Shown piece after piece: positions 1-64,000 of a stretch of 64,000 nt of DNA (the stretch's first letter is position 1; the number at the start of each line of letters is the position of its first letter). The stretch is from positions 124,001 to 188,000 of the IMG/VR virus record IMGVR_UViG_3300043464_001630; one strand, 5' to 3'. Source of the DNA: a virus. Below the pieces are notes generated by a model. It was given only the letters and a program-made list of their open reading frames with translations, was not told the origin of the DNA and searched no databases. The position numbers were made by a program, and so were the translations under genes.

Positions 1-293
1 TATATCGCACTTCCTTGTGTAGTGGGATCTGTCGTATAAATATTATTAGAACTATCTATTCCTAAAAATAATGGTCTTATACTTCTGGTTGCTGTTATAA
101 TTTGAGTAAATGTTGTCATCACACCAGTTGGTGTGATTTTATTTATCCAACTTCCACCAGAACAAGTAACAAATAAATTACCACTAGAATCAAAAACCAT
201 AGCTTCTGGTTGATTAATATTAATAAAAGTTTCCACCATTGGTACTTTTACTTTTACAGATTTTAAAATTGTAAATGCGTTTCCTATTGGCAT
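1..293 (-). CDS. NHL-repeat beta-propeller protein, 5' part only (runs off left edge)
   Basis: Reading the minus strand from ATG at 293 gives MPIGNAFTILKSVKVKVP and an open frame of 97 codons to the window edge. It contains an NHL/propeller-type unit (QPEAMVFDSSGNLFVTCSGG followed by WINKITPTG) and the start of another (FLGIDSSNNIYTTDP). Such blades form beta-propellers, common in phage tail appendages. It lies just downstream of the fibre gene at 297-1241 with 3 bases between them, so the two are probably co-transcribed. There is no TAAATA motif before this start. The C-terminus is outside the window, so length and full architecture are unknown. Confidence 0.7.
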   Translation of the reverse strand, partial: MPIGNAFTILKSVKVKVPMVETFININQPEAMVFDSSGNLFVTCSGGSWINKITPTGVMTTFTQIITATRSIRPLFLGIDSSNNIYTTDPTTQGSAI

Positions 294-296
294 AAA

Positions 297-1241
297 TTAA
301 AAATTTTGTCCACCAATAAACCCGTACCAATCAGATCCTACTTTTGTAAAAGCAAATACATCAGTTTTTCCAGTAGTTGTATTCACTACGGGAATCACTC
401 CATTAGCCCATTTTACACTAATTCCTGCTATTGTAAAATTAACAGTAAATGTGCCTGTTTGGGTGATGAACATGGTAATACTGAAAGAATCGGTAGGAAT
501 AGTTCCAGCTAAAGTGAAACCTGTGATATTTCCTGTTAAATTAATAGGAAAAGTGTTTCCATTATCTAAATTAAGAGATACCGATCCAGTACCAGTAACG
601 AAACTAGACTTTTCCGAAAATCCTTTCAATACCAAAGATCCTGTCATTTCTCCACCACTGAGCGGAAGAAACTTACCGAATGGATTAAACTTATCTACGT
701 ATTGCTTTGGTGCTGCATGTAAATTTTGAGTTGGATCTGCTGCTAGTACCAATGATCCAGTCATGGTGTCTCCGGATTTTAAAATGTAATTAGCAGTGCT
801 TGGAATCGGAATAGCAGAAATTTTACTATTTAATGTTTTTAAATTAACAGCATCATAATCTAAAATTGGATCTTTTACATTAACGATAAAATTGTTATGT
901 ACATCGACTTTTTGATTAAAGTGCGCTTCTCCAAATGCAGATAAAGTAGCATTAACCGATAAAGTTCCGTTCATCCTCTCTGTTGGAGCGAACGTCAAAC
1001 CATTTTTATCTAATTTATTCGCAATAGACTGAGAAATTGTATTTAGATTTGTTTGTAAATTATCTATTTGAGTTTGTACTGACGTATTAACTTCTGTTTT
1101 TATTTTAGAAGTTAAATTATCAAAAGAAACTTTTTTCGTAAAATATCCTCCAGTTGCGGGATCTGCTATATCAAACGCAGTAAAATCAGTACCCTTTACC
1201 GTGGTACTTTCTGCTAGTTTATTAATGAAAGAATCAGCCAT
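297..1241 (-). CDS. tail-fibre-like structural protein with GGxMTGSL repeats
   Basis: A 314-residue protein. The N-terminus is predicted helical or coiled (about 40-75, TSVQTQIDNLQTNLNTISQS). It is followed by units of the type SGDTMTGSLVLAADPTQNL and LSGGEMTGSLVLKG, the 'SGGxMTGxL' stalk motif frequent in phage fibres. The last ~100 residues are a beta-rich domain ending FTKVGSDWYGFIGGQNF. The ATG follows TAAATA by 5 bases, which supports this start. It is probably a trimeric fibre or appendage; which one cannot be told from sequence. Confidence 0.6.
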   Translation of the reverse strand: MADSFINKLAESTTVKGTDFTAFDIADPATGGYFTKKVSFDNLTSKIKTEVNTSVQTQIDNLQTNLNTISQSIANKLDKNGLTFAPTERMNGTLSVNATLSAFGEAHFNQKVDVHNNFIVNVKDPILDYDAVNLKTLNSKISAIPIPSTANYILKSGDTMTGSLVLAADPTQNLHAAPKQYVDKFNPFGKFLPLSGGEMTGSLVLKGFSEKSSFVTGTGSVSLNLDNGNTFPINLTGNITGFTLAGTIPTDSFSITMFITQTGTFTVNFTIAGISVKWANGVIPVVNTTTGKTDVFAFTKVGSDWYGFIGGQNF

Positions 1242-1246
1242 ACATC

Positions 1247-1252
1247 TATTTA
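1247..1252 (-). promoter_or_regulatory. late-type TAAATA before the 297-1241 gene
   Basis: Motif on the minus strand; 5 bases to the ATG. Confidence 0.55.
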
Positions 1253-1253
1253 G

Positions 1254-1964
1254 TTATTTTGATTTGTGCATCAGTGATCCCACACTAGTCGGATCTGGAT
1301 TTCCTATATCAATATGTCCACTCAATGGCGATTGAATAATATAGAATGTTTCGATTTTTGTTTCGATTTCTGGTCTTGGTCTGAAAATAGTAGTCGGAAC
1401 TGCTGTGTTTCCTTGTATGTGTATGTCTTTTATATTAAAAATACATTTTTGTTCACCTGAATTAAGAGGAGAAGAATATCCAAATCCTATTCTGTAAAAA
1501 TCAGTATCACTAGCAGAGATTCCGGTATTAATAGAAGCTAATTTGACGTATCTATTCGTTTCTTTATTTTTCGCTGCTATTTTCAAAGTCTGAGCACAAT
1601 TTGTAAAATTAAAACGAATAGTATCAAATTCGTTGTTAGGTTTTATCAACGAAGACAACATCGGAAAAAGTGCAAAAGAAGTGATAGTAGTAAATGACGT
1701 TCCTCTTTTTATAGTTAATGTGTCGTTGCTGTCTATCATTACACCTAAAACTGCTCCGGTCACTCCTGATCTACTTTGATATGGTGCGAATCCAAGTCCT
1801 TCGTATGTACCCCCTCCTACTAACGTGGGATTGTTAAATAAAAAAGTAGAAAATCCTCCGGTGGAATTTGTTGATCCTGATAAATTATATCCAAATGACC
1901 ATGTAATGTCAAAATTGGCATTGAATGCGCTATTGATAAAAAAATTGCAAGAAGATTCTGACAT
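1254..1964 (-). CDS. putative lectin-like (concanavalin-fold) adhesin
   Basis: A 236-residue protein with no family I can name for certain. Residues ~35-95 have a legume-lectin-like pattern: GGFSTFLF, then GGGTYEGLGFAPY, then GAVLGVMIDSNDTL. L-type lectins have a similar '..GLGY..GVLGVxFD' order. The second half is beta-rich and the C-terminus (FYIIQSPLSGHIDIGNPDP) resembles a virion-attachment tail. It is divergent from the gene at 1999 and has the TAAATA motif 6 bases before its ATG. The likely role is sugar binding on the virion. The fold assignment is inference and weak. Confidence 0.4.
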   Translation of the reverse strand: MSESSCNFFINSAFNANFDITWSFGYNLSGSTNSTGGFSTFLFNNPTLVGGGTYEGLGFAPYQSRSGVTGAVLGVMIDSNDTLTIKRGTSFTTITSFALFPMLSSLIKPNNEFDTIRFNFTNCAQTLKIAAKNKETNRYVKLASINTGISASDTDFYRIGFGYSSPLNSGEQKCIFNIKDIHIQGNTAVPTTIFRPRPEIETKIETFYIIQSPLSGHIDIGNPDPTSVGSLMHKSK

Positions 1965-1970
1965 CCTAAT

Positions 1971-1976
1971 TATTTA
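1971..1976 (-). promoter_or_regulatory. late-type TAAATA before the lectin-like gene
   Basis: Six bases to the ATG. Back-to-back with the motif at 1988 for the gene at 1999. Confidence 0.55.
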
Positions 1977-1987
1977 GACTATATAAC

Positions 1988-1993
1988 TAAATA
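1988..1993 (+). promoter_or_regulatory. late-type TAAATA before the coiled-coil fibre gene
   Basis: Five bases to the ATG; CTAAATA context. Confidence 0.6.
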
Positions 1994-1998
1994 ATTGA

Positions 1999-3897
1999 AT
2001 GGCCGGTAATGCAAGATTTCATGACAAACATCATAGGACAAATCATCACACACTGTCTACAGCAGGTATTCCTGACAGTGCTACTGATCCTATCGCATCT
2101 CCTTCGCAGCCATTCCAAGGAGATTTCGTAGTTAATGGACTTTTAAGTTCTAGTAAAGGATTAGATGTTTTATCGGCAAATTACGGAGGAGATGTACATT
2201 GTGAAAATATATATGTAAGAAATACTACTTATACTAATTTCATTTCTGGAGAAGGAACCGAAACTATTATCAGTGACGGAGCATTAACGGGATATGGAGC
2301 AAATACATTAACTTTAGATTTCGGAACTGCTATTTATGCCAAAACTCCGATAGTTAATTTTACGAATTCAATTTCAGCCGCTAGTGCGATATACACAAGT
2401 TTCGCAAAATTTGTTTCACTTTCTACTACTAACTTATCATCAGATAATGTAATAATGAACAGTTTATCTTCTCTTTCATTATCTGCAAGTTCTATAACTT
2501 CGAATAGTCTATCTGCCAGAACATTATCTAGCGAAAGTATAATTTCAAATAATTTATCTAGTCAAAATATATCAGCAACTGATGTTACAGTATCAAACAA
2601 TGTAACCATTAGTGGAAATTGTTTGATATATGGAAATTTATCTGCACTAGGAGATTTGACAGAGATTGAAACTATTTTACAAACTTCTAGTGCCTTTGAG
2701 ATAACAAATACCGATACCACAAGACCCGCATTAACAATAACTCAAAGCGGAACTGCGGAAGCAATAGTGGTAAACTATGATACTGTTTCTAATTATTTAA
2801 AAGTAGACATAGAAGGATTAACAATTAATGGAAAAATTTCGGGATTATCTGGTGTATATTCTCCAAATATAAACACAATAACAAATACAGCTAATTCTGT
2901 ATATACTACGGTTTCTACTAATTCTGCTAATTGGAACACTACATACAACACAGTTTCTTCGACTAGTGCAAATTGGGTAAGTACTAATAGCGCAGTTTTT
3001 AGTAACAGTGCTAATTGGAATTCCGTATATACTACGGTTTCTAGCAATAGTTCTAATTGGATATCTGTTTATTCTAGTGTTTCTAGTAATAGTGGTAATT
3101 GGAATTCTGCATATAATACTATTTTAAATGATAAGCCCATTTGGGATGAAACTTCTTCTATTGTTTATTTTAATTCTGCATATTGGGATTCTGATTACAA
3201 TACAGTTTCTTTTAATTCTGGAAATTGGGATACTACATATAGTACAGTTTCTAGTAACAGCGCCAAATGGGAATCTGATCATTCTACTGTTTCAAGTAAT
3301 TCTGCATATTGGCAAAATACATTCTCCACTGTTAGCGGATCATCTGCTAATTGGGAGTCTACTTATTCAGATGTAAGTTCTAATAGTGCTAACTGGGAAT
3401 CTACATATTCCACTGTTTCGAGTAATTCTGCAAATTGGGAAAATACAAAAACCACAGTAAATTCTAATTCTGCTAATTGGTTAAGCGGAAGTAATACGTT
3501 ATATTTTACTGCCAGTTCTATTACAACTGATTCTTTATCAGCAAATGTTCTATCAGCAAATATCATTCGTTTATATCAAGCAATTCATGTTTCGGTTTCT
3601 GCTGTAACTGTAGCGCCGGGAACGACCACAACAATGACTATTAATTCTCCTTCTTATTATTTTGTTACTGTAACAGGTGCAGGAACTGCTAATTTTAACT
3701 TACCACCAACTAATGGAAACAATAGAGGAATGATGTTTTATATTAAAAATGTAAGTACTACTAATAGTAATCGTCAAGTTAGCGTTAATAATTCAGCAGG
3801 AACTCCACTAACTAATGGAGTATTAGCAGGAAATGGAGGACATTATATCGAAGTTGTTTGGGATGGAGCAGCTTGGCAAGAAATTTCACACGTTTAA
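1999..3897 (+). CDS. long coiled-coil fibre protein with 14 x 14-residue repeats
   Basis: A 632-residue fibre-like protein. After an N-terminal virion-type region and a Ser-rich stretch (~150-200, LSSxSLSASSITSNSLSART), residues 301-496 hold fourteen consecutive 14-residue repeats of the type TYSTVSSNSANWES. Tyr2, Val5, Ser9 and Trp12 recur with 3-4-3-4 spacing, which fits a two-heptad coiled-coil unit. The C-terminal ~110 residues form a beta domain (VTGAGTANFNLPPTNGNNRG ... HYIEVVWDGAAWQEISHV) of a kind often found at fibre tips. The ATG at 1999 lies 5 bases after TAAATA. It is followed 3 bases later by the Ig-like gene, so the two are probably one transcript. Confidence 0.65.
   Translation: MAGNARFHDKHHRTNHHTLSTAGIPDSATDPIASPSQPFQGDFVVNGLLSSSKGLDVLSANYGGDVHCENIYVRNTTYTNFISGEGTETIISDGALTGYGANTLTLDFGTAIYAKTPIVNFTNSISAASAIYTSFAKFVSLSTTNLSSDNVIMNSLSSLSLSASSITSNSLSARTLSSESIISNNLSSQNISATDVTVSNNVTISGNCLIYGNLSALGDLTEIETILQTSSAFEITNTDTTRPALTITQSGTAEAIVVNYDTVSNYLKVDIEGLTINGKISGLSGVYSPNINTITNTANSVYTTVSTNSANWNTTYNTVSSTSANWVSTNSAVFSNSANWNSVYTTVSSNSSNWISVYSSVSSNSGNWNSAYNTILNDKPIWDETSSIVYFNSAYWDSDYNTVSFNSGNWDTTYSTVSSNSAKWESDHSTVSSNSAYWQNTFSTVSGSSANWESTYSDVSSNSANWESTYSTVSSNSANWENTKTTVNSNSANWLSGSNTLYFTASSITTDSLSANVLSANIIRLYQAIHVSVSAVTVAPGTTTTMTINSPSYYFVTVTGAGTANFNLPPTNGNNRGMMFYIKNVSTTNSNRQVSVNNSAGTPLTNGVLAGNGGHYIEVVWDGAAWQEISHV
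2899..3486 (+). repeat. 14 tandem 42-bp units coding a 14-residue stalk repeat
   Basis: Codon-aligned repeats in the fibre gene, with consensus residues xYxTVSSNSANWxS. Copies 6 and 7 (around 3109-3192) are the most divergent; copies 11-13 are the most alike. Both DNA and protein diverge between units, so the array is old rather than freshly expanded. Confidence 0.9.
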
Positions 3898-3900
3898 TAT

Positions 3901-4992
3901 ATGTTCATTAAAAATGGTAGTTATAAAAAACATACACATATTATATCATATGTGCCGCCTACCATTATTTCTCAACCAATTGGAGACATAAAAAACGTCG
4001 GAAATGATTACACGTTTACTATTTCTGCAAAAGGAAGTAAGCCATTAACTTATCAATGGTATAAAAATTACGATCCGATACTAAACGAAACAACTAATGA
4101 ATTAATTTTATCAAATTTACAACTTTCAGACGACGGATCTTACTTTTGCGAAGTACAAAACAATGGATATTTAGTAGAAAGTGATATAGTAGATTTAACA
4201 GTAATAGACAGTTTAAGTTTTTCACAACAACCCGCATCAGTATCAGCTAATCCAAATTCTAATGTATCTTTTAATGTAGTAGTGGATAGCGATACTACTG
4301 TGAACTATCAATGGTATAAGAATTCTTTAATATATCCCGGAACTTCAGATACATTATACATAAACTATGCAACAGAAAACGAAGAAGGAACTTATTTCTG
4401 CGTTGCTTCTAATTTATTAGCGGCAATAACCAGTAATACTGTTACATTAACAGTAAACGATCCTATAGTAATAAAAGAACAACCAACAGATACTTCATTA
4501 CTTGCTGGTGATAATCTAACTTTAAATTTAAGTTGTGTCGGAACATTTCCAATTAGTGCTCAGTGGAGAAAAGATAATACCAATTACGGATCATTAAGTG
4601 TAACAAACGCAGGAGATGTGGATTTAGAAATATTTAATATACAAAATTCCGATGAAGGTAATTATGATTGTGTATTAACAAATATAGTAGGATCAGTTAC
4701 TAGTAATAAAGCACTTGTATACATAAACAAACCACCAGCATTCGCATTAGAACCTTTATCAGGAACAGTTCAAGTCGGTGATTCATTTACTTTCACAACA
4801 AATGCTACGGGAACCAATCCAATTTCGTATCAATGGATAAAAGAAAACACAGGAAATGTAAATGGAGAAGTTCTTAAAAATTATACGTTAAGTAATATAC
4901 AATTTTCTAATTCTGGTAACTATGCCTGTGTTGCTTCTAACTTATACGGTACAGTAACAAGCACATTTGTAACTTTATCAGTTACGAGTTAG
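3901..4992 (+). CDS. virion protein made of four Ig-like (I-set) domains
   Basis: A 363-residue protein made almost entirely of four Ig-like domains at about 20-103, 108-193, 195-278 and 280-362. Each has the Trp core (YQWYKN, YQWYKN, AQWRKD, YQWIKE). Each also has a late D/E-x-G-x-Y-x-C motif (DDGSYFCEV, EEGTYFCVA, DEGNYDCVL, NSGNYACVA). The early Cys is often absent, as in many phage Ig domains. Ig-like domains on phage virions are thought to mediate weak adhesion to carbohydrates or mucus. The start lies 3 bases after the preceding stop. No TAAATA precedes it, which fits co-transcription with the stalk gene. Confidence 0.8.
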   Translation: MFIKNGSYKKHTHIISYVPPTIISQPIGDIKNVGNDYTFTISAKGSKPLTYQWYKNYDPILNETTNELILSNLQLSDDGSYFCEVQNNGYLVESDIVDLTVIDSLSFSQQPASVSANPNSNVSFNVVVDSDTTVNYQWYKNSLIYPGTSDTLYINYATENEEGTYFCVASNLLAAITSNTVTLTVNDPIVIKEQPTDTSLLAGDNLTLNLSCVGTFPISAQWRKDNTNYGSLSVTNAGDVDLEIFNIQNSDEGNYDCVLTNIVGSVTSNKALVYINKPPAFALEPLSGTVQVGDSFTFTTNATGTNPISYQWIKENTGNVNGEVLKNYTLSNIQFSNSGNYACVASNLYGTVTSTFVTLSVTS

Positions 4993-5007
4993 AAAATCTC
5001 CACAATA

Positions 5008-5772
5008 TTATTTGTTGGTTCCTAAATCATATGTACCATACATGTCGGTATCATTCACTTCCATATCAAATACAAACTTCTTACTTTCTTCGTCAATTGA
5101 ACCTTCGTAAGATTTCGGAGCCGAAGAAACTTCACCCGCGATAGTACTCGTGAGTTTTCCGTAGAATGTATCTAACGTCATTTGTTCGTTCACACCTTCT
5201 TGTGGTAATCCGGGTTCCCAACTGTATTCCATTCTCATGGCTTTTACTTCCCAGCCATAATGACCACCAAGAACATTCATTTGTTCTCCTATATTCTGGT
5301 CTCTTTTTTGTGTAATTTGAAAGTATCTACCTGTTCTTCCGCCTACTCTATCGCTTCCGTATTCGTGCATTTCAAATACATCCCCTGCTTTTGGTTCTAC
5401 AGACTGATTTAATTCTGTGTATACACTAGCACCAGACATAACTTTTAAGAAGTTATTATATGCCATATAACCCGTGGCATCGTCTCCTGCATTGAATCCG
5501 AATTTACTTTGTGATAAACTAGATTCATTTAAATTAATGTACATCTTGAGAGTGTGAGGCCCGTCATAAACACTCGTGGGCTGTTCTCCGTACAACACAT
5601 CAGCAGATAACGGAGTAGTTGTATTAACCCAATAATTCACCTTCTGACCCATGCTGTTAACCATTTCTTCTGCCACATTAGCAAACACAGCAAGATCTGG
5701 TGCTAACCGAGCTTTATCATATAACTCGTAGCACATACTATTATTACCAGCACCAGTATAGTAACAAGACAT
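5008..5772 (-). CDS. gp14-like neck / head-completion protein
   Basis: 254 residues, close to the 256 of T4 gp14. By eye it follows the T4 gp14 pattern: E-x-x-x-x-MGQKVNYWVNTTTPLSADVLYGE, then a helical/beta stretch with a SKFGF segment, then PKAGDVFEMHEYGSD, FQITQKRDQN and GHYGWEVKAMRMEYSWE. T4 gp14 has ADVLVAES...PDLIFGED, FGMQ, PKEGDLIYFPMDN and FEINWVE at corresponding places. gp14 sits in the neck that seals the DNA-filled head and accepts the tail. The gene is convergent with the Ig-like gene and lies 2 bases downstream of the 106-residue gene. The assignment rests on remembered motifs. Confidence 0.5.
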   Translation of the reverse strand: MSCYYTGAGNNSMCYELYDKARLAPDLAVFANVAEEMVNSMGQKVNYWVNTTTPLSADVLYGEQPTSVYDGPHTLKMYINLNESSLSQSKFGFNAGDDATGYMAYNNFLKVMSGASVYTELNQSVEPKAGDVFEMHEYGSDRVGGRTGRYFQITQKRDQNIGEQMNVLGGHYGWEVKAMRMEYSWEPGLPQEGVNEQMTLDTFYGKLTSTIAGEVSSAPKSYEGSIDEESKKFVFDMEVNDTDMYGTYDLGTNK

Positions 5773-5774
5773 AA

Positions 5775-6095
5775 TTAAGAAATTTTATTAACTACAAATC
5801 CAGTAGGAAGTTTTTGTAGAGTGAATGGACGTTTACCTAATTGTTTCGGTGTATTTAATTCTTCCGCATTTAATTCGTGTTTACTAATCAAATCAAAAGC
5901 TTCGGCATTTGAAATTGCTCCAGTTTTTTGCGATTTGTTTTGATTATAATTAGCATCATTTTTACTGTATCTTTTTGCTACCATGTTAACTCCTGTATTT
6001 TTACCATCTCTAGGAGCGCCAGTTCTAAAAAAACGCGAATTTCTCATGTGATGAGGATTTACGTGTTCATAAAAGTATTCTTCGAAAGATACCAT
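5775..6095 (-). CDS. conserved-looking small protein of unknown function
   Basis: 106 residues, basic and polar, beginning MVSFEEYFYEHVNPHHMRNS. The C-terminal part (LGKRPFTLQKLPTGFVVNKI) looks folded and the middle is low-complexity (NANYNQNKSQK-like). I recognise no family. The ATG lies 6 bases after TAAATA. It is followed 2 bases later by the gp14-like gene on the same strand, so a late structural or assembly role is likely. Confidence 0.6.
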   Translation of the reverse strand: MVSFEEYFYEHVNPHHMRNSRFFRTGAPRDGKNTGVNMVAKRYSKNDANYNQNKSQKTGAISNAEAFDLISKHELNAEELNTPKQLGKRPFTLQKLPTGFVVNKIS

Positions 6096-6101
6096 GTTAA
6101 T

Positions 6102-6107
6102 TATTTA
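6102..6107 (-). promoter_or_regulatory. late-type TAAATA before the 106-residue gene
   Basis: Six bases to the ATG; just past a terminator. Confidence 0.6.
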
Positions 6108-6108
6108 G

Positions 6109-6145
6109 CAAAAAAGGACGGACTCCGAAGAATCCGTCCTTTTTA
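6109..6145 (-). terminator. intrinsic terminator after the acidic-protein gene
   Basis: Perfect inverted repeat: AAAAAGGACGGA (6111-6122) and TCCGTCCTTTTT (6133-6144) with a 10-base loop. It lies between the minus-strand genes at 6167 and 6095. On the minus strand the stem ends in a T run, and a TAAATA promoter for the next gene follows directly. Confidence 0.8.
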
Positions 6146-6166
6146 TTTTTTAAATTTAAGTTTCTA

Positions 6167-6784
6167 TTAACCGAAAATAGAATCACCCTTACCGTTTGGA
6201 TTATACTTAGGATTGTTTACCTTGATAGAACCACCGGGCTTGGCTTGATCAACTTTCTTAGTGAAAGGCATGTAATGTTCAGTGCCTTGAGTTTGTGAGG
6301 TCTTTTCAGCCTTACCATGAGCACTTGTCTTATTTGCTACTGCACCTTCTACACGAGAATTGGACATCTTTTGAAGCTTTTCTGCCTTTGACTTTGTTTC
6401 GAAGGGTTCGTACTTAGACTGAGGAGCTTCGTGCATTGTTTCTTCTTCTTCCTCTTCTTCAGCAGCTTCGTCGCCTTCTTCTTCGTCAGAATCTTCAGCA
6501 GCTTCGTCTCCCATATCTTCTCCACCTTCTTCACCCATTTCTCCGCCTTCTTCTTCGGTTTCTTCTCCACCACCAAGAATACCGCCTAGTAGATCATGAA
6601 GCTTTTGTGCAGTTTCGCGATCTAAAGTAAGAGTGACTTCATCGCCACCTTCTTCAGAACCGAAATCTTCACCACCCATTTCACCAGCACCTTCTGAACC
6701 TTCGCCAGAAGGTAGACCTAGTGCTTCTGCGTCATCTTGCATTACTTCTTCGAATAGCTTTTCAAATAGAGATTTATTGCTCAT
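6167..6784 (-). CDS. very acidic protein, possible prohead core/scaffold component
   Basis: 205 residues. Residues ~20-120 are extraordinarily rich in Glu, Asp and Gly (long EEEGG and DEEE runs). They surround a short hydrophobic helix (VTLTLDRETAQKLHDLLGGI). The C-terminus is basic and polar (KPGGSIKVNNPKYNPNGKG). T4-type phages encode small acidic prohead core proteins (such as gp67) among their head genes. Composition and neighbourhood suggest a similar role, but there is no diagnostic motif. TAAATA ends 5 bases before the ATG, and a strong hairpin terminator follows the gene. Confidence 0.5.
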   Translation of the reverse strand: MSNKSLFEKLFEEVMQDDAEALGLPSGEGSEGAGEMGGEDFGSEEGGDEVTLTLDRETAQKLHDLLGGILGGGEETEEEGGEMGEEGGEDMGDEAAEDSDEEEGDEAAEEEEEEETMHEAPQSKYEPFETKSKAEKLQKMSNSRVEGAVANKTSAHGKAEKTSQTQGTEHYMPFTKKVDQAKPGGSIKVNNPKYNPNGKGDSIFG

Positions 6785-6789
6785 ATTTC

Positions 6790-6795
6790 TATTTA
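6790..6795 (-). promoter_or_regulatory. late-type TAAATA before the acidic-protein gene
   Basis: Five bases to the ATG; divergent from the terminase. Confidence 0.6.
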
Positions 6796-6855
6796 CTCTC
6801 GTACATAATATTTTTTATAGCTTTTTTTAATTTTTTTACATTTTTTATATTTTGG

Positions 6856-6861
6856 TAAATA
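6856..6861 (+). promoter_or_regulatory. late-type TAAATA before the terminase N-fragment
   Basis: Five bases to the ATG at 6867; decides that start over TTG 6852. Confidence 0.6.
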
Positions 6862-6866
6862 ACGAC

Positions 6867-7241
6867 ATGCCTAGAAAACCAAAAAAAGACATATACATGA
6901 ACAATCCAGCCCTACCAACAGTAGAGGCTCAATTCGAATGGACACCACAAATGGTGGCGGAATTAAAGAAGTGTAAAGAAAATATATTACATTTCGCGGA
7001 AAACCATTTTTATATTATTTCACTAGACGAAGGTAAACAAAAAATAACACTACATCCATATCAAAAGAGGGCATTAAGGATGATTAGGGACAATCGAAAT
7101 TCCATCATGTTGTTTAGTCGTCAAACTGGAAAATGCCTTGACGCCAACAACTTATGTAAGATTCGTGATAAAAAAACTGGTGAAATACAGGAACTTACGA
7201 TAAAAAAGATTTTTGATATTTCTGCTCTTGAAAAAGAGTGA
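6867..7241 (+). CDS. terminase large subunit, N-terminal fragment fused to a short N-intein
   Basis: First piece of the fractured terminase (T4 gp17 family), the motor ATPase/nuclease that packages DNA. Residues 1-89 are terminase sequence ending in the Walker A region (IMLFSRQTGK). The frame then runs directly into an intein start (CLDANNLCKIRDKKTGEIQE) and stops after only 35 intein residues. I chose ATG 6867 over an in-frame TTG at 6852 because TAAATA ends 5 bases before it. The protein cannot act alone: it lacks everything after Walker A. It should join the product of 8543-11128 by trans-splicing, since residues SRQTGK plus STLATIF rebuild an intact Walker A segment. Confidence 0.85.
   Translation: MPRKPKKDIYMNNPALPTVEAQFEWTPQMVAELKKCKENILHFAENHFYIISLDEGKQKITLHPYQKRALRMIRDNRNSIMLFSRQTGKCLDANNLCKIRDKKTGEIQELTIKKIFDISALEKE
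7134..7238 (+). other. N-intein (35 residues) of a split intein at terminase Walker A
   Basis: It starts with the catalytic Cys of splicing block A right after ...RQTGK and ends at a TGA. Block B (the TxxH-type motif) is not here but in the C-half. The split therefore falls between blocks A and B, unlike the DnaE-type split near the endonuclease site. Short N-inteins of this sort are known from metagenomic TerL split inteins such as AceL-TerL. Confidence 0.8.
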
Positions 7242-7257
7242 GGTCGTTATAAAATAT

Positions 7258-7263
7258 AGGTGA
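7258..7263 (+). promoter_or_regulatory. Shine-Dalgarno-like AGGTGA before the homing endonuclease
   Basis: Three bases before ATG 7267. Most other genes here have no such site, which sets this gene apart as likely acquired. Confidence 0.5.
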
Positions 7264-7266
7264 TTT

Positions 7267-8553
7267 ATGAAATCATCTAAAAACGAAATCAAATATTGCA
7301 AAATCACCGGAAAAGAACTAGATCCAGAAAAACAAAAAGCATCAGGAAATGGCTTATTCATTTCTGGTGCTGTCCGAGCTTTATTCAAAAAGAATAATAA
7401 AGATGTAGAAAAAACTAGAGAAGCTTTGAAGGATTTCTATTGGGTCGAAGAAATTGTAGGATACTATCCGAATTGGATATCTTGTGCCAGAGCTTTAACT
7501 ATGGCAGAAATTTCAGTCGAACAACAAGAAGAGATATACAACAGAGAATTTTTATCTAAGAGTAAATGCCAATTAGAAACATGTAATAAAAACATTCCAT
7601 ACGACATGCGAGGAATATCTGCATGTTGCGTCACTCATTATAATCAAGCATACGCAATCAAAAATAATAAATTTGATATATCTGATTATAAGTACGAATG
7701 TTTGGAATGTGGAATGAAATTTGCCAATAATATTTCTTTAGGAACGCATATTTCTCAGAATCATTTCACATCTGAAGAATATTATATTAAATTTCATAAA
7801 AAGTCAGAAGAAGAAGGACACTGTAAATGGTGTAATAAAGAAACGTCTTTTAATTCTATCCAAGAAGGCTACAACAAATTTTGTTATAACACTAGTTGTA
7901 ATGTGAATTACTATAACAAATACGAAAACCGACACGAAGCTTGTGGGGACGCTATTAGTAAAGGTTTGAAAGAATCACAAAATATGCCAAACCAAATTGG
8001 ATATTGGACTAAAAAAGGCTACACAGAAGAACAAGCAAAAGCTTTAGTATCAGAACGACAAACTACTAATACTGTGCCAAAAATAATGAAGCGAGAACAG
8101 TGCGACGAAAACGAAGCCATTCAAAAAAGAAAAGAAATAACTAAAAAATGGTTAGATTCATTTCCTAAACAAAATTATTCAAATGTTTCGCAAGAATTAT
8201 TTTGGCAGATACATGAAAATATTAAAAATGATTATAAAGAAATTCATTTTGCTACAATTTTAAATGGAACTAAAGTTTCAGATGGAAGTAATAATGAATT
8301 TAGAATTAAAACAGATAAAACTGTTAGATCATTGGATTTTTTCGTAAAAGACTTAAATAAAGTAATCGAATTCAATGGATACTATTGGCATGGTGCAAAA
8401 AATAAACATTACGATGAAACCAAAGATAAACAAAGATTAGATGAATTAAAAAATTTAGGATTATCTGTTTTAATAGTAAACGAACTCGATTACTACGAAA
8501 ACAAATCCAAGATCATAGAACAATGCATAAATTTCATTAACAATGGAAACTAA
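7267..8553 (+). CDS. free-standing homing endonuclease, Vsr-like (EDxHD-type) nuclease with zinc fingers
   Basis: 428 residues, lying between the two halves of the split intein. The N-terminal and middle parts contain Cys/His clusters (CQLETC ~101; YECLECGMKF...H ~143; CKWCNK ~186; a further Cys pair ~210), probably zinc-binding DNA-recognition modules. The C-terminal ~100 residues (RSLDFFVKDLNKVIEFNGYY, then WHGA, KDKQRLDELKNLG and a final E-x-D) match the very-short-patch-repair-like nuclease fold. Homing endonucleases of the fractured-gene arrangement described by Dassa and colleagues have this fold. Unlike its neighbours it has an SD-like AGGTGA (7258-7263) and no TAAATA. Its last 11 bases overlap the start of the next terminase piece, probably coupling translation. 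It likely cuts uninterrupted terminase genes to spread the insertion. Confidence 0.8.
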   Translation: MKSSKNEIKYCKITGKELDPEKQKASGNGLFISGAVRALFKKNNKDVEKTREALKDFYWVEEIVGYYPNWISCARALTMAEISVEQQEEIYNREFLSKSKCQLETCNKNIPYDMRGISACCVTHYNQAYAIKNNKFDISDYKYECLECGMKFANNISLGTHISQNHFTSEEYYIKFHKKSEEEGHCKWCNKETSFNSIQEGYNKFCYNTSCNVNYYNKYENRHEACGDAISKGLKESQNMPNQIGYWTKKGYTEEQAKALVSERQTTNTVPKIMKREQCDENEAIQKRKEITKKWLDSFPKQNYSNVSQELFWQIHENIKNDYKEIHFATILNGTKVSDGSNNEFRIKTDKTVRSLDFFVKDLNKVIEFNGYYWHGAKNKHYDETKDKQRLDELKNLGLSVLIVNELDYYENKSKIIEQCINFINNGN

Positions 8554-8893
8554 AAAATTCATAGAATCCCGTAAAGTCGAAGATTACGAAATATGGACTG
8601 ATGAAGGATGGGCAGATATTCAAGAAGTACATAAAACAATAAAATTTGATGTATGGACGGTAGAAACCGAAAACTTCGAAATACAATGTGCTGACGAACA
8701 CATCGTAATTGGGGAAAATCGTGAAGAAATTTATGTAAAAGATCTAAAAATAGGAGATAAGATCATCACAGAAAATGGACCAGAATCTGTAATTAGAGTA
8801 GAAAAATTAGATGTCGAACCAGAACACATGTATGATCTCAGTATAGATTCAGAAAATCATACATTTTTCTCGAACGGAATCTTATCACATAAC
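8543..8893 (+). other. C-intein (117 residues) of the split intein
   Basis: It contains block B (IQCADEHIVI), a long beta region, block F (MYDLSIDSENHTFFSNG) and block G (SHN), followed by Ser as the +1 nucleophile (AGT at 8894). With the 35-residue N-intein this makes a complete mini-intein of about 150 residues. Confidence 0.85.
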
Positions 8894-11128
8894 AGTACGT
8901 TGGCTACTATTTTTATGCTTTGGGTGGCTATTTTTAATGATGACCAAAGAATATTATTAGTAGCAAACAAAGAAAGTACTGCAAAAGAAATCTTTAGAAG
9001 AATTCGAGTCGCCTACGAAGGATTACCAAACTGGCTAAAAGCACCAGTTACTTATTATGGTCTAGAATCTCTCGAATTACAGAACGGATCTCGTATAAGT
9101 ATAACAACAACAACGGGAACCGCAGGTCGTGGTAGTAGTGCGAATCTGTTGTTTGTGGATGAAATGGACTTTATCGAATGCGTAGAAGGGTCAACTACAA
9201 TAAAATTAAAAAACGTAACAACGGGAAAAATAGAAGAAATGTCTATTAAAGACATGCATGATAATAGTAAACATCTATTAAATTTCGATAATTTTCAAAT
9301 ATTATCAGACGATGGCTGGAAATCATTCAAAGGAATAGTAAAGAACGAGAATATTAGATCTGTTAAATTACTATTTGATGATAATACAGAATTAATATGT
9401 AGCGAAGATCATGAGTTATTATCGGATTCTGGAGAATTCATTTTAGCAAAAAAATCAGAAAACACAAAACTAATTTCTGATAAAGGATTTAAATTTGTAA
9501 AGACTGTTTCGGAAAATGGAAAGATAGATGCGTATGATGTTACCGAAGTAGAAGGTAGTAGATATTACACAAATGGGGTGATATCGCACAATTGTAACAT
9601 GCTGTCTGAGTTTTGGTCTTCTGTGTATCCGATTATTTCTTCTTCTAAAAAATCTAAAATCATTGTGGCATCTACTCCAAAAGATACATCAGGTTTATTG
9701 TACAAGCTTTATGATGGTTCAGTAAAAGGAACAAACAACTGGGCACATATGAAAGTACTGTGGAGTGATGTGCCGGGAAGAGATGAAAAATGGAAGAACG
9801 AAACCATATCAGCTCTTGGAGATGTTGGCACTTTCAGGAGAGAATTTGAGTGTGTGACAGGTGAAACTCTCGTCACCATATTAAACAATAACGAGACTAG
9901 TTCAATTACCATCGAAGAATTGTACAAATTAAATAAAAACGGTATAAAAGTTCTAACTCCTTCTGGATTCAAAAATTTCGATGGTATTCAAAAATTAAAA
10001 AAAGAATGCTTAGAATTAGTTCTTAAAACTACATCATTAAAATGTAGCACAAATCACAAAATTTTGACAAAAGGTGGGGATTTCAAATTTTCAAATGAAT
10101 TAACTGTTGGTGAATTCATAAAAACATCTAACGGATATGATGAAATTGTAAAAATACAAGATTCCGGAGTTTTAGATGTATATGATTTGTTGAATGTAGA
10201 AACAAAACAATATTACACTAATGATATTGTATCACATAATTGCACTTTCGATGAGGTAGGCGAATCCGCAATTGATGAAGGTTTATTCGATGATATGCGA
10301 AAATATACAATGGAGCCTATGTATATTTTTGAAAATGGCTGTTATCTTCTCTGGGAGAAACCAAATCCCGACAGACTTTATGTTGCTGGAGTGGATATTG
10401 CAGAAGGAGTCGGAAAAGATGCTACTGTTATTCAGGTATTAGACATTACAGAACCAACAAGAATAAAACAAGTAGCAATTTATCATAACAATAAAATATC
10501 TCCGTCTGAATTCACACCAAAATTACGAGAAATCTTACAACATTGGGGTGATCCATTAGCAATGATCGAGCGTAATGGTTGTGGTGCGCAAGTTGTTGAT
10601 AACTTAAAAAGAGAATTTAGTTATGATAATATAGTAAACTGGGGAATTAATAAAGTCGCGAACAAAAAATCCATGCAACATGGACTAGTTTCGCATACGA
10701 ACACAAAATATACTGGTGTTATGAACCAGAGATATTGGGTGAATACCATGCGTTGCGTACAGATTAATGATATTAATACGGTATTAGACATGAAAGATTT
10801 TATTAGAACTAAATCTGGACATTGGAGTGCTAAAAACGGAGCGAACGATGACAGAGTGATGGCATTGGTATGGGCTCTTATGATTTTACACGAAGATATT
10901 GCTCCGGTCTATTTCGATATCATAGATAAAGACGAATTCGGAAAACCAAAAGTCATAAAATCTGTGGATTATGGAATAAGATATTTCTCTAATCCAACAT
11001 CTATATACACAAATGAAAAAGACGGAATAGGAGGAGATGCCATGCCAATGGTTTTTGGTGGAGATAATTCAGACAACACAGACTTGGACGATCTGATGAA
11101 TCAAGGATGGAAACCATTAAATTATTAA
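8543..11128 (+). CDS. terminase large subunit, C-terminal piece: C-intein plus two internal mini-inteins
   Basis: 861 codons. In order: C-intein (1-117, ending LSHN), terminase (STLATIF... to Walker B VDEMDFIE), intein 2, terminase (CNMLSEFW... with the SKIIVASTP coupling motif), intein 3, then the rest of the terminase from CTFDEVG. The RNase-H-like nuclease residues are visible: Asp in VAGVDIAEGVGKD, Glu in MIERNGCG and Asp in NDDRVMAL. After splicing with the 6867 product the mature protein would have about 565 residues (89+95+86+295), near T4 gp17 (610). The start ATG overlaps the endonuclease 3' end. The second half may contain no functional motor until all three splicing events occur. 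Confidence 0.9.
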   Translation: METKKFIESRKVEDYEIWTDEGWADIQEVHKTIKFDVWTVETENFEIQCADEHIVIGENREEIYVKDLKIGDKIITENGPESVIRVEKLDVEPEHMYDLSIDSENHTFFSNGILSHNSTLATIFMLWVAIFNDDQRILLVANKESTAKEIFRRIRVAYEGLPNWLKAPVTYYGLESLELQNGSRISITTTTGTAGRGSSANLLFVDEMDFIECVEGSTTIKLKNVTTGKIEEMSIKDMHDNSKHLLNFDNFQILSDDGWKSFKGIVKNENIRSVKLLFDDNTELICSEDHELLSDSGEFILAKKSENTKLISDKGFKFVKTVSENGKIDAYDVTEVEGSRYYTNGVISHNCNMLSEFWSSVYPIISSSKKSKIIVASTPKDTSGLLYKLYDGSVKGTNNWAHMKVLWSDVPGRDEKWKNETISALGDVGTFRREFECVTGETLVTILNNNETSSITIEELYKLNKNGIKVLTPSGFKNFDGIQKLKKECLELVLKTTSLKCSTNHKILTKGGDFKFSNELTVGEFIKTSNGYDEIVKIQDSGVLDVYDLLNVETKQYYTNDIVSHNCTFDEVGESAIDEGLFDDMRKYTMEPMYIFENGCYLLWEKPNPDRLYVAGVDIAEGVGKDATVIQVLDITEPTRIKQVAIYHNNKISPSEFTPKLREILQHWGDPLAMIERNGCGAQVVDNLKREFSYDNIVNWGINKVANKKSMQHGLVSHTNTKYTGVMNQRYWVNTMRCVQINDINTVLDMKDFIRTKSGHWSAKNGANDDRVMALVWALMILHEDIAPVYFDIIDKDEFGKPKVIKSVDYGIRYFSNPTSIYTNEKDGIGGDAMPMVFGGDNSDNTDLDDLMNQGWKPLNY
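9179..9592 (+). other. contiguous mini-intein 2 (138 residues), after terminase Walker B
   Basis: It starts CVEGSTTIKL (block A), has block B LICSEDHELL, and ends YDVTEVEGSRYYTNGVISHN with Cys as the next extein residue. No endonuclease domain fits between the splicing blocks. It is inserted immediately after VDEMDFIE. Confidence 0.9.
9851..10240 (+). other. contiguous mini-intein 3 (130 residues), in the ATPase-nuclease linker
   Basis: It starts CVTGETLVTI (block A), has block B LKCSTNHKIL, and ends YDLLNVETKQYYTNDIVSHN with Cys (10241) as +1 residue. No endonuclease domain. It is inserted after FRREFE, near the boundary between ATPase and nuclease domains. Confidence 0.9.
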
Positions 11129-11131
11129 ATA
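11126..11131 (+). promoter_or_regulatory. late-type TAAATA before tube copy 1
   Basis: Five bases to the ATG. Its TAA is also the terminase stop codon. Confidence 0.5.
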
Positions 11132-11136
11132 GTTAA

Positions 11137-11712
11137 ATGGGAAATGCATTTGATCAGTCATTATTAAACAAATCTAGGAAAGATAAGTTTGTATTGACTA
11201 TTTTTCTTCCAGAAGCAATTAGAGATTTAAATTCCAAAGAAGATAGAAAAAATTCCAAATTAAATCTAGAGAGTCTTCAAATGTCTATCTACGGAACCGT
11301 TGTTCCAAGAAACGTTATACCACAAGAAGAAGTCAGATATGCAGGAAGTACTGTATATGTTTCGTCACACAATAAACCTTCGTATGATCCAGTAAGTGTA
11401 AATTTCACGATAGATAACGAATTTAAAAATTATTGGGTAATACACAGATGGCTAGAACTGTTAAGAACAGAACGTGGTGGATATTATGAACACCCAGAAG
11501 AATTCAAAAATGTAGGATTAGGACAATATTCCACAGATTTCGTAGTCACCGCAAAAGACGAATATCACAACGATGTTATACAATGGACATATAAATCAGC
11601 TTTTCCGATTTCTTTAGGAGAGATTAATTATAGTTACAGAGATGGAGGAGAAATCGAAACTTCTTTCGAATTTGTATTTAGAAGAATCGAGACAATTTTG
11701 CTACCCTTGTAA
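11137..11712 (+). CDS. tail-tube-fold protein (gp19-like), copy 1
   Basis: 191 residues. It resembles T4 gp19: VRYAGSTVYVSSHNK, then YDPVSVNFTIDNEFKNYWVI, a W-helix, YSTDFVVTAKDEYHN, WTYKSAFPISLGEINYSY and a final ETSFEFVFRRIE. gp19 has matching INVAGDRTF, WTVTVMNDE, WPTNVGELQLDW and TFEVTLALDYWE segments. Tube-fold proteins form the inner DNA channel or its adaptors. The gene lies between terminase and sheath. TAAATA overlaps the terminase stop codon and ends 5 bases before the ATG. Whether it is the main tube or a terminator/adaptor is unclear. Confidence 0.6.
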   Translation: MGNAFDQSLLNKSRKDKFVLTIFLPEAIRDLNSKEDRKNSKLNLESLQMSIYGTVVPRNVIPQEEVRYAGSTVYVSSHNKPSYDPVSVNFTIDNEFKNYWVIHRWLELLRTERGGYYEHPEEFKNVGLGQYSTDFVVTAKDEYHNDVIQWTYKSAFPISLGEINYSYRDGGEIETSFEFVFRRIETILLPL

Positions 11713-11733
11713 AAAAATTAGTTTAAAAAATAC

Positions 11734-11739
11734 TAAATA
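11734..11739 (+). promoter_or_regulatory. late-type TAAATA before the sheath gene
   Basis: CTAAATA, five bases to the ATG. Confidence 0.65.
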
Positions 11740-11744
11740 TCTTT

Positions 11745-14381
11745 ATGGCAAGAAGCATTCAATCTCCCGGAGTAGAAATCTTCGAAAAAGATCTCACGTT
11801 ATCTCCTATTTTACCAGCAGGAACGAATATTTTCATGACAGGCTTTGCAACAAAAGGCCCTTGTGATGAAGTACTACAAATCACCTCTGTTTCTGAATTA
11901 GAGCAAGTATACGGAACACCTACAAATCCTGTAGAACGCTATTTTTACTATGGTGCTCGTCAGATTCTTAACAGTTCTAACGGCAATCTTTTCGTAAGTC
12001 GTATGCCTTATGGTGAAGACGGCGGAGAAGGTTATGGTTCACGTTACGGTGCATTGGTATATCCAGTAGTTTCTGTATCTGAACTTTCTGGGCAAGTAAC
12101 TCGCAACACCAAGCCAATTGCTGCACAATTTTTAGCATTAAACACAGTAGTTACCGAAATTTCAACAAGTCCTACTTTATCAGGTCAATTAAATTCATTG
12201 ACTGCTAATGGTATTCCCGGATATGAAAAATACACAGAAACTGAAGGTGCTTCGTTCGTTACTGGTTTAACTAATTATTACAACGCAAACATTACAGTTC
12301 CTTCTAATAGTGCAGTTGCGGCACAAGCACAAGCACTCACAGGGTTTTTCGTCACTTCAAACGATACCGTAGTATCTACTGATCTCAGTTTATCTGGAGC
12401 TACTTTTGTTCTTGGTGCTCCTAAGTTTTTCGATCTTAATCTAGCACAATATCAATCAGTAATTGATGGTTCTGGATTCACAAACACAAATTCAACTTGG
12501 TCTGCTGCTTCTGATGATGTTAATAATATCAACAGTGTTGCGGATTTCGGTAAAGCTGGTTTGATCGTTGTTAATAAGATTCAATCTACTATTAACAATC
12601 GTTTCGAAGGACATTATGTTGGTATTGCCGATAACACCAACCTTCTAGCTAACACAGATCATACTTCAATTCGTAAAATTTACACCACTGGAAGCAGCGC
12701 AAGTAACGGACTAGTAGTTGGTAGTGGTTATGTCGAAGTTCCTACTTCTAAACTAGCATTTCCTCTTTCTGCAACAACTGATTCCGGAAATAATCGTAAT
12801 TCACGAAGCCTTTCAGAAATTCTAGAAAAAGTATCAGATTCATTCCCTGATATGTCAAGTGATAAGTTTGATGATACTATTTCATTCGGACTATTCAAAC
12901 TTCGTACAAGTCCATACAATCCAGATGCAATTAAACTAGATTTTGCATTCGAAGAAGCACGTACTGGTTCATTTGACTTCTATCGCCAAATCAACAATCA
13001 AAATGGTGGAATTGCAAATACATTCTACATTGAGAACGTAGTAAATTCTTCTAATAACGTAACAACTTTCATCAACAGCTATATTAATGGTAAAAATAGT
13101 GGCACTTGGCTAGATGCAGAAGGAGTACCAACTAAACAAGTACGTGTATTCTCACACAATTCAGTACAAGCATTGAAAGATTCTTTCGAAAGTAATTACG
13201 CTAAGTTTGGTTTCCATGTTAATGACGTAGCAGCAATTGAATCTTCTATGGATTATGCTGATGCATTATTCCCCGCTGGATGTTTCTCTACATTCACTAC
13301 TAATGGCAAATCTATCGGTTCACTTCCATTAAAGATTGATCGTACTCTACGTAAAATAGAAAATGATGAAATTTTCCCCTTAGATCTAGTAGTAGAAGCA
13401 GGTCTAGGAACTGTTTTCGCAACAGCTTGTGCAAATCATACTAGTTTCTACGATGATACTCAAATTTCACAAGGATTAATTGAAGGATTAAGCGCAATGA
13501 CTAAAAATGATCTGATTCCTCCTACAGATGATCGTCATAATGTGCGGGATAACTACAATACTATTTTCCAAATTTTTGCAAACTTCTGCGAAAATCTAAG
13601 AAAAGATTGTTTATTCATTGCAGATCCACTTCGTCAAATTTTCGTTACTGGTGCGAATAGCTTAGTAATGTCAGATACTACTAGGTCATTCTCTCAATAT
13701 ATCTATAACCCACTTCGTCATTTATTCGGTACTGCTAATACAAGTTACGCAACTACATACGGTAACTGGGTTAAAGTTAATGATATGTTTGCTGGTATGA
13801 ATATTTGGGTTCCGTTCTCTCCGTTTGCTGCCGCTGATATGGCAAATGTAGACCAGAATTTTGAGCCTTGGTATGCTCCTGCTGGGTTTATTCGTGGTAA
13901 AGTTACGAATGCATTAGCACTTGCTATCAATCCTAGCCAAAAAAATAGAGATAGTTTGTATAAGGCTTGTATAAACCCGGTTTGCTTCTTTCCTAATGAC
14001 GGTTTTAATATCTTCGGACAGAAGACATTACTACGTCAGCCAAGTGCATTTGATCGTATTAATGTTCGTCGTCTTTTCTTATATTTGGAGAAAGCAACAA
14101 AACGTACTGTTAAATACTTTGTATTCGAACCTAATACAATGTTCACCAGAAATCGCGTAGTTGCGGTATTAGATCCTATTTTCGAAAGGGCAAAAAATAC
14201 ACAAGGTCTATATTCGTATATCATCATTTGCAATGCATCCAACAATACTCCAACGGTAATTGATCAAAATGAACTAGTTGTGGATATTTATTTAAAGCCA
14301 GTACGTTCAGCAGAGTTCATCTTGGTGAACTTCTATGCTACATCAACTGGAGCTAACTTCAGTGAATTGATCGGACAATAA
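11745..14381 (+). CDS. contractile tail sheath protein (gp18-like)
   Basis: 878 residues, longer than T4 gp18 (659). The N-terminus has the classic sheath start (SIQSPGVEIFEKDLT, then AGTNIFMTGFATKGPCDE). The C-terminal half carries the conserved core (FEPWYAPAGFIRGKVTNALA, FGQKTLLRQPSAFDRINVRR, YFVFEPNTMFTRNRVV and LVVDIYLKPVRSAEFILVNF). The middle (~130-480) is an expanded variable domain. The sheath contracts around the tube to drive it through the cell envelope. TAAATA ends 5 bases before the ATG and a strong terminator follows, as expected for a highly expressed late gene. Codon use here (CGT for Arg, for example) also looks more biased than in neighbouring genes. Confidence 0.92.
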   Translation: MARSIQSPGVEIFEKDLTLSPILPAGTNIFMTGFATKGPCDEVLQITSVSELEQVYGTPTNPVERYFYYGARQILNSSNGNLFVSRMPYGEDGGEGYGSRYGALVYPVVSVSELSGQVTRNTKPIAAQFLALNTVVTEISTSPTLSGQLNSLTANGIPGYEKYTETEGASFVTGLTNYYNANITVPSNSAVAAQAQALTGFFVTSNDTVVSTDLSLSGATFVLGAPKFFDLNLAQYQSVIDGSGFTNTNSTWSAASDDVNNINSVADFGKAGLIVVNKIQSTINNRFEGHYVGIADNTNLLANTDHTSIRKIYTTGSSASNGLVVGSGYVEVPTSKLAFPLSATTDSGNNRNSRSLSEILEKVSDSFPDMSSDKFDDTISFGLFKLRTSPYNPDAIKLDFAFEEARTGSFDFYRQINNQNGGIANTFYIENVVNSSNNVTTFINSYINGKNSGTWLDAEGVPTKQVRVFSHNSVQALKDSFESNYAKFGFHVNDVAAIESSMDYADALFPAGCFSTFTTNGKSIGSLPLKIDRTLRKIENDEIFPLDLVVEAGLGTVFATACANHTSFYDDTQISQGLIEGLSAMTKNDLIPPTDDRHNVRDNYNTIFQIFANFCENLRKDCLFIADPLRQIFVTGANSLVMSDTTRSFSQYIYNPLRHLFGTANTSYATTYGNWVKVNDMFAGMNIWVPFSPFAAADMANVDQNFEPWYAPAGFIRGKVTNALALAINPSQKNRDSLYKACINPVCFFPNDGFNIFGQKTLLRQPSAFDRINVRRLFLYLEKATKRTVKYFVFEPNTMFTRNRVVAVLDPIFERAKNTQGLYSYIIICNASNNTPTVIDQNELVVDIYLKPVRSAEFILVNFYATSTGANFSELIGQ

Positions 14382-14404
14382 AAATTAAATTAAAATAGTT
14401 TTAA

Positions 14405-14438
14405 AAAATGCGGAAGTTAATTCTTCCGCATTTTTTGT
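14405..14438. terminator. intrinsic terminator after the sheath gene
   Basis: Stem TGCGGAAG (14411-14418) / CTTCCGCA (14425-14432) with a 6-base loop, flanked by six A on the left and six T on the right, so it could act in both directions. It probably limits sheath transcription from running into the tube gene. Confidence 0.8.
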
Positions 14439-14470
14439 TTGTAGATATGAATAAAATTCACATAAAATAA

Positions 14471-14476
14471 TAAATA
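14471..14476 (+). promoter_or_regulatory. late-type TAAATA before tube copy 2
   Basis: ATAATAAATA, five bases to the ATG, after the sheath terminator. Confidence 0.65.
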
Positions 14477-14481
14477 ATCAT

Positions 14482-15072
14482 ATGGACGTTCCAAATCAAA
14501 CAATTAATTCATTTTTCACAAGGGCAGTAGTAAATGATTTCGCCCGTGATTTCTTATTTCGTATAGAATCTATTGTTTTTGATCAAGGTGCGGTATTAAG
14601 ACCAGAAGATCTTCTGTATGCAAAAACAGGAAAACTACCAGCACGTAATATCAGTAATCAAACTGTAAAATATGCAGGACAAACATTTAATATTCCCGGT
14701 GCTCATGAATTTCCCGGTTCTGAAGCATATGAAATTGAAATGTATTGTCCAGAAACTTCATCAATTCGTGAATTATTGATGAACGAATCGACAAGAACAT
14801 TTGGTAACGTTTTCGGTGTTGCAGGTAGCGGACAAAATGGTGGATCTATTGCAAACGCAAATTCTATCATGACTCTTATTCAATTAAACAAGAATCTTGA
14901 TGCAATTTATCAATATCGTTTAATTGGTTGTTCAATTCGTAATGTCGGCGAAGTTTCTTACGAAATTGCAGAAGGTGTAGGAGCGGTCAAATCATTTACC
15001 GTTAGTGTTGCTTATCATTTCTTTGATCGTACTTCTTTAACAAATAATATTGTTCCTGCTCTAAATAGGTAG
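14482..15072 (+). CDS. tail tube protein (gp19-like), copy 2
   Basis: 196 residues. Segments in order: LPARNISNQTVKYAGQTFNI, FPGSEAYEIEMYCPETSSIR, a helix, IYQYRLIGCSIRNVGEVSYE and a final VKSFTVSVAYHFFDR. These correspond well to gp19 (LPAGIVEKIPV...INVAGDRTF, WTVTVMNDE, IKGLWPTNVGEL, TFEVTLALDYWE). Because it follows the sheath, as in T4, this is the best candidate for the main tail tube subunit. It has its own TAAATA motif 5 bases before the ATG, downstream of the sheath terminator. Confidence 0.7.
   Translation: MDVPNQTINSFFTRAVVNDFARDFLFRIESIVFDQGAVLRPEDLLYAKTGKLPARNISNQTVKYAGQTFNIPGAHEFPGSEAYEIEMYCPETSSIRELLMNESTRTFGNVFGVAGSGQNGGSIANANSIMTLIQLNKNLDAIYQYRLIGCSIRNVGEVSYEIAEGVGAVKSFTVSVAYHFFDRTSLTNNIVPALNR
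15062..15067 (+). promoter_or_regulatory. TAAATA inside the end of tube copy 2
   Basis: Seven bases to the ATG of copy 3. Coding overlap makes chance possible. Confidence 0.35.
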
Positions 15073-15074
15073 AG

Positions 15075-15794
15075 ATGGCAGTCGTCACTACTAATAGTCT
15101 AGTAAAAAATTTCCTAGATTTGATGGGTAGTTATTGGAATTACAATATTCCTTTAACTACCCAATGGGCATTGGCTATTGTTCCCGATGACTACGACAGA
15201 AATGGTGCAAGAACTTTGTTCGGTATTATAAAAAAATACACACAAGTAGATGCGGATAGATTTTACATACCGGCATCTTTACAGGATCGTTTATTAGATG
15301 AAACAGTACAACCCAAACTAGACGGATTGGGTTTGTATTTCGCACAAGCGGTGAAGATACCCAAAGAATCGTTTTCGATCAACGGTGCAGGTATAGACAC
15401 GATGGGAGGCTATTTAAAGGGGTTTGTGGGTGGAGATAGGTATTCGATGGCAGAAAGAAGTTTAGTGATCGATTTTCTTGATACTAATTTAGATTTTGTG
15501 GACGGTTTGATTAAACCTTGGGTAATTGCCGCGTCTTATAAAGGTTTGATAAATACAGGAACAAGTGATTCAATCAAATGTACAATTGCCATTCAAGAAA
15601 TGAGTAGACAAAAAGACGAACGCAATTTAAAGCCAATACGAAAACAGCATTTTTTCAAAGGATGTGTTCCCATCGAAACATCAGACAAATCATTGAAATA
15701 TGATGCCGAACCATCTGAAGCACCAGTAACTACGGTGACTTGGGCATTTGAAAATTATACCTACAATCTTGACCCAAGTTATTCCACAAGATAA
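15075..15794 (+). CDS. tail-tube-fold / tube-initiator-like protein, copy 3
   Basis: 239 residues. Same order of features as the two tube proteins but more divergent: LYFAQAVKIPKESFSINGAG, DRYSMAERSLVIDFLDTNLD, WVIAASYKGL, FKGCVPIETSDKSLKYDAEP and VTTVTWAFENYTY. In T4 the proteins at the base of the tube (gp48, gp54) share the tube fold, and this may be such an adaptor. It starts 2 bases after the previous stop. A TAAATA lies 7 bases before the ATG, inside the end of the previous gene. Confidence 0.5.
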   Translation: MAVVTTNSLVKNFLDLMGSYWNYNIPLTTQWALAIVPDDYDRNGARTLFGIIKKYTQVDADRFYIPASLQDRLLDETVQPKLDGLGLYFAQAVKIPKESFSINGAGIDTMGGYLKGFVGGDRYSMAERSLVIDFLDTNLDFVDGLIKPWVIAASYKGLINTGTSDSIKCTIAIQEMSRQKDERNLKPIRKQHFFKGCVPIETSDKSLKYDAEPSEAPVTTVTWAFENYTYNLDPSYSTR

Positions 15795-15802
15795 ATCCTT
15801 TT

Positions 15803-16678
15803 ATGGAATTTTCTTCTAAATTATTTCTTCCTATTTTAGGCGAAGAAATAAGATACTTAAATTTAAATAATCACAATTATTTAGATATATTAAAATTTGT
15901 AACAAATAACGACGACGAAGGTTTAATAAATTATTTTAATAATATATTATCTGAAAAAATAGTAAATAAAAATTTAGTAAAAGAATTATCAGTCGTAGAA
16001 AAATTTTTAATATTATTAGATTTAAGATCTATATTACTTGGAGATAAATTACAATTAATTAATAAACAAAATATTAATATAGATTTATCTATATCTTCTA
16101 TAAGAGATAATTTAATTAAAAATATAAGAGATACAGAATTAATAAAGTATATAAATTATAACAACATACAGTTGTCTTTGTCAATACCAAAATCATTCGA
16201 TGTGGAAAATATTGATAAAATTTATAAAGAAATAATTGACAAAATAAAAATAGAAGACGACGATATGTACTTTTATTCTTTGACAGAAGAAGAAAAAGAT
16301 ACTATAATTAGCAATTTACCCGCTAACTTAGCGCAAGAATTATTAGGGTATATTGAATATTGTCAAGAACTTTCTGAAAATATTGATATAATCAAAGGAA
16401 ATGAACGTATAGGATTGGATAGTGTACCATTACGTTTCTTCGATAAGACATTATTTTATTTTTTAAAGAACACTTTCGGTAATGATTTGATGGGATTCTA
16501 CGAATTGCAGTTTAATATGATGTCAAAATTGAACGTATCAAGTGATAATTTCATGAAAATGTCTCCCGCTGAATGTAAAATTTTCATTCAGTTCTACAAT
16601 CAAGACATGAAACGACAAGAAGACGCACAGAAATCTAGTGGTTCTATGCCATCCATGCCGAAAGTCCCCAGATTTTAA
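15803..16678 (+). CDS. baseplate hub-type protein, paralogue of the gp26-like neighbour
   Basis: 291 residues. The general layout parallels the 248-residue gene that follows: an N-terminal beta hairpin (FSSKLFLPILGEEIRYLNLN), a helix, 'VVEKFLILLDLRSILLGDKL', a middle of KIEDDDMYF type, then 'SNLPANLAQELLGYIEYCQE'. The neighbour has KIPIVLALRSKAFGSTFEL and ENLPATINNEILDYIQTFRK at equivalent places. A duplication of a T4_baseplate-type protein (gp26/gp51 group) is likely. The C-terminus is a Pro/Ser/Met-rich tail (SGSMPSMPKVPRF). The motif before the start is TAAATC with 5-base spacing, a near match. Confidence 0.5.
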   Translation: MEFSSKLFLPILGEEIRYLNLNNHNYLDILKFVTNNDDEGLINYFNNILSEKIVNKNLVKELSVVEKFLILLDLRSILLGDKLQLINKQNINIDLSISSIRDNLIKNIRDTELIKYINYNNIQLSLSIPKSFDVENIDKIYKEIIDKIKIEDDDMYFYSLTEEEKDTIISNLPANLAQELLGYIEYCQELSENIDIIKGNERIGLDSVPLRFFDKTLFYFLKNTFGNDLMGFYELQFNMMSKLNVSSDNFMKMSPAECKIFIQFYNQDMKRQEDAQKSSGSMPSMPKVPRF

Positions 16679-16712
16679 TTGCAAATCTAGAAAAAAGTGA
16701 TAAATTATAGTC

Positions 16713-17459
16713 ATGAGCGTAACTAGTATTCTTTCTAAACTAAAAGAAATCAATGAATCTGATTTAATTAGTGTTTATGTTCCTTCGTTGAACAAGAATA
16801 TGAAGTTTAAGACTATTTCTGTTAAGCAACAGAAGGATTTGATCAAGAGTGGAATGGACGGAGCACTAGGTGGGATTGTAATTAGCAATGTTATTAATCA
16901 AATTATCATTGATAACTCTACAGAAAAGTACGATTTTCTAGTAGTAGACAAGATTCCAATTGTTTTAGCTCTACGTAGCAAGGCATTCGGTTCTACTTTT
17001 GAATTAAAGACTGAAAATAAAAATGTATTCTTTAACTTAGAAGGTCTTTTGAAGACTCCTCTTAGATTTTCTAATATTAAAAACAAAGAATTGTCTTTCG
17101 AAGAACATAAAATTTCTTTAGAATTGAGTGTTTTGTCATTAGAAGAAGATATCAAGATCAATAATTTTCAGTTAGAAAAATTAAAGAAGGCGAAAGATGA
17201 AGATCTCAGTGAAACTGTGGGTTCTTTGTTTGTTTATGAGATTTTGAAGTTTGTTTCCAAGATCACAGTTGGTTCGGATGAAATCAACATGAAAGAATTT
17301 CCTATTAAAGATCGTTTGACTATTGTGGAAAATCTTCCAGCAACTATTAATAACGAGATTTTAGATTATATTCAAACTTTTAGAAAAGAAGAAATGAGTT
17401 ATATCACAGTTGATGGTGAGTCACTTCCTATTGATGCACGTTTATTCTCAAAAGAATAA
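16713..17459 (+). CDS. baseplate hub subunit, gp26-like (T4_baseplate family)
   Basis: 248 residues. The pattern '...YVPSLNKNMKFKTISVKQQK(DLI)' followed by 'KYDFLVVDKIPIVLALRSKA(FGS)' is that of the T4 gp26 / gp51 family, which has LPSGK-type beta strands, VKEEK, then a 'D..Y.F..LRAKSVGE' helix. It ends with a helical region (LPATINNEILDYIQTFRKEE). These proteins help assemble the central baseplate hub and are chaperones or hub parts next to the tape measure gene. The gene order here (hub, then tape measure) is the same as in T4 (26-27-51-28-29). Confidence 0.6.
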   Translation: MSVTSILSKLKEINESDLISVYVPSLNKNMKFKTISVKQQKDLIKSGMDGALGGIVISNVINQIIIDNSTEKYDFLVVDKIPIVLALRSKAFGSTFELKTENKNVFFNLEGLLKTPLRFSNIKNKELSFEEHKISLELSVLSLEEDIKINNFQLEKLKKAKDEDLSETVGSLFVYEILKFVSKITVGSDEINMKEFPIKDRLTIVENLPATINNEILDYIQTFRKEEMSYITVDGESLPIDARLFSKE

Positions 17460-17467
17460 CTTGATAT

Positions 17468-17473
17468 TAAATA
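17468..17473 (+). promoter_or_regulatory. late-type TAAATA before the tape measure gene
   Basis: Six bases to GTG 17480. Supports GTG over the out-of-frame ATG at 17476. Confidence 0.55.
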
Positions 17474-17479
17474 TTATGA

Positions 17480-19639
17480 GTGAGTGCTGCCTTAGAAGCT
17501 AAATTAGATAGTGTTGTAACGCAATTAAAAAACATTGCGACTGGTGGATTTACGTATTCTACTGTAAGAGATGCTACGGGAAGAACAAAAGTAAAAGCTA
17601 AAGTAGACAAGCAAGAAGCAGAAAAATTAAAAATAACTGCAAAAATACAAGCAGATGCGTCGGCTCAGATATACAAAAAAGTATTAGGTTTGGGTTTTAA
17701 CGAAGAGAAGGCAAAGAAAACCGCCAAGATATTCAAGGATGTTTTTGGAATGAGTGGATCAGGGGGTGGAATTACTAAGAAATCTACCAAGGATTCTGTT
17801 AATTATTTACTTAGAGAAATGCAATGGTTTGATTTCGTAGGAGATCTTATGCATTATTCGTTTAATACTCAAGAGTATCAAGAAGAAATGCTATATAGCA
17901 TGAGAACTCTTATTGGATTACAAACTAGTCCGAAAGATAAGAAAAAGGCGGATTCATCTGGTGGGTTAATGGATAAATTAAAAAGTATAGCAGGATTAGC
18001 ATTGTTAGGAACAGGATTTTTCTTAATAATAAATGCATTGTCTAATGCAGGAAAAATCGACATAGGAAAAACTTTAAAGATACTAGGAATTATCGGATTA
18101 ATGGTTGGAGCATTTGTAATGGTATCTTTAGCTGGTGGTGCGATTAAAAATGCAGCTATTGGTTTTGCTATATTAGCAGCAACTGTAGCATTTTTAATAA
18201 TACCCACAATGATGCGTCTTACTGAAATAAAATTTGAAACTATATTAGAAGGATTAGGTAAATTCGTATTAATAGTTGGTGCGTGTATTGGTTTAATGGC
18301 ATTAATGCGATTTATTAAGAAGAGTGATGTGGTAGTAGCAACTGGAGGATTATTGGCTTTGTCATTAATGGTTGGTTTTTTAATCATTCCATTACTTCAG
18401 CATTTAGCAGAAACAAAATGGAATATCATAACAGACGGATTGGTTAAATTCTCAATAATTGTGGGAGTTATGATTGGCTTAATGGCATTAATGCGCTTTA
18501 TTAAGAAAGGCGAAGTCATAGTAGCAACTATAGCAATGGGAGCTTTGGTATTTTTGGTCGGATATTTGGCAGATAATTTACAAAAGTATGCTAATAAGCC
18601 TTGGGAAGCAATTAAAGAAGGATTAAAAATAGCTGGCGTGGCATTTGGAGCGTTCTTTGCTATGTTTGGTGTTCTTGCTGTGGGTGTTAAAGTTATAGGA
18701 AAAGCAGGAATGGCATTAACAGGTGCTATTATGTTTGAGCTAGTTTATTTGGTTGGATATTTAGCGGATAATCTAGAAAAATATGCTGGAAAAGATTGGA
18801 AAGCAATTACAGAAGGATTAGAAATAGCTGGGATAGCATTCGGTGCATTAGTAGCAGCAGTGACTATATTAGCAGGAGCAATGGCAATAGGAGGGCCTAT
18901 AGCCATTGTTGCAGGAGCCGTAGCTGGTGGTGTAATGTTGGCACTTGCCGAAGTTATGAATATGTCTGCTGATGCTTTGATTAAATTTGGAAGCGTAAAT
19001 GGAAAAAATTTAATTACTGTAGCAGAGGGAATGGTTGCAATTGGAGCAGGATTAGTAGCAATGATGGGAGGCAGTGTGTTGGGAACTGCTGGTGTAATGG
19101 TTGATAAGTTATCAAGCCTTGTTGGACTAGATCCAGTTTCGTTTTTAAAGAAATTTGAAGTATTAGATGGAGTAAAGCTACTCAATATTGGAACAGGTAT
19201 AAAATATTTAGCAGAAGGTTTGAAAACTCTTTCTCAAGGTATAGAAATCAAAAATATAGTAAATGATTTGATATTATTAACCACTCCGTTGTTGAGTTTC
19301 ACTAGTGCATTAGATTCTTTTTCCAATTCGTATAAACAGTTAGAAAAAATTAAAATGGAATCTGAAATAAATCAGAATTTCAACATGAATATGAAGTCCG
19401 ATACGGGTATCCAGAAGGCAATATTAGATTTACATGCACAAGAATTGTCCGTTCAACAAGCCCAATTAGAACAGTTAAAAATAAATGGTAATTTATTGTA
19501 TCAATTAGTTTCAAATGGAGGAATGGGAAAAGGAGTTTCCGCTCCACAACAAACAATTAGTATTAAATCTCCTAATTTTTCTACAAAAGAAAATTATATG
19601 AATAATATGAAATTGACTTCTATGTCATTGCAAGAGTAG
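17480..19639 (+). CDS. tail tape measure protein
   Basis: 719 residues. The N-terminal ~150 are helical and polar. Residues ~165-510 are long hydrophobic helices with imperfect repeats (GLMALMRFIKK occurs twice, 62 residues apart; LVGYLADNLxKYAxKxW also occurs twice). The C-terminus is helical and Gln-rich. Hydrophobic helices plus position after the hub genes indicate the tape measure, which sets tail length and may enter the membrane during ejection. Start: TAAATA ends 6 bases before GTG 17480. An ATG at 17476 is out of frame and stops after eight codons, so GTG is used. Confidence 0.75.
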   Translation: MSAALEAKLDSVVTQLKNIATGGFTYSTVRDATGRTKVKAKVDKQEAEKLKITAKIQADASAQIYKKVLGLGFNEEKAKKTAKIFKDVFGMSGSGGGITKKSTKDSVNYLLREMQWFDFVGDLMHYSFNTQEYQEEMLYSMRTLIGLQTSPKDKKKADSSGGLMDKLKSIAGLALLGTGFFLIINALSNAGKIDIGKTLKILGIIGLMVGAFVMVSLAGGAIKNAAIGFAILAATVAFLIIPTMMRLTEIKFETILEGLGKFVLIVGACIGLMALMRFIKKSDVVVATGGLLALSLMVGFLIIPLLQHLAETKWNIITDGLVKFSIIVGVMIGLMALMRFIKKGEVIVATIAMGALVFLVGYLADNLQKYANKPWEAIKEGLKIAGVAFGAFFAMFGVLAVGVKVIGKAGMALTGAIMFELVYLVGYLADNLEKYAGKDWKAITEGLEIAGIAFGALVAAVTILAGAMAIGGPIAIVAGAVAGGVMLALAEVMNMSADALIKFGSVNGKNLITVAEGMVAIGAGLVAMMGGSVLGTAGVMVDKLSSLVGLDPVSFLKKFEVLDGVKLLNIGTGIKYLAEGLKTLSQGIEIKNIVNDLILLTTPLLSFTSALDSFSNSYKQLEKIKMESEINQNFNMNMKSDTGIQKAILDLHAQELSVQQAQLEQLKINGNLLYQLVSNGGMGKGVSAPQQTISIKSPNFSTKENYMNNMKLTSMSLQE

Positions 19640-19644
19640 TTCAT

Positions 19645-19650
19645 TAAATA
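19645..19650 (+). promoter_or_regulatory. late-type TAAATA before the tube-cap-like gene
   Basis: Five bases to the ATG. Confidence 0.55.
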
Positions 19651-19655
19651 TTGTT

Positions 19656-20960
19656 ATGCCCGGAATGTTTATGCCAATTATTGGTCAGAATGTAGAACCC
19701 GCACCACCAAAAGCGATTCCTACACAGCCAGAATTTATTGGCCCTCCATATCCAGCGGCTTCTGAACCAGAAAAGGCAAAAGATCAGTCTGCATATCAAA
19801 AAGAACAACCAACAAATCAAAACATAAGCAATGCAGGAAGTCGTCCCGAAACACAAATGGTGATGTCTCCGCAAGAAAAAGTAGTTAATACTACAATAGA
19901 TGTTATTCGTGATTACGATTGGACATATTCTAGAAATAAAACATCCAGAGCAGACGAAGTTCCTTATGTAGAAATAAAAGAATTTAAGTTAGCAGGTAAT
20001 TCTTACATTACATCGCTAATGACTTCTGCATTGTTATTTCCCGATGTAATAGAATCAGATGCAAATGCGTTAGGTACTTCTTTTTATGAAAAGATAGCAA
20101 ATTTCAAAGACAATACATTTGCTAAATTTATCAGCGAAAACAAACAAAACTTGATGGGAAAAATTGCTGATAATGCAAAAAATTTAGGCGGTAAAATGTC
20201 TGAACAAATTAAAGGATTGGATAACTCTGCTTCACAATGGAATAATAATGATTTAGAGAAAAATTATTCTTATTTGTATATTAGAAAACCCACAGGAAGA
20301 ACTTATAGATTTCCACATTTTGATAATAATTTTATTAGTATTGGTAATAGTTTTGATGATACATATCAAGCAAGTACTCCTTGGCAAGAAGCTTTGGGTA
20401 ATGTGAGCAAAACTGTTGAAATGGCTGCTAATTTGATGAATTTTGCTTCGATTACAGAACCCGGTATGTATATACAACGTCCGAAGTTTTATAAATTTGG
20501 AGATTCTGAATATACTACTGCTGTTGATTTTTATTTGTTTAATACATTAAATGCGAATTCATATTTAAAAAATTTAGAATTGATTACTAAATTAGTAATA
20601 CAAAATTCTCCACATAGATTCAATAGAATATTAGTAGATCCTCCCTGTATTTACGAATTAACAATACCGGGCAGAGGGTTTTATCCTTATGCACATATAA
20701 GTAGTTTACAAGTTCAACACGAAGGAACAAAACGCATATTAACAAATAAAGACGGGAAACGAGCAATAATTCCCGATGCATTTAAAGTTCATATAGAATT
20801 TAAATCTCTCACTTCTGAAGTTAACAACTTTTTTATTCCACAAATGGGAACATCAGGAATTGACGTATCTAAAAGATATGGAATAAGCACGGTCGTAAGA
20901 GACGTATTAAATAATGTAGGAGATACTATAAGCCAATTAGGATCAATACTTAAAGTTTAA
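19656..20960 (+). CDS. baseplate tube-cap-like protein (gp48/gp54 group)
   Basis: 434 residues. The first ~70 are Pro/Gln-rich and disordered. The rest includes YLYIRKPTGRTYRFPHFDNN, IQRPKFYKFGDSEYTTAVDF and a C-terminal ILVDPPCIYELTIPGRGFYP ... AFKVHIEFKSLTSEVNNFF. The last segment resembles the tube/hub-type beta folds of T4 gp48/gp54, which cap the baseplate and start the tube. In T4, gene 48 follows the tape measure gene as here. TAAATA ends 5 bases before the ATG. It could also be another hub component. Confidence 0.45.
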   Translation: MPGMFMPIIGQNVEPAPPKAIPTQPEFIGPPYPAASEPEKAKDQSAYQKEQPTNQNISNAGSRPETQMVMSPQEKVVNTTIDVIRDYDWTYSRNKTSRADEVPYVEIKEFKLAGNSYITSLMTSALLFPDVIESDANALGTSFYEKIANFKDNTFAKFISENKQNLMGKIADNAKNLGGKMSEQIKGLDNSASQWNNNDLEKNYSYLYIRKPTGRTYRFPHFDNNFISIGNSFDDTYQASTPWQEALGNVSKTVEMAANLMNFASITEPGMYIQRPKFYKFGDSEYTTAVDFYLFNTLNANSYLKNLELITKLVIQNSPHRFNRILVDPPCIYELTIPGRGFYPYAHISSLQVQHEGTKRILTNKDGKRAIIPDAFKVHIEFKSLTSEVNNFFIPQMGTSGIDVSKRYGISTVVRDVLNNVGDTISQLGSILKV

Positions 20961-20962
20961 AA

Positions 20963-21313
20963 ATGAATAAGATTACATTAACAAATGAACCAGAAAGATA
21001 TGAAAATATTTTCAATGTTTATGAAACAACAAATGAAAATAACGATACTTATGCTTTTTATAATATATTAAGCAAAGTAACAATTCCTTCTGATTTATCT
21101 GATGATGTTTTTCAGTATTTCATAGTACAATCAGAGATGCCACTAACCGCACTCAGTTATGATATATACAAATCCCAACATTTGTGGTGGTTAATCATGG
21201 CAGTAAATAATATTAAAAATCCGGTAAGATTAATAGCCGGTGGATCTAAAATTAAAATAATTAAACCTGATTACTTAGAAAGTATATTAAGTTCTATTAA
21301 GCAAAAAATTTAA
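20963..21313 (+). CDS. baseplate wedge subunit, gp53-like
   Basis: 116 residues, shorter than T4 gp53 (196). Its core matches the gp53 motif: 'TALSYDIYKSQHLWWLIMAV(NNI)' compares with T4 'LANAIYGNPQLYWVLLMCND'. A LysM-like tail follows (LIAGGSKIKIIKPDYLESIL). gp53 joins wedges together into the baseplate ring. It starts 2 bases after the preceding stop and the next gene again starts 2 bases later, a tight operon. Confidence 0.7.
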   Translation: MNKITLTNEPERYENIFNVYETTNENNDTYAFYNILSKVTIPSDLSDDVFQYFIVQSEMPLTALSYDIYKSQHLWWLIMAVNNIKNPVRLIAGGSKIKIIKPDYLESILSSIKQKI

Positions 21314-21315
21314 AA

Positions 21316-22866
21316 ATGCCTACTGAAGTTTCAAATAGTATAAAAGAAAAGCATTTCTATTCAAAATATGGAAATGAAGAATATTATTTTAAATTGGCAT
21401 TGTATAATAATAACGGAGATTGTATATTCTTACAGAGAAATTCAGTACGACATTTAACTATTGAGGATAATATTTTTAATCCTTTTCATTCAGGCACACT
21501 AGTAATTTCAAATGACCAAACTGTTATTGAAAAATCTCCAAATCCTTACGTTTTTTTAGGAAATGGACGAGATATTGTTGATATAGAAATCATACCTTGC
21601 GTTAATGGCGATTTTGAAAAAGATTCTGTCAATGAAAGTAATAAAGAACACGTAGGACTTAAATTTAATTTTGTAGTAACTGAAAGCGTTGACGTAACTT
21701 TTAACGGTTCGGTTTGTAAAAGATTAGAGTTGGTAGAGTATTCGCAATATATGCTATCAGAAAACATATGCAACATATTTGCATTACAAAAAGCTGGAGC
21801 ATTAGGAGGAAACTACATGGAAACAAATGGGGGTAACGGAAAACCCACAGGAGATGTAATAAAATCTATTCTTTATGCAGTATACAATGATAATGCAGTA
21901 ACAGATGAAATTTTTTATACAGATCCAATAACCAAACAAAAAATATTTGAAGGCGAAAGCGATACAACACTTACTTTGAATCCATACGGAGCAATGTCCT
22001 ACATGGAAGTGTTAAATTACGTATTATCTTTTCATTCTTATAAAAAATCTCCATGCGTTCTTCAGTTTGACAGATATCAAAAGAAATTCATGTTAATTTC
22101 TTTAAAAAGTTTATTCGAAAATAATAAAAACTACGTAACAGAAACATTAAGATTTCCATCACCAAGTCAAACGGAATTTTCTTCCGGAGAAAAGAAACCA
22201 GAAAATCCCGCAATAAAATGGGAAACTTTTCCAGTAACTTTCGAAGAATCTAAAATAATGCAATATTATGTAGATTCCCCGACTTGTAAATATAACGTAG
22301 ATTTGGCTGGCAATAGCGGGATTTTATCAAATTCTAGAAGTTACAAATCTATGGTTTTTGATTTAACCACATTAAACAGCGAAACATTCATGAAAACTTT
22401 TTATGAATTGTTTGTTAAACCATTTAAAGATAGTTTTAATAATTCAGATGATACAAAACTAGAAGCTTTTCCTAATTTTTATCCCAATCCAAATAAAAAG
22501 AATAATTTTGATACAAACAAAGGTGTATTACCACCTAATTTAGATGAAAAAAAATATCTAAACCAAAAGATGTCGTCTTTATTGTATTTAAATAACGTTT
22601 ATCAATATAAATTGATAGGAAAAACTCATAGAAAATCTATGTCATTCGTTGATGTAGTTAAAAAAGCAGAAAATAAAAACGGAAGATTCGTAGCCACAAG
22701 ATGGGATCTAAATAACTTAGGAAGACATTTAGTTACATCAGTCAAACATATTTTTGAATTTGATACATATCATAACGAAATAGAAACTATCAAACCATAT
22801 AGATTGGTGGATGGAAACGAGACAGATTCGATGAAATTAGAAGATTTTTTGAAACAAGGAGTTTAG
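21316..22866 (+). CDS. baseplate hub protein, gp27-like
   Basis: 516 residues. The N-terminal strand pattern 'RHLTIEDNIFNPFHSGTLVI' (SND) is typical of hub proteins of the gp27/gpD fold ('..IxENLFxPxxSGTLxL..'). A domain of ~130 residues with GLKFNFVVTES and CKRLELVEYSQYML follows, then a helical 'YMEVLNYVLSFHS' region. The C-terminal half has VTFEESKIMQYYVDSPTCKY and YQYKLIGKTHRKSMSFVDVV. The position next to gp53 and before the spike-like gene supports a central hub role. Assignment is by pattern and context. Confidence 0.5.
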   Translation: MPTEVSNSIKEKHFYSKYGNEEYYFKLALYNNNGDCIFLQRNSVRHLTIEDNIFNPFHSGTLVISNDQTVIEKSPNPYVFLGNGRDIVDIEIIPCVNGDFEKDSVNESNKEHVGLKFNFVVTESVDVTFNGSVCKRLELVEYSQYMLSENICNIFALQKAGALGGNYMETNGGNGKPTGDVIKSILYAVYNDNAVTDEIFYTDPITKQKIFEGESDTTLTLNPYGAMSYMEVLNYVLSFHSYKKSPCVLQFDRYQKKFMLISLKSLFENNKNYVTETLRFPSPSQTEFSSGEKKPENPAIKWETFPVTFEESKIMQYYVDSPTCKYNVDLAGNSGILSNSRSYKSMVFDLTTLNSETFMKTFYELFVKPFKDSFNNSDDTKLEAFPNFYPNPNKKNNFDTNKGVLPPNLDEKKYLNQKMSSLLYLNNVYQYKLIGKTHRKSMSFVDVVKKAENKNGRFVATRWDLNNLGRHLVTSVKHIFEFDTYHNEIETIKPYRLVDGNETDSMKLEDFLKQGV

Positions 22867-22869
22867 TTT

Positions 22870-24696
22870 ATGGTATTTTATAGAAACACATTTCCAGAAT
22901 TTTTAGAAGCAATATCGATTGGGCCTGATCCATCGTTTTTAGAAAAAAACACATCATATTGCGAATTCGTAAGTGCATTTCCACAAGAAGTAGAACTGAT
23001 GTATGAATGGAAAGCTGTCAAAAAGTCATCGAATCCGATGGCGAGTCTCAGGAAATTTACTAAAAACTTTATTTTAAATGCTCCTGATTTAGATGTACAA
23101 ACGATTAATTTTTTTGTTAGAAAAGTTAACGTATATCCAGAATATTATTCTAATACAATAAAAACAGAAGTTGAAGAATGTTTTAAGTATGTATCAGACA
23201 ACAATTATTCAATATCTAATTTTAATGTAGATCCGATTGTGATCAACAATCGTCCAATGCAAAATGATTCTAATTTTTTAGATAAATTAGCAAAAATGAT
23301 GCAGAGCTGTAAGAAACCTTGTAATTATTTCAAGCCGCCATCAACCACAATCGGAACATTAGGAGACTTCGGCAGAGCATTGAGCGATAGTGCTTCTATT
23401 TTAGGACAAGCTGGTGATGATTTATTACATGCTCCTACAAACATCGCAACTAATGTGATGAATAAAATTAAACCACAAGTCAGAACCGAATTTTTTAAAC
23501 TTAAAATATTAACACAAAATTTATACAGAGATGGTGTTAAACCTTTCTTTTCTAAAGAAGACAGAGAACGAGTAAAAAGTGGAGTTAGTTCGGGAAAAAC
23601 TCCCGATAGTGAATTTTACAGAATGCCACTTACTGGAGATACACAAAGTTATTTCACAACGGCAACAGTACATTCACAAATACAATCGAAGATACAACAA
23701 CAATTAGGAGATTGTTATAGAATGTATACGAATGCAATGCGTTTTAATGCATATGATCCAGTAATGAATGCTGCTTATGCTAAACGCAAATACATGGGTG
23801 TTAAAAATGGAAATGTGAAATCATTAGTAGACATTCTAGGAGGATTAGCACCAGCACAGTATGCGGCAGAAACTACATATCGTAATGCATTGGATGTTCC
23901 TAACAATTCGGATTATAGAAGTTTTGATGATTCACCAAAAGCACCAAAATACGACACTTATGATGGACCTTCTAAAGGCTCAGAAGCCGTCGTAACCGCA
24001 GGAAGTGGCGCTACCGCAAATGCAGTAGAAGCCGCAGGAGCAGGAACTGAAACTCCTCCTACTAATGGGAAAAAATATGAATTCAATTACGGAGAAGTAA
24101 AACTAACCAAATACGGATACATCATGGACGAGTGTCCAGATTCTGGAACAGAAAAGGGTTTCGGAAATATGGGAAACATGATAGTTCCATTAAAAACCAT
24201 TGCAGTTGCTCCAGAAAGTATAAAAAACGGAACGGTTAAAAAAGGAGATGTGCTAATAATTACATGCACAGACAAAGGTGGCAATACATGGATCGAACGT
24301 AGACAAGTAGGAGATCAGTCTGGGGGCGGATTGCTGGGATCTAAATATAAATTTTTAATAGACGAATTTGTTCCTAATAATTCATTTAAGAGTAAATTAG
24401 CAGGAAGATCCGATCAATTAAAAATTAGTATTCAGATTGCAGATACCAAAGAACCACCAGCTAAATGGAATCCACAAGAAGCATCGCAATTTGCTCCTAT
24501 GTTCTTGTGTAGGAATGACTGGGAACGTGTAAGATATAATGCAAAAAGCAATTACAAAAAGCTAATGGATACAGAATATATAAAATATGTAAAATGGGAT
24601 TCTAACGAAACCGTATACGATTCATTCGTAACTCATCCGGGTTGTAATGGAATTGCTAAAGCATGGAAGAACCCAAGTCCAACTAAAGTTGTGTAA
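22870..24696 (+). CDS. baseplate central protein with a 3D/DPBB-like domain
   Basis: 608 residues. The N-terminal two-thirds are structural with no family I recognise. Residues ~320-405 form a linker that becomes Ala/Gly-rich. The C-terminal ~200 residues contain 'KTIAVAPESIKNGTVKKGD', 'RRQVGDQSGGGLLGSKYKF' and 'LIDEFVP'. This resembles the double-psi barrel '3D' domain of peptidoglycan lytic enzymes (AVxPxxIPxGT ... AxDxGGxIxGxxIDxF). A muralytic domain at the tip would fit a hub/spike position, like T4 gp5 lysozyme. The catalytic assignment is unproven. The gene ends convergent with the minus-strand gene at 24698. Confidence 0.45.
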   Translation: MVFYRNTFPEFLEAISIGPDPSFLEKNTSYCEFVSAFPQEVELMYEWKAVKKSSNPMASLRKFTKNFILNAPDLDVQTINFFVRKVNVYPEYYSNTIKTEVEECFKYVSDNNYSISNFNVDPIVINNRPMQNDSNFLDKLAKMMQSCKKPCNYFKPPSTTIGTLGDFGRALSDSASILGQAGDDLLHAPTNIATNVMNKIKPQVRTEFFKLKILTQNLYRDGVKPFFSKEDRERVKSGVSSGKTPDSEFYRMPLTGDTQSYFTTATVHSQIQSKIQQQLGDCYRMYTNAMRFNAYDPVMNAAYAKRKYMGVKNGNVKSLVDILGGLAPAQYAAETTYRNALDVPNNSDYRSFDDSPKAPKYDTYDGPSKGSEAVVTAGSGATANAVEAAGAGTETPPTNGKKYEFNYGEVKLTKYGYIMDECPDSGTEKGFGNMGNMIVPLKTIAVAPESIKNGTVKKGDVLIITCTDKGGNTWIERRQVGDQSGGGLLGSKYKFLIDEFVPNNSFKSKLAGRSDQLKISIQIADTKEPPAKWNPQEASQFAPMFLCRNDWERVRYNAKSNYKKLMDTEYIKYVKWDSNETVYDSFVTHPGCNGIAKAWKNPSPTKVV

Positions 24697-24697
24697 A

Positions 24698-25153
24698 CTA
24701 TTCTGTGATTGCGTCTATAACAGTAGACTTATTGATAAGTTGTTTTAAAACATCTTCTCTTGAAGCAAGAAACACGTTTGTTTTTACTTCTAGTTCTTCT
24801 CGCTTGTTGTTTATTTCCATTTCTTTAATTTTAACAGAATTTTCAAGTTTTTCTTTGTTTATTACAATTTTGTTTAAAATTTCAATAGCACCTGCTGTTG
24901 ATTTTATAAGTTCAGAAAGAGAAACGACATCTTCTGCGGTTGGAGCTGCTTGAACATTGTCTTTTATGTATTCTACAGATTCTGTAGCATTTTCTACTAA
25001 TCTACTAGCATACTGCACGACGAATTTCTCTAAACTTTCTCTAGAAATGTTGTCGCTAGAAGCTTCTTTTGCTTTTTTAGCAACAGTTGGTACGGTTTTA
25101 AGTTGATTTAAGAGAGAATTGACTGTATCATCGAGTTCTGCATCGTCAGACAT
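24698..25153 (-). CDS. candidate terminase small subunit (gp16-like), coiled-coil protein
   Basis: 151 residues, nearly all helical. The pattern 'ENATESVEYIKDNVQAAPTA', then 'EDVVSLSELIKSTAGAIEIL', then Lys/Glu-rich coiled coil recalls the T4 gp16 centre '[34 protein letters not shown]', and the length (164 in T4) is similar. gp16 oligomers recognise DNA for packaging. A late TAAATA motif with 5-base spacing precedes it although the adjoining genes are early-type. A generic coiled-coil assembly factor is the alternative. Confidence 0.4.
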   Translation of the reverse strand: MSDDAELDDTVNSLLNQLKTVPTVAKKAKEASSDNISRESLEKFVVQYASRLVENATESVEYIKDNVQAAPTAEDVVSLSELIKSTAGAIEILNKIVINKEKLENSVKIKEMEINNKREELEVKTNVFLASREDVLKQLINKSTVIDAITE

Positions 25154-25158
25154 ATCTG

Positions 25159-25164
25159 TATTTA
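25159..25164 (-). promoter_or_regulatory. late-type TAAATA before the gp16-like gene
   Basis: CTAAATA, five bases to the ATG. Close to the dUTPase promoter on the other strand. Confidence 0.55.
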
Positions 25165-25176
25165 GGTATTTTTGGC

Positions 25177-25204
25177 TTGCTTTCCACTGAAAAATAATTA
25201 TAGT
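25177..25204 (+). promoter_or_regulatory. sigma70-like promoter of the dUTPase gene
   Basis: TTGCTT (25177-25182), 16 bases, then TATAGT (25199-25204). The ATG is 7 bases further, so transcription would begin at about the start codon. Confidence 0.45.
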
Positions 25205-25211
25205 AGAAAAT

Positions 25212-25670
25212 ATGGAAACTGATACACAAAGAATTAAAATTTGTTTCGTAAAAACTCACGAAGACGCTCGTCTTCCAGAAAGAAATAATAAAGAACCACT
25301 AGTTGGTGACAGTGGATACGACGTTTATGCGGTGGAAGATACAACAATTCCCGCAAATGATACGGCAAATGTTGCTATTGGATTAGAAATTGGATTTATT
25401 ACACCGGGTTATTGGATTCGGGTAGAATCTCGTTCTGGTTTGTTCTTTAAACACGGCATTACAAGTTTTTGTGGCATTTTGGATAATGCATACCGTGGCC
25501 GTCTTGCGATTGCTTTAATCAATAACACAAATATTGATTATCAAGTAAAAAAAGGTGATAGAATTTCACAACTTGTTATTTATAAGCTAATTGAGCCAGA
25601 AACTTGTTGGACAGAAAATAAAGAAGAAACTTCACGGGGTGATAAAGGATTTGGTTCTTCTGGACGATAA
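25212..25670 (+). CDS. dut: dUTP diphosphatase (dUTPase)
   Basis: 152 residues, the usual length for trimeric dUTPase. All five motifs are present: (1) GDSGYDVYA ~32-39; (2) ESRSGLFFK ~76; (3) FCGILDNAYRGRLAI ~90-103 with the catalytic Asp and Tyr; (4) KKGDRISQLVI ~114; (5) SRGDKGFGSSGR at the C-terminus. It hydrolyses dUTP to dUMP, keeping uracil out of phage DNA and feeding dTMP synthesis. It lies 5 bases before the clamp loader gene. It has a sigma70-like promoter instead of TAAATA, which fits early expression. Confidence 0.95.
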   Translation: METDTQRIKICFVKTHEDARLPERNNKEPLVGDSGYDVYAVEDTTIPANDTANVAIGLEIGFITPGYWIRVESRSGLFFKHGITSFCGILDNAYRGRLAIALINNTNIDYQVKKGDRISQLVIYKLIEPETCWTENKEETSRGDKGFGSSGR

Positions 25671-25675
25671 AATAT

Positions 25676-26608
25676 ATGGACTTTTCTAGCTTGTGGTGTG
25701 AAAAATATCGCCCAAAAACAGTAGAAGATCTTTGCATTTCTGACGAAATGCGAGATTTATTAGAGTCTTTCAGACAAAAGAAAGACATTCCTCATCTTCT
25801 GTTTGCTGGAAAACCGGGAACGGGGAAGAGTAGTATAGCAAAGATTATTGTCAATGATATATTGAAATGTGATTATTTATATATCAATTCTTCTGATGAA
25901 AATGGTATCGATACCGTTCGTCATAAGATTATAGGATTTTCTCAAACTAAATCTATGGATGGCAACATAAAAGTTGTCATATTAGAAGAAAACGACTCAG
26001 CTTCCGTAGAGTTCGGACGGGCACTACGTAATGTTATGGAAGACTTCGCACATAATACTAGGTTTATTTTAACTGCAAATTATAAGCATAAAATAATTTC
26101 GCCTATTCAAAGTAGATGTCAGTCTGTTAATTTTGAACACAACATCAACGATGTAGCTAAACATTGTGCTAAAATCCTAGCAAAAGAGAAAGTTAAGATT
26201 CCAAAAGAACAAGTCGAATTATTTCAGACATTAATCAGAAATAATTTTCCAGATTTCAGAAAGATTCTTAACGAATTACAAAAGTATAGTGTATCAGGAA
26301 CTCTTAATATTAGAGATGCCTCATTACCTGATCAGTTTATCGAAGAGCTTTTCGATAAAATTAAGAATAATGATGATTTAGACTTCAGAGAATATGTAAT
26401 TAAGAATGAAAACGTATTCCAAGCTGATTATCACAATCTTTTGAAGAACCTTCTTAACTTAATTTACGCCAAAAGCTTGGATTCTTTTAAGAAAAAAGAA
26501 GCAATCATGACTATCGGTCATCACATGGACAGACATTCGTTTGTGATGGATGTCGAAATTAATGCTTTTGTGTGTATGGTTACCTTATCGAAGATTTTCC
26601 ATGCCTGA
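25676..26608 (+). CDS. sliding-clamp loader subunit (gp44/RFC-small-like)
   Basis: 310 residues, an AAA+ ATPase. It starts WCEKYRPKTVEDL, the RFC signature. Walker A is AGKPGTGKSS (44-53), sensor 1 is LTAN (~130) and the SRC motif is in SPIQSRCQ (~146). The Walker B equivalent is VVILEENDSAS (~100-110), with Glu where Asp is usual (T4 gp44 IDEFDRSG). The C-terminal helical collar follows. It loads the polymerase clamp onto primed DNA. No partner gp62 is visible nearby. Its 3' end overlaps the convergent gene by 24 bases. Confidence 0.9.
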   Translation: MDFSSLWCEKYRPKTVEDLCISDEMRDLLESFRQKKDIPHLLFAGKPGTGKSSIAKIIVNDILKCDYLYINSSDENGIDTVRHKIIGFSQTKSMDGNIKVVILEENDSASVEFGRALRNVMEDFAHNTRFILTANYKHKIISPIQSRCQSVNFEHNINDVAKHCAKILAKEKVKIPKEQVELFQTLIRNNFPDFRKILNELQKYSVSGTLNIRDASLPDQFIEELFDKIKNNDDLDFREYVIKNENVFQADYHNLLKNLLNLIYAKSLDSFKKKEAIMTIGHHMDRHSFVMDVEINAFVCMVTLSKIFHA

Positions 26609-27142
26609 TAAGTAATCAGAAGTATAAGATTCTTTATTAACCGTCTTTTTCTTTGAAGAAGACGGTTTAATTTTTGTATCAGTCTTTGGTAATTCGTAAG
26701 TAAATCCAGAAGAACCACCATCTACGGCTTTAACTTCTACTGGTTTGTGAATTTCTTTGTTGTCGTAGTTCCATTCGTCTGGGAGTGGTGCTAAATTTGG
26801 ATAATGATCGACTACTTTACATAAACAAGCGGGAACAAATACATTTCCGTGAGTTCTTCCACCACCTTGATCTTCTGATAGTGCTAGAATGACTTCTCCG
26901 GTCATTAAATCAGCATTACCGGGATACCTAAGAGGTTGTTTGTCGTTAATTCCAACAACTCTTACGTTTAATTTTGACTTAGCAAGGTCATCAATAGCTT
27001 CTTTTACTGAATCATTGAGATCTTTGTACTCTTTTTTGGATTTATAGTTCTTTACAAATTTGACATAATCACCTGCGAGAAACCCACCACGAGTTACACG
27101 GGTAATTGTAGTTTCTATAAGTTTAATAAACTTTTTTTCCAT
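26585..27142 (-). CDS. unknown protein with an SH3-like beta core
   Basis: 185 residues. The N-terminal ~120 contain ITRVTRGGFLAGDYVKFVKN, LNVRVVGIN and GEVILALSEDQGGGRTHGN then VFVPACLCKVVD, a compact beta-barrel-like pattern. The C-terminal third is Lys/Ser-rich and disordered. I do not recognise the family. TAAATA ends 5 bases before its ATG, so it is probably a late virion or assembly protein. It is divergent from the gp25-like gene and convergent with the clamp loader. Confidence 0.6.
   Translation of the reverse strand: MEKKFIKLIETTITRVTRGGFLAGDYVKFVKNYKSKKEYKDLNDSVKEAIDDLAKSKLNVRVVGINDKQPLRYPGNADLMTGEVILALSEDQGGGRTHGNVFVPACLCKVVDHYPNLAPLPDEWNYDNKEIHKPVEVKAVDGGSSGFTYELPKTDTKIKPSSSKKKTVNKESYTSDYLSGMENLR
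26636..26676 (+). terminator. possible terminator after the clamp loader, inside the convergent gene
   Basis: AACCGTCTT (26639-26647) pairs with AAGACGGTT (26659-26667), followed by TAATTTTTG. It lies about 30 bases past the clamp loader stop within the coding end of the minus-strand gene. The T run is interrupted, so it is moderate at best. Confidence 0.4.
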
Positions 27143-27147
27143 AAGAA

Positions 27148-27153
27148 TATTTA
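27148..27153 (-). promoter_or_regulatory. late-type TAAATA before the SH3-like unknown gene
   Basis: CTAAATA, five bases to the ATG. Divergent partner at 27164. Confidence 0.6.
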
Positions 27154-27163
27154 GTCACATCGT

Positions 27164-27169
27164 TAAATA
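27164..27169 (+). promoter_or_regulatory. late-type TAAATA before the gp25-like gene
   Basis: Five bases to the ATG. Back-to-back with the motif at 27148. Confidence 0.6.
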
Positions 27170-27174
27170 TTTTA

Positions 27175-27654
27175 ATGGGAAAGATAATATTAAATAGACT
27201 ACCACAAAAATCCAATGCTGGTAAGACTTATTTATATGCTGATCTTCATTTAGACTTACAAGATAAGTATAATACATCTTCAAAACTGTTTGAAAATCAA
27301 GAAATTAACGATTTAAAAATAGATTACGACATTGATGCAATAAAAAACTCTTTATATAACTTATTCACGACAACTCCCGGCGAAAAGATATTAAATCCAG
27401 AATATGGTTTGGATTTTAAGCAATATTTGTTTCTTCCCGCCACTGTAGACATAGCAAAATACATAAGAGATGAGATTTATTCACAAACTGCTAGGTTTGA
27501 ACCAAGAATTAAAGTGGTCAATGTGAATATAACTATCATGGAAGATGTAAATGAGTTTGATATTAACATATACTACAACGTCCCAAGTCTAAATATACAT
27601 AACATATCTATGTTCGGCATATTGAGCCAAAATGGATACATTTTTAGGAACTAA
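27175..27654 (+). CDS. baseplate wedge subunit, gp25-like
   Basis: 159 residues (T4 gp25: 132). It matches the GPW_gp25 domain: AIKNSLYNLFTTTPGEKILN, then PEYGLDFKQYLF, and a helix DIAKYIRDEIYSQTARFEPR with IKVVNVNI. gp25 nucleates sheath assembly on the baseplate. TAAATA lies 5 bases before the ATG. The gp6-like gene follows 2 bases after the stop, the same 25-6 order as T4. Confidence 0.85.
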   Translation: MGKIILNRLPQKSNAGKTYLYADLHLDLQDKYNTSSKLFENQEINDLKIDYDIDAIKNSLYNLFTTTPGEKILNPEYGLDFKQYLFLPATVDIAKYIRDEIYSQTARFEPRIKVVNVNITIMEDVNEFDINIYYNVPSLNIHNISMFGILSQNGYIFRN

Positions 27655-27656
27655 AC

Positions 27657-29471
27657 ATGAGTACTTCATCATTTACAGAATTTAATTTACCAAGAAATGC
27701 TTATACAGCATTTGATGCAGTTAGTTTAAAGCAATTAATAACAAACCGTATCAAAACTAGTGGTTTATTTCCTGATATAGACTACGAAGGTAGTAATGTT
27801 AATGGTTTAGTAGATGTAGTTGCTTATTCTTATCACGTTTTGTTGTTTTATCTCAACCAGACTGCATCTGATTCGATGTTTTCTCAGTCTGAATTGTTCG
27901 AAAACATGAACAAGATCGTATCTTTGATTGGTTACAAGCCAACAGGTAATTGCACAGCTAGTTTAAATGTTTCTGTGTCTGCTGAAGCAGCATTGCCATC
28001 TGGTTATTCTTATACAATACCAAGATTTTCTAATATCATGTTGGGAAATGTTCCGTATTCTATTAATACAGACATAAATTTCCAAAAAACCGTCGCAACA
28101 GAAGAAGCAATTGATTCAATTGGTTCTAATAACTTATTATATCAAGGAATCTTTAAAGAATATCCAATATATGTTGGTATAGGAGAGAATTTTGAACAAT
28201 TTACCGTCAACGTTGACTATTCTGGTGATGTATCATTTAAAATGATAGATCATAATAATATTTATGTTTTTGTAAAAGACATAAACACACAAATATGGAC
28301 AGAATGGACAGAAGTTAATAGTTTATATCTAGCAAATAGCATTTCTAAGGTATTCGAAAAGCGTTTAAACGAATATGGTCATTACGAAATCAAATTTGGT
28401 AATGATATCAACGGAAAGCGACTAAACACTGGAGATTATGTTTCTATATACTATTTAGAAAGTGATGGAAGGCGTGGAAACGTCGGAACTAAAGCTGCAA
28501 AATCTGGGAAAATGATATTATTCAATTCTAGTTTGTTTTCTGAGATATTCAATAATATAAAGAACGAAACTTCTAATTATATCACAGCAAGTGATATTTT
28601 AAAATTAAAATTTGATAATGAATATGCTTCGGTTCCTCCTACTTTCATAGAAAGTGTTGAGAATATTAGAAAAAATGCTCCATTAACATTTTCAGCACAA
28701 AATCGAGCAGTTACCACTAGTGATTATGAATCATTTGTTGATAAAAACTTCTCTAATATCATTCAAAGTGTAAAAGCAGTCTCTAACAAAGACTACACCT
28801 CACAATATCTATCGTATTTTTATGAATTAGGTCTAGAACGTCCTAATTTAGATGATAAGTTGCTATTTAATCAAGTATCATTCAATGATGCATGTGATTT
28901 CAACAATGTTTATTTATTTTGCGTACCTAGATTAGGAGCCATTGTTAATGAAACCACTCCAGTTGATTTATTTTTTGCACAGAAGCAATCTATTGTTAAC
29001 AAGTTGAACACAGTTAAGATGGTAAATCAAAACATTGTGGTTTCTGATCCAATTTACGTAGCATTTGACATTGGATTGCCTACATTGAGCGAAACTTCAA
29101 TAACTTCTGATATAAGAAACGAAACAAAAATAAGAATAACAAGAGATCCTAATCAAATTATTTCAAAAGAACAACTAAAAAGTTCAGTTGCTTCTTATAT
29201 AACTGAGTTTTTCTCGCAGAGCAATAATGAATTAGGAAAATTCATGGATTTGTCGCAATTGAGCTTTGATATTTTAAATGTAACTGGTGTGAAAAGTTTA
29301 GAAACTGTGAGAGGTGATTACAAAGTATCTAAATTAAATTTTATTTATTGGAATCCGTTATATACTAGTTCTTCGGTGACTTCATTAGGTCAAAACATAA
29401 CATTAAAGTTTTTCGAATTTCCTTTCTTCTACGAAATTTCAAATTTGATCAACAAAATAGAGGTAATCTAA
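27657..29471 (+). CDS. baseplate wedge subunit, gp6-like
   Basis: 604 residues (T4 gp6: 660). The N-terminal signature 'TSGLFPDIDYEGSNVNGLVD', 'VVAYSYHVLLFYLNQTASDS' and 'MFSQSELFENMNKIVSLIGY' (KPTG) is that of gp6/baseplate-J proteins. The middle has GNDINGKRLNTGDYVSIYYL and the 'RAVTTSDYESFVDKNF' motif also common to J-type proteins. gp6 forms the inner wedge ring and helps control contraction. It follows gp25 directly, and the next gene starts 1 base after its stop. Confidence 0.88.
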   Translation: MSTSSFTEFNLPRNAYTAFDAVSLKQLITNRIKTSGLFPDIDYEGSNVNGLVDVVAYSYHVLLFYLNQTASDSMFSQSELFENMNKIVSLIGYKPTGNCTASLNVSVSAEAALPSGYSYTIPRFSNIMLGNVPYSINTDINFQKTVATEEAIDSIGSNNLLYQGIFKEYPIYVGIGENFEQFTVNVDYSGDVSFKMIDHNNIYVFVKDINTQIWTEWTEVNSLYLANSISKVFEKRLNEYGHYEIKFGNDINGKRLNTGDYVSIYYLESDGRRGNVGTKAAKSGKMILFNSSLFSEIFNNIKNETSNYITASDILKLKFDNEYASVPPTFIESVENIRKNAPLTFSAQNRAVTTSDYESFVDKNFSNIIQSVKAVSNKDYTSQYLSYFYELGLERPNLDDKLLFNQVSFNDACDFNNVYLFCVPRLGAIVNETTPVDLFFAQKQSIVNKLNTVKMVNQNIVVSDPIYVAFDIGLPTLSETSITSDIRNETKIRITRDPNQIISKEQLKSSVASYITEFFSQSNNELGKFMDLSQLSFDILNVTGVKSLETVRGDYKVSKLNFIYWNPLYTSSSVTSLGQNITLKFFEFPFFYEISNLINKIEVI

Positions 29472-29472
29472 G

Positions 29473-32400
29473 ATGGAAGATTCTCGTTACATATATTTCT
29501 ATACATTAGATCACACAGGAACGCATACCACTAGCGGATATACGTTACCTATTACTCCTTTTACATTTATTCCAATTTTTGATGACGGAACTAGTGTAGA
29601 TTATTCTAATTATAGAATTTTATGGGATTTCGGTGATGGAACTACATCCGAATCCGTCACAGCAGTACATAACTTCAAATATCCAAGATGGTATAATGTT
29701 AAATGTTATGTATTGGGTAAAAATGGTAATGGGTACGAATCTTCTTTTTCGCAATCTATATTAGTAAAAGATTTTATTTCAGATACGTTGGTTTTATCAG
29801 GATATAACAACAAAACCGAAGCAGGAACATTACAAAATCCATTCACCGTGTTTCGTTTTAATAGCTGGCAGAGTTATCCAGTATTATCTAGTTATGGATA
29901 CACCATAAATCTGTATGTAAGCGGAAACAATGCACCACTTTTAGATAAAACCGAGTACGAAAAAGACAAATGGGGGCATTTGAAGCCATCTTCTAGGTTT
30001 GAAACAACAATTCTTAATACTATTACAGAAAAGTACGAAAGAACTCCTGTAAATTCTTTAGTAACAGACAATAACAACGAATTGTATGTAAAATTATTAA
30101 ACAATGAACTAGTATTTTGTAGTAAAAGCGACACAGGTTCATGTTTTGTTGGTACTTCCGGACAAAAGTTATTTTATTATATAGATGACATGCCTAGATT
30201 GGTTAACAATTTATACGAAAGTGTTGCTGCTACAATATATGCATCATTTGATACTTCTAAATTTAGAATAAGTGATGACTATAAAGAGTCATTGTATCCT
30301 ATTTTAAATAATGTATCAGATTCTAATTCATTTTCTGTATTAATTCAGCAATTAAATCCCAGTCATGTTACTATTACTTCAAACGGAATAGATGAAGATG
30401 GTAGTGGAAATATAATTGACACATTTAATATAAATTCACAGAAAAGTATCAACACAAAAATTCCATTTGTGGTGCGTGTTAAAGATGTAAACGAAGATAA
30501 TTTGGTAACAAATTCAAAATATGCGCCAAAATTTGAGCTAAGTCAAACCGAGAATATCACAGATGGTCAGATTTACTTGGAATTGAGAAATTCTGTAAAC
30601 CAAAAAATAGAAAACGTAGATTTTTATTCTAATTTTGGCATTCTATCATCAGAAACATTTGGTGGTTACTTCAAAGGATACATGATTTGTTCTGATCCGG
30701 TAGAAAATGTTCATATATACGGAAGAGTTTTATTCGTAAATGATGAATTGTATACGGTTAATACTTCTTATGCAATTTTAGGACATCCACAATTTGAAAA
30801 AATACACAATATAACAGTTCAAATAGATCCGTCTGATAAGACTAAGAAAACTTTAGTAGATAAAGTATACGACATGGTGGGTCTTTCTGGTATATATTCT
30901 TCTTGTATCACCACAAAGAGGCTCGCTGATGCTTCTGAGCAAGCATTTGGATGGGTAGTAGATGGAGATAGAGAAAAAGTAATCAAATTCGTACCAAATA
31001 CAATGAATGTGGTGTATGATAAATTTGATATACCAGAAAATTCGTCTCCTTCTGATATTTGTAGTGATAAATTTGGAAATGTTTGGGTCACATTGTATGA
31101 TTCTGTAAGTACTATAAGAATTAACAATATATCAAACTTAGTTGATAAAGTAATCACACCATCTTTGTCAAATAGAGTAGTAGATTATGAAAATACAATA
31201 ACTCCTGCTTCTGTAGATACTGATTTAGAAAACAACATATGGATTTCTTATTCAAATCAACTTTCTGCGTTTGTTGAAAAGTATAACACAGACGGAACTT
31301 TTCAATTTTGTAAGATATTTTCTCCTAATTACCAAAATACTCAAATAATAACTGATTTATCTGGTAATGCTTGGTGCATCATTAAAGATAATACAACAGA
31401 TGCTAAAGTTTTATCTGCAAAAAATGATCAAATCGTAAAAATTTCAAGTGACGGTTCTAGTGTTGAGTATTATCCAATAAGCGGAAGTTTATGGAATCTT
31501 ACATTAGATCCGATGGAAAACATTTGGGCTACCAGAAACAGAAATGAAGTAGTAAGAATTGATACACAAACTGATACTTTTCAGAATTTTTATCTACAAT
31601 CAAATTCTTCGGAATTATCTAGTAATTACATAAGTGATTTAGAAGGCATCGCCGCCACAACAGATAATACTATTCTAGTTATTGATAATGTTAATAGAAG
31701 ATTACATTATTTTAATGCAGATGTCGATACTTTTGGATTTGAGTCTAATTATTTAGACTTTGTAAATGTACCACAAAATGATCCAATGCGCATTCAAGAC
31801 AAAATCAACGGATATGGAGATTGGAATGGATTTAGGCACATAAACAAGTATTGTCATGTATTAGATCGAGGTATAATAGTAGACGGAGATAGTAATATTT
31901 TTTCAATTTATGATAAAGAGTCGGGAAAATATGACGTTCGTAAAGTAAACGAAAACTTCGATCCAAAACAACAATTAATTTCTTATCGTTTTCAGGATTA
32001 CTTATTAGAATCTGATAAAGTATTTGATTTTATAGGAGAATCGTTAGGTACTTTATCATCAGATCCTAGTGATTTAGGAAAAAGTGTATACGAAAAGATA
32101 TCAAACTTTGTAGGCAATACAAATGCTGTGGATTCTTGTAATGTAAAAATGTTAAAATCTATGTATGAGATGATGGGGGAAGATTTTCTATCATACGGAG
32201 GACAAGAATTCAGTTATCCTGCGAAAATTAATCGTTTGGTAGATTTATTTTCTATATCATTTACTAAATTAAAAGGAAGTCGTAATTACTTCACTCAAAA
32301 TTTCAATGATAGGGGCTATTACAACCAAGAAATCATAAAAAATGGTGGAGAAGTATTATACGGATTCAATAAAGGATTAGAATTAAGCTTTTTAACTACT

Positions 32401-32790
32401 ATTTTAACCGCTGGTAGTGCTGGTAGTGATATTGTGGCTTATGAAAAGTTTAGTCAAGAGTATACAATCATAAACACTAATATTTTAAGTAGCGAATATG
32501 TCAATTTCGTAGATCCAGTGGAAAAAACGTATCCATTAAGTTCTTATCATCCATACTGGGGATGGGGGTTGCAACTTCCAGATACATTTGAACCAGAAGA
32601 CATATCCAAGTACTATACTTTTTACGAATATATACCAAAATCTGATTTTATTCAAACTGAGGGTATAATAAACTGGTCAGACTCTAATACGACATTAAAT
32701 GAATACGTTTCTTCTTTGGAAGAATGGAATAAAATACGAGAAGATATGATTTCGTATGCTTTAGCAAAAGGCGTCGAAAACATTAAATAA
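29473..32790 (+). CDS. large baseplate protein with PKD domain and beta-propeller (gp7 position)
   Basis: 1105 residues. A PKD domain lies near residues 32-100 (YRILWDFGDGTTSESVTAVH, then FKYPRWYNVKCYV). Around 470-765 there are propeller blades of virginiamycin-B-lyase/NHL type (DICSDKFGNVWVTLYD, VDTDLENNIWISYSN, TDLSGNAWCII and LDPMENIWATRN). The C-terminal ~300 residues are a separate structural region. The position after gp6 and the size (T4 gp7: 1032) suggest a gp7-type peripheral wedge role, but PKD and propeller modules are not part of T4 gp7, so homology is uncertain. Confidence 0.6.
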   Translation: MEDSRYIYFYTLDHTGTHTTSGYTLPITPFTFIPIFDDGTSVDYSNYRILWDFGDGTTSESVTAVHNFKYPRWYNVKCYVLGKNGNGYESSFSQSILVKDFISDTLVLSGYNNKTEAGTLQNPFTVFRFNSWQSYPVLSSYGYTINLYVSGNNAPLLDKTEYEKDKWGHLKPSSRFETTILNTITEKYERTPVNSLVTDNNNELYVKLLNNELVFCSKSDTGSCFVGTSGQKLFYYIDDMPRLVNNLYESVAATIYASFDTSKFRISDDYKESLYPILNNVSDSNSFSVLIQQLNPSHVTITSNGIDEDGSGNIIDTFNINSQKSINTKIPFVVRVKDVNEDNLVTNSKYAPKFELSQTENITDGQIYLELRNSVNQKIENVDFYSNFGILSSETFGGYFKGYMICSDPVENVHIYGRVLFVNDELYTVNTSYAILGHPQFEKIHNITVQIDPSDKTKKTLVDKVYDMVGLSGIYSSCITTKRLADASEQAFGWVVDGDREKVIKFVPNTMNVVYDKFDIPENSSPSDICSDKFGNVWVTLYDSVSTIRINNISNLVDKVITPSLSNRVVDYENTITPASVDTDLENNIWISYSNQLSAFVEKYNTDGTFQFCKIFSPNYQNTQIITDLSGNAWCIIKDNTTDAKVLSAKNDQIVKISSDGSSVEYYPISGSLWNLTLDPMENIWATRNRNEVVRIDTQTDTFQNFYLQSNSSELSSNYISDLEGIAATTDNTILVIDNVNRRLHYFNADVDTFGFESNYLDFVNVPQNDPMRIQDKINGYGDWNGFRHINKYCHVLDRGIIVDGDSNIFSIYDKESGKYDVRKVNENFDPKQQLISYRFQDYLLESDKVFDFIGESLGTLSSDPSDLGKSVYEKISNFVGNTNAVDSCNVKMLKSMYEMMGEDFLSYGGQEFSYPAKINRLVDLFSISFTKLKGSRNYFTQNFNDRGYYNQEIIKNGGEVLYGFNKGLELSFLTTILTAGSAGSDIVAYEKFSQEYTIINTNILSSEYVNFVDPVEKTYPLSSYHPYWGWGLQLPDTFEPEDISKYYTFYEYIPKSDFIQTEGIINWSDSNTTLNEYVSSLEEWNKIREDMISYALAKGVENIK
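32784..32789 (+). promoter_or_regulatory. late-type TAAATA before the 909-residue gene
   Basis: Five bases to GTG 32795; overlaps the previous stop codon. Confidence 0.5.
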
Positions 32791-32794
32791 TGTT

Positions 32795-35524
32795 GTGTCG
32801 GAATCATTCGTATTTTCGAAAATAACTCCAATAAATTCCATAATAAATCCAGATACTCAAGAAAAAGATTATCTGGACAAAATGGCTCCGTTTTCGTTTT
32901 TTGATTTCTTAAAATACATAAATTCTAATTTAACTCCATTACAATTAAACGATTTGTATGTGGATTATGTTAAACAGTGGAACATAAAGAAAAACAATAC
33001 AAAAGAAGTATCAGATAATGTAATACAAGAAAGATATTTGAGTTTACTTAAAGATATAACTCTGAAGTATTCCACACTTGATGAAAAGCGATTTCTTTCT
33101 AATATAGATTTCAATGATCCGTGTGACTTGGATATTGTAATTCCATTTTATTCTAAAAAAATAAGAGAAGTATGTGATTTCTATTCACAAAAAAGAGAAC
33201 AACTAAAGTTTAAAGTAGAAAAAAACAAAATCAAAGGAATTCCGTTGAGTTTGGAAAAGGCAGTTTACGAAACAGTAACCGATGTGGTGTTTTCTGATAC
33301 ACTCGAAGTAGGATCTTATCAAAAATTAGTAAACGAAAATGAGTTATTAAAAGATCTAAACATAGAAGTAGAAGAATTGTATGATTTATATAGTAATTAT
33401 TTAAATAATGATCCAAATGAATCATACGAAACATATGATGTAAAAACTGAACTAAGAAAAAAGTTTTTTACATCAAACTTAAATGCGATAGATGCGAATA
33501 TATTCATTAATTTTGATAAAGCCATAACTAATCAGTTATTTGAAAATGTAAGAGTATTCTTATCTGAACTAGGACGTATATTTACTGTAAATTATGATTT
33601 AAATTCAGTAAACCTTAATTGTAAACCAGATGAAAAACTGTATGATTTGGTTAATAATAACAAACCAAAAGCAGAACGATTAGTTACGTTAAGAAGAGAC
33701 TTAATCAAGAAATATATTGGTTGTGATTTTTATTATATTACAACCGGGGACACACTAACCGACGTAACTTCTGCTGTTTTATTCAAAGCTGAAAATCCTT
33801 CGGGAAATTTATTAAATAGGAATTTTCCAACTACTGCAACAATAGAAGAAGAATCTGATCTTCAATCTTGCAGAAGAATTGGACTGTTTTTTACGCCAGA
33901 AAAGAACAGCATTCTTTATTATTCTGTTCCTGATAAAAAATACAAAATAGATGAAAGTAAATTAGAAGCAAACAAGCTTTATATCTTTCCAGATCCAAAT
34001 AGGTATGGAAACACTTCGGGATTGAGCAGAGTTTATGATTCTGGATATCCATTAATTCATATTGCTGACTATTCTCGTTCTATTAAAAACGAAAGTTGTT
34101 TTTCGGTTGAAGGTGATATAAATTCAAATCCATTTTCTCAAGATTTTTATAGTTATTTTTCTAAAAATCAATTACATAGTAATTTAACAACAAACGAAGA
34201 AGGATTAAAAACTAATTTCTCTTCTTTATACGATCAAGGTTTGTTAGTTAAATGGGCGACCGATATCTACGGAAATCAATACGGTCTTTTTAAGAACAAA
34301 TCCAAACAAAATCTAGCAGATAGAACTACTAGTATTTCATTGAGCGTTGATGAGTGTGAATATTACGATGGTGGGCCTATTAGATTTTTTCAAAACGGTA
34401 AATTGCCCGAGAATGTCATGATGGGTAACGAAACATGGGTAGCTCCTAATGTATACAGTTCTGATTATTACTACAACATTGGAATAGATTCCAGCGTTGG
34501 TGGATATAGCAACGGAATTATGCAGCGTGGTTTGAGCGGAGCGAATTCTAGTTTCAAACCAGATTTTAACAACAGTTATGTATTGTCTTCTTTGAAATAT
34601 AAAGATTTCGATGCGGGATTGATTACGGATGTTTGTGATGAAACATTTGATTTCGAAACACAAACTAATTTTGTAATCAAAGAATTATTAACTACTAGTT
34701 TCACAGTAACATCACAAAACGTAGTGGACGATCAGCAGAATTTCTTTGATATTAATAAATCTTATGGAACTATCTATGTAAAAGATGTGGTATCTGGAGA
34801 AGTTACTACATTATTAAATGCATTATCAGTACAATTTCAAAATAAGTACGATGATGATTTTAGTGAAATTCTAGATTTTAATATTTTCAATGATTTTATT
34901 TGGATAAGAACAAAGAACAATGTAATTTTCGAAAAAATTCAGTACGAAGAAAATAAGTTTGTTTATTCGGGAACTTCTAATACATCATTTAGTTCGGGAT
35001 ATACCGAAGGTTTCATTTATAATGTGTCTAATCCTTTTATTTTTGAAAATAGAGATTATTCAATGGTAGCCACATTGAGTGTTTCTGGAGCCGAATCTAA
35101 TGATTTTAGTATAATACCAAAAATTTACAGAATTGATTATAATACATGTAATAAAACTGAAATTACTTCAGTATTACCTTTGAGTTCTGATTATTATAAG
35201 AATAATTCAATTTTAAACGATATAAAGATATTTAAAATAAATCAACCAGTTTTAACTTATAATTCTAGGAACAACATGTATTGTGTGATAACCACAATAG
35301 AAGACGAGAATGAGTTCGGTTATATCTATCAAATGAAGTTTACATATAATGGTTCTGAAATACTAGACCATGAAATAAAATTATTCAATTTTTCTGGAAC
35401 CGAAGTATTCAAAACCATAAATTTTTACGACAAACCCAGTTTTATTAATAATGGAATAACTCTTAATGATATAAATTTGAATGCATCTATAAATTTCAAC
35501 GACGGAGTTTTAAAATTTAGCTAA
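32795..35524 (+). CDS. large structural (baseplate) protein of unknown family
   Basis: 909 residues. The N-terminal ~250 are helical (YVDYVKQWNIKKNNTKEVSD, a wedge-like attachment region). The rest is beta-rich with repeated propeller-like strands (IYVKDVVSGEVTTLLNAL; MVATLSVSGAESNDFSII). I do not recognise the family. GTG 32795 is the start, 5 bases after TAAATA that overlaps the previous gene's stop. An out-of-frame ATG at 32790 is not used. The run of large genes here probably makes the outer baseplate. Confidence 0.6.
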   Translation: MSESFVFSKITPINSIINPDTQEKDYLDKMAPFSFFDFLKYINSNLTPLQLNDLYVDYVKQWNIKKNNTKEVSDNVIQERYLSLLKDITLKYSTLDEKRFLSNIDFNDPCDLDIVIPFYSKKIREVCDFYSQKREQLKFKVEKNKIKGIPLSLEKAVYETVTDVVFSDTLEVGSYQKLVNENELLKDLNIEVEELYDLYSNYLNNDPNESYETYDVKTELRKKFFTSNLNAIDANIFINFDKAITNQLFENVRVFLSELGRIFTVNYDLNSVNLNCKPDEKLYDLVNNNKPKAERLVTLRRDLIKKYIGCDFYYITTGDTLTDVTSAVLFKAENPSGNLLNRNFPTTATIEEESDLQSCRRIGLFFTPEKNSILYYSVPDKKYKIDESKLEANKLYIFPDPNRYGNTSGLSRVYDSGYPLIHIADYSRSIKNESCFSVEGDINSNPFSQDFYSYFSKNQLHSNLTTNEEGLKTNFSSLYDQGLLVKWATDIYGNQYGLFKNKSKQNLADRTTSISLSVDECEYYDGGPIRFFQNGKLPENVMMGNETWVAPNVYSSDYYYNIGIDSSVGGYSNGIMQRGLSGANSSFKPDFNNSYVLSSLKYKDFDAGLITDVCDETFDFETQTNFVIKELLTTSFTVTSQNVVDDQQNFFDINKSYGTIYVKDVVSGEVTTLLNALSVQFQNKYDDDFSEILDFNIFNDFIWIRTKNNVIFEKIQYEENKFVYSGTSNTSFSSGYTEGFIYNVSNPFIFENRDYSMVATLSVSGAESNDFSIIPKIYRIDYNTCNKTEITSVLPLSSDYYKNNSILNDIKIFKINQPVLTYNSRNNMYCVITTIEDENEFGYIYQMKFTYNGSEILDHEIKLFNFSGTEVFKTINFYDKPSFINNGITLNDINLNASINFNDGVLKFS

Positions 35525-35525
35525 A

Positions 35526-35999
35526 ATGAACACAATTTATACATTAGGATCTCAATACAACGGAACCGAAGGAGGAAAAGCAGAACCCGTGCGTGTTTTT
35601 AAAGGAGAAACCGAAATTACGTTCGATTTAACTGATCTAGCCGAAGGTGAATATTCAATTGCCAAGATAATAATTGATTTCAACGACGACACTCCACTTT
35701 TTATAAAAGAATATACATTTGCAGATGGACAAGAAATAGTGTCTGAATTATTCAAACGAAAATACTACCCAAATACAGATAATTACTATATTGTGTATTA
35801 TCCAACTGTATACATAACTTATTCTAATTTTAATCAGTTTAAATATCAAGCTGTTGTTAAGATTGCAAAAGAATCTTTTTACTCTGAATACGAAAATTTA
35901 GAAGTGGGAGCAGCACAATTTGTTGATAATCAACAAAATTCTGTATTTGCTGTATTAGACAGTGCGAAAGGTGATAATTTCAATCTAATTATTAAATAA
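35526..35999 (+). CDS. small beta-rich structural protein
   Basis: 157 residues, entirely beta-rich. A PKD-like stretch 'YSIAKIIIDFNDDTPLFIKE' resembles the strand pair of PKD domains. The C-terminus is FAVLDSAKGDNFNLIIK. It is sandwiched between two large structural genes, 1 base after the previous stop. It may be a domain of the baseplate protein that is encoded separately. The family is not recognised. Confidence 0.55.
   Translation: MNTIYTLGSQYNGTEGGKAEPVRVFKGETEITFDLTDLAEGEYSIAKIIIDFNDDTPLFIKEYTFADGQEIVSELFKRKYYPNTDNYYIVYYPTVYITYSNFNQFKYQAVVKIAKESFYSEYENLEVGAAQFVDNQQNSVFAVLDSAKGDNFNLIIK
35993..35998 (+). promoter_or_regulatory. late-type TAAATA before the 656-residue gene
   Basis: Five bases to GTG 36004; overlaps the end of the previous gene. 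Confidence 0.5.
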
Positions 36000-36003
36000 T
36001 TGA

Positions 36004-37974
36004 GTGGAGATTATAGATTTAACGTCAAATTCAACTGCATTATCGACATCTTATGTGGCAGATGTAGATGTTAAATTTTTTGGTGTTAAAGATAAAACCG
36101 AAGAAGGGTATGTATTCTTCAAAGAGGATTATCTAAAAGATATTTCAGACAGAAAAATTAACAATTATTCTGCATTATATCTAACAAACAAACAAAAAGC
36201 CACGAACATATTAAATGTGGACGAATTATTAGAAATCAGCGGTGATCTATCATTTAATACTTCGATTTCAGACACGAATAATTTATATTTGACGTTTTCG
36301 GTTAATAGTGTAGGACAAACTTCGTATTTCTTTACCGAAGAGAATCAAAGATTCATAGATCCAATAGACAGAATCTTTGAAATTACTTTATTATCTGATG
36401 GATTAAGCGCAACAGTATCACATCGTTCAAAAGAACGTATAAAGTACTATTTAAATTTAGATAATAACCAATTTAAATTCTCTGTTTTATCTGCCGCAGA
36501 AGATTATCTTTTTAATTATATTTTAGACAAAGAAAACGGAAAATTAGCACTATTTAAAGATTCTAAATTAGTAATCGCTTCTTCCAATTTATTGATATTT
36601 GATTCTGTAATAGAAAATTTCAAAACAAAACATTTCAATGTAAATTATTACATACAGAAGATTTCACCTAAATTAAATACGTCTTGGGTATCTTATGATC
36701 CAACACATAAAAATGCATATGATGTATTACAAAATAAAAGTGCTAATAATTTAGAAAACAACTTTTTAATTTCTACACAATACAGTTATGTAACAGGCGA
36801 CACATTAGTAGCTAATATTTTAAATTTAAAGAATCAAAAAACCCATAAAGATTACAGCTACAGATCGAATTTTTTAGAAAAAACAAATGACGGAGTTCCT
36901 AATGTAGACAATAGAAAGTATGCAAGATTATTTACAGGAAATGATCAAGAAACTGGAGATTACGGAATAACCATTAGTTACGAGTTTTATAATGCAGATT
37001 ATAAATTTGAAGCAGACAAATACACTATATTTGTTACTCCAGAAAGTTTATATCCATACGAAAAAATCAACATAAATGATTTGAAGTGGAATAAGAGCGG
37101 TGCTATTGCAGGAGAGACTCCATACATGTCAGATAAAATCTTTCAAAAGAAAGAAAACATGGGTGGGTTAGAAGGACATTATTTGTGTTCTTGGTTACAC
37201 AAAGACAAAAATGGAGAATCTACTTGGTTGGATAGATATTATTATCCGGAAAAAACTTCATATGCTGCTGCATTGTCTACTTCTTTTAATTTTAATTACG
37301 TAGATCCGATATATTCATTATTGCAGAAGAAATTATCGGCTTCTGAGTATTATGACGTTCCTTTTGTCTATAATACATTACAAGAAGAGTTTAACAATAC
37401 ACCACAAACTGGTCATACTGCATTATATGGTACAGCTTTCTTTGACAAGCGAAGCGATCTGACTATTTTGCCAAACACCGAATACATATATCACAGAATT
37501 GGTAATAATTACGTTGATTCTATTGTTTCTAGTATTGAAACTTCGTTGATAAGAAACGGTTTAATTTTAAAAAATCATAATAATGCAGAAATAGCAACTA
37601 CTACCGATGATTTAAAACAAATAGAATACGTATTGAACAATGATTCGTATGATATCATTTTAGATTACGAAGGAATTAATAATTCACACGAATTCACCAT
37701 TTCTTTTGACATGAAATCAGATGATTGGTCTGAAGGATTCGGTCATCAGATTTTCGGAAACTTGAACGAAAAAGGATTAGCACTTTTTGATGATGAAAAA
37801 GTTACTCCTTTGATAATGATACAAAATAATAAAACTGTAACTGTATATAACACTAATTTTGAGATGCTAGATTATGCTTCTTTGGTTAATGAAGAAAATT
37901 TAGGTAATTCTATAATAAAAGATTTATATAGAACTGATCATTTAGATGCGTACTACACTACTAACATAGAATAA
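36004..37974 (+). CDS. structural protein ending in the first part of a LamG-like domain
   Basis: 656 residues. The bulk is beta-rich and unassigned. Residues ~560-620 read 'HEFTISFDMKSDDWSEGFGH', 'QIFGNLNEKGLALFDDEKVT' and then VTVYNTNFEMLDYASL. These look like the first strands of a concanavalin/LamG-type domain followed by the first strand of a propeller. The next gene continues with propeller strands and then the remaining LamG part. Start GTG 36004 is 5 bases after TAAATA. The next start is 1 base after the stop. Confidence 0.55.
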   Translation: MEIIDLTSNSTALSTSYVADVDVKFFGVKDKTEEGYVFFKEDYLKDISDRKINNYSALYLTNKQKATNILNVDELLEISGDLSFNTSISDTNNLYLTFSVNSVGQTSYFFTEENQRFIDPIDRIFEITLLSDGLSATVSHRSKERIKYYLNLDNNQFKFSVLSAAEDYLFNYILDKENGKLALFKDSKLVIASSNLLIFDSVIENFKTKHFNVNYYIQKISPKLNTSWVSYDPTHKNAYDVLQNKSANNLENNFLISTQYSYVTGDTLVANILNLKNQKTHKDYSYRSNFLEKTNDGVPNVDNRKYARLFTGNDQETGDYGITISYEFYNADYKFEADKYTIFVTPESLYPYEKININDLKWNKSGAIAGETPYMSDKIFQKKENMGGLEGHYLCSWLHKDKNGESTWLDRYYYPEKTSYAAALSTSFNFNYVDPIYSLLQKKLSASEYYDVPFVYNTLQEEFNNTPQTGHTALYGTAFFDKRSDLTILPNTEYIYHRIGNNYVDSIVSSIETSLIRNGLILKNHNNAEIATTTDDLKQIEYVLNNDSYDIILDYEGINNSHEFTISFDMKSDDWSEGFGHQIFGNLNEKGLALFDDEKVTPLIMIQNNKTVTVYNTNFEMLDYASLVNEENLGNSIIKDLYRTDHLDAYYTTNIE

Positions 37975-37975
37975 T

Positions 37976-39397
37976 ATGATTCCATTAATTACTAAATTTA
38001 AATCTAGTTCGGTTCTTTATGATTCTTTGGGAGATATTGATAATACTTACGTATCTTTATCATATGACAAAGATTACATTTATTTTCTAAAAGATGTTAG
38101 TGGTAATGTTGTGGTTTATAACACCATTACTGAAGAAATGTCTTCTACAAAAATAGATTCTACAACTAATTTATACTCAGTATTAAAGTATCGTGATGTT
38201 TTGTACGGATTTAATGGTTATGACGCTAAACCATTCGTTGGTGATACGGTTCTTTATGTAAAAGACGCAAACAAATTAGTTCAAGAATCATATAACAAAG
38301 TATTAAATGTTGTTCATCTGTCTTCATCATCTGAAATACACGATTTCATGATAGATGATGAATATAATTATTATGTAATTCATAATAAAAATAAAATTTC
38401 CAAATTTTCAAAGGATCGTATTAGAAGTTATTCATTTTCGGTAACTCCAGTAGTTAGTAGTATATTTAATTCTTTATCTGTAATGCCAAATGACGAAATT
38501 GAGTTACTGAAACTTGATTATGTAAGAGAGTACACATCTAACGGACTTTCTAGTTATCCTATTGTGCTAGGTAAGATTAAAAATGGTACAGGAGATTCTA
38601 TATTAGCCCCTGCTCAGTTGTTTTTGGGTAAAATTGACGAAACAACCCAAAGTATCTACGAGGCAGTGTTCATTCCATTAACTGCTGAATACTATTCATA
38701 TGGAGATTCTAAAAGAATTAATTATAATTTAACAAATTATGAGTATTTGAAAAATACGTATAATAAAAAAGACGAATTAACATTCAAAGTTGTTTTACAA
38801 AATGTATACAACAATAAAGATTTAATAAGATTAGAAATACCTATTAGTACATATCTTTTCAAATCTGAAAAGCATCACTTTGCATTTAGAATGGACGGAA
38901 TAAATGGAACAGTATCTGTTTTTGTGGATGGTAAAGAAATTAAAACAGTTTACATCCAAAAAGGACGCTATATTTTCCAAGACATATTTACTGATAGTTT
39001 AAATGTAGGAAGAACATACTTTAATAACAATATATCATTAACTGATTATCTAAATCAGCCTAATTATTACTACGTAAATAATGCTACATTAAAGAGATTT
39101 AAAATTTACAATAAAGCATTAACTAATAATGAAATTGAATTTGAAATGTTGAACGGAATTGACATTCAAGATTTAGTGGTTTCTCTTCCTTGTGATCAAA
39201 GAAACGAACTAGATGGAATAGAACGACAATTCAAGTTAGATACGACTGGTAATAAGAGCAATAAAATTAATTTAATTGTTAAAAATTCTCAAATAACTAA
39301 TACTATTCTACAAAACAGACTGAAAGATATTATATCTGAAAGATTAAAAAAAGTATTACCAATCACCACAACAATCAACACCATAGAGTTTAGATAA
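37976..39397 (+). CDS. structural protein: propeller-like strands then a LamG C-half
   Basis: 473 residues. The N-terminal ~200 have propeller-type repeats (SLSYDKDYIYFLKDVSGNVV; FMIDDEYNYYVIHNKNKISK). Residues ~255-400 form a LamG-like half: KVVLQNVYN, then HHFAFRMDGINGTVSVFVDG, SLNVGRTYFNN, YYVNNATLKRFKIYNKALTN. The last ~60 residues are helical. The +1-frame gene begins within one base of the previous stop, so the two may act as one unit. The last base is shared with the start of the next gene. Confidence 0.55.
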   Translation: MIPLITKFKSSSVLYDSLGDIDNTYVSLSYDKDYIYFLKDVSGNVVVYNTITEEMSSTKIDSTTNLYSVLKYRDVLYGFNGYDAKPFVGDTVLYVKDANKLVQESYNKVLNVVHLSSSSEIHDFMIDDEYNYYVIHNKNKISKFSKDRIRSYSFSVTPVVSSIFNSLSVMPNDEIELLKLDYVREYTSNGLSSYPIVLGKIKNGTGDSILAPAQLFLGKIDETTQSIYEAVFIPLTAEYYSYGDSKRINYNLTNYEYLKNTYNKKDELTFKVVLQNVYNNKDLIRLEIPISTYLFKSEKHHFAFRMDGINGTVSVFVDGKEIKTVYIQKGRYIFQDIFTDSLNVGRTYFNNNISLTDYLNQPNYYYVNNATLKRFKIYNKALTNNEIEFEMLNGIDIQDLVVSLPCDQRNELDGIERQFKLDTTGNKSNKINLIVKNSQITNTILQNRLKDIISERLKKVLPITTTINTIEFR

Positions 39398-41322
39398 TGC
39401 AAACAAAATTTAATTATACTTCAGGGGGAGAGTTCACAAAACCTAATGGTTCGAGTTATGTTGGATATTTTAATGTAACCGACAAAGAAGAAGTATATAC
39501 AGGACGTTATTTTTCAGAAACTTCTGAAATTTTAGATTCTGTTTCTAATTATTCGGTAGATTATTATAGGTCAACTAATTTCAAAGACAGAAATGTTTTT
39601 GATGTATTAACGCTTCCTTTTTCTTTGGGAGAAATAGAAATACAACCTAGTGAAATCGTTAGTTTTTCTGTTTTAAATAAAAAGATCGAATATTTGCACG
39701 ATAATCTAATCTATTTGTATAGTCAGCTATACATGGGAAGTACCGATGTTCCAGTGGATAATGATGTAAATACTTTATGTAATCTAATTGGAACAAATCA
39801 ATTTGGTTGGGAAACTAGATCAAATCAAGTAGCAAATAACAGAATATTTGGTTTCGGTGCATTAAAAGACAATCCCGCTTTGTCCGCTTATAAGGAATTT
39901 GACATAATGAATAGATTTGTAGTGATTCCTTTTGAAAATAAAACAGGAATTGGAATATTTGGAATTAGTAATACTTATTTCGTGGGATTAACTAGTACAA
40001 TTTCAGAAGATGGGCAATTATCTGGTGCGGCTTTTACTTTTTATACAAATGTTATTGATAATGATACGAACGAAACTTGTAAAAATCTAGAAGACATCAA
40101 ATACGATGGTAAATTTTTATTTGTAAGTGATTCTAAAATAAACGGAGGTGGACAAGTATTTAAATACGATATAACTGGTTATTTAACAAATGATAAAGTA
40201 TTTGAAAATAAAAAATATCTCATCGAGCCAATAGGAGGAAGTGGTTCCGACGAACGTCTCAATAAGTTTAAAAACTGCACAGTTTTAGGTGCGAATAATG
40301 GAGAACTTTGGGTATACGATTCTGGAAATAATGTCATAAAAATATACGATAATAATTTCGTACATAAACGTATTATCAAAATACCAAAAACACGTAATTA
40401 TTCGGTTTTAGACATTCGTTATAGAAAAATGAATAATCATGTGTATGTCTTATTTCAAGATACATACGATACAAATGAACCACAGTATGGATTATTTGAA
40501 TTTGCTGATTACCATTTGATTAATACATACGTTTTTACCGACATTCTATACAAAGACACAGATGCACAATTTAACAGAATGGCAATATCTGAACAAGATT
40601 CGAATGTGTTTTATGTAATTACTAATAACTCTGTATTTAAGAAATTTTTCACAAAACCAGAAGAAACTTTTGCGGTATTTAACAGAGACAAATTTTACCC
40701 AGACGATACATTTATTTGGGATCAGATAGAATTAGAATGGGATAAATTAAGAGATTATGAAACTTGGAATTATGCCGAGTTTTTCACAATTAATTTAACT
40801 ACACGAGACATTCATATTGCTGCTAATGATAAAAATCGCGACGATCTTTATTTCATGGGAGACACTTACATTTCTCATTTAAACGAAAGAACCGATTATT
40901 TGTCTTTGTTAAAAAATGACAACCTACCATATTATAATTATAAATCAATTAAATTTGAAAATATAGAATATAACCAATCTTTGGTTTTGAACAAAGAAAT
41001 TTATAAACTTTATCAAAATATATTACAATTTAAGAATAATTTGAAGGGTAGATTCTATGCAGAATTTGATAAGTACGGTGATTTGAAATATAAAGACTAC
41101 ATTTATTTGACAGACGAAGAAATTAACACATTAAACATTGATGTAGAATACAATTCTTTCATAAACGATAACGAATTAGTACAGCCAAATGTAATAAATC
41201 GAATATTTAATAAATTATATGAGTTTCAAATTAATTTATTAAATCTGACACAAGTAAAATTAAAAAATTTAAAAACTTGGGTTGATTTACAAAACGGAAC
41301 AAACATCTACCCAATAGATTAA
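39397..41322 (+). CDS. large structural protein with beta-propeller repeats
   Basis: 641 residues. Residues ~225-420 contain propeller blades (LEDIKYDGKFLFVSDSKING; VLGANNGELWVYDSGNNVIK; LDIRYRKMNNHVYVLFQDTY). The C-terminal ~120 residues are helical (NKEIYKLYQNILQFKNNLKG; NRIFNKLYEFQINLLNLTQV), probably a coiled-coil anchor. It overlaps the previous stop by one base. It is likely a peripheral baseplate or fibre-base protein. The family is not recognised. Confidence 0.55.
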   Translation: MQTKFNYTSGGEFTKPNGSSYVGYFNVTDKEEVYTGRYFSETSEILDSVSNYSVDYYRSTNFKDRNVFDVLTLPFSLGEIEIQPSEIVSFSVLNKKIEYLHDNLIYLYSQLYMGSTDVPVDNDVNTLCNLIGTNQFGWETRSNQVANNRIFGFGALKDNPALSAYKEFDIMNRFVVIPFENKTGIGIFGISNTYFVGLTSTISEDGQLSGAAFTFYTNVIDNDTNETCKNLEDIKYDGKFLFVSDSKINGGGQVFKYDITGYLTNDKVFENKKYLIEPIGGSGSDERLNKFKNCTVLGANNGELWVYDSGNNVIKIYDNNFVHKRIIKIPKTRNYSVLDIRYRKMNNHVYVLFQDTYDTNEPQYGLFEFADYHLINTYVFTDILYKDTDAQFNRMAISEQDSNVFYVITNNSVFKKFFTKPEETFAVFNRDKFYPDDTFIWDQIELEWDKLRDYETWNYAEFFTINLTTRDIHIAANDKNRDDLYFMGDTYISHLNERTDYLSLLKNDNLPYYNYKSIKFENIEYNQSLVLNKEIYKLYQNILQFKNNLKGRFYAEFDKYGDLKYKDYIYLTDEEINTLNIDVEYNSFINDNELVQPNVINRIFNKLYEFQINLLNLTQVKLKNLKTWVDLQNGTNIYPID

Positions 41323-41329
41323 TTTCAAC

Positions 41330-41335
41330 TAAATA
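41330..41335 (+). promoter_or_regulatory. late-type TAAATA before the first collar-fibre gene
   Basis: CTAAATA, five bases to the ATG. Confidence 0.6.
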
Positions 41336-41340
41336 AATGT

Positions 41341-42414
41341 ATGGCAGAAGAAATAGCAAGTAATCTAGCAGGAAAAAGAGTGTCTACAACATTTCGTGGG
41401 TTGTTGCATTTTCCTAAAAGTATCGAACCTTCATTAGCTAAACAAGTAGTACATGATGGTAATGGTACTCCTACTGCATTAACATTAGGCGGTGATACAA
41501 TGGGAATGGATGTGACTGGTGGCGTTTCTTGTACAGGTTCTTTATCTGTTGGAATGGATGCGACATTCGTAGAAAATATAATACTGAAAGACGGAGGGAA
41601 AATTAATGATGTTTCTGTGCTTTCTTCTGGATCTTCTGTTTCATTAAGAGCACCTAGTGCGGCAGAAGTAGGTAAATTAAGAATTAGAGAAACTTCTGCT
41701 GATTATGAATTGTTATTTGGTAATCCTACAGTTACCGATAAGAATTTATTTTCTATAATTGTTAAAAACGATACTGCTAGTAATTTATATATTAAAAATA
41801 GTTATAGTGATTTAGATATTAATGCGCCATTGTGGATTAATCGTACAACTGGAGAAGTGAATATTAAATCACTTCGTGTTACTAATATTAAAACAGATCC
41901 ACCACCCGGAACATCACCACCACCCGGTCAGCCAGAAACTTACGGAGATCCAAATAGAAATGTTCTTCCTGTTGGAATGATTTGTATGTTTCCAGTTTTA
42001 GGAATTCCAAATGGTTGGATTGCGTGTGACGGAAAACAACACGATAAACGAACATTACCAGAACTTTTTAATGTAATTGGATATAATTATTCGGTTTTAA
42101 AATCTGGTAACTTATTTCAAGTTCCTGATTATCGTGGATTGTTTGTTCGTGGAGTTGATTATAAGAGAAGTGACGAACCTACGCATACGTTTTTAGATCC
42201 TTCATCCGCCAGACCTTTAGACGGAACCGTTCAAGAAGATGAATTTAAGAGTCACAGGCATGGAGAGGTCTTCGAACAAGGCGGAAGAGAACCATCAGGA
42301 AGTTTTAGTGGAGATGTTTTAGAAGACGGCGGAGATGTAGCATTTACCGGATATACGGGAGGATCAGAAACCCGTCCAAAAAACATAGTAGCATTATATT
42401 GTATTAAGTGGTAA
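41341..42414 (+). CDS. short tail-fibre/collar-domain protein (gp12-like tip)
   Basis: 357 residues. The C-terminal half is a tail collar domain: VGMICMFPVLGIPNGWIACD, then LPELFNVIGYNYSV, FQVPDYRGLFVRGVD, FKSHRHGEVFEQGG and GGSETRPKNIVALYCIKW. This type of domain forms receptor-binding short fibres. The His pair in KSHRHGE may bind metal, as in T4 gp12. The N-terminal part has a virion-type LTLGGDTMGMDVTGGVSCTG stalk. TAAATA ends 5 bases before the ATG. Confidence 0.85.
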   Translation: MAEEIASNLAGKRVSTTFRGLLHFPKSIEPSLAKQVVHDGNGTPTALTLGGDTMGMDVTGGVSCTGSLSVGMDATFVENIILKDGGKINDVSVLSSGSSVSLRAPSAAEVGKLRIRETSADYELLFGNPTVTDKNLFSIIVKNDTASNLYIKNSYSDLDINAPLWINRTTGEVNIKSLRVTNIKTDPPPGTSPPPGQPETYGDPNRNVLPVGMICMFPVLGIPNGWIACDGKQHDKRTLPELFNVIGYNYSVLKSGNLFQVPDYRGLFVRGVDYKRSDEPTHTFLDPSSARPLDGTVQEDEFKSHRHGEVFEQGGREPSGSFSGDVLEDGGDVAFTGYTGGSETRPKNIVALYCIKW

Positions 42415-42418
42415 CGCC

Positions 42419-42883
42419 ATGCAAAAAAATTACCTACGTAAGTTAAAAATCCGAAGAGGAAACGACAATCAACGAAAAGTTACACTTTTTGAAGAAGGTG
42501 AACTCGTTTTTGTTAAAGACACGGAAAGAGTTTACGTAGGAGACGACACAACAGTCGGTGGTATTAGAATATCTAATAAGAATTTTTTAATAGATACCGC
42601 AATCAAGCCAAACGAAGCAGAAACTGGTGATATTTTTGTAAATCAAACTGATATCAGTACATACATGGTAGATCTTAGCGGAGGATCTATTCGAATAATA
42701 CCTTCGCTTATCGGCTGTTGTGTTAATATTAAAAAAGACATAGATATTATCGATTCTTTATTAAAGAGGTTATCATCAGAATGCTGTAATCCTGATAATT
42801 TCTTGGCAACTGATCTAGATTCACCGCCCACTTTCTATGATAATGTTTTGACGGACGACGAAGACACAATCAGGATAAAATAA
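42419..42883 (+). CDS. small tail adaptor with Mtd-type N-terminal domain
   Basis: 154 residues. The N-terminus (LRKLKIRRGNDNQRKVTLFE, then EGELVFVKDTERVYVGDDTT, VGG) matches the 'IKxRRGTxxQRxxxxxxEGExxYxxDxxxxYVGDGTTxGG' domain found at the start of phage adhesins such as the major tropism determinant. The rest has a Cys-rich stretch (GCCVNIKKDID; SSECCNP) and a disordered acidic end. The same N-terminal domain recurs in the genes at 44448 and 45208. It may be an adhesin reduced to its attachment part. Confidence 0.7.
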   Translation: MQKNYLRKLKIRRGNDNQRKVTLFEEGELVFVKDTERVYVGDDTTVGGIRISNKNFLIDTAIKPNEAETGDIFVNQTDISTYMVDLSGGSIRIIPSLIGCCVNIKKDIDIIDSLLKRLSSECCNPDNFLATDLDSPPTFYDNVLTDDEDTIRIK

Positions 42884-42885
42884 AC

Positions 42886-42891
42886 TAAATA
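42886..42891 (+). promoter_or_regulatory. late-type TAAATA before the second collar-fibre gene
   Basis: CTAAATA, five bases to the ATG. Confidence 0.6.
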
Positions 42892-42896
42892 ATCTT

Positions 42897-44393
42897 ATGG
42901 GAACCCGAATAACAGCTTTGCCGCCAGTGGCAACTCCTACAGGATCTGATGAATTACCAATTTCACAATTTGATGGAGTTACTGGTCGTACTACATATAA
43001 AGCAACTTTAGATCAAATTAAAGGTTATATTGGTAGTGGTAGTGGATCTGTAAATAGTGTTAGTATAAATTCGACAGACGGATCAGTAGGCGTATTTGGA
43101 AGTCCAATTACTAATACTGGAACTATTTCGTTAACAGTAAGTTCAGTAGGTCTAGATAAATTAGACGATGGAGGAGCGACAGGAGGAGAAATATTAACAT
43201 ACAATGGTTCTACAAGTGCATGGGAACCCGGTTATGGCGGGTCTAGTGGGATAATACCAAATATTTTAGTAGGAAACGGAGGAGCTACTTACACACTGAC
43301 TAATTATACAAATGATGCGGCATCTAATTATCTGGTTTTCGTAGGTGGTGTGGCACAAAGACCAGTTACAGATTTCACAATAAGTGGAAGTAGTATTATA
43401 TTTGGATCTAATATTCCATCAGGAGTTCAAATACTCGTATATGCTGTTATTAGCATAGCAACTTTGAATTTAGATGCAACTCCAATAGGAACGGTTAGTT
43501 GGTTTGCTGCTTCTGCTGCTCCTACTAGTTATTTGGAATGCAGTGGTGGCATTGTGGCTATATCTGATTATACTGATTTGTGGTATGTTATAGGAACTAA
43601 ATACAATACTGGAGGAGAAGGAGCAGGTAATTTCAGACTACCAGATCTACGTGGTGAATTCATTCGTGGTTGGGATCATGGAAGAAATATAAATGCTGGT
43701 CGTGTTTTTGGTAGTAGTGAGGCAGATGAATTAAAAACACACACTCATAAAGTTTCGGGAACGGTGGGAACTAACTCACTCGCCACAGCTCCTATAGTAG
43801 TTAAGATGGAATCTTATGAAAGCACAGAATTAATATCGACATATGATTCTGCTATATCTACAGGAGGATCAGAAACTCGTCCCCGTAACGTAGCTCTCTT
43901 ACCATGTATCAAAGCATTAAAAACAGTTACTGGTAATGTCAATACTTTAAATTTCATAGAAAAACCAGCGAGTGTTTCTGATGGGCAAGTTTTAACTTAT
44001 AACGGATCTACTAGTACATGGGTAGCTAGTAGTTTATCGGCTAATCCTTTTTTTCGTAATACGTTAATAGGAGAAGTTACAGCAAGCCCGGATGGAACAG
44101 TTGCTTCGTATGGTAGTCAAATTAAAGGTAGGTATGAAATTAAATACGAACGAGGTGTGATATATCAAGATGTTGCTTTAAATAAAGCGGCATCTTTTAA
44201 TGTTACTTTTTTTGTTGGTACTGATCCTATATCTAGTGATTTTATTAAAATAGGCGAGCCTTATATTTTTGATCATAGTGGAGGGAATATAACATGCTAT
44301 GTTTATGATAGTGTATATACAGATAATACTGGAACTGGATTTGCGTTAAGTCTCTGGAAACTGGCTCCGATATTTTGTAATCCTCAAATTTAA
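42897..44393 (+). CDS. tail fibre with collar domain and stalk
   Basis: 498 residues. It starts GTRITALPPVATPTGSDELP, a conserved fibre N-terminus. A GSVNSVSINSTDGSVGVFG stalk follows, then a collar domain at ~200-345 (GTVSWFAASAAPTSYLECSG, FRLPDLRGEFIRGWDHGRNI, LKTHTHKVSG, GGSETRPRNVALLPCIKA). A second domain follows (FRNTLIGEVTASPDGTVASY). Both collar proteins of the region share the SHxH-like and GGSETRPxN motifs, so they are probably two receptor-recognition variants. TAAATA ends 5 bases before the ATG. Confidence 0.8.
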   Translation: MGTRITALPPVATPTGSDELPISQFDGVTGRTTYKATLDQIKGYIGSGSGSVNSVSINSTDGSVGVFGSPITNTGTISLTVSSVGLDKLDDGGATGGEILTYNGSTSAWEPGYGGSSGIIPNILVGNGGATYTLTNYTNDAASNYLVFVGGVAQRPVTDFTISGSSIIFGSNIPSGVQILVYAVISIATLNLDATPIGTVSWFAASAAPTSYLECSGGIVAISDYTDLWYVIGTKYNTGGEGAGNFRLPDLRGEFIRGWDHGRNINAGRVFGSSEADELKTHTHKVSGTVGTNSLATAPIVVKMESYESTELISTYDSAISTGGSETRPRNVALLPCIKALKTVTGNVNTLNFIEKPASVSDGQVLTYNGSTSTWVASSLSANPFFRNTLIGEVTASPDGTVASYGSQIKGRYEIKYERGVIYQDVALNKAASFNVTFFVGTDPISSDFIKIGEPYIFDHSGGNITCYVYDSVYTDNTGTGFALSLWKLAPIFCNPQI

Positions 44394-44435
44394 TTTTTGT
44401 CTGTGTATTATTAGCAAGCAATCGGATACTAAAAC

Positions 44436-44441
44436 TAAATA
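44436..44441 (+). promoter_or_regulatory. late-type TAAATA before the short Ig adhesin
   Basis: CTAAATA, six bases to GTG 44448. The 54-base gap upstream holds nothing else I recognise. Confidence 0.6.
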
Positions 44442-44447
44442 TTACCA

Positions 44448-45197
44448 GTGATCGATCAAAGAATAGGTAAAATAAAAGTTCGTAGAGGAACTGAACTCCA
44501 AAGAGTAGAAAATACCTTTGAAGAAGGCGAAGTTATTTATTCTGTTGATAAAAAGAGAATTTTCGTTGGTGATGACACTACATTAGGCGGTGTTCCTGTT
44601 TGTAATCGTAATTATATAGTAGATTCTTTGGGATTTCCACCAACATTACCTGACGATGTATTAGACGGTGATATCATACACGATAAATTAAGTTCTACAA
44701 CTTATATAACTAGATGGACTGGAACTGACTATGAGTTACTATTAATAGCGGATGGCAATTGTTGTGTTCAATTAAAAAATCAAATAGATGACTTATATAC
44801 AAAATTAAGAACATTAACAGGTTGTTTAGAAGAACCGCCACTACCTCCATCACCACCTTCTAAATTAACTTGGGTAATACAACCAACAGATAAATTTGCT
44901 AATATTGGAGACACAGTGACATTCACTGCGAGTGCTATCGGAAATGGAACTATATCTTATGTTTGGAGAAGAGTTGATGCGTTAGCGATAAATACATTAA
45001 ACATTTATAAAAATTCAATCACAATTAATAGTGCAAATATATCTGATATTGCAGATTATTATTGTGTGGCATCGAATGCAGTAGATTCTATTACAAGCAG
45101 GAATGCTGAATTAACTTTTGATTCTGATTATATATTAGCAGAAGACGGTACTTATGTATTATCAGAATTGATGGAAAATATTATTTGGGAACTTTAA
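44448..45197 (+). CDS. adhesin: Mtd-type N-domain plus one Ig-like domain
   Basis: 249 residues. Residues 1-50 are the attachment domain (IGKIKVRRGTELQRVENTFE, EGEVIYSVDKKRIFVGDDTT). A Pro-rich linker (EEPPLPPSPPSK) leads to an Ig-like domain at ~142-225 (WVIQPTDKFANIGDTVTFTA; SYVWRRVD; IADYYCVASNAVDSITSR). The C-terminus is SDYILAEDGTYVLSELMENI. Start GTG 44448 is 6 bases after TAAATA. The next gene has the same architecture and then continues, so the two are duplicates. Confidence 0.8.
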   Translation: MIDQRIGKIKVRRGTELQRVENTFEEGEVIYSVDKKRIFVGDDTTLGGVPVCNRNYIVDSLGFPPTLPDDVLDGDIIHDKLSSTTYITRWTGTDYELLLIADGNCCVQLKNQIDDLYTKLRTLTGCLEEPPLPPSPPSKLTWVIQPTDKFANIGDTVTFTASAIGNGTISYVWRRVDALAINTLNIYKNSITINSANISDIADYYCVASNAVDSITSRNAELTFDSDYILAEDGTYVLSELMENIIWEL

Positions 45198-45200
45198 ATA
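45195..45200 (+). promoter_or_regulatory. late-type TAAATA before the long Ig adhesin
   Basis: Seven bases to the ATG; overlaps the previous gene's stop. Confidence 0.45.
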
Positions 45201-45207
45201 AAAACAA

Positions 45208-46800
45208 ATGATTGATCGTAGAATAGGAAAAATAAAAGTTCGCAGAGGAACCGACACCCAAAGGAAATTAGTTACCTTTGAAGAAGGCGAACTTGTATAT
45301 TCTATTGACAAGCAGCGTCTTTATATCGGAAATGGAACAGAAAAAGGCGGTATTTTAGTCTCAAACAGAAATTACGTAAAAAATTCAGTAGGAGATCCAC
45401 CAGTAGTTCCGCCCGAAGCACTACACGGTGATATCGTTTATGATAAATCCAATTCGAGAACATATATCACTAAATGCGATTCATTGTCATGTGAGTTATT
45501 ATTAATTGCTGATGCTAATTGTTGTGTTCAACTTCAAAACGAAATAAGTGATTTATACGACAGACTAAGTACATTGTCCGCATGTGCATCAGCATCAATT
45601 CCAAAACCACCAAAACCAACAAAATTGACATGGTATATCCAACCATCGGATATTTCGGTTAATTTAGGCGAAACCGCTACATTTACTGCAAGTGCAATAG
45701 GAGGATTTGGTATTATATCATATAAATGGAACAGAAAAGACGGAACCACTATTTCTGTTATTGACAATCAACCAACTTTAACATTTACTACACAATTAAG
45801 TGATACTGCCACTTATTATTGTGTTGCGAATACACCAACAGAAACCATAACTAGCAGAGATGCTGTGCTAAACATAGGAGCTAATTCTATTTTAGCAGAA
45901 GATGGTACTTATATATTATCAGAATTGAGCGAATTCATTGATTGGGAAGAAAATGGACTAATAGCTCCAACAATAAAAATACAACCAAAATCTCTATCAA
46001 CAACTACATTAGTTCCAGTTACATTTGAAGTTACTGCGGCTGGTAGTGAACCTTTATCTTATCAATGGAAAATTGGGGGAGTAGATCAAATAGGAGAAAC
46101 CAATAGAACATATACAGTAACAAATCCAACAAAAGATATAACAGGAATAACTTGTGTTGTTAGTAATTTAGTAGGAAGTGTTACGAGTAATTCGGTAAAT
46201 CTCGCAGTAGGAATCAAACCAAGTGTAGTTACACAACCACTTTCACAATCGAAATCTTTCGGATCATTAGTCACATTTAGTATAATAGCTGCTGGTAGTG
46301 CGCCATTACTTTATCAATGGAGTAAAGACGGAACGGGAATTACAGGAGCTACATCAAATACTTATACTATAAATTCAGTACAAAATATTGATTTAGGAAA
46401 TTATACTTGTGTTGTGAGTAATGGATTCGGAAATGTTACGAGTAATATTGCTACTCTTGAACTTATATCTTTTACTGGATGTAATATAAATATGACCGAA
46501 TATCTGTATAGTAATGGGTGGGATGGAAATGAATCTTCTCTTAATTCATTTACTATTAATCTTACCGGAAACATTGGATGTTGTGGTGGAACAATTCCTA
46601 CATTTAATTGGGGAACATTAAATATTAATAATTTTATCACAAACATTATATATAATGACGCAAAAGGAAGATTTACATTGGGTTCTGGTGAAGTAGTACC
46701 AGCTAAACTCACTTTAAAAGCAGGAACATACTATTTACAAGGAAATATAAAGGGAGGAGTCGATGTCCAAGGAGGAACGGCAAATTTTGGAGGATGTTAA
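45208..46800 (+). CDS. adhesin: Mtd-type N-domain plus three Ig-like domains
   Basis: 530 residues. Residues ~1-250 copy the whole of the preceding gene: IGKIKVRRGTDTQRKLVTFE, a Pro/Lys linker, an Ig domain with TATYYCVANTPTETITSR, and ILAEDGTYILSELSEFIDWE. Two more Ig-like domains follow at ~255-335 (YQWKIGGV ... ITCVVSNLVGSVTSNSVNLA) and ~337-418 (YQWSKDG ... NYTCVVSNGFGNVTSN). A C-terminal Asn/Gly-rich beta domain ends in GVDVQGGTANFGGC. It is an extended version of the short adhesin. The ATG lies 7 bases after TAAATA. Confidence 0.8.
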   Translation: MIDRRIGKIKVRRGTDTQRKLVTFEEGELVYSIDKQRLYIGNGTEKGGILVSNRNYVKNSVGDPPVVPPEALHGDIVYDKSNSRTYITKCDSLSCELLLIADANCCVQLQNEISDLYDRLSTLSACASASIPKPPKPTKLTWYIQPSDISVNLGETATFTASAIGGFGIISYKWNRKDGTTISVIDNQPTLTFTTQLSDTATYYCVANTPTETITSRDAVLNIGANSILAEDGTYILSELSEFIDWEENGLIAPTIKIQPKSLSTTTLVPVTFEVTAAGSEPLSYQWKIGGVDQIGETNRTYTVTNPTKDITGITCVVSNLVGSVTSNSVNLAVGIKPSVVTQPLSQSKSFGSLVTFSIIAAGSAPLLYQWSKDGTGITGATSNTYTINSVQNIDLGNYTCVVSNGFGNVTSNIATLELISFTGCNINMTEYLYSNGWDGNESSLNSFTINLTGNIGCCGGTIPTFNWGTLNINNFITNIIYNDAKGRFTLGSGEVVPAKLTLKAGTYYLQGNIKGGVDVQGGTANFGGC

Positions 46801-46807
46801 ATTTGAC

Positions 46808-46836
46808 TTTACAATATTTTTGTTCTCTGTTATCTT
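46808..46836 (+). promoter_or_regulatory. sigma70-like promoter of the RecB-like nuclease gene
   Basis: TTTACA (46808-46813), 17 bases, TATCTT (46831-46836). The ATG follows 6 bases later. Confidence 0.4.
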
Positions 46837-46842
46837 AGAAAG

Positions 46843-47556
46843 ATGCCTGTCATCCTTGATCACGATACTCACACATACACCAACACAGAAAATGGTGACA
46901 TTTACACTTCGGTAACCACCTTAATTAATTCTTATAAAAAGAAATTTGACAGCGACAAGTGGAGTAAACACGTAGCTAAGAGAGAGGGAAAATCTCAACA
47001 AGAAATTCTCGACAAATGGAGCGAAATTACCACAGTAGCACAAAACCGTGGTACTAATGTCCATTTGATCATGGAGAATTACATCAAATTTAATAAAATC
47101 GAAAAAGGATACGAAGAGCTGGTGAATTCATTTATTAAAAAAACCAACGGAATTTTAAAGCCTGATTCTAACGTACTCAGTGAATCTCTATTATATTCCC
47201 ACGAAGACAAATTAGCAGGAACTGCCGATCTTATTGTAGAAAATGGTGATATTTTTCATGTCATGGATTTTAAAACAAACAAGCGTTTTAACTTCGACAA
47301 CAAATATAACGAATATTTCTACGAACCAATTGATTATCTACCCCAGTGTGAATTTACGACATATACTATTCAAATGTCTATTTATGCCCACATGCACGAA
47401 CAATTAACTGGAAAGAAATGTGCAGGACTCAGAATCTTCTACCTCAGAGAATTCAGTGATAAAACTTTCTGGCAAGAGTATGCTTGTGTATACATGAAGC
47501 CAACGGTTCTAGATCTTCTAAAAGACAAAAAAATCAAAGACTCTCTTGAAAAATAA
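46843..47556 (+). CDS. PD-(D/E)XK exonuclease, RecB/Cas4-like
   Basis: 237 residues. The nuclease core is visible: KLAGTADLIV (~122-131, catalytic Asp), VMDFKTNKRF (~139-148, D-x-K type) and a QMSIYAHMHEQ helix (~177). The N-terminal helix has RGTNVHLIMENYIKF (~76). Such enzymes process double-stranded DNA ends in recombination. There is no TAAATA here. A sigma70-like -10 TATCTT ends 6 bases before the ATG, so the gene is likely early. It heads a run of small plus-strand genes. Confidence 0.85.
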   Translation: MPVILDHDTHTYTNTENGDIYTSVTTLINSYKKKFDSDKWSKHVAKREGKSQQEILDKWSEITTVAQNRGTNVHLIMENYIKFNKIEKGYEELVNSFIKKTNGILKPDSNVLSESLLYSHEDKLAGTADLIVENGDIFHVMDFKTNKRFNFDNKYNEYFYEPIDYLPQCEFTTYTIQMSIYAHMHEQLTGKKCAGLRIFYLREFSDKTFWQEYACVYMKPTVLDLLKDKKIKDSLEK

Positions 47557-47573
47557 TCCATCCATGTTAAGAT
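47546..47573 (+). promoter_or_regulatory. possible sigma70-like promoter of the 162-residue gene
   Basis: TTGAAA (47546-47551), 16 bases, TAAGAT (47568-47573). Weak -10. Confidence 0.3.
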
Positions 47574-47583
47574 ACTAACGAAC

Positions 47584-47610
47584 ATGACAACCTCTATTAT
47601 TCAAATCTAA
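47584..47610 (+). CDS. possible 8-residue leader peptide
   Basis: ATG at 47584 encodes MTTSIIQI and stops at TAA directly followed by the ATG of the next gene (TAAATG at 47608). A putative -10 TAAGAT (47568-47573) lies 10 bases upstream. It may be a leader that couples translation, or chance. Confidence 0.25.
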   Translation: MTTSIIQI

Positions 47611-48099
47611 ATGCAGCACGAAATTATTAATAAATTCGGGAAAGAAGCAACACAAAACTTCTGGATTTTTGTCGAAAACCTAAAATTCGATAGCAAGAAA
47701 CAAGATGCCTCCTCAGTGAGGGCTTCGATTTTAAAGAAGATATCACCTTCTCTTGCTGACAAGTACAAGCAAATCGGAGACGAACTAGCATTTTCCTTGT
47801 ACCGACAAGTCTTTTACGATAAGAAGAACACTTACTTATACGCCTCTTTTGAAGCTGTTTCGAAAGGAAACGAATTTTATCAAAATTGCTGGAATAATGC
47901 CGCACTTATCGAACCCGTAGTAGAATCATTAGATCAATTTAATAATTTCAGCACTGTTCTTCCTACAGAAGACGATTATTTTAACACAATCACTCCAACT
48001 CCAGAAGATGTTTGGGAAGATTACGAAGAATATGATTTCCGTAATGAATCTTTAGGAAACAAAAAAGGCAAGAAAAAGAACAAAGAAGTAACCGAATAA
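47611..48099 (+). CDS. unknown protein in the early-type block
   Basis: 162 residues. Helical core with FGKEATQNFWIFVENLKFDS and KYKQIGDELAFSLYRQVFYD, a middle YLYASFEAVSKGNEFYQNCW, and an acidic region (EDVWEDYEEYD) before a Lys-rich end (GNKKGKKKNKE). I do not recognise the family. It is followed 1 base later by the 91-residue gene and probably co-transcribed with it. Possible sigma70-like elements precede it (TTGAAA 47546, TAAGAT 47568) but no TAAATA. Confidence 0.6.
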   Translation: MQHEIINKFGKEATQNFWIFVENLKFDSKKQDASSVRASILKKISPSLADKYKQIGDELAFSLYRQVFYDKKNTYLYASFEAVSKGNEFYQNCWNNAALIEPVVESLDQFNNFSTVLPTEDDYFNTITPTPEDVWEDYEEYDFRNESLGNKKGKKKNKEVTE

Positions 48100-48100
48100 A

Positions 48101-48376
48101 ATGAACGAAGAAGAAGTAAAAAAGCGTGGCAAGTACGTGACCAAAAAGTCACTAGAACTTAATAAGCTCTTAGAAGCTGCGGAAGAATATAATTTTGTAG
48201 GAAAGAAAACTTATCCAGTAAATTTAAAGAAAGATAGAGCTGAAGTAGAATTCTTAACAAATGGTACTTGTCTTTTTCCTAATCGTTATTTAGACAACGA
48301 CAGAACTTGTGTGAAATGTGACATTAGCGAATTTTGCGTTTGTTCTTTTAAAAACTTCGGAAAGAAGAAATCATGA
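48101..48376 (+). CDS. small Cys-cluster protein, unknown function
   Basis: 91 residues, basic N-terminus (KKRGKYVTKKSLELNKLLEA). The C-terminus has four Cys (CVKCDISEFCVCSFKNFG), which could bind zinc. The stop TGA overlaps the ATG of the following small gene (ATGA at 48373), the usual sign of coupled translation. That small gene appears to be interrupted just downstream. Confidence 0.6.
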   Translation: MNEEEVKKRGKYVTKKSLELNKLLEAAEEYNFVGKKTYPVNLKKDRAEVEFLTNGTCLFPNRYLDNDRTCVKCDISEFCVCSFKNFGKKKS

Positions 48377-48396
48377 GTGATTATGTACGTTTGTAA
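48373..48396 (+). pseudogene. 5' end of an interrupted small gene
   Basis: ATG 48373 (ATGA overlap with the previous gene) reads MSDYVRL and stops at TAA. Without the insertion this start would continue in frame with the segment after tnpB. For example, joining 48373-48389 to 49896-50127 gives MSDYVRKFRRTEWNPA and a protein of about 82 residues. The exact boundary is not determinable from sequence: several junctions keep the frame. Confidence 0.5.
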
Positions 48397-48634
48397 AATA
48401 TGTAATAAAAATTTTGACAATCATCATCAGTTGAACGGACATAAACAAACACACAAGAAATCCAAAAAACAGATATTATATGAATTAAGCCCTAAACCAT
48501 GTAAAGAATGTAATGAATATATTTCGTGGAAATCTTTTAGGACAAAAACATCTATAGAATTTTGTTGTGTTTCGTGTAGAGCAAAGTTTTTTTATAAAAA
48601 AGCACAAATTGTTGGAGAAAATTCCACACTCTAG
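48383..48634 (+). CDS. small zinc-finger protein, probably the remnant of a homing endonuclease N-domain
   Basis: 84 residues from ATG 48383 (an in-frame GTG lies at 48377). A C2H2 finger (YVCKICNKNFDNHHQLNGHK, QTH) is followed by CKECNEYISWKSF and FCCVSCRAKFFYKK. The order of C2H2 finger, CxxCN, then FC-x-x-x/C resembles the recognition region of the homing endonuclease at 7267 (YECLECGMKF...H; CKWCNKE; KFCYNTSCN). No nuclease domain follows: tnpB begins 15 bases after it. It is inside the segment that interrupts the small gene. It may be a degenerate endonuclease or an accessory DNA-binding protein. Confidence 0.5.
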   Translation: MYVCKICNKNFDNHHQLNGHKQTHKKSKKQILYELSPKPCKECNEYISWKSFRTKTSIEFCCVSCRAKFFYKKAQIVGENSTL

Positions 48635-48636
48635 AC

Positions 48637-48642
48637 TAAATA
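48637..48642 (+). promoter_or_regulatory. late-type TAAATA before tnpB
   Basis: CTAAATA, seven bases to the ATG. Confidence 0.5.
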
Positions 48643-48649
48643 CTTATAG

Positions 48650-49888
48650 ATGCCATTAATCTATAAAAGTTATAAAGTAGAATTAGACCCGACCAATGTT
48701 CAAATCACTAACATGAAAAAGAACATTGGTGCGGCTAGGTTTGCTTATAACTGGGGCTTGCGTAAGAAGATAGAGGCATACGAACAAAAAAACAAAACCC
48801 CTTATTATAATGATCTTCATAAAGAATTAAATTCTATGAAGAAAAGTGAAATTACTTGGGCGTATGAATGTTCTAAGTGTTCTTTTCAAGAAGCATTGGT
48901 AGATTTAGATAGAGCTTTTGATAATTTTTTTTCTAATTGTAAAAAAGGACTCAAAGGCAAGAAAGGGTTCCCCAAGTTCAAATCTAAAAGAAATGATAAA
49001 CAAACGTTCAGATTGTTCGGTTCGATTAGCATTAAAGAAAATGCAATCAAATTACCAAGAATCGGAAAAGTTAAATTAAAAGAAACCGATTATATTCCTA
49101 AAGATATTAGAATTAAGCAAGCCACAGTATCTAAAAAGTCTGGTAGATGGTTTGTGTCGGTTCTGACCGAAATGGAATATGACTCATTATTACAAAACAA
49201 TAAAATAGTCGGTGTTGATTTAGGTATTAAAACGCTTGCTACTTGTTCAGATGGAACAACGTTTAATAATCCTAAAGCTCTCAAAAACAATTTAAACAAT
49301 TTAAAATATCAACAAAGAAAACTTAGTAAAAAAGTTAAAAATAGTAAAAATTATGAAAAACAAAAATTAAAATTACAAAAGATACATTATAGAATCTCAA
49401 ATATTAGAAAAGACAGCTTACATAAAGCGACTTCGAAAATTATTAGCGATAACCAAGTAATAGTTTTAGAAGACTTAAAAGTTTCTAATATGATGAAGAA
49501 TCACAAATTAGCACAAGCCACTAGTGATGTTGGATATTATGAATTTCGCAGACAGATTGAATACAAAGCTAAATGGAACAACAGACAAGTTATATTCGTT
49601 GATCAATTCTTTCCATCTAGTAAATTATGTTCGTCTTGTGGTAATAAGAAAGAAGATTTAAAGTTGACAGATAGAACTTATAAATGCGATTGTGGTTTAG
49701 AAATGGATAGAGATCTTAATGCATCTAAAAACTTAGAACAATTTTATACTGGGAGTTTCTCAGGAATTAACGCTTGTGGAGATGAGAGGTTCATCAAGGA
49801 AACGAAAGTTTCTAAGAGGTGCTCGTCGGTGAAGCAAGAATCTAACAAAAAGACTAGAGAATATACCATTAAAAAGGTTAGACTTTAG
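48650..49888 (+). CDS. tnpB: TnpB, RNA-guided nuclease of the IS200/IS605 group
   Basis: 412 residues, full length for TnpB. The N-terminal helical domain starts KSYKVELDPTNVQITNMKKN (IGAARFAYNWGL). The RuvC catalytic residues are all present: Asp in VGVDLGIKTLA (~188), Glu in VLEDLKVSN (~272) and Asp in MDRDLNASKN (~352). A zinc ribbon lies between the last two (CSSCGNKK ... YKCDCGLEM). The C-terminus (GDERFIKETKVSKRCSSVKQ) is the conserved tail whose DNA usually overlaps the guide-RNA scaffold. No tnpA partner is present. The ATG lies 7 bases after TAAATA, so it may be read by the phage late system. It interrupts a small gene. Confidence 0.92.
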   Translation: MPLIYKSYKVELDPTNVQITNMKKNIGAARFAYNWGLRKKIEAYEQKNKTPYYNDLHKELNSMKKSEITWAYECSKCSFQEALVDLDRAFDNFFSNCKKGLKGKKGFPKFKSKRNDKQTFRLFGSISIKENAIKLPRIGKVKLKETDYIPKDIRIKQATVSKKSGRWFVSVLTEMEYDSLLQNNKIVGVDLGIKTLATCSDGTTFNNPKALKNNLNNLKYQQRKLSKKVKNSKNYEKQKLKLQKIHYRISNIRKDSLHKATSKIISDNQVIVLEDLKVSNMMKNHKLAQATSDVGYYEFRRQIEYKAKWNNRQVIFVDQFFPSSKLCSSCGNKKEDLKLTDRTYKCDCGLEMDRDLNASKNLEQFYTGSFSGINACGDERFIKETKVSKRCSSVKQESNKKTREYTIKKVRL

Positions 49889-49900
49889 AATTTTGTAAGT
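49740..49900 (+). ncRNA. candidate omega RNA (guide RNA scaffold) at the tnpB 3' end
   Basis: TnpB guide RNAs are made from the 3' end of tnpB and the adjoining element end. Here the region holds a small hairpin GAAAC-GAAA-GTTTC (within 49795-49815) and the conserved Gly-rich C-terminal codons. The end points are estimated only. If the right end lies near 49895, the guide would be the first bases of the interrupted gene. Confidence 0.25.
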
Positions 49901-50127
49901 TTAGAAGAACGGAATGGAACCCCGCGATTCAAGATATCAAATCACATGAAATTGATCCTTCATGGGTGGCGGGTTTGATGTACTTGATTTTTGATCGATA
50001 TCTATCTAGTGTTTCTGATTCAAAGCAACTAGAATTCTCTAAAGAAGTTTTTCGTTGGCTTTCAGTCATGAAGAAAGATGGTGGTAATTACGTCGAGACG
50101 AAACTACCACCATTCGATGATTTCTAA
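49882..50127 (+). pseudogene. 3' part of the small gene interrupted by the tnpB segment
   Basis: An open frame without a start of its own. It begins just inside the tnpB end and reads FCKFRRTEWNPAIQDIKSHE, IDPSWVAGLMYLIFDRYL, SSVSDSKQLEFSKEVFRWLS, then ETKLPPFDDF and TAA at 50125. The composition is protein-like (Trp, acidic and hydrophobic balance). The stop overlaps the convergent fibre-gene stop by 3 bases, as real gene ends do here. In-frame joining to the ATG at 48373 gives an intact gene of about 82 residues. The family is not recognised. Confidence 0.65.
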
Positions 50128-53100
50128 GAACTTCTAGTACACTTCAATGATATTGTTAAACTACCAGCATTATCATTTGAAGTAACTACGAATTGTAGAT
50201 AAGAATCAGCAGGAATTGCAGTAACCCAGCCAGTCATGGTAGTTGAAGATGCCTTGGTTGTATTTACCAAAGCTGGTTGGTTTGATAATCCTGATATTAC
50301 CGTATAAGTAGGATGGCTTGCAAAATTAGAAGTTAATACTTGAACAATTGAATTTGTTGGTTGGTTTGCTAGTAAAGTCCATGATAATATTTTAGTATTA
50401 TATGGTATTTGAATATAACCGAAAGCATTTTCTTGTACTAAACTCGAACCTCCGTCAAATATAAAGTTTATTTGAGCAGGAATAGGAGTAATGTTAAAAA
50501 TATTAGATCCGTCACCATAGAAAGTTCCGCTAATATTTGGTGAACTTACAGAAGTATTGAATGTTGCTGTAGTTCCAGTTAATCCACCCGTTAATACACC
50601 ACCAGATAATCCAAGTTTTGTAATATCTATTGATGTTAATCCGGTCACGCGAGTACCGTCACCATAAAAAATTCCACTAATGCTTGGAGCACTGAGTGAA
50701 GTTGTGAAAATTGCAGTGGTTCCAGTTAACCCACCTGTTAATACTCCTCCAGCTAATGGTAGCTTACTACCGTCTATTCCAGATACACCAGTCAATCTGC
50801 TTCCATTTCCATAAAAAGCACCACTGAGATTAGGAGCACTAAGTGAAGTGGTAAACAATCCGACAGTTCCAGTTAATCCACCCGTTAATACACCACCAGA
50901 TAAAGCAAGTTTGCTAATATCTATTGATGTTAATCCAGTCACGCGAGTACCGTCACCATAAAAAATTCCACTAATACTAGGAGCACTGAGTGAAGTTGTG
51001 AAAATTGCAGTGGTTCCGGTCAGACCTCCTGTTAATACTCCACCAGCTAATGGTAGTTTGCTACCATCAATTCCAGACACACTAGTCAATCCACTTCCGT
51101 TTCCATAAAAAACACCACTGAGATTAGGAGCACTGAGTGAAGTTGTAAACAATCCGACAGTTCCGGTTAATGTACCAGTTAATGCTCCACCTGATAATGG
51201 AAGTTTTGTTGGGTCTGCTGCTAATGCAATTCCTGATGTTGTTATTGATGATTTTACCCAAGTATTTGGAGCAGTACAAACATAAAAGAAAGTGGAATCG
51301 TACGCTACTTGTCCTGCTAATCCATAAGATGAACTAGTTGCGGGAGCAGATACAAACGCAACGTTCGTAGTTCTGGCACTATTAGCACCAGAAGTAGTAA
51401 GATACATGAAATTACCATCCCATTCTACAGAATTCTGAACTGGTGTGGTTAATAACGTACCTGCTTGGAATCTTAAAGGTGCTGTAGTTGTGCTTCCAAC
51501 TGCTAAAGTTTGTGTGCTTGTAAATGTATTTGCGAATAATACTGCGTTTGTATTGCCTCTTGCATAAGCTTGAGTTATTGTCAAAGCCGTAGTTCCCACT
51601 ACAATATCAGAAGTTCCTCCACCAGTCGAAGTATTACATGCGTAAATAAATCCATGCGAAGAAGTTCCTTTTGAAACACTGAACATTGTACCGTTACGTA
51701 CAGTTCCTTTATAAAAAGAAGGACGTTCTAATACTGCTTGTATTCCGACTCCTCCGACATTTATTACTTTCCAAGGTCCATTTTGTGCTTGATTGGTTTG
51801 CGAAACAAATAAAATAATATCTCCTACAGATGGAGTAACACCTTCTACCACAGCTAATGCACCCGGATTGGTATATGTAAATACATCAGATACTACACTT
51901 CCTGCTTGATTGGTAGGGTTTCTTAATGTTACGAAATAATGAGGAACATTCGTTCCGTTAGAAACATCTCCATAAAATGTTCCGCTAATACTTTGAGCAC
52001 TAATATTATTAAATAATGCACTAGTACCAGTTACTCCACCAGTTAATGTTCCACCACTTAATGGTAATTTATTAAAATCTGTTGCTAATATATTTGTTAA
52101 TCCAGTTCCATCACCAAAGAAAGAACCGCTAAGATTTGGTGCGCTTAATGAAGTTGTGAATAATCCTACAGTTCCTGTTAATGATCCTGTTAAGTTTCCA
52201 CCTACTAATGGAAGTTTTGAGACGTCTATTCCAGAAACGCCAGTTAGTCCGCTTCCATTACCAAAGAAAGATCCACTAATACTAGCAGAACTTAATGAAG
52301 TTGTGAATAATCCTACAGTTCCTGTTAAGGAACCAGTTAATATTCCTCCACTTAATGGGAGTTTACTGGAATCCGTTCCTACTATATTCGTTAAAAGGCT
52401 ACCGTCTCCACGGAATTTATCTGCCCAAATATCATGCTTTGCACTGATTTCACCGTTAACAGTTAATTCTTTATTTGGTTCGGATTCTCTAACACCAACT
52501 CTACCATCATTGCCAATGTGGAAAACTTCACCATAATCTTGATCATAAAACGAAGCAATATCATATGCGCCACTTGTTTGGAAAACGTATAAGGCAGGTC
52601 CAGCACCATAATTAATAACACTTAATGCACTTGTAGTGGTGAATACAGTGTTCACAAACGTAGCACTACTTAATGCGGTTAATGCCCCATTAATAATTAA
52701 ATTTCCGTCTATTCTACCACCAGTTAATGCAAGTTTTGAACTATCAATTCCAATTAGATTAGTCAAACCACTTCCATCACCATAAAATGTTCCACTTAAA
52801 TTTGGAGCACTTAATGATGTAGTAAATAATCCTTCAGTTCCTGTTAATGATCCAGTTAATACACCTCCTGCTAATGAAAGTTTACTTCCGTCTATTCCAG
52901 AAACACCCGTTAACCTGCTACCATCTCCATAAAATGATCCACTTAAACTAGGAGCACTTAGAGATATTGTAAATAACCCACTAGTACCAGTTAATCCATC
53001 TGTTAATGTTCCTCCTGATAAAGGTAATTTTCCATTATCAATTCCAATTAGATTAGTTAAACCACTACCATCTCCGTAAAATGATCCACTTAAACTAGGA

Positions 53101-54101
53101 GCACTTAATGAAATAGTAAACAATCCTTCGGTTCCTGTTAGTGCTCCTGTAAGTTCACCACCAGATAATTGCAATGCATCAGAATTAATACCAACAATAC
53201 CACTCAATCCACTTCCATCTCCATAAAAAGTTCCGCTTATATTAGGAGCACTCAATGAAACTGTAAACAAACCTTCGGTTCCTGTTAATGCTCCAGTTAA
53301 TTCTCCACCAGATAATGGCAACTTATCATTACTCGTAATAGCAATACCACTTAAATTACTTCCGTCACCATAAAATGTTCCACTTAAACTAGGAGCACTT
53401 AATGAAATAGTAAATAATCCTTCAGTTCCAGTTAATGCTCCGGTAAGTTCACCACCAGATAATGACAACTTATCATTATCAATACCAAAAATACCACTTA
53501 GTCCACTTCCATCTCCATAAAAAGTTCCGCTTATATTAGGAGCACTAAGAGATGTAGTGAATAATCCTTCTGTTCCTGTTAATCCTCCTGTTAGTACACC
53601 ACCAGCTAGTGGTAACTTATCAATATCGATACCAGAAATTCCAGACAATTTACTTCCGTCTCCGTAAAATGTTCCGCTTAAACTAGGAGCACTTAATGAA
53701 ACTGTAAATAATCCTTCGGTTCCTGTTAATGCTCCAGTTAGTTCACCGCCAGATAATGGCAATTTTGTGGTATCAGTACCGAATACTCCGGTTAAACCAC
53801 TGCCATCACCATAAAAAGTTCCACTTAAATTCGGAGCACTTAATGATATGGTAAATAATCCTTCGGTTCCTGTCAATGCTCCAGTTAATTCTCCACCAGA
53901 TAATGGTAATTTTGTAATATCCGTTCCAAATACTTGAGTTAATTGGCTACCAATTCCGATAAATTCATAAGCTGTTACATTTTGCGTAAACAATCCTTCG
54001 GTAGCTGACAAAAGATTATGAGAATAAACATTATCCCAATACGAATCTTTACCAGATGTAGTTCCTGAAATATTTTCGGAAGGTGCTAAAAAGCGAGACA
54101 T
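50124..54101 (-). CDS. long tail fibre with 16 copies of a 49-residue repeat
   Basis: 1325 residues from ATG 54101. An upstream in-frame TTG at 54116 is less likely because TAAATA ends 5 bases before 54101. Sixteen copies of a ~49-residue unit are present (KLPLSGGELTGALTGTEGLF, then T-SLSAPxLSGTFYGDGSGL). Two interruptions occur: a GIGTxEPNKELTV-type domain with ALSVINYGAGPALYVFQTSG, and at ~720-880 a compact domain (YFVTLRNPTNQAGSVVSDVF; GPWKVINVGGVGIQAVLERP) perhaps for receptor contact. The C-terminal ~100 residues are a beta tip. It converges on the interrupted gene. Confidence 0.75.
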   Translation of the reverse strand: MSRFLAPSENISGTTSGKDSYWDNVYSHNLLSATEGLFTQNVTAYEFIGIGSQLTQVFGTDITKLPLSGGELTGALTGTEGLFTISLSAPNLSGTFYGDGSGLTGVFGTDTTKLPLSGGELTGALTGTEGLFTVSLSAPSLSGTFYGDGSKLSGISGIDIDKLPLAGGVLTGGLTGTEGLFTTSLSAPNISGTFYGDGSGLSGIFGIDNDKLSLSGGELTGALTGTEGLFTISLSAPSLSGTFYGDGSNLSGIAITSNDKLPLSGGELTGALTGTEGLFTVSLSAPNISGTFYGDGSGLSGIVGINSDALQLSGGELTGALTGTEGLFTISLSAPSLSGSFYGDGSGLTNLIGIDNGKLPLSGGTLTDGLTGTSGLFTISLSAPSLSGSFYGDGSRLTGVSGIDGSKLSLAGGVLTGSLTGTEGLFTTSLSAPNLSGTFYGDGSGLTNLIGIDSSKLALTGGRIDGNLIINGALTALSSATFVNTVFTTTSALSVINYGAGPALYVFQTSGAYDIASFYDQDYGEVFHIGNDGRVGVRESEPNKELTVNGEISAKHDIWADKFRGDGSLLTNIVGTDSSKLPLSGGILTGSLTGTVGLFTTSLSSASISGSFFGNGSGLTGVSGIDVSKLPLVGGNLTGSLTGTVGLFTTSLSAPNLSGSFFGDGTGLTNILATDFNKLPLSGGTLTGGVTGTSALFNNISAQSISGTFYGDVSNGTNVPHYFVTLRNPTNQAGSVVSDVFTYTNPGALAVVEGVTPSVGDIILFVSQTNQAQNGPWKVINVGGVGIQAVLERPSFYKGTVRNGTMFSVSKGTSSHGFIYACNTSTGGGTSDIVVGTTALTITQAYARGNTNAVLFANTFTSTQTLAVGSTTTAPLRFQAGTLLTTPVQNSVEWDGNFMYLTTSGANSARTTNVAFVSAPATSSSYGLAGQVAYDSTFFYVCTAPNTWVKSSITTSGIALAADPTKLPLSGGALTGTLTGTVGLFTTSLSAPNLSGVFYGNGSGLTSVSGIDGSKLPLAGGVLTGGLTGTTAIFTTSLSAPSISGIFYGDGTRVTGLTSIDISKLALSGGVLTGGLTGTVGLFTTSLSAPNLSGAFYGNGSRLTGVSGIDGSKLPLAGGVLTGGLTGTTAIFTTSLSAPSISGIFYGDGTRVTGLTSIDITKLGLSGGVLTGGLTGTTATFNTSVSSPNISGTFYGDGSNIFNITPIPAQINFIFDGGSSLVQENAFGYIQIPYNTKILSWTLLANQPTNSIVQVLTSNFASHPTYTVISGLSNQPALVNTTKASSTTMTGWVTAIPADSYLQFVVTSNDNAGSLTISLKCTRSS
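50560..54000 (-). repeat. array of 147-bp (49-residue) fibre repeats, broken by two domains
   Basis: Repeat unit core SGGxLTGxLTGTxGLFTxSLSAPxLSGxFYGDGSxLTG. In the 3' part of the gene two units form a 294-bp duplication (CCGGTCACGCGAG at 50641 and CCAGTCACGCGAG at 50935 mark the same point), nearly identical over their length. This indicates recent recombination. Confidence 0.85.
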
Positions 54102-54106
54102 AAAAT

Positions 54107-54112
54107 TATTTA
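54107..54112 (-). promoter_or_regulatory. late-type TAAATA before the long repeat fibre
   Basis: Five bases to ATG 54101; argues against the upstream TTG at 54116. Confidence 0.6.
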
Positions 54113-54157
54113 TCAAATCTTAAATGATTAACTCATTTGAATTTGTGATTTTCGGAT

Positions 54158-54832
54158 TTATCCCACAACTATAATTTTATATGCAGTCAGACCGGGTACT
54201 TCTGAAAATTCTACTGTAATTTCATTAAAATTAGTATATGTAACTAATGGATAAACAACTTCAAAAGTATTTGTATTAATAACAGTACTCACTACGTCTT
54301 GAACGTCAAGATCATGATTGATGGTATACACAGTGTCGGTATCATTTCCAAATGCAGAAACAAATTTAGTAACATTACGATCTCCGAAAATTCTTCCAGT
54401 TGCTGAAATATCACCAATAACTGTTAATTTTTTATTTGGTTCTTTGGTTCCAATCCCCACAAATCCGGGTCTGGAAGAATTTCCATCTACCCAAAGTGCG
54501 ATATTAGAATCATCATAAAAAGCGGCAATTGCTTCTTCTCCGATCTGTACTCCCACCACTGCGGGACCAGTCCCCATATTGACCACACTCAATGCACTTG
54601 ATGTGGTGAACGTGGTATTAACAAAATTAGAACTCCCCGCAACAGTTAATGTTCCTGTAATATAAGTATCTCCAGAAACATATAGTGTTTTAGTAGGATC
54701 TGGATTCATCGTTGAACTCAAGACACCCAAGGCTAAATTATTAGCCATCAAATTATCAGTTACATATACATCTCCAGAAGCCGTTAGAGAATTATAAACT
54801 ACTACATCTTGAAGAATTCTTAAATTTGACAT
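54158..54832 (-). CDS. fibre-associated protein sharing modules with the long fibre
   Basis: 224 residues. The N-terminal part (LTASGDVYVTDNLMANNLAL) is a stalk type. The middle (FTTSSALSVVNMGTGPAVVG ... GFVGIGTKEPNKKLTVIGDI) closely parallels the interrupting domain of the 1325-residue fibre (FTTTSALSVINYGAGPALYV ... EPNKELTVNGEI). The C-terminal ~65 residues (YTINHDLDVQDVVSTVINTN ... GLTAYKIIVVG) are the tip domain also found in the next two genes. TAAATA lies 9 bases before the ATG. Confidence 0.65.
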   Translation of the reverse strand: MSNLRILQDVVVYNSLTASGDVYVTDNLMANNLALGVLSSTMNPDPTKTLYVSGDTYITGTLTVAGSSNFVNTTFTTSSALSVVNMGTGPAVVGVQIGEEAIAAFYDDSNIALWVDGNSSRPGFVGIGTKEPNKKLTVIGDISATGRIFGDRNVTKFVSAFGNDTDTVYTINHDLDVQDVVSTVINTNTFEVVYPLVTYTNFNEITVEFSEVPGLTAYKIIVVG

Positions 54833-54841
54833 ATATCTTAT

Positions 54842-54847
54842 TATTTA
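54842..54847 (-). promoter_or_regulatory. late-type TAAATA before the 224-residue gene
   Basis: Nine bases to the ATG, the longest spacing in the set. Confidence 0.45.
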
Positions 54848-54858
54848 ATGCTTTTAGC

Positions 54859-55794
54859 TTATGCGAACATAACCACTTTATAATCTTGTCCAACTGTTAA
54901 GTTATTTGGAAATTGTATGGTGGTATTATTCGAATCTACATTCTTAGATGAAACAAACACTAATTCATCAGTTGTTATATCATATACACTAATAATAATG
55001 TTTTTTGTGTTTAAATTGTGATTGAGATGATAAGTTCTTGTCATATTATCACCTAATATATCAAATGTTAATTTAGAAACTAGTTCTCTTCCTTGGGTAT
55101 CTGTGATTTCGTTAGCTACAACAGTTTGTGTTACGGTAAGATTTCCGTCCATTGTACCACCATTGGCATATTGAACGGCATTTGTACCGCCACCACTTTC
55201 AGCAAAACGTAGACTTTCTCTACGAGCAATTTTTTCTGCTATTTCTATAAAACTTTTTTTGAAATTACTAGTATATGCTTCGAAAAATTTCTCTATTTTC
55301 TTGTCGCTTCTGTCGGTTAATAGTAGTTCGTGAAATAATTCTTCGGTGTTTTCTTTAATTAGTTTTTTAATTAATCCGTTTTTAGATTCTTTTTGTATTA
55401 ATTTTTTGAGTTCGGTTTTTGTTGGATTTTCCGCTGGTTTGTTTGTTGATAATTGTTCTTTAACTACTGTTCTTTTGTTAATTACTGGAGTTTTATTCTC
55501 AATGATAGCTGAATTTCTTCGGTTTAAACTATTTTGATTTATTTTAACTACGTTTTCTTTTGTTAATTGAAACTTTACATTTTTAAAAACTGTATTATTA
55601 ATTGTTACGTCTAATTCCACAACAGGAAGCCCGTTCTTTTCTTCTTTTTTCTCTTTTATTATTTGATATTGAGGGGTTTTAATTTCAAAAACATCAAAAT
55701 ACACTTCATCTATAGAATCAAATCCCAACATATTCACTCCTTCATAAGTGAATTGGCAATTATTAATCTCTTGACCTTCTAAAGATACTTTCAT
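54859..55794 (-). CDS. virion protein with Lys/Glu-rich N-part and fibre tip domain, copy 1
   Basis: 311 residues. An N-terminal ~90-residue beta domain (LEGQEINNCQFTYEGVNMLG) is followed by a charged helical region (~100-200). Next comes the conserved stretch ESGGGTNAVQYANGGTMDGN (LTVTQ), then a tip domain (YHLNHNLNTKNIIISVYDIT ... NLTVGQDYKVVMFA). The neighbour at 55831 has the same SGGGTNAVQYANGGTM and tip. TAAATA lies 7 bases before the ATG. Possibly a head or tail decoration; the function is unknown. Confidence 0.6.
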   Translation of the reverse strand: MKVSLEGQEINNCQFTYEGVNMLGFDSIDEVYFDVFEIKTPQYQIIKEKKEEKNGLPVVELDVTINNTVFKNVKFQLTKENVVKINQNSLNRRNSAIIENKTPVINKRTVVKEQLSTNKPAENPTKTELKKLIQKESKNGLIKKLIKENTEELFHELLLTDRSDKKIEKFFEAYTSNFKKSFIEIAEKIARRESLRFAESGGGTNAVQYANGGTMDGNLTVTQTVVANEITDTQGRELVSKLTFDILGDNMTRTYHLNHNLNTKNIIISVYDITTDELVFVSSKNVDSNNTTIQFPNNLTVGQDYKVVMFA

Positions 55795-55801
55795 TTAAAA
55801 C

Positions 55802-55807
55802 TATTTA
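55802..55807 (-). promoter_or_regulatory. late-type TAAATA before fibre-tip copy 1
   Basis: CTAAATA, seven bases to the ATG. Confidence 0.5.
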
Positions 55808-55830
55808 GGCAAAATAAGAGAAAAAACCAC

Positions 55831-56841
55831 TTAACAAAATAAAATTACTCTGTAATTCTCTTCTACTCGTAGATCATTTGGAAATGTTATTCGAGTATTA
55901 TTAAGATCTATATTAGTACTGGAAACAAACACCAATTGATAATTACTCATATCATAAACATTTATTAAAATGTCTCTTGTGTTGAAATCGTGAGTAAGTG
56001 TGAATGTATTATTAGAACCATTTCCCAATACATCGAAAGTTTTTTTATGAACTAATTGTCTACCTGTGGTATCTATTACAGTTTCGGCAACTATTTGATT
56101 GGTTACGGTTAAATTTCCGTTCATTGTGCCTCCGTTGGCATATTGCACGGCATTTGTACCGCCTCCACTTTCCATTGCTCTTGCAAATTGAGTATTTTTT
56201 ACTTTTTCAATAATTTGATTGAATTCTTTCTTCATTGCATCAGCATGATAGTTAAAGAATTTCTTAACTCTTGGATCGTCTTTTTTCTTTTCTAATAAAT
56301 CAAAAAATTTAGTATCTTCTTGTGTTTCTTCTGCATCTTCTTGTATTTTTTCGTTAGTAGAAGATTTAATATTATCTATATATTTTTCAGTATTTTCTTT
56401 TTCTGGAATTTCTGGTGCTTTTTGAACTTTATCAAAAACTTTAGGTGCTATACTGACTGAAGTTTCTTTGGGTTCTTCGAGATTTGTCTTTTTAACAGAA
56501 TTTGGTTTTTTACTGACTGGTAAAGATACTGGTTTTTGATAAGAAATTGATTTTTTTGGTTTATTTTGGGTGCTTGTAAAATTTTCTTCAAATTCTTCGG
56601 AAGAAATGTGATCAAGTGGAACTAATTTATTTGTGTTTTCTAAAATAATGAACTTTTTGTTATTTACTTTGATAACTTCTTTGTTTTTCCAATATCCAAT
56701 CTTTTCTGATACTAATAAATTAGATCCTTTACTAATATAATATTTTCCATCTAATAGTTTGTAACTATAACTATCATCTTTGTTTTTATTTTCTTTAAAA
56801 AGCAATGTTTTTGCTAAATGCTTTGCAAGAATGTCATCCAT
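55831..56841 (-). CDS. virion protein with charged N-part and fibre tip domain, copy 2
   Basis: 336 residues. The N-terminus is different from copy 1 (DDILAKHLAKTLLFKENKNK; GKYYISKGSNLLVSEKIGYW). A long Lys/Glu/Pro-rich region (~95-200) follows, then ESGGGTNAVQYANGGTMNGN, a short stalk and the tip domain (FTLTHDFNTRDILINVYDMS ... DLRVEENYRVILFC). A duplicated C-terminal half with a swapped N-terminus explains the pair. TAAATA ends 5 bases before the ATG, just downstream of a terminator. Confidence 0.6.
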   Translation of the reverse strand: MDDILAKHLAKTLLFKENKNKDDSYSYKLLDGKYYISKGSNLLVSEKIGYWKNKEVIKVNNKKFIILENTNKLVPLDHISSEEFEENFTSTQNKPKKSISYQKPVSLPVSKKPNSVKKTNLEEPKETSVSIAPKVFDKVQKAPEIPEKENTEKYIDNIKSSTNEKIQEDAEETQEDTKFFDLLEKKKDDPRVKKFFNYHADAMKKEFNQIIEKVKNTQFARAMESGGGTNAVQYANGGTMNGNLTVTNQIVAETVIDTTGRQLVHKKTFDVLGNGSNNTFTLTHDFNTRDILINVYDMSNYQLVFVSSTNIDLNNTRITFPNDLRVEENYRVILFC

Positions 56842-56846
56842 CTTAG

Positions 56847-56852
56847 TATTTA
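56847..56852 (-). promoter_or_regulatory. late-type TAAATA before fibre-tip copy 2
   Basis: Five bases to the ATG; follows a terminator. Confidence 0.6.
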
Positions 56853-56864
56853 ATAAAAATAAAA

Positions 56865-56902
56865 AAATTATCTCCTACCAGCGAACCAGTAGGAGATAAT
56901 TA
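56865..56902 (-). terminator. intrinsic terminator downstream of the 63-residue gene
   Basis: Twelve-base stem ATTATCTCCTAC (56867-56878) / GTAGGAGATAAT (56889-56900) with a 10-base loop. Reading the minus strand, the stem is followed by a T-rich run. It ends the fibre transcript from the right and precedes the TAAATA motif of the next gene. Confidence 0.8.
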
Positions 56903-56927
56903 GGTTTAGGTTTTGTTTGTTTGGTTT

Positions 56928-57119
56928 TTAGAAACCAATAAGCACTGCGAAGTTTCTTGCTTTACCTATTATTAATGCATCTAATAAGAAACCTTCGGGG
57001 CTTCCGTTGTACCAATAATTCAGAGCACCTATAGGAGCTTCGGGAGTACTTTTAATCAAGGTGGTTGATACACCTTCATACCAATAAGTTAATTTTCCGT
57101 TGGGATTTTGATTAGCCAT
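56928..57119 (-). CDS. small protein with two GxLxYWYxG repeats
   Basis: 63 residues. Two units 'NGKLTYWYEGVSTTLI' and 'IGALNYWYNGSPEGFL', followed by LLDALIIGKARNFAVLIGF. It begins 13 bases after the end of the giant fibre gene and precedes a strong terminator, so it is probably a short appended tail part or accessory of that fibre. No TAAATA precedes it. The family is not recognised. Confidence 0.55.
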   Translation of the reverse strand: MANQNPNGKLTYWYEGVSTTLIKSTPEAPIGALNYWYNGSPEGFLLDALIIGKARNFAVLIGF

Positions 57120-57132
57120 AATTTTTTATTTT

Positions 57133-60100
57133 TTAGGTCGCTGACCAGTTGTCGATGTTTATCCATCCTGTTGTTCCGTCACAATCTACATAGAATTCAA
57201 GAACACCAGTATCAGTTACTGCTGGAGAAACACCAGAAAGTTTCAAGAAAATTTCCGATGTAGTATCTAATTGATCCACCACAATGTCTGATGCTATTCC
57301 CATTGTTGCGTTACGTTTCAATATTAAACGAGGAGATGTGCCGTTATAAGCAACACCATTATTAGCTACTGAGGATTTTCTCATATAAACACTAATTCTA
57401 GTGGATTGTCCTGCACTTAGTGCTACGAATTTACTTCCACTGCGAAGTTTTAATGTAGTACTTTGTGGAGTTAAACGTTCAGAAGGTGCATTAGCTGCGC
57501 TGATGTTTCCAGTTAAGGTTGAATCAACAGCACGGTTACCAGCAGCAAGATAAGTTACGTTATAACCACTAGCATTATTCATGTTGGTGAATGCAAATCC
57601 AGTAGTTTTAAATACTTCTGGTTGATAATTAGAATTGGTTATACCAGTCCCAACTGGAAGATTGCTAACGTTTGTATTGCTGATTAGATAAGAACCTTCT
57701 ACTACATTTCTAGATGCAGTAACATTGAAGCTAGACCTTCCACTAACAGTAGAGTTGATTACATTAAATTGTGAGAATTTAGTGCTGTCTAAACTAATTC
57801 CAGATCCACTTAGTCCTCCAACAATAGCATCTTTAATTAATATTGGATAATAGTTGGTTCCAGAAAGAATGCCAATACCAGCAGATGTACTTGCAACATT
57901 ATTCATTAATGCTGTGATACCATCAATAGTGGTAGGTGCATTTCCTATGGAAGTTCTCATTCCATAGATGCCATTATTATTAAGTTGTAATGAAGAGAGA
58001 TTGCCAGATATGCAATAACCTTCAAATCCACCGCTTAGATTGTTATTAGCAACTAAACGATTGATGTTAAGAGTAACTGGAGTTAAATGGTTGATAGCAT
58101 TACCAGATAAACGGAAACCTAAAGTAGCGTTATTAGATGCAGTAATATTACTGAAAGTAGTGTTACTTACTAAACCGGGTACTGAACCATCAATGTAGAT
58201 GCCTTCTCCAATATTATGTATAGAGACGATATTAGTTAGATTTCCACATTGGCTAGCAGATAATACCAAACCGCTGTTACCGTTTCTGTAGTTAACAACG
58301 CCGGTGATATCTCCGTTTATATTTGAATTTGCAATAAGAGTTCCATTTGATCTTGCACCTATCACAGTATTGTCTGACATTGTAATTCCAGAAGAACTTA
58401 CACTTGCAAAGAATAATCCAGAGCTAGCAGAACTTAGTAAAGTATTACCAGTAACAGTCAATGCAGTCGCAGATACTGAACTTAATGATACACCATTACC
58501 ACCAGATCTAAAGAATACGTTATCTCTTAATGTTACACTTCCGATAGTAGGCTTACTACTTATGGTTGTAATATGTGTAGTACCACCAAATCCATCAGAA
58601 TTGAATGAATTACCACTTAATGTTACGAACCCATTTTGATTTACACCTACTACTAATCCTGTTTTGTTTACAGATGCAATACCAAAATTAGTGAATTGAG
58701 TATTAGTAATATTAACTTTAGCAGCATCTACAGCACGTACTGTACCGCGACTTGAAGATGAATTTCCACGAATGCTGACATTTCTGCTCAAGTTAGATAC
58801 AGTTGGTACATTTCCTAAAGATGTGACTGAAGGATGGTTAAATGCTGCACTTGCTGTGGTTCTGAATGTACTGTCACCATCAAATGATGATAGAGTCAAT
58901 ACATCAAAAGAATTAGCTTGGAAGGTGTTTGGCGTGAATACTACAGAATCACCTACTGACCAATTAGTAGAAACGGTATCTACAACGGTAAATGTTCTTG
59001 CTGAAGATAAAGAATCTGCGGTTAGATATGTATATGGTTTTTTGTATGCACCATATACATTCATATTACCGCCATTATGTGCATCAATTTGTGAATTTAA
59101 GAGTGATATATTATGTTGTACTGAGCTAGGTATTGGATTAGTTGACGTACCAATTTCTAACGTACCATCAGAAGTGATTTGTAATCCTTGAGATCCAGCT
59201 ACATTAATTGTTGTATTAGTTTGAGGGAATGTCAATTTTCCGCCATTATGTATGTAAATATTACCTTCTTCGATTGCAGATGCTGTCAATATACGTGCTT
59301 CGGAAGTTAATCCATTCAATGAACCACCTATATGTAAGTTATGTAGATTTTTAATAGTGTAAGTATTATCATAAGGATGCTTATAAAGAAATGGAGTATA
59401 ACTCAATACATTTAATGGAGATGCAGGAACAGTAAAGTCGGAAGTATATAATGCCGTATTTTTTACGATTCTAAAGTTTGAAATATTACCATTTAATCCT
59501 TCTAAGAATCCAGTATGTGGAGAAGCTCCGATATATAAATCTCTTAATGTAGAAGTAGTATTTATTGTTGTTGTTAATTTTAGAGATCCGTTTAGATATA
59601 AACGTAGACTTCCAGAAATTCTACATAAAGCTAAATGATGCCATTGATTTAATGGTACAGCTCCCCAGTTACCTACAAATGCACTATTATTATACATATC
59701 TCCCGAACCTACATTGGTTATACGACACAATAACCCATTATCGTTTCTATAATCACCATAAGAAAAGATAGTATAATAACCACCAGACGCTGTTAATCTA
59801 AACCAACATTCTACAGTAAAATCATTTGAATCTGTATTTAAATTATTTGATGGAACGGTGATATAATTAGAATTAGAGAAATATATACTACTATCAGTAC
59901 CAATACCAAATGGTGATGCTGAAGAAAGAGTTGGTGATCCAGTTTTAGTAAGCGTACCATATTCTATAAATGTGGATGGATTTTTAGTCGTGGTAGTAAT
60001 TAATCCTTTATTTACATTGCCATAACTACCCAATAAGAATGGATTACTATAAGTAGTAGTAAATCTAGTATCATATGCATCTTTCATCAAAAACACAGTA

Positions 60101-62358
60101 CCTGCTACAGCAGATAATGATGATGTAGATGGAGTAAAGTTTGATGTGTATAATGCGGTTCCGTTTACGATACGAAGATTTGATATATGACCATTAAAAA
60201 GTTCAGTATTGTCGGATGCACTACCGATTGTCATATTAGCAGTGCTGTCCATTAATAATGCAGTTGGTGTCCATGTTGCATCCAAAACACCGTTCAAAAA
60301 CAATCTAAAAGTTCCAGATTGTCTTGTAACTGTAATATGATACCATGTATTAGCATTGATTGTTGTTGCTCCAGTCACGGAATTAGCAGTACTATTTGCA
60401 AATACTTGCAATTTATTAGAACTTATTCTAATATGATATGCTACAGATCCGGCTGTTGAATTCCATGCTGTAAAACGACTAACTATTGCACCTGCTGAAG
60501 TGTCATTTCTATAAATCCAAGCTTCTATTGTGAAGTCTCCAGTTCCGAATGAAAATGTTGGATTGTACGGAGCTGTCAAATAAGTCGTACTACCATTAAA
60601 TCTAATACTACTATCAGTACCAACACCGAATGGTGATGCTGAAGAAAGTACTGGTGTATTAGTTGCACCATAAGTAAATGGCGAATACGGAGCTTTTAAT
60701 AATAAAGAAGTATTAGCGATATTTAAGAGTGGTGCTGTGGGTACGGCAAAATTAGATGTGTATACCGCAGTACCATTTACGATACGAAGATTTGAAATAT
60801 AACCTTTATGGTAATTTTGTATGATTGTACCTAGAGTTCCAATATTCAATGCTCCACCAGCAAGGGAAAGTGCTCCTGTATACGTTGCTCCTTCTTGGAC
60901 ACCATTCAAAAACATTTTATAAGAGCCGGGGCTACCTGCAACGGTTATATGATACCAAATGTTGGATTGAATATTAGTAGTACCTATAATATGTGGTGGA
61001 TTTCCAGCACCATAAAATCCAAATTTGGAATCATAATACTGCAATGTCCATCCAGCACCTGTGTTTAAATAGTTAGATGCAATAACATGATTGTTTAAAT
61101 CATCAAATCGTACCCAAGCTTCGATTGTAAATGTACCGGAAGGAAAATCAAAACCATTAGATTTAGGTGTAGTTAGATAATCCGTAGTTCCATTAAAATA
61201 CAAACTACCATCTTCTGCATTAACCCCACTAAATGGAGTCATTTCACTAACATAAGTTGGTGATGTTGGTGATTTATAGTTTGCTGTTGTAAATCCTGAA
61301 TCTAAAGCTAATGGTGAAGAGGGAACTGTAAAGTTTTTAGTGTATAAAGCTCTACCTGCAATTACACGCGCATTCGTAACAGAACCGTTTAGATACCACC
61401 ATGCACCACCATAAACTGATGCACCGATTTGAATACCATAATTAGTGTTATTGAAATAATTAACGGTATTGGCTTGCGGCGTTAAAGATACACCATTTAC
61501 ATAAGGAGTTAATACTCCATTTTTTCTACATATAGCTATATGAGTCCAAACCCCAACAGTAGGAGTGTAATCAAAACTTGGTCGACTTTCAACATCAGTG
61601 TATCTTGTGAACCATATTTTACCGTCATTCCAAAAAAGATGCCAATCATGCGGATAATATGGACTGCCATTATATCCAATACCTTTCATTAATAAAGGAT
61701 AGTATGTAGCAGTGCTGTTTATTTTAAACCATGTTTCAATAGTAAAATCTCCTGTACCGAATACCGTATCGTTATAACCTTCAAAATTTAATTTATTGCT
61801 GCTACTAGAATTGAATACATAGCTAGTTTCTAGTGGTGAACTTAAAAATGGCGAATCAGATTGTGTAAACGTTCCATTAAAAGTGCCTATCACGTCTTTA
61901 CTATCTTCAAAAGCTGTTAATACACCAACTAAAGATAATTGATTAGGATCTGATGTTAAAAAATCCAAACGAATTCTACTACCAGATGTAGAAGCGAAAG
62001 GGGTGGTTAATTTTAAAATTTGCCAATTTTGTGATGCATTAGAAATTAAATTATTTCTTCCATCGTATGATGTAAAAGAGCTAATAGCATAAGTTTCGGT
62101 AACATATGATGCTCCTGAAGATAACATCATCGACAATGTCCCTGTAGGATTAGCTGCACGGAAATTTACGTTTATTGCTACTGCTGATAAAGTACTACCA
62201 TCAGAAGTGATAGAATATATACTTATGTTAGGATTACCGTAGGATGTACCTACATTTATGTTTGATGTACCGTTAAAAAGATCCGCAGAGGATAATGTTT
62301 GACCGAATACATTTGAATCAGTTAAATTACCATCATTTAAAGAGAATAGAGTTGGCAT
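57133..62358 (-). CDS. giant tail fibre: four LamG-like domains plus a parallel beta-helix
   Basis: 1741 residues. The N-terminal ~150 form a galactose-binding-like domain. Four LamG/concanavalin-type domains follow at about 155-350, 370-555, 565-770 and 800-1010. Each begins with a GTGDFTIETWFKI-type strand and ends with an 'ALYTxNFTVPxSPL' strand. A right-handed beta-helix follows (~1020-1560; many short N-rich strand repeats such as VTGNTLLSSASSG and ITASNNATLGFRLSG). The C-terminal jelly-roll-like domain has PRLILKRNATMGIAS and TGWINIDNWSAT. LamG modules bind glycans and the helix may be an enzymatic or stalk part. The preceding motif is TATAAATT next to the ATG, a near match. Confidence 0.75.
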   Translation of the reverse strand: MPTLFSLNDGNLTDSNVFGQTLSSADLFNGTSNINVGTSYGNPNISIYSITSDGSTLSAVAINVNFRAANPTGTLSMMLSSGASYVTETYAISSFTSYDGRNNLISNASQNWQILKLTTPFASTSGSRIRLDFLTSDPNQLSLVGVLTAFEDSKDVIGTFNGTFTQSDSPFLSSPLETSYVFNSSSSNKLNFEGYNDTVFGTGDFTIETWFKINSTATYYPLLMKGIGYNGSPYYPHDWHLFWNDGKIWFTRYTDVESRPSFDYTPTVGVWTHIAICRKNGVLTPYVNGVSLTPQANTVNYFNNTNYGIQIGASVYGGAWWYLNGSVTNARVIAGRALYTKNFTVPSSPLALDSGFTTANYKSPTSPTYVSEMTPFSGVNAEDGSLYFNGTTDYLTTPKSNGFDFPSGTFTIEAWVRFDDLNNHVIASNYLNTGAGWTLQYYDSKFGFYGAGNPPHIIGTTNIQSNIWYHITVAGSPGSYKMFLNGVQEGATYTGALSLAGGALNIGTLGTIIQNYHKGYISNLRIVNGTAVYTSNFAVPTAPLLNIANTSLLLKAPYSPFTYGATNTPVLSSASPFGVGTDSSIRFNGSTTYLTAPYNPTFSFGTGDFTIEAWIYRNDTSAGAIVSRFTAWNSTAGSVAYHIRISSNKLQVFANSTANSVTGATTINANTWYHITVTRQSGTFRLFLNGVLDATWTPTALLMDSTANMTIGSASDNTELFNGHISNLRIVNGTALYTSNFTPSTSSLSAVAGTVFLMKDAYDTRFTTTYSNPFLLGSYGNVNKGLITTTTKNPSTFIEYGTLTKTGSPTLSSASPFGIGTDSSIYFSNSNYITVPSNNLNTDSNDFTVECWFRLTASGGYYTIFSYGDYRNDNGLLCRITNVGSGDMYNNSAFVGNWGAVPLNQWHHLALCRISGSLRLYLNGSLKLTTTINTTSTLRDLYIGASPHTGFLEGLNGNISNFRIVKNTALYTSDFTVPASPLNVLSYTPFLYKHPYDNTYTIKNLHNLHIGGSLNGLTSEARILTASAIEEGNIYIHNGGKLTFPQTNTTINVAGSQGLQITSDGTLEIGTSTNPIPSSVQHNISLLNSQIDAHNGGNMNVYGAYKKPYTYLTADSLSSARTFTVVDTVSTNWSVGDSVVFTPNTFQANSFDVLTLSSFDGDSTFRTTASAAFNHPSVTSLGNVPTVSNLSRNVSIRGNSSSSRGTVRAVDAAKVNITNTQFTNFGIASVNKTGLVVGVNQNGFVTLSGNSFNSDGFGGTTHITTISSKPTIGSVTLRDNVFFRSGGNGVSLSSVSATALTVTGNTLLSSASSGLFFASVSSSGITMSDNTVIGARSNGTLIANSNINGDITGVVNYRNGNSGLVLSASQCGNLTNIVSIHNIGEGIYIDGSVPGLVSNTTFSNITASNNATLGFRLSGNAINHLTPVTLNINRLVANNNLSGGFEGYCISGNLSSLQLNNNGIYGMRTSIGNAPTTIDGITALMNNVASTSAGIGILSGTNYYPILIKDAIVGGLSGSGISLDSTKFSQFNVINSTVSGRSSFNVTASRNVVEGSYLISNTNVSNLPVGTGITNSNYQPEVFKTTGFAFTNMNNASGYNVTYLAAGNRAVDSTLTGNISAANAPSERLTPQSTTLKLRSGSKFVALSAGQSTRISVYMRKSSVANNGVAYNGTSPRLILKRNATMGIASDIVVDQLDTTSEIFLKLSGVSPAVTDTGVLEFYVDCDGTTGWINIDNWSAT

Positions 62359-62377
62359 AATTTATAAAAAAAAAGTT

Positions 62378-64000
62378 TTAGGTTAAAGACCAGTTATCGA
62401 CATTTACAGAACCTGAAGTTCCAGAACAATCTACATATACTTCGAAAATTCCAGCCCTAGCTGCTGCGGGGATTAATCCAGTTAATAGTACCCATGAATC
62501 GGTAGTTGATGTAGTAGCTAATACTGTATCAGAAGCGTATCCTAACGAAGGATTACGTTTAAGCATCAATCTAGGAGTTGGTGAAGTACTGTAAACATAT
62601 ACACCTACTGTATAGCTATCACCAGAATTCACAGGAACTAACTTAGAACCACAACGAAGCTTTTTAGTCTCTGAAGTAGGTTCTAGTTTTTCTGAAATTA
62701 AATTACTGCTATAGTAACGAACAGTATCAGAAGAAATTTTACCAGCAGGAGTCCATCGGAAATGATTGTTAGATACGCCTCCAACTTTCATTGCAGCAAA
62801 TCCAGTCTCTAAGAACGTTTCTGACTGGTAATTAGCTAAAGTTGAAGAAAGAATTCCAGTATTGAAAGTGCAGTTATTAAATTGATAAGAACCTTCTAAA
62901 AGATTACGATTAGCGAGAGTCTTTACATCTACGTATGAACTTAATGTAGAAGATTCTAATGCAAATTGTTCAAATTTTGAACTATCAAGTAAAAGTGCGG
63001 AACCGTTATCAGCAGATAAAGTACTACTAATCAACCTAGCATTTTTAATTACAGTTGGGAAATAATTAGATCCACTAAGAATACCAAATGCACAGATTCC
63101 TGAGAATACATCTTTATAAATTGTTCCATATGGATCATTATAGAGAAGTACCGTGTTTGGTATTACATTTAATGGTGCTGCAATAGGAGTGAAATTATTC
63201 GTATATAATTCGATATTTTTAACAATTCTAATATTAGAAAGATATCCATTATATTGATGATTTACAGTACCAGTAGCATCTACATAACCAATTCTTAAAT
63301 CGTTATTAGCAGCACCGGGTCTACTGAAGTTTGATATCCTATTTTTTAATACACCGTCTACGAAAATAGAAGCATTACTACCATTTAATGTAACTGCAAC
63401 ATGATGCCAAGTGTTAATTTGTATTGAATTAGCAGCGGCTCCTATTCCCGTTACCCCACCAGCAGGTATACCTACCCCTATACTACCATCAGAACCAAAT
63501 GTAAACCATACTAGAGAAGAAGTGGATGCATTGCCTCCAGTCATGATTAATCGGCAACTATTACCAGCAGAAGGTAGATTTAAGGTATACATCCAAAATT
63601 CGTATGTAATCACATTATTACTAGCAATGGACAAATCATATACATTTGCTGTATATGGACTGATAGTAAGAGAATCGCTTGGATTGAATCGGATGCTACT
63701 ATCAGTACCAACGCCAAATGGAGATGCTGATGATAAAGTTGTACCAGTTTTGGTTAATGTATTTCCTGAAGAGAAAGTACCTTGTGAAGTTACTCCATCA
63801 AAAGTAGTAGCTCCGTTACCAATGCTGGTTTTAATTCCATAACCAACATTGTTGTTTAATGTCATGGAACTTAAATTACCAGTTATTGCATAACCTTCAA
63901 ATCCAGCATCACCGTTGTTATTTGCTAATACATTGTTGATATTAACAGTAATTGGTAAAAGTAGATTACCGCTACCTCCAGATAGTTCTAAACCAACAGT
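62378..64000 (-). CDS. second beta-helix fibre with an inserted LamG domain (runs off right edge)
   Basis: A frame open to the window edge, so the 5' end is outside. The stretch before the first in-window Met already reads VGLELSGGSGNLLLP and ANNNGDAGFEGYAITGNLSS. This parallels the giant fibre (LGFRLSGNAINHLTP; NNNLSGGFEGYCISGNLSS). Both carry NVGYGIKTSIGN/GIYGMRTSIGN, the helix end and the same C-terminal domain (PRLMLKRNPSLGYAS; SGSVNVDNWSLT). Here a ~190-residue LamG domain (SSASPFGVGTDSSIRFN to the ELYTNNFTPIAAPL strand) sits between TTFDGVTS and AFGILSGSNYFP, whereas the giant fibre has a short link there. Confidence 0.75.
   Translation of the reverse strand, partial: TVGLELSGGSGNLLLPITVNINNVLANNNGDAGFEGYAITGNLSSMTLNNNVGYGIKTSIGNGATTFDGVTSQGTFSSGNTLTKTGTTLSSASPFGVGTDSSIRFNPSDSLTISPYTANVYDLSIASNNVITYEFWMYTLNLPSAGNSCRLIMTGGNASTSSLVWFTFGSDGSIGVGIPAGGVTGIGAAANSIQINTWHHVAVTLNGSNASIFVDGVLKNRISNFSRPGAANNDLRIGYVDATGTVNHQYNGYLSNIRIVKNIELYTNNFTPIAAPLNVIPNTVLLYNDPYGTIYKDVFSGICAFGILSGSNYFPTVIKNARLISSTLSADNGSALLLDSSKFEQFALESSTLSSYVDVKTLANRNLLEGSYQFNNCTFNTGILSSTLANYQSETFLETGFAAMKVGGVSNNHFRWTPAGKISSDTVRYYSSNLISEKLEPTSETKKLRCGSKLVPVNSGDSYTVGVYVYSTSPTPRLMLKRNPSLGYASDTVLATTSTTDSWVLLTGLIPAAARAGIFEVYVDCSGTSGSVNVDNWSLT

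What the first reader, a model, noticed from the sequence alone, without database searches (positions are those of the whole stretch)
6867..11128. Fractured terminase gene: split intein halves separated by a free-standing homing endonuclease
The terminase frame stops inside an intein start at 7238, an unrelated endonuclease gene follows (7267-8553), and the rest of the intein and terminase resumes at 8543. Joining SRQTGK (before 7134) to STLATIF (from 8894) rebuilds the Walker A region exactly. This is the fractured-gene arrangement reported from metagenomes (Dassa and colleagues), here in full genomic context. The packaging motor can exist only if two proteins are made, find each other and trans-splice.
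Basis: partly seen in the sequence, partly recalled or inferred. Interest (0 to 1): 0.9.

Follow-up and report, generated by a model that had tools for sequence, protein, structure and literature searches.

The report
Phage terminase gene split by endonuclease
A large phage's DNA-packaging motor gene is broken in two inside a self-splicing protein element (intein) by a selfish endonuclease gene, so two proteins probably have to be stitched together; related phages show the same gene whole, carrying an unbroken intein, broken, and broken with the endonuclease since lost.

Summary
TerL's N-part plus a 35-aa IntN stops at 7239-7241, a 428-aa endonuclease ORF follows (7267-8553), and IntC (117 aa) plus the rest of TerL begins at 8543. 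Two contiguous inteins follow. The joined exteins (565 aa) align without gaps through all three junctions with intact TerL from relatives, and no other terL was found in the 236-kb record. This is the 'fractured gene' arrangement with an atypical split (35/117 aa), a kind already known for TerL (GOS-TerL, AceL-TerL), so the window holds a new member of a known kind. Relatives in IMG/VR add more. The same site occurs empty, with a contiguous mini-intein, and fractured (five independent contigs, intein dN/dS 0.09-0.16). Sites 2 and 3 show the same states, with other endonuclease types inserted at a similar intein position. One pair is caught in the act: L010 (empty) and L012 (fractured site 2) differ at 23 of 1677 extein bases, 19 of them within -46..+13 of the insertion, a homing co-conversion tract. 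So split intein plus endonuclease appears to move as a unit. L042 keeps the split but lost the endonuclease. L105 encodes TerL in at least four pieces. Trans-splicing itself is inferred, not shown.

The parts
6852..6866 (+). Late-promoter-like TAAATA (6856-6861) 11 nt before the terL start
   Evidence: TAAATA lies 10-15 nt before 25 of 47 gene starts against 0.26 expected
6867..7133 (+). TerL N-extein (89 aa), ending ...SRQTGK of the Walker A motif
   Evidence: phrog_5989 terminase E 1.7e-19; gap-free alignment to intact TerLs
7134..7241 (+). IntN of intein 1, 35 aa from Cys1, with its own stop TGA 7239-7241
   Evidence: 83%/71% identical to the first 35 aa of the contiguous intein in L005/L008
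7242..7279 (+). Insert-borne control region: TATAAAATATAG (late-promoter-like) and a hairpin over the endonuclease start codon
   Evidence: hairpin z -2.1 here, -2.7 to -4.0 in L007, L032 and L036, none in L038. Function inferred
7267..8553 (+). Free-standing putative homing endonuclease, 428 aa; zinc-finger-like N part; C-terminal RSLDFFV-x-VIEFNGYYWHG signature of the Vsr-like (EDxHD) type
   Evidence: phrog_3339 'homing endonuclease' E 2.7e-4, PF18741 REase 0.005, zf-C2H2 0.006; profile match to the Vsr-like HE of L114 E 6.6e-4; homologues 76-86% identical; dN/dS 0.10-0.24
8543..8893 (+). IntC of intein 1, 117 aa, ending ...GILSHN; start codon overlaps the endonuclease stop by 11 nt
   Evidence: 83-93% identical to IntC in six relatives; Hint/intein Pfam hits; dN/dS 0.05-0.10 among fractured copies
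8894..9178 (+). TerL extein 2, beginning at the +1 Ser of the Walker A motif and ending after Walker B (VDEMDFIE)
9179..9592 (+). Contiguous mini-intein 2 (138 aa)
   Evidence: Empty, contiguous or fractured at the same site in relatives
9593..9850 (+). TerL extein 3
9851..10240 (+). Contiguous mini-intein 3 (130 aa), of the Cat-TerL/AceL-TerL type
   Evidence: PDB 6dsl CatC E 1.2e-15; fractured in L013 and L041, split without endonuclease in L042
10241..11128 (+). TerL extein 4 with the RNaseH-like nuclease domain
   Evidence: PF17289 E 3e-10

Best explanation
A mini-intein at the Walker A site of a T4-type terL was invaded by a free-standing homing endonuclease gene. It landed after intein residue ~35 and brought a stop for the N part, a late-promoter-like/hairpin control region, and a start codon for the C part overlapping its own stop. 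Two proteins are made, extN-IntN35 and IntC117-TerL. The halves associate and trans-splice (Cys1, Asn117 of IntC, Ser+1) to restore SRQTGK-STLATIF, while inteins 2 and 3 splice in cis, giving the 565-aa terminase. At the DNA level IntN-HEG-IntC is a mobile unit: the endonuclease cuts intein-less terL alleles and the whole unit is copied in with short stretches of flanking extein. Shown here: anatomy, homology to the contiguous intein, selection on both halves, empty/contiguous/fractured alleles at this site, and a co-conversion tract for the homologous arrangement at site 2. Inferred: endonuclease activity, translational coupling, late expression, and trans-splicing itself.
For: Exact junctions against contiguous L005/L008: the break falls after GAAAAAGAG and sequence resumes at AAAAATTCATAGAATC. 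Five independent fractured contigs. Intein N+C dN/dS 0.09-0.16, HE 0.10-0.24. Intact TerL alignment and no second terL found. All splicing residues present. Same arrangement at sites 2 and 3 with other endonuclease types, after 25-35 intein residues. L010/L012: 19 of 23 extein differences lie within -46..+13 of the site-2 insertion (Fisher p 3e-19), and that tract resembles other site-2 carriers (86-89% against 74-75% for the rest). L041/L042: the endonuclease was deleted internally and the split kept. Site-1 horizontal movement: L035 (empty) and L038 (fractured) are close sisters, and L032-L036 HE pS is 0.28 against 0.63 for ext4.
Against: No biochemical or proteomic data. AlphaFold models of intein (pLDDT 37) and HE (50) were too poor to support a fold claim. 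IntN dN/dS is noisy (0.1-0.76, only 33-35 codons). The HE family assignment rests on weak profile matches. The co-conversion pair is at site 2, not at the window's site 1. The late-promoter variant TATAAAATA in the window is not the exact TAAATA consensus.
Confidence: 0.88

Rival explanations
1. Gene in pieces without splicing: the two TerL polypeptides assemble non-covalently into a working motor and the intein remnants are bystanders.
For: A split phage ribonucleotide reductase that works in pieces is cited in PMC3322345 and PMC10448857.
Against: The break runs through the Walker A loop. Cys1, the C-terminal HN, Ser+1 and the whole IntC are kept under purifying selection. Other members of the series have up to four pieces, one contributing an 11-aa extein, which is hard to reconcile with function without ligation.
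Confidence: 0.05
2. RNA-level removal: the insert is a group I or II intron, or is bypassed by frameshifting, as in the RNA-spliced terL of phage ICP1.
For: ICP1 terL is spliced at the RNA level beside a T5orf172 homing endonuclease (PMC10448857).
Against: No Rfam intron match (the only hit is an implausible miRNA at E 0.6). Insert edges are tight to the endonuclease ORF (25 nt before it, 11-nt overlap after it). The insertion lies inside intein coding sequence, and L005/L008 show a protein intein there.
Confidence: 0.03
3. Decay or chimera: a broken pseudogene or a misassembly, with functional TerL encoded elsewhere.
For: The record is a metagenomic contig classed linear, so part of the genome may be missing.
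Against: Five independent contigs with equivalent junctions and 75-86% identical endonucleases; dN/dS about 0.1 in all parts; no other terL match in the record.
Confidence: 0.03

Closest known systems
Fractured genes (Dassa et al. 2009, NAR 37:2560; paper not held, description from memory, cited)
   Same: Conserved phage gene broken inside a split intein by a free-standing endonuclease gene; Vsr-like endonuclease family; control elements carried in with it
   Different: Terminase rather than a DNA synthesis/repair enzyme as I recall the abstract; split at residue 35 rather than the canonical site; long genomic context; contiguous, empty and endonuclease-less relatives found here
GOS-TerL (37/115 aa, Ser1/Cys+1) and AceL-TerL (25/104 aa, Cys1/Cys+1) atypical split inteins (PMC11766414)
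   Same: TerL host gene, natural atypical split with a short IntN and long IntC of nearly the same sizes
   Different: That family (via Cat-TerL, PDB 6dsl) matches this gene's intein 3 by sequence (E 1e-15); the window's split intein is at site 1 (Walker A), Cys1/Ser+1, and is only weakly similar (CatC 7e-4, VidaL 1e-4)
Contiguous site-1 TerL inteins of L005/L008 and Campylobacter phage CP21
   Same: Same insertion point and sequence family (KFIES...EVHKTIK)
   Different: Unbroken. CP21 is itself fractured at another TerL site by a T5orf172 GIY-YIG gene, annotated only as 'hypothetical protein' between two terminase fragments

Membership tests
Fractured gene (split intein + free-standing HEG) | Conserved host gene interrupted within an intein so that the halves are separate ORFs | tested here: met
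Fractured gene (split intein + free-standing HEG) | Free-standing endonuclease gene between the halves | tested here: met
   ORF 7267-8553 with homing-endonuclease family matches, weak but consistent
Fractured gene (split intein + free-standing HEG) | Halves trans-splice | not testable with these tools
   Only splicing residues present and selection maintained
Atypical naturally split intein | Short IntN (about 25-37 aa) and long IntC (about 104-115 aa) | tested here: met
   35/117 aa against 37/115 and 25/104
GOS/AceL/Cat-TerL intein family | Sequence family of those inteins | tested here: not met
   Intein 1 matches CatC only at 7e-4; intein 3 of the same gene does match at 1.2e-15
Vsr-like (EDxHD) homing endonuclease | Conserved catalytic residues and Vsr-like fold | tested here: inconclusive
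   E344/D357/H375 invariant in five homologues; profile match to a Vsr-like HE E 6.6e-4; structure model too poor
Mobile (homing) intein | Sporadic occupancy at one site, horizontal movement, co-conversion of flanks | tested here: met
   Site 1: occupancy changes at least 8 times on the ext4 tree, L035 empty next to L038 fractured. Co-conversion shown at site 2, not at site 1
T4-type large terminase | Walker A/B ATPase and RNaseH-like nuclease, intact when joined | tested here: met

The most novel reading that the evidence does not exclude
The fractured intein is a complete mobile element whose unit of homing is IntN-HEG-IntC. It invades intein-less terL directly, co-converting short extein flanks and, at site 2, bringing its own +1 nucleophile (no Cys in about 57 empty alleles; Cys in 9 and Thr/Ser in 4 of 13 occupied ones). 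Endonucleases of at least four types have broken TerL inteins at nearly the same position. Loss of the endonuclease then leaves plain split inteins (L042, L105, L114), up to a terminase made from at least four polypeptides (L105). Split inteins would thus arise repeatedly in one gene family by this route.
Probability: 0.7. Interest if true: 0.78.

Novelty: new member of a known kind. Interest (0 to 1): 0.62.

Why it matters
How naturally split inteins arise, and whether they can still spread once split, has been argued from isolated metagenomic fragments. Here one gene in closely related phages shows empty, contiguous, fractured and endonuclease-less states across three sites, plus a near-identical pair that differs by the insertion and a co-conversion tract. 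That makes both questions directly testable with defined alleles. The IntN/IntC pairs are also candidates for short-IntN protein-ligation tools, and the L105 gene would be an extreme natural case of serial trans-splicing of an essential protein.

Tried and rejected
Group I/II intron: Rfam negative. Second terL in the record: none; the phrog_2 hit at G000:97501-97944 is a PhoH-like ATPase by my reading of the translation. AlphaFold of the contiguous intein and of the endonuclease: pLDDT 37 and 50, not used, and no fold search was made. PDB sequence search for the HE: nothing informative. Direct profile match of the site-1 HE to the site-2 HE: none (0.4% probability), so they are treated as different types. 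Intein-1 tree: too few sites to say whether contiguous L005/L008 are ancestral or derived relative to the fractured forms. Co-conversion at site 1 (L035/L038) and site 3 (L026/L027): no clear tract, the pairs are too diverged. The automatic census misread L114 site 2 as occupied; reading the ORFs shows the gap is a fourth site (1b). The Dassa 2009 and GOS-TerL primary papers are not held.

Full report
WHAT IS THERE. The TerL N-extein (6867-7133) runs into a 35-residue IntN that starts with Cys1 and ends at a TGA (7239-7241). A 428-aa ORF follows (7267-8553). The third ORF (8543-11128) begins with a 117-aa IntC ending SHN, followed by Ser+1 of STLATIF. Two further contiguous mini-inteins (138 and 130 aa) sit at 9179-9592 and 9851-10240. 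The joined exteins give 565 aa that align gap-free through all three junctions with uninterrupted TerLs from L010, L025 and L030. Only these terL pieces are found in the 236,391-base virus record.

THE INTERRUPTED INTEIN. L005 and L008 carry the same intein at the same point as one continuous 152-153-aa mini-intein. Nucleotide alignment shows that the window's sequence leaves the contiguous intein after GAAAAAGAG and rejoins it at AAAAATTCATAGAATC, with about ten intein nucleotides replaced. So the halves are one intein. The split after residue 35 is atypical; the reviewed TerL split inteins GOS-TerL (37/115) and AceL-TerL (25/104) have the same geometry (PMC11766414). By sequence that family corresponds to this gene's intein 3 (PDB 6dsl, E 1.2e-15), while intein 1 is only weakly similar.

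NOT AN ARTEFACT OR A PSEUDOGENE. Contigs L007, L032, L036 and L038 show the same split with 75-86% identical endonucleases. Nei-Gojobori dN/dS for the fractured intein is 0.09-0.16, for IntC 0.05-0.10, for the endonuclease 0.10-0.24, similar to the exteins. The short IntN alone is noisy.

THE ENDONUCLEASE. Family matches are weak: phrog_3339 homing endonuclease 2.7e-4, REase_MTES_1575 0.005, C2H2 zinc finger 0.006. A profile of five homologues matches the Vsr-like endonuclease of L114 (itself phrog_3339 at 6e-98 and Pfam Vsr at 0.03) over RSLDFFV...EFNGYYWHG, E 6.6e-4. I take it as a Vsr-like (EDxHD) homing endonuclease, inferred. The structure model was too poor to use.

EXPRESSION. This phage has TAAATA 10-15 nt before 25 of 47 gene starts, against 0.26 expected, including terL itself, and encodes a late sigma factor. 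The insert carries (C)TAAATA in L032 and L036, TAAATA in L038, and TATAAAATATAG in the window and L007. Four of five loci can form a hairpin over the endonuclease start (z -2.1 to -4.0; L038 does not). From memory this resembles the late-promoter/hairpin control of T4 I-TevI. The IntC start overlaps the endonuclease stop in nearly all fractured loci (11 nt here, 14 nt in most site-2 loci, 4 nt in L036), and in the window it is the only overlap above 1 nt between same-strand neighbouring genes. I infer translational coupling.

THE WIDER SERIES. An automatic census of related TerL genes (corrected by reading ORFs) gives, at site 1: empty (most), mini-intein (L005, L008), a longer contiguous intein (L091, L102, L103, L109 and others; LAGLIDADG inside it tested for L102), and fractured (five). 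Site 2: empty, contiguous (window, L005, L088), fractured by endonucleases of the L013 TnsA-like type (Pfam tested for L013; L009, L012 and L031 align with it) and by other or untested ORFs (L058, L060, L076, L105, L109), with a decayed endonuclease in L115. Site 3: empty, contiguous, fractured (L013, L041), split without endonuclease (L042, L105, L114). L109 and L114 are also fractured at a fourth site (1b), and L105 is split there without an endonuclease. At sites 1-3 the IntN is 25-35 aa; at site 1b it is 42-43 aa. Cultured phages fit too: Campylobacter phage CP21 (fractured by a T5orf172 gene) and Vibrio phages VP-1 and 1.244.A (a GIY-YIG domain fused to IntN3).

HOMING CAUGHT IN THE ACT. 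L010 has no TerL inteins and L012 has a fractured intein 2. Over 1677 extein bases they differ at 23 positions, 19 of them between -46 and +13 of the insertion (Fisher p 3e-19). The 5' tract resembles other carriers (86-89% to L031/L009, against 74-75% for the rest of ext2), and the change includes Pro(CCA) to Cys(TGT) at +1. Across the census no empty site-2 allele has Cys at +1, while 9 of 13 occupied ones do and the other four have Thr or Ser (corrected for L114; related sequences are not independent). The simplest reading is that the split intein plus endonuclease moved as one unit with short co-conversion; loss by recombination with an empty allele is the alternative direction and cannot be excluded. 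At site 1, movement is supported by L035/L038 and by lower synonymous divergence of the endonuclease than of exteins for L032-L036, but no tract was resolved.

AFTER FRACTURE. L042 keeps the two ORFs of intein 3 with only the ends of L041's endonuclease between them, an ~810-bp internal deletion. L105 encodes TerL in at least four ORFs needing three trans-splicing events; one ORF contributes just CLVIDEMAFIE.

VERDICT. It is a new member of a known arrangement. The comparative series is what raises the interest. Trans-splicing and endonuclease activity remain untested.

Noticed in passing
L105:16-4250 (also L109, L114): TerL encoded in at least four ORFs (L105) or three (L109, L114) through split inteins at sites 1b, 2 and 3; one L105 ORF contributes only an 11-aa extein carrying Walker B.
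   Followed up: partly
L042:1407-1895 against L041:420-1729: Split intein 3 whose endonuclease gene has an internal ~810-bp deletion between short similar sequences; the split is kept.
   Followed up: yes
L010:3922-5598 and L012:4734-7783: Near-identical TerL pair differing by a fractured intein at site 2 with a ~60-nt co-conversion tract.
   Followed up: yes
L015 (Campylobacter phage CP21, HE815464) 2491-6777; L016/L018 (Vibrio phages VP-1, 1.244.A): Terminases of cultured phages that appear fractured or split within inteins by GIY-YIG endonucleases but are annotated as separate terminase and hypothetical proteins; in the Vibrio phages the GIY-YIG domain is fused to IntN.
   Followed up: partly
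window, upstream of about half of the gene starts: TAAATA 10-15 nt before 25 of 47 start codons (0.26 expected): a late promoter set almost on the start codon, implying very short leaders.
   Followed up: partly
G000:C1:103528-105030 (L124:1029-2531): Late sigma transcription factor (phrog_234) interrupted by an intein.
   Followed up: partly
G000:C1:79351-81588 minus strand (L125:1352-3589): T4-type portal protein gene interrupted by a mini-intein.
   Followed up: partly
L032/L036 against window/L038 endonuclease, C-terminal ~50 aa: Endonuclease C-termini come in two forms (GYYWHGKKNKHYDETKDKQR or GSYWHSxxSKxVNYSxERDIQR) that do not follow the rest of the protein, suggesting recombination within the endonuclease.
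   Followed up: no
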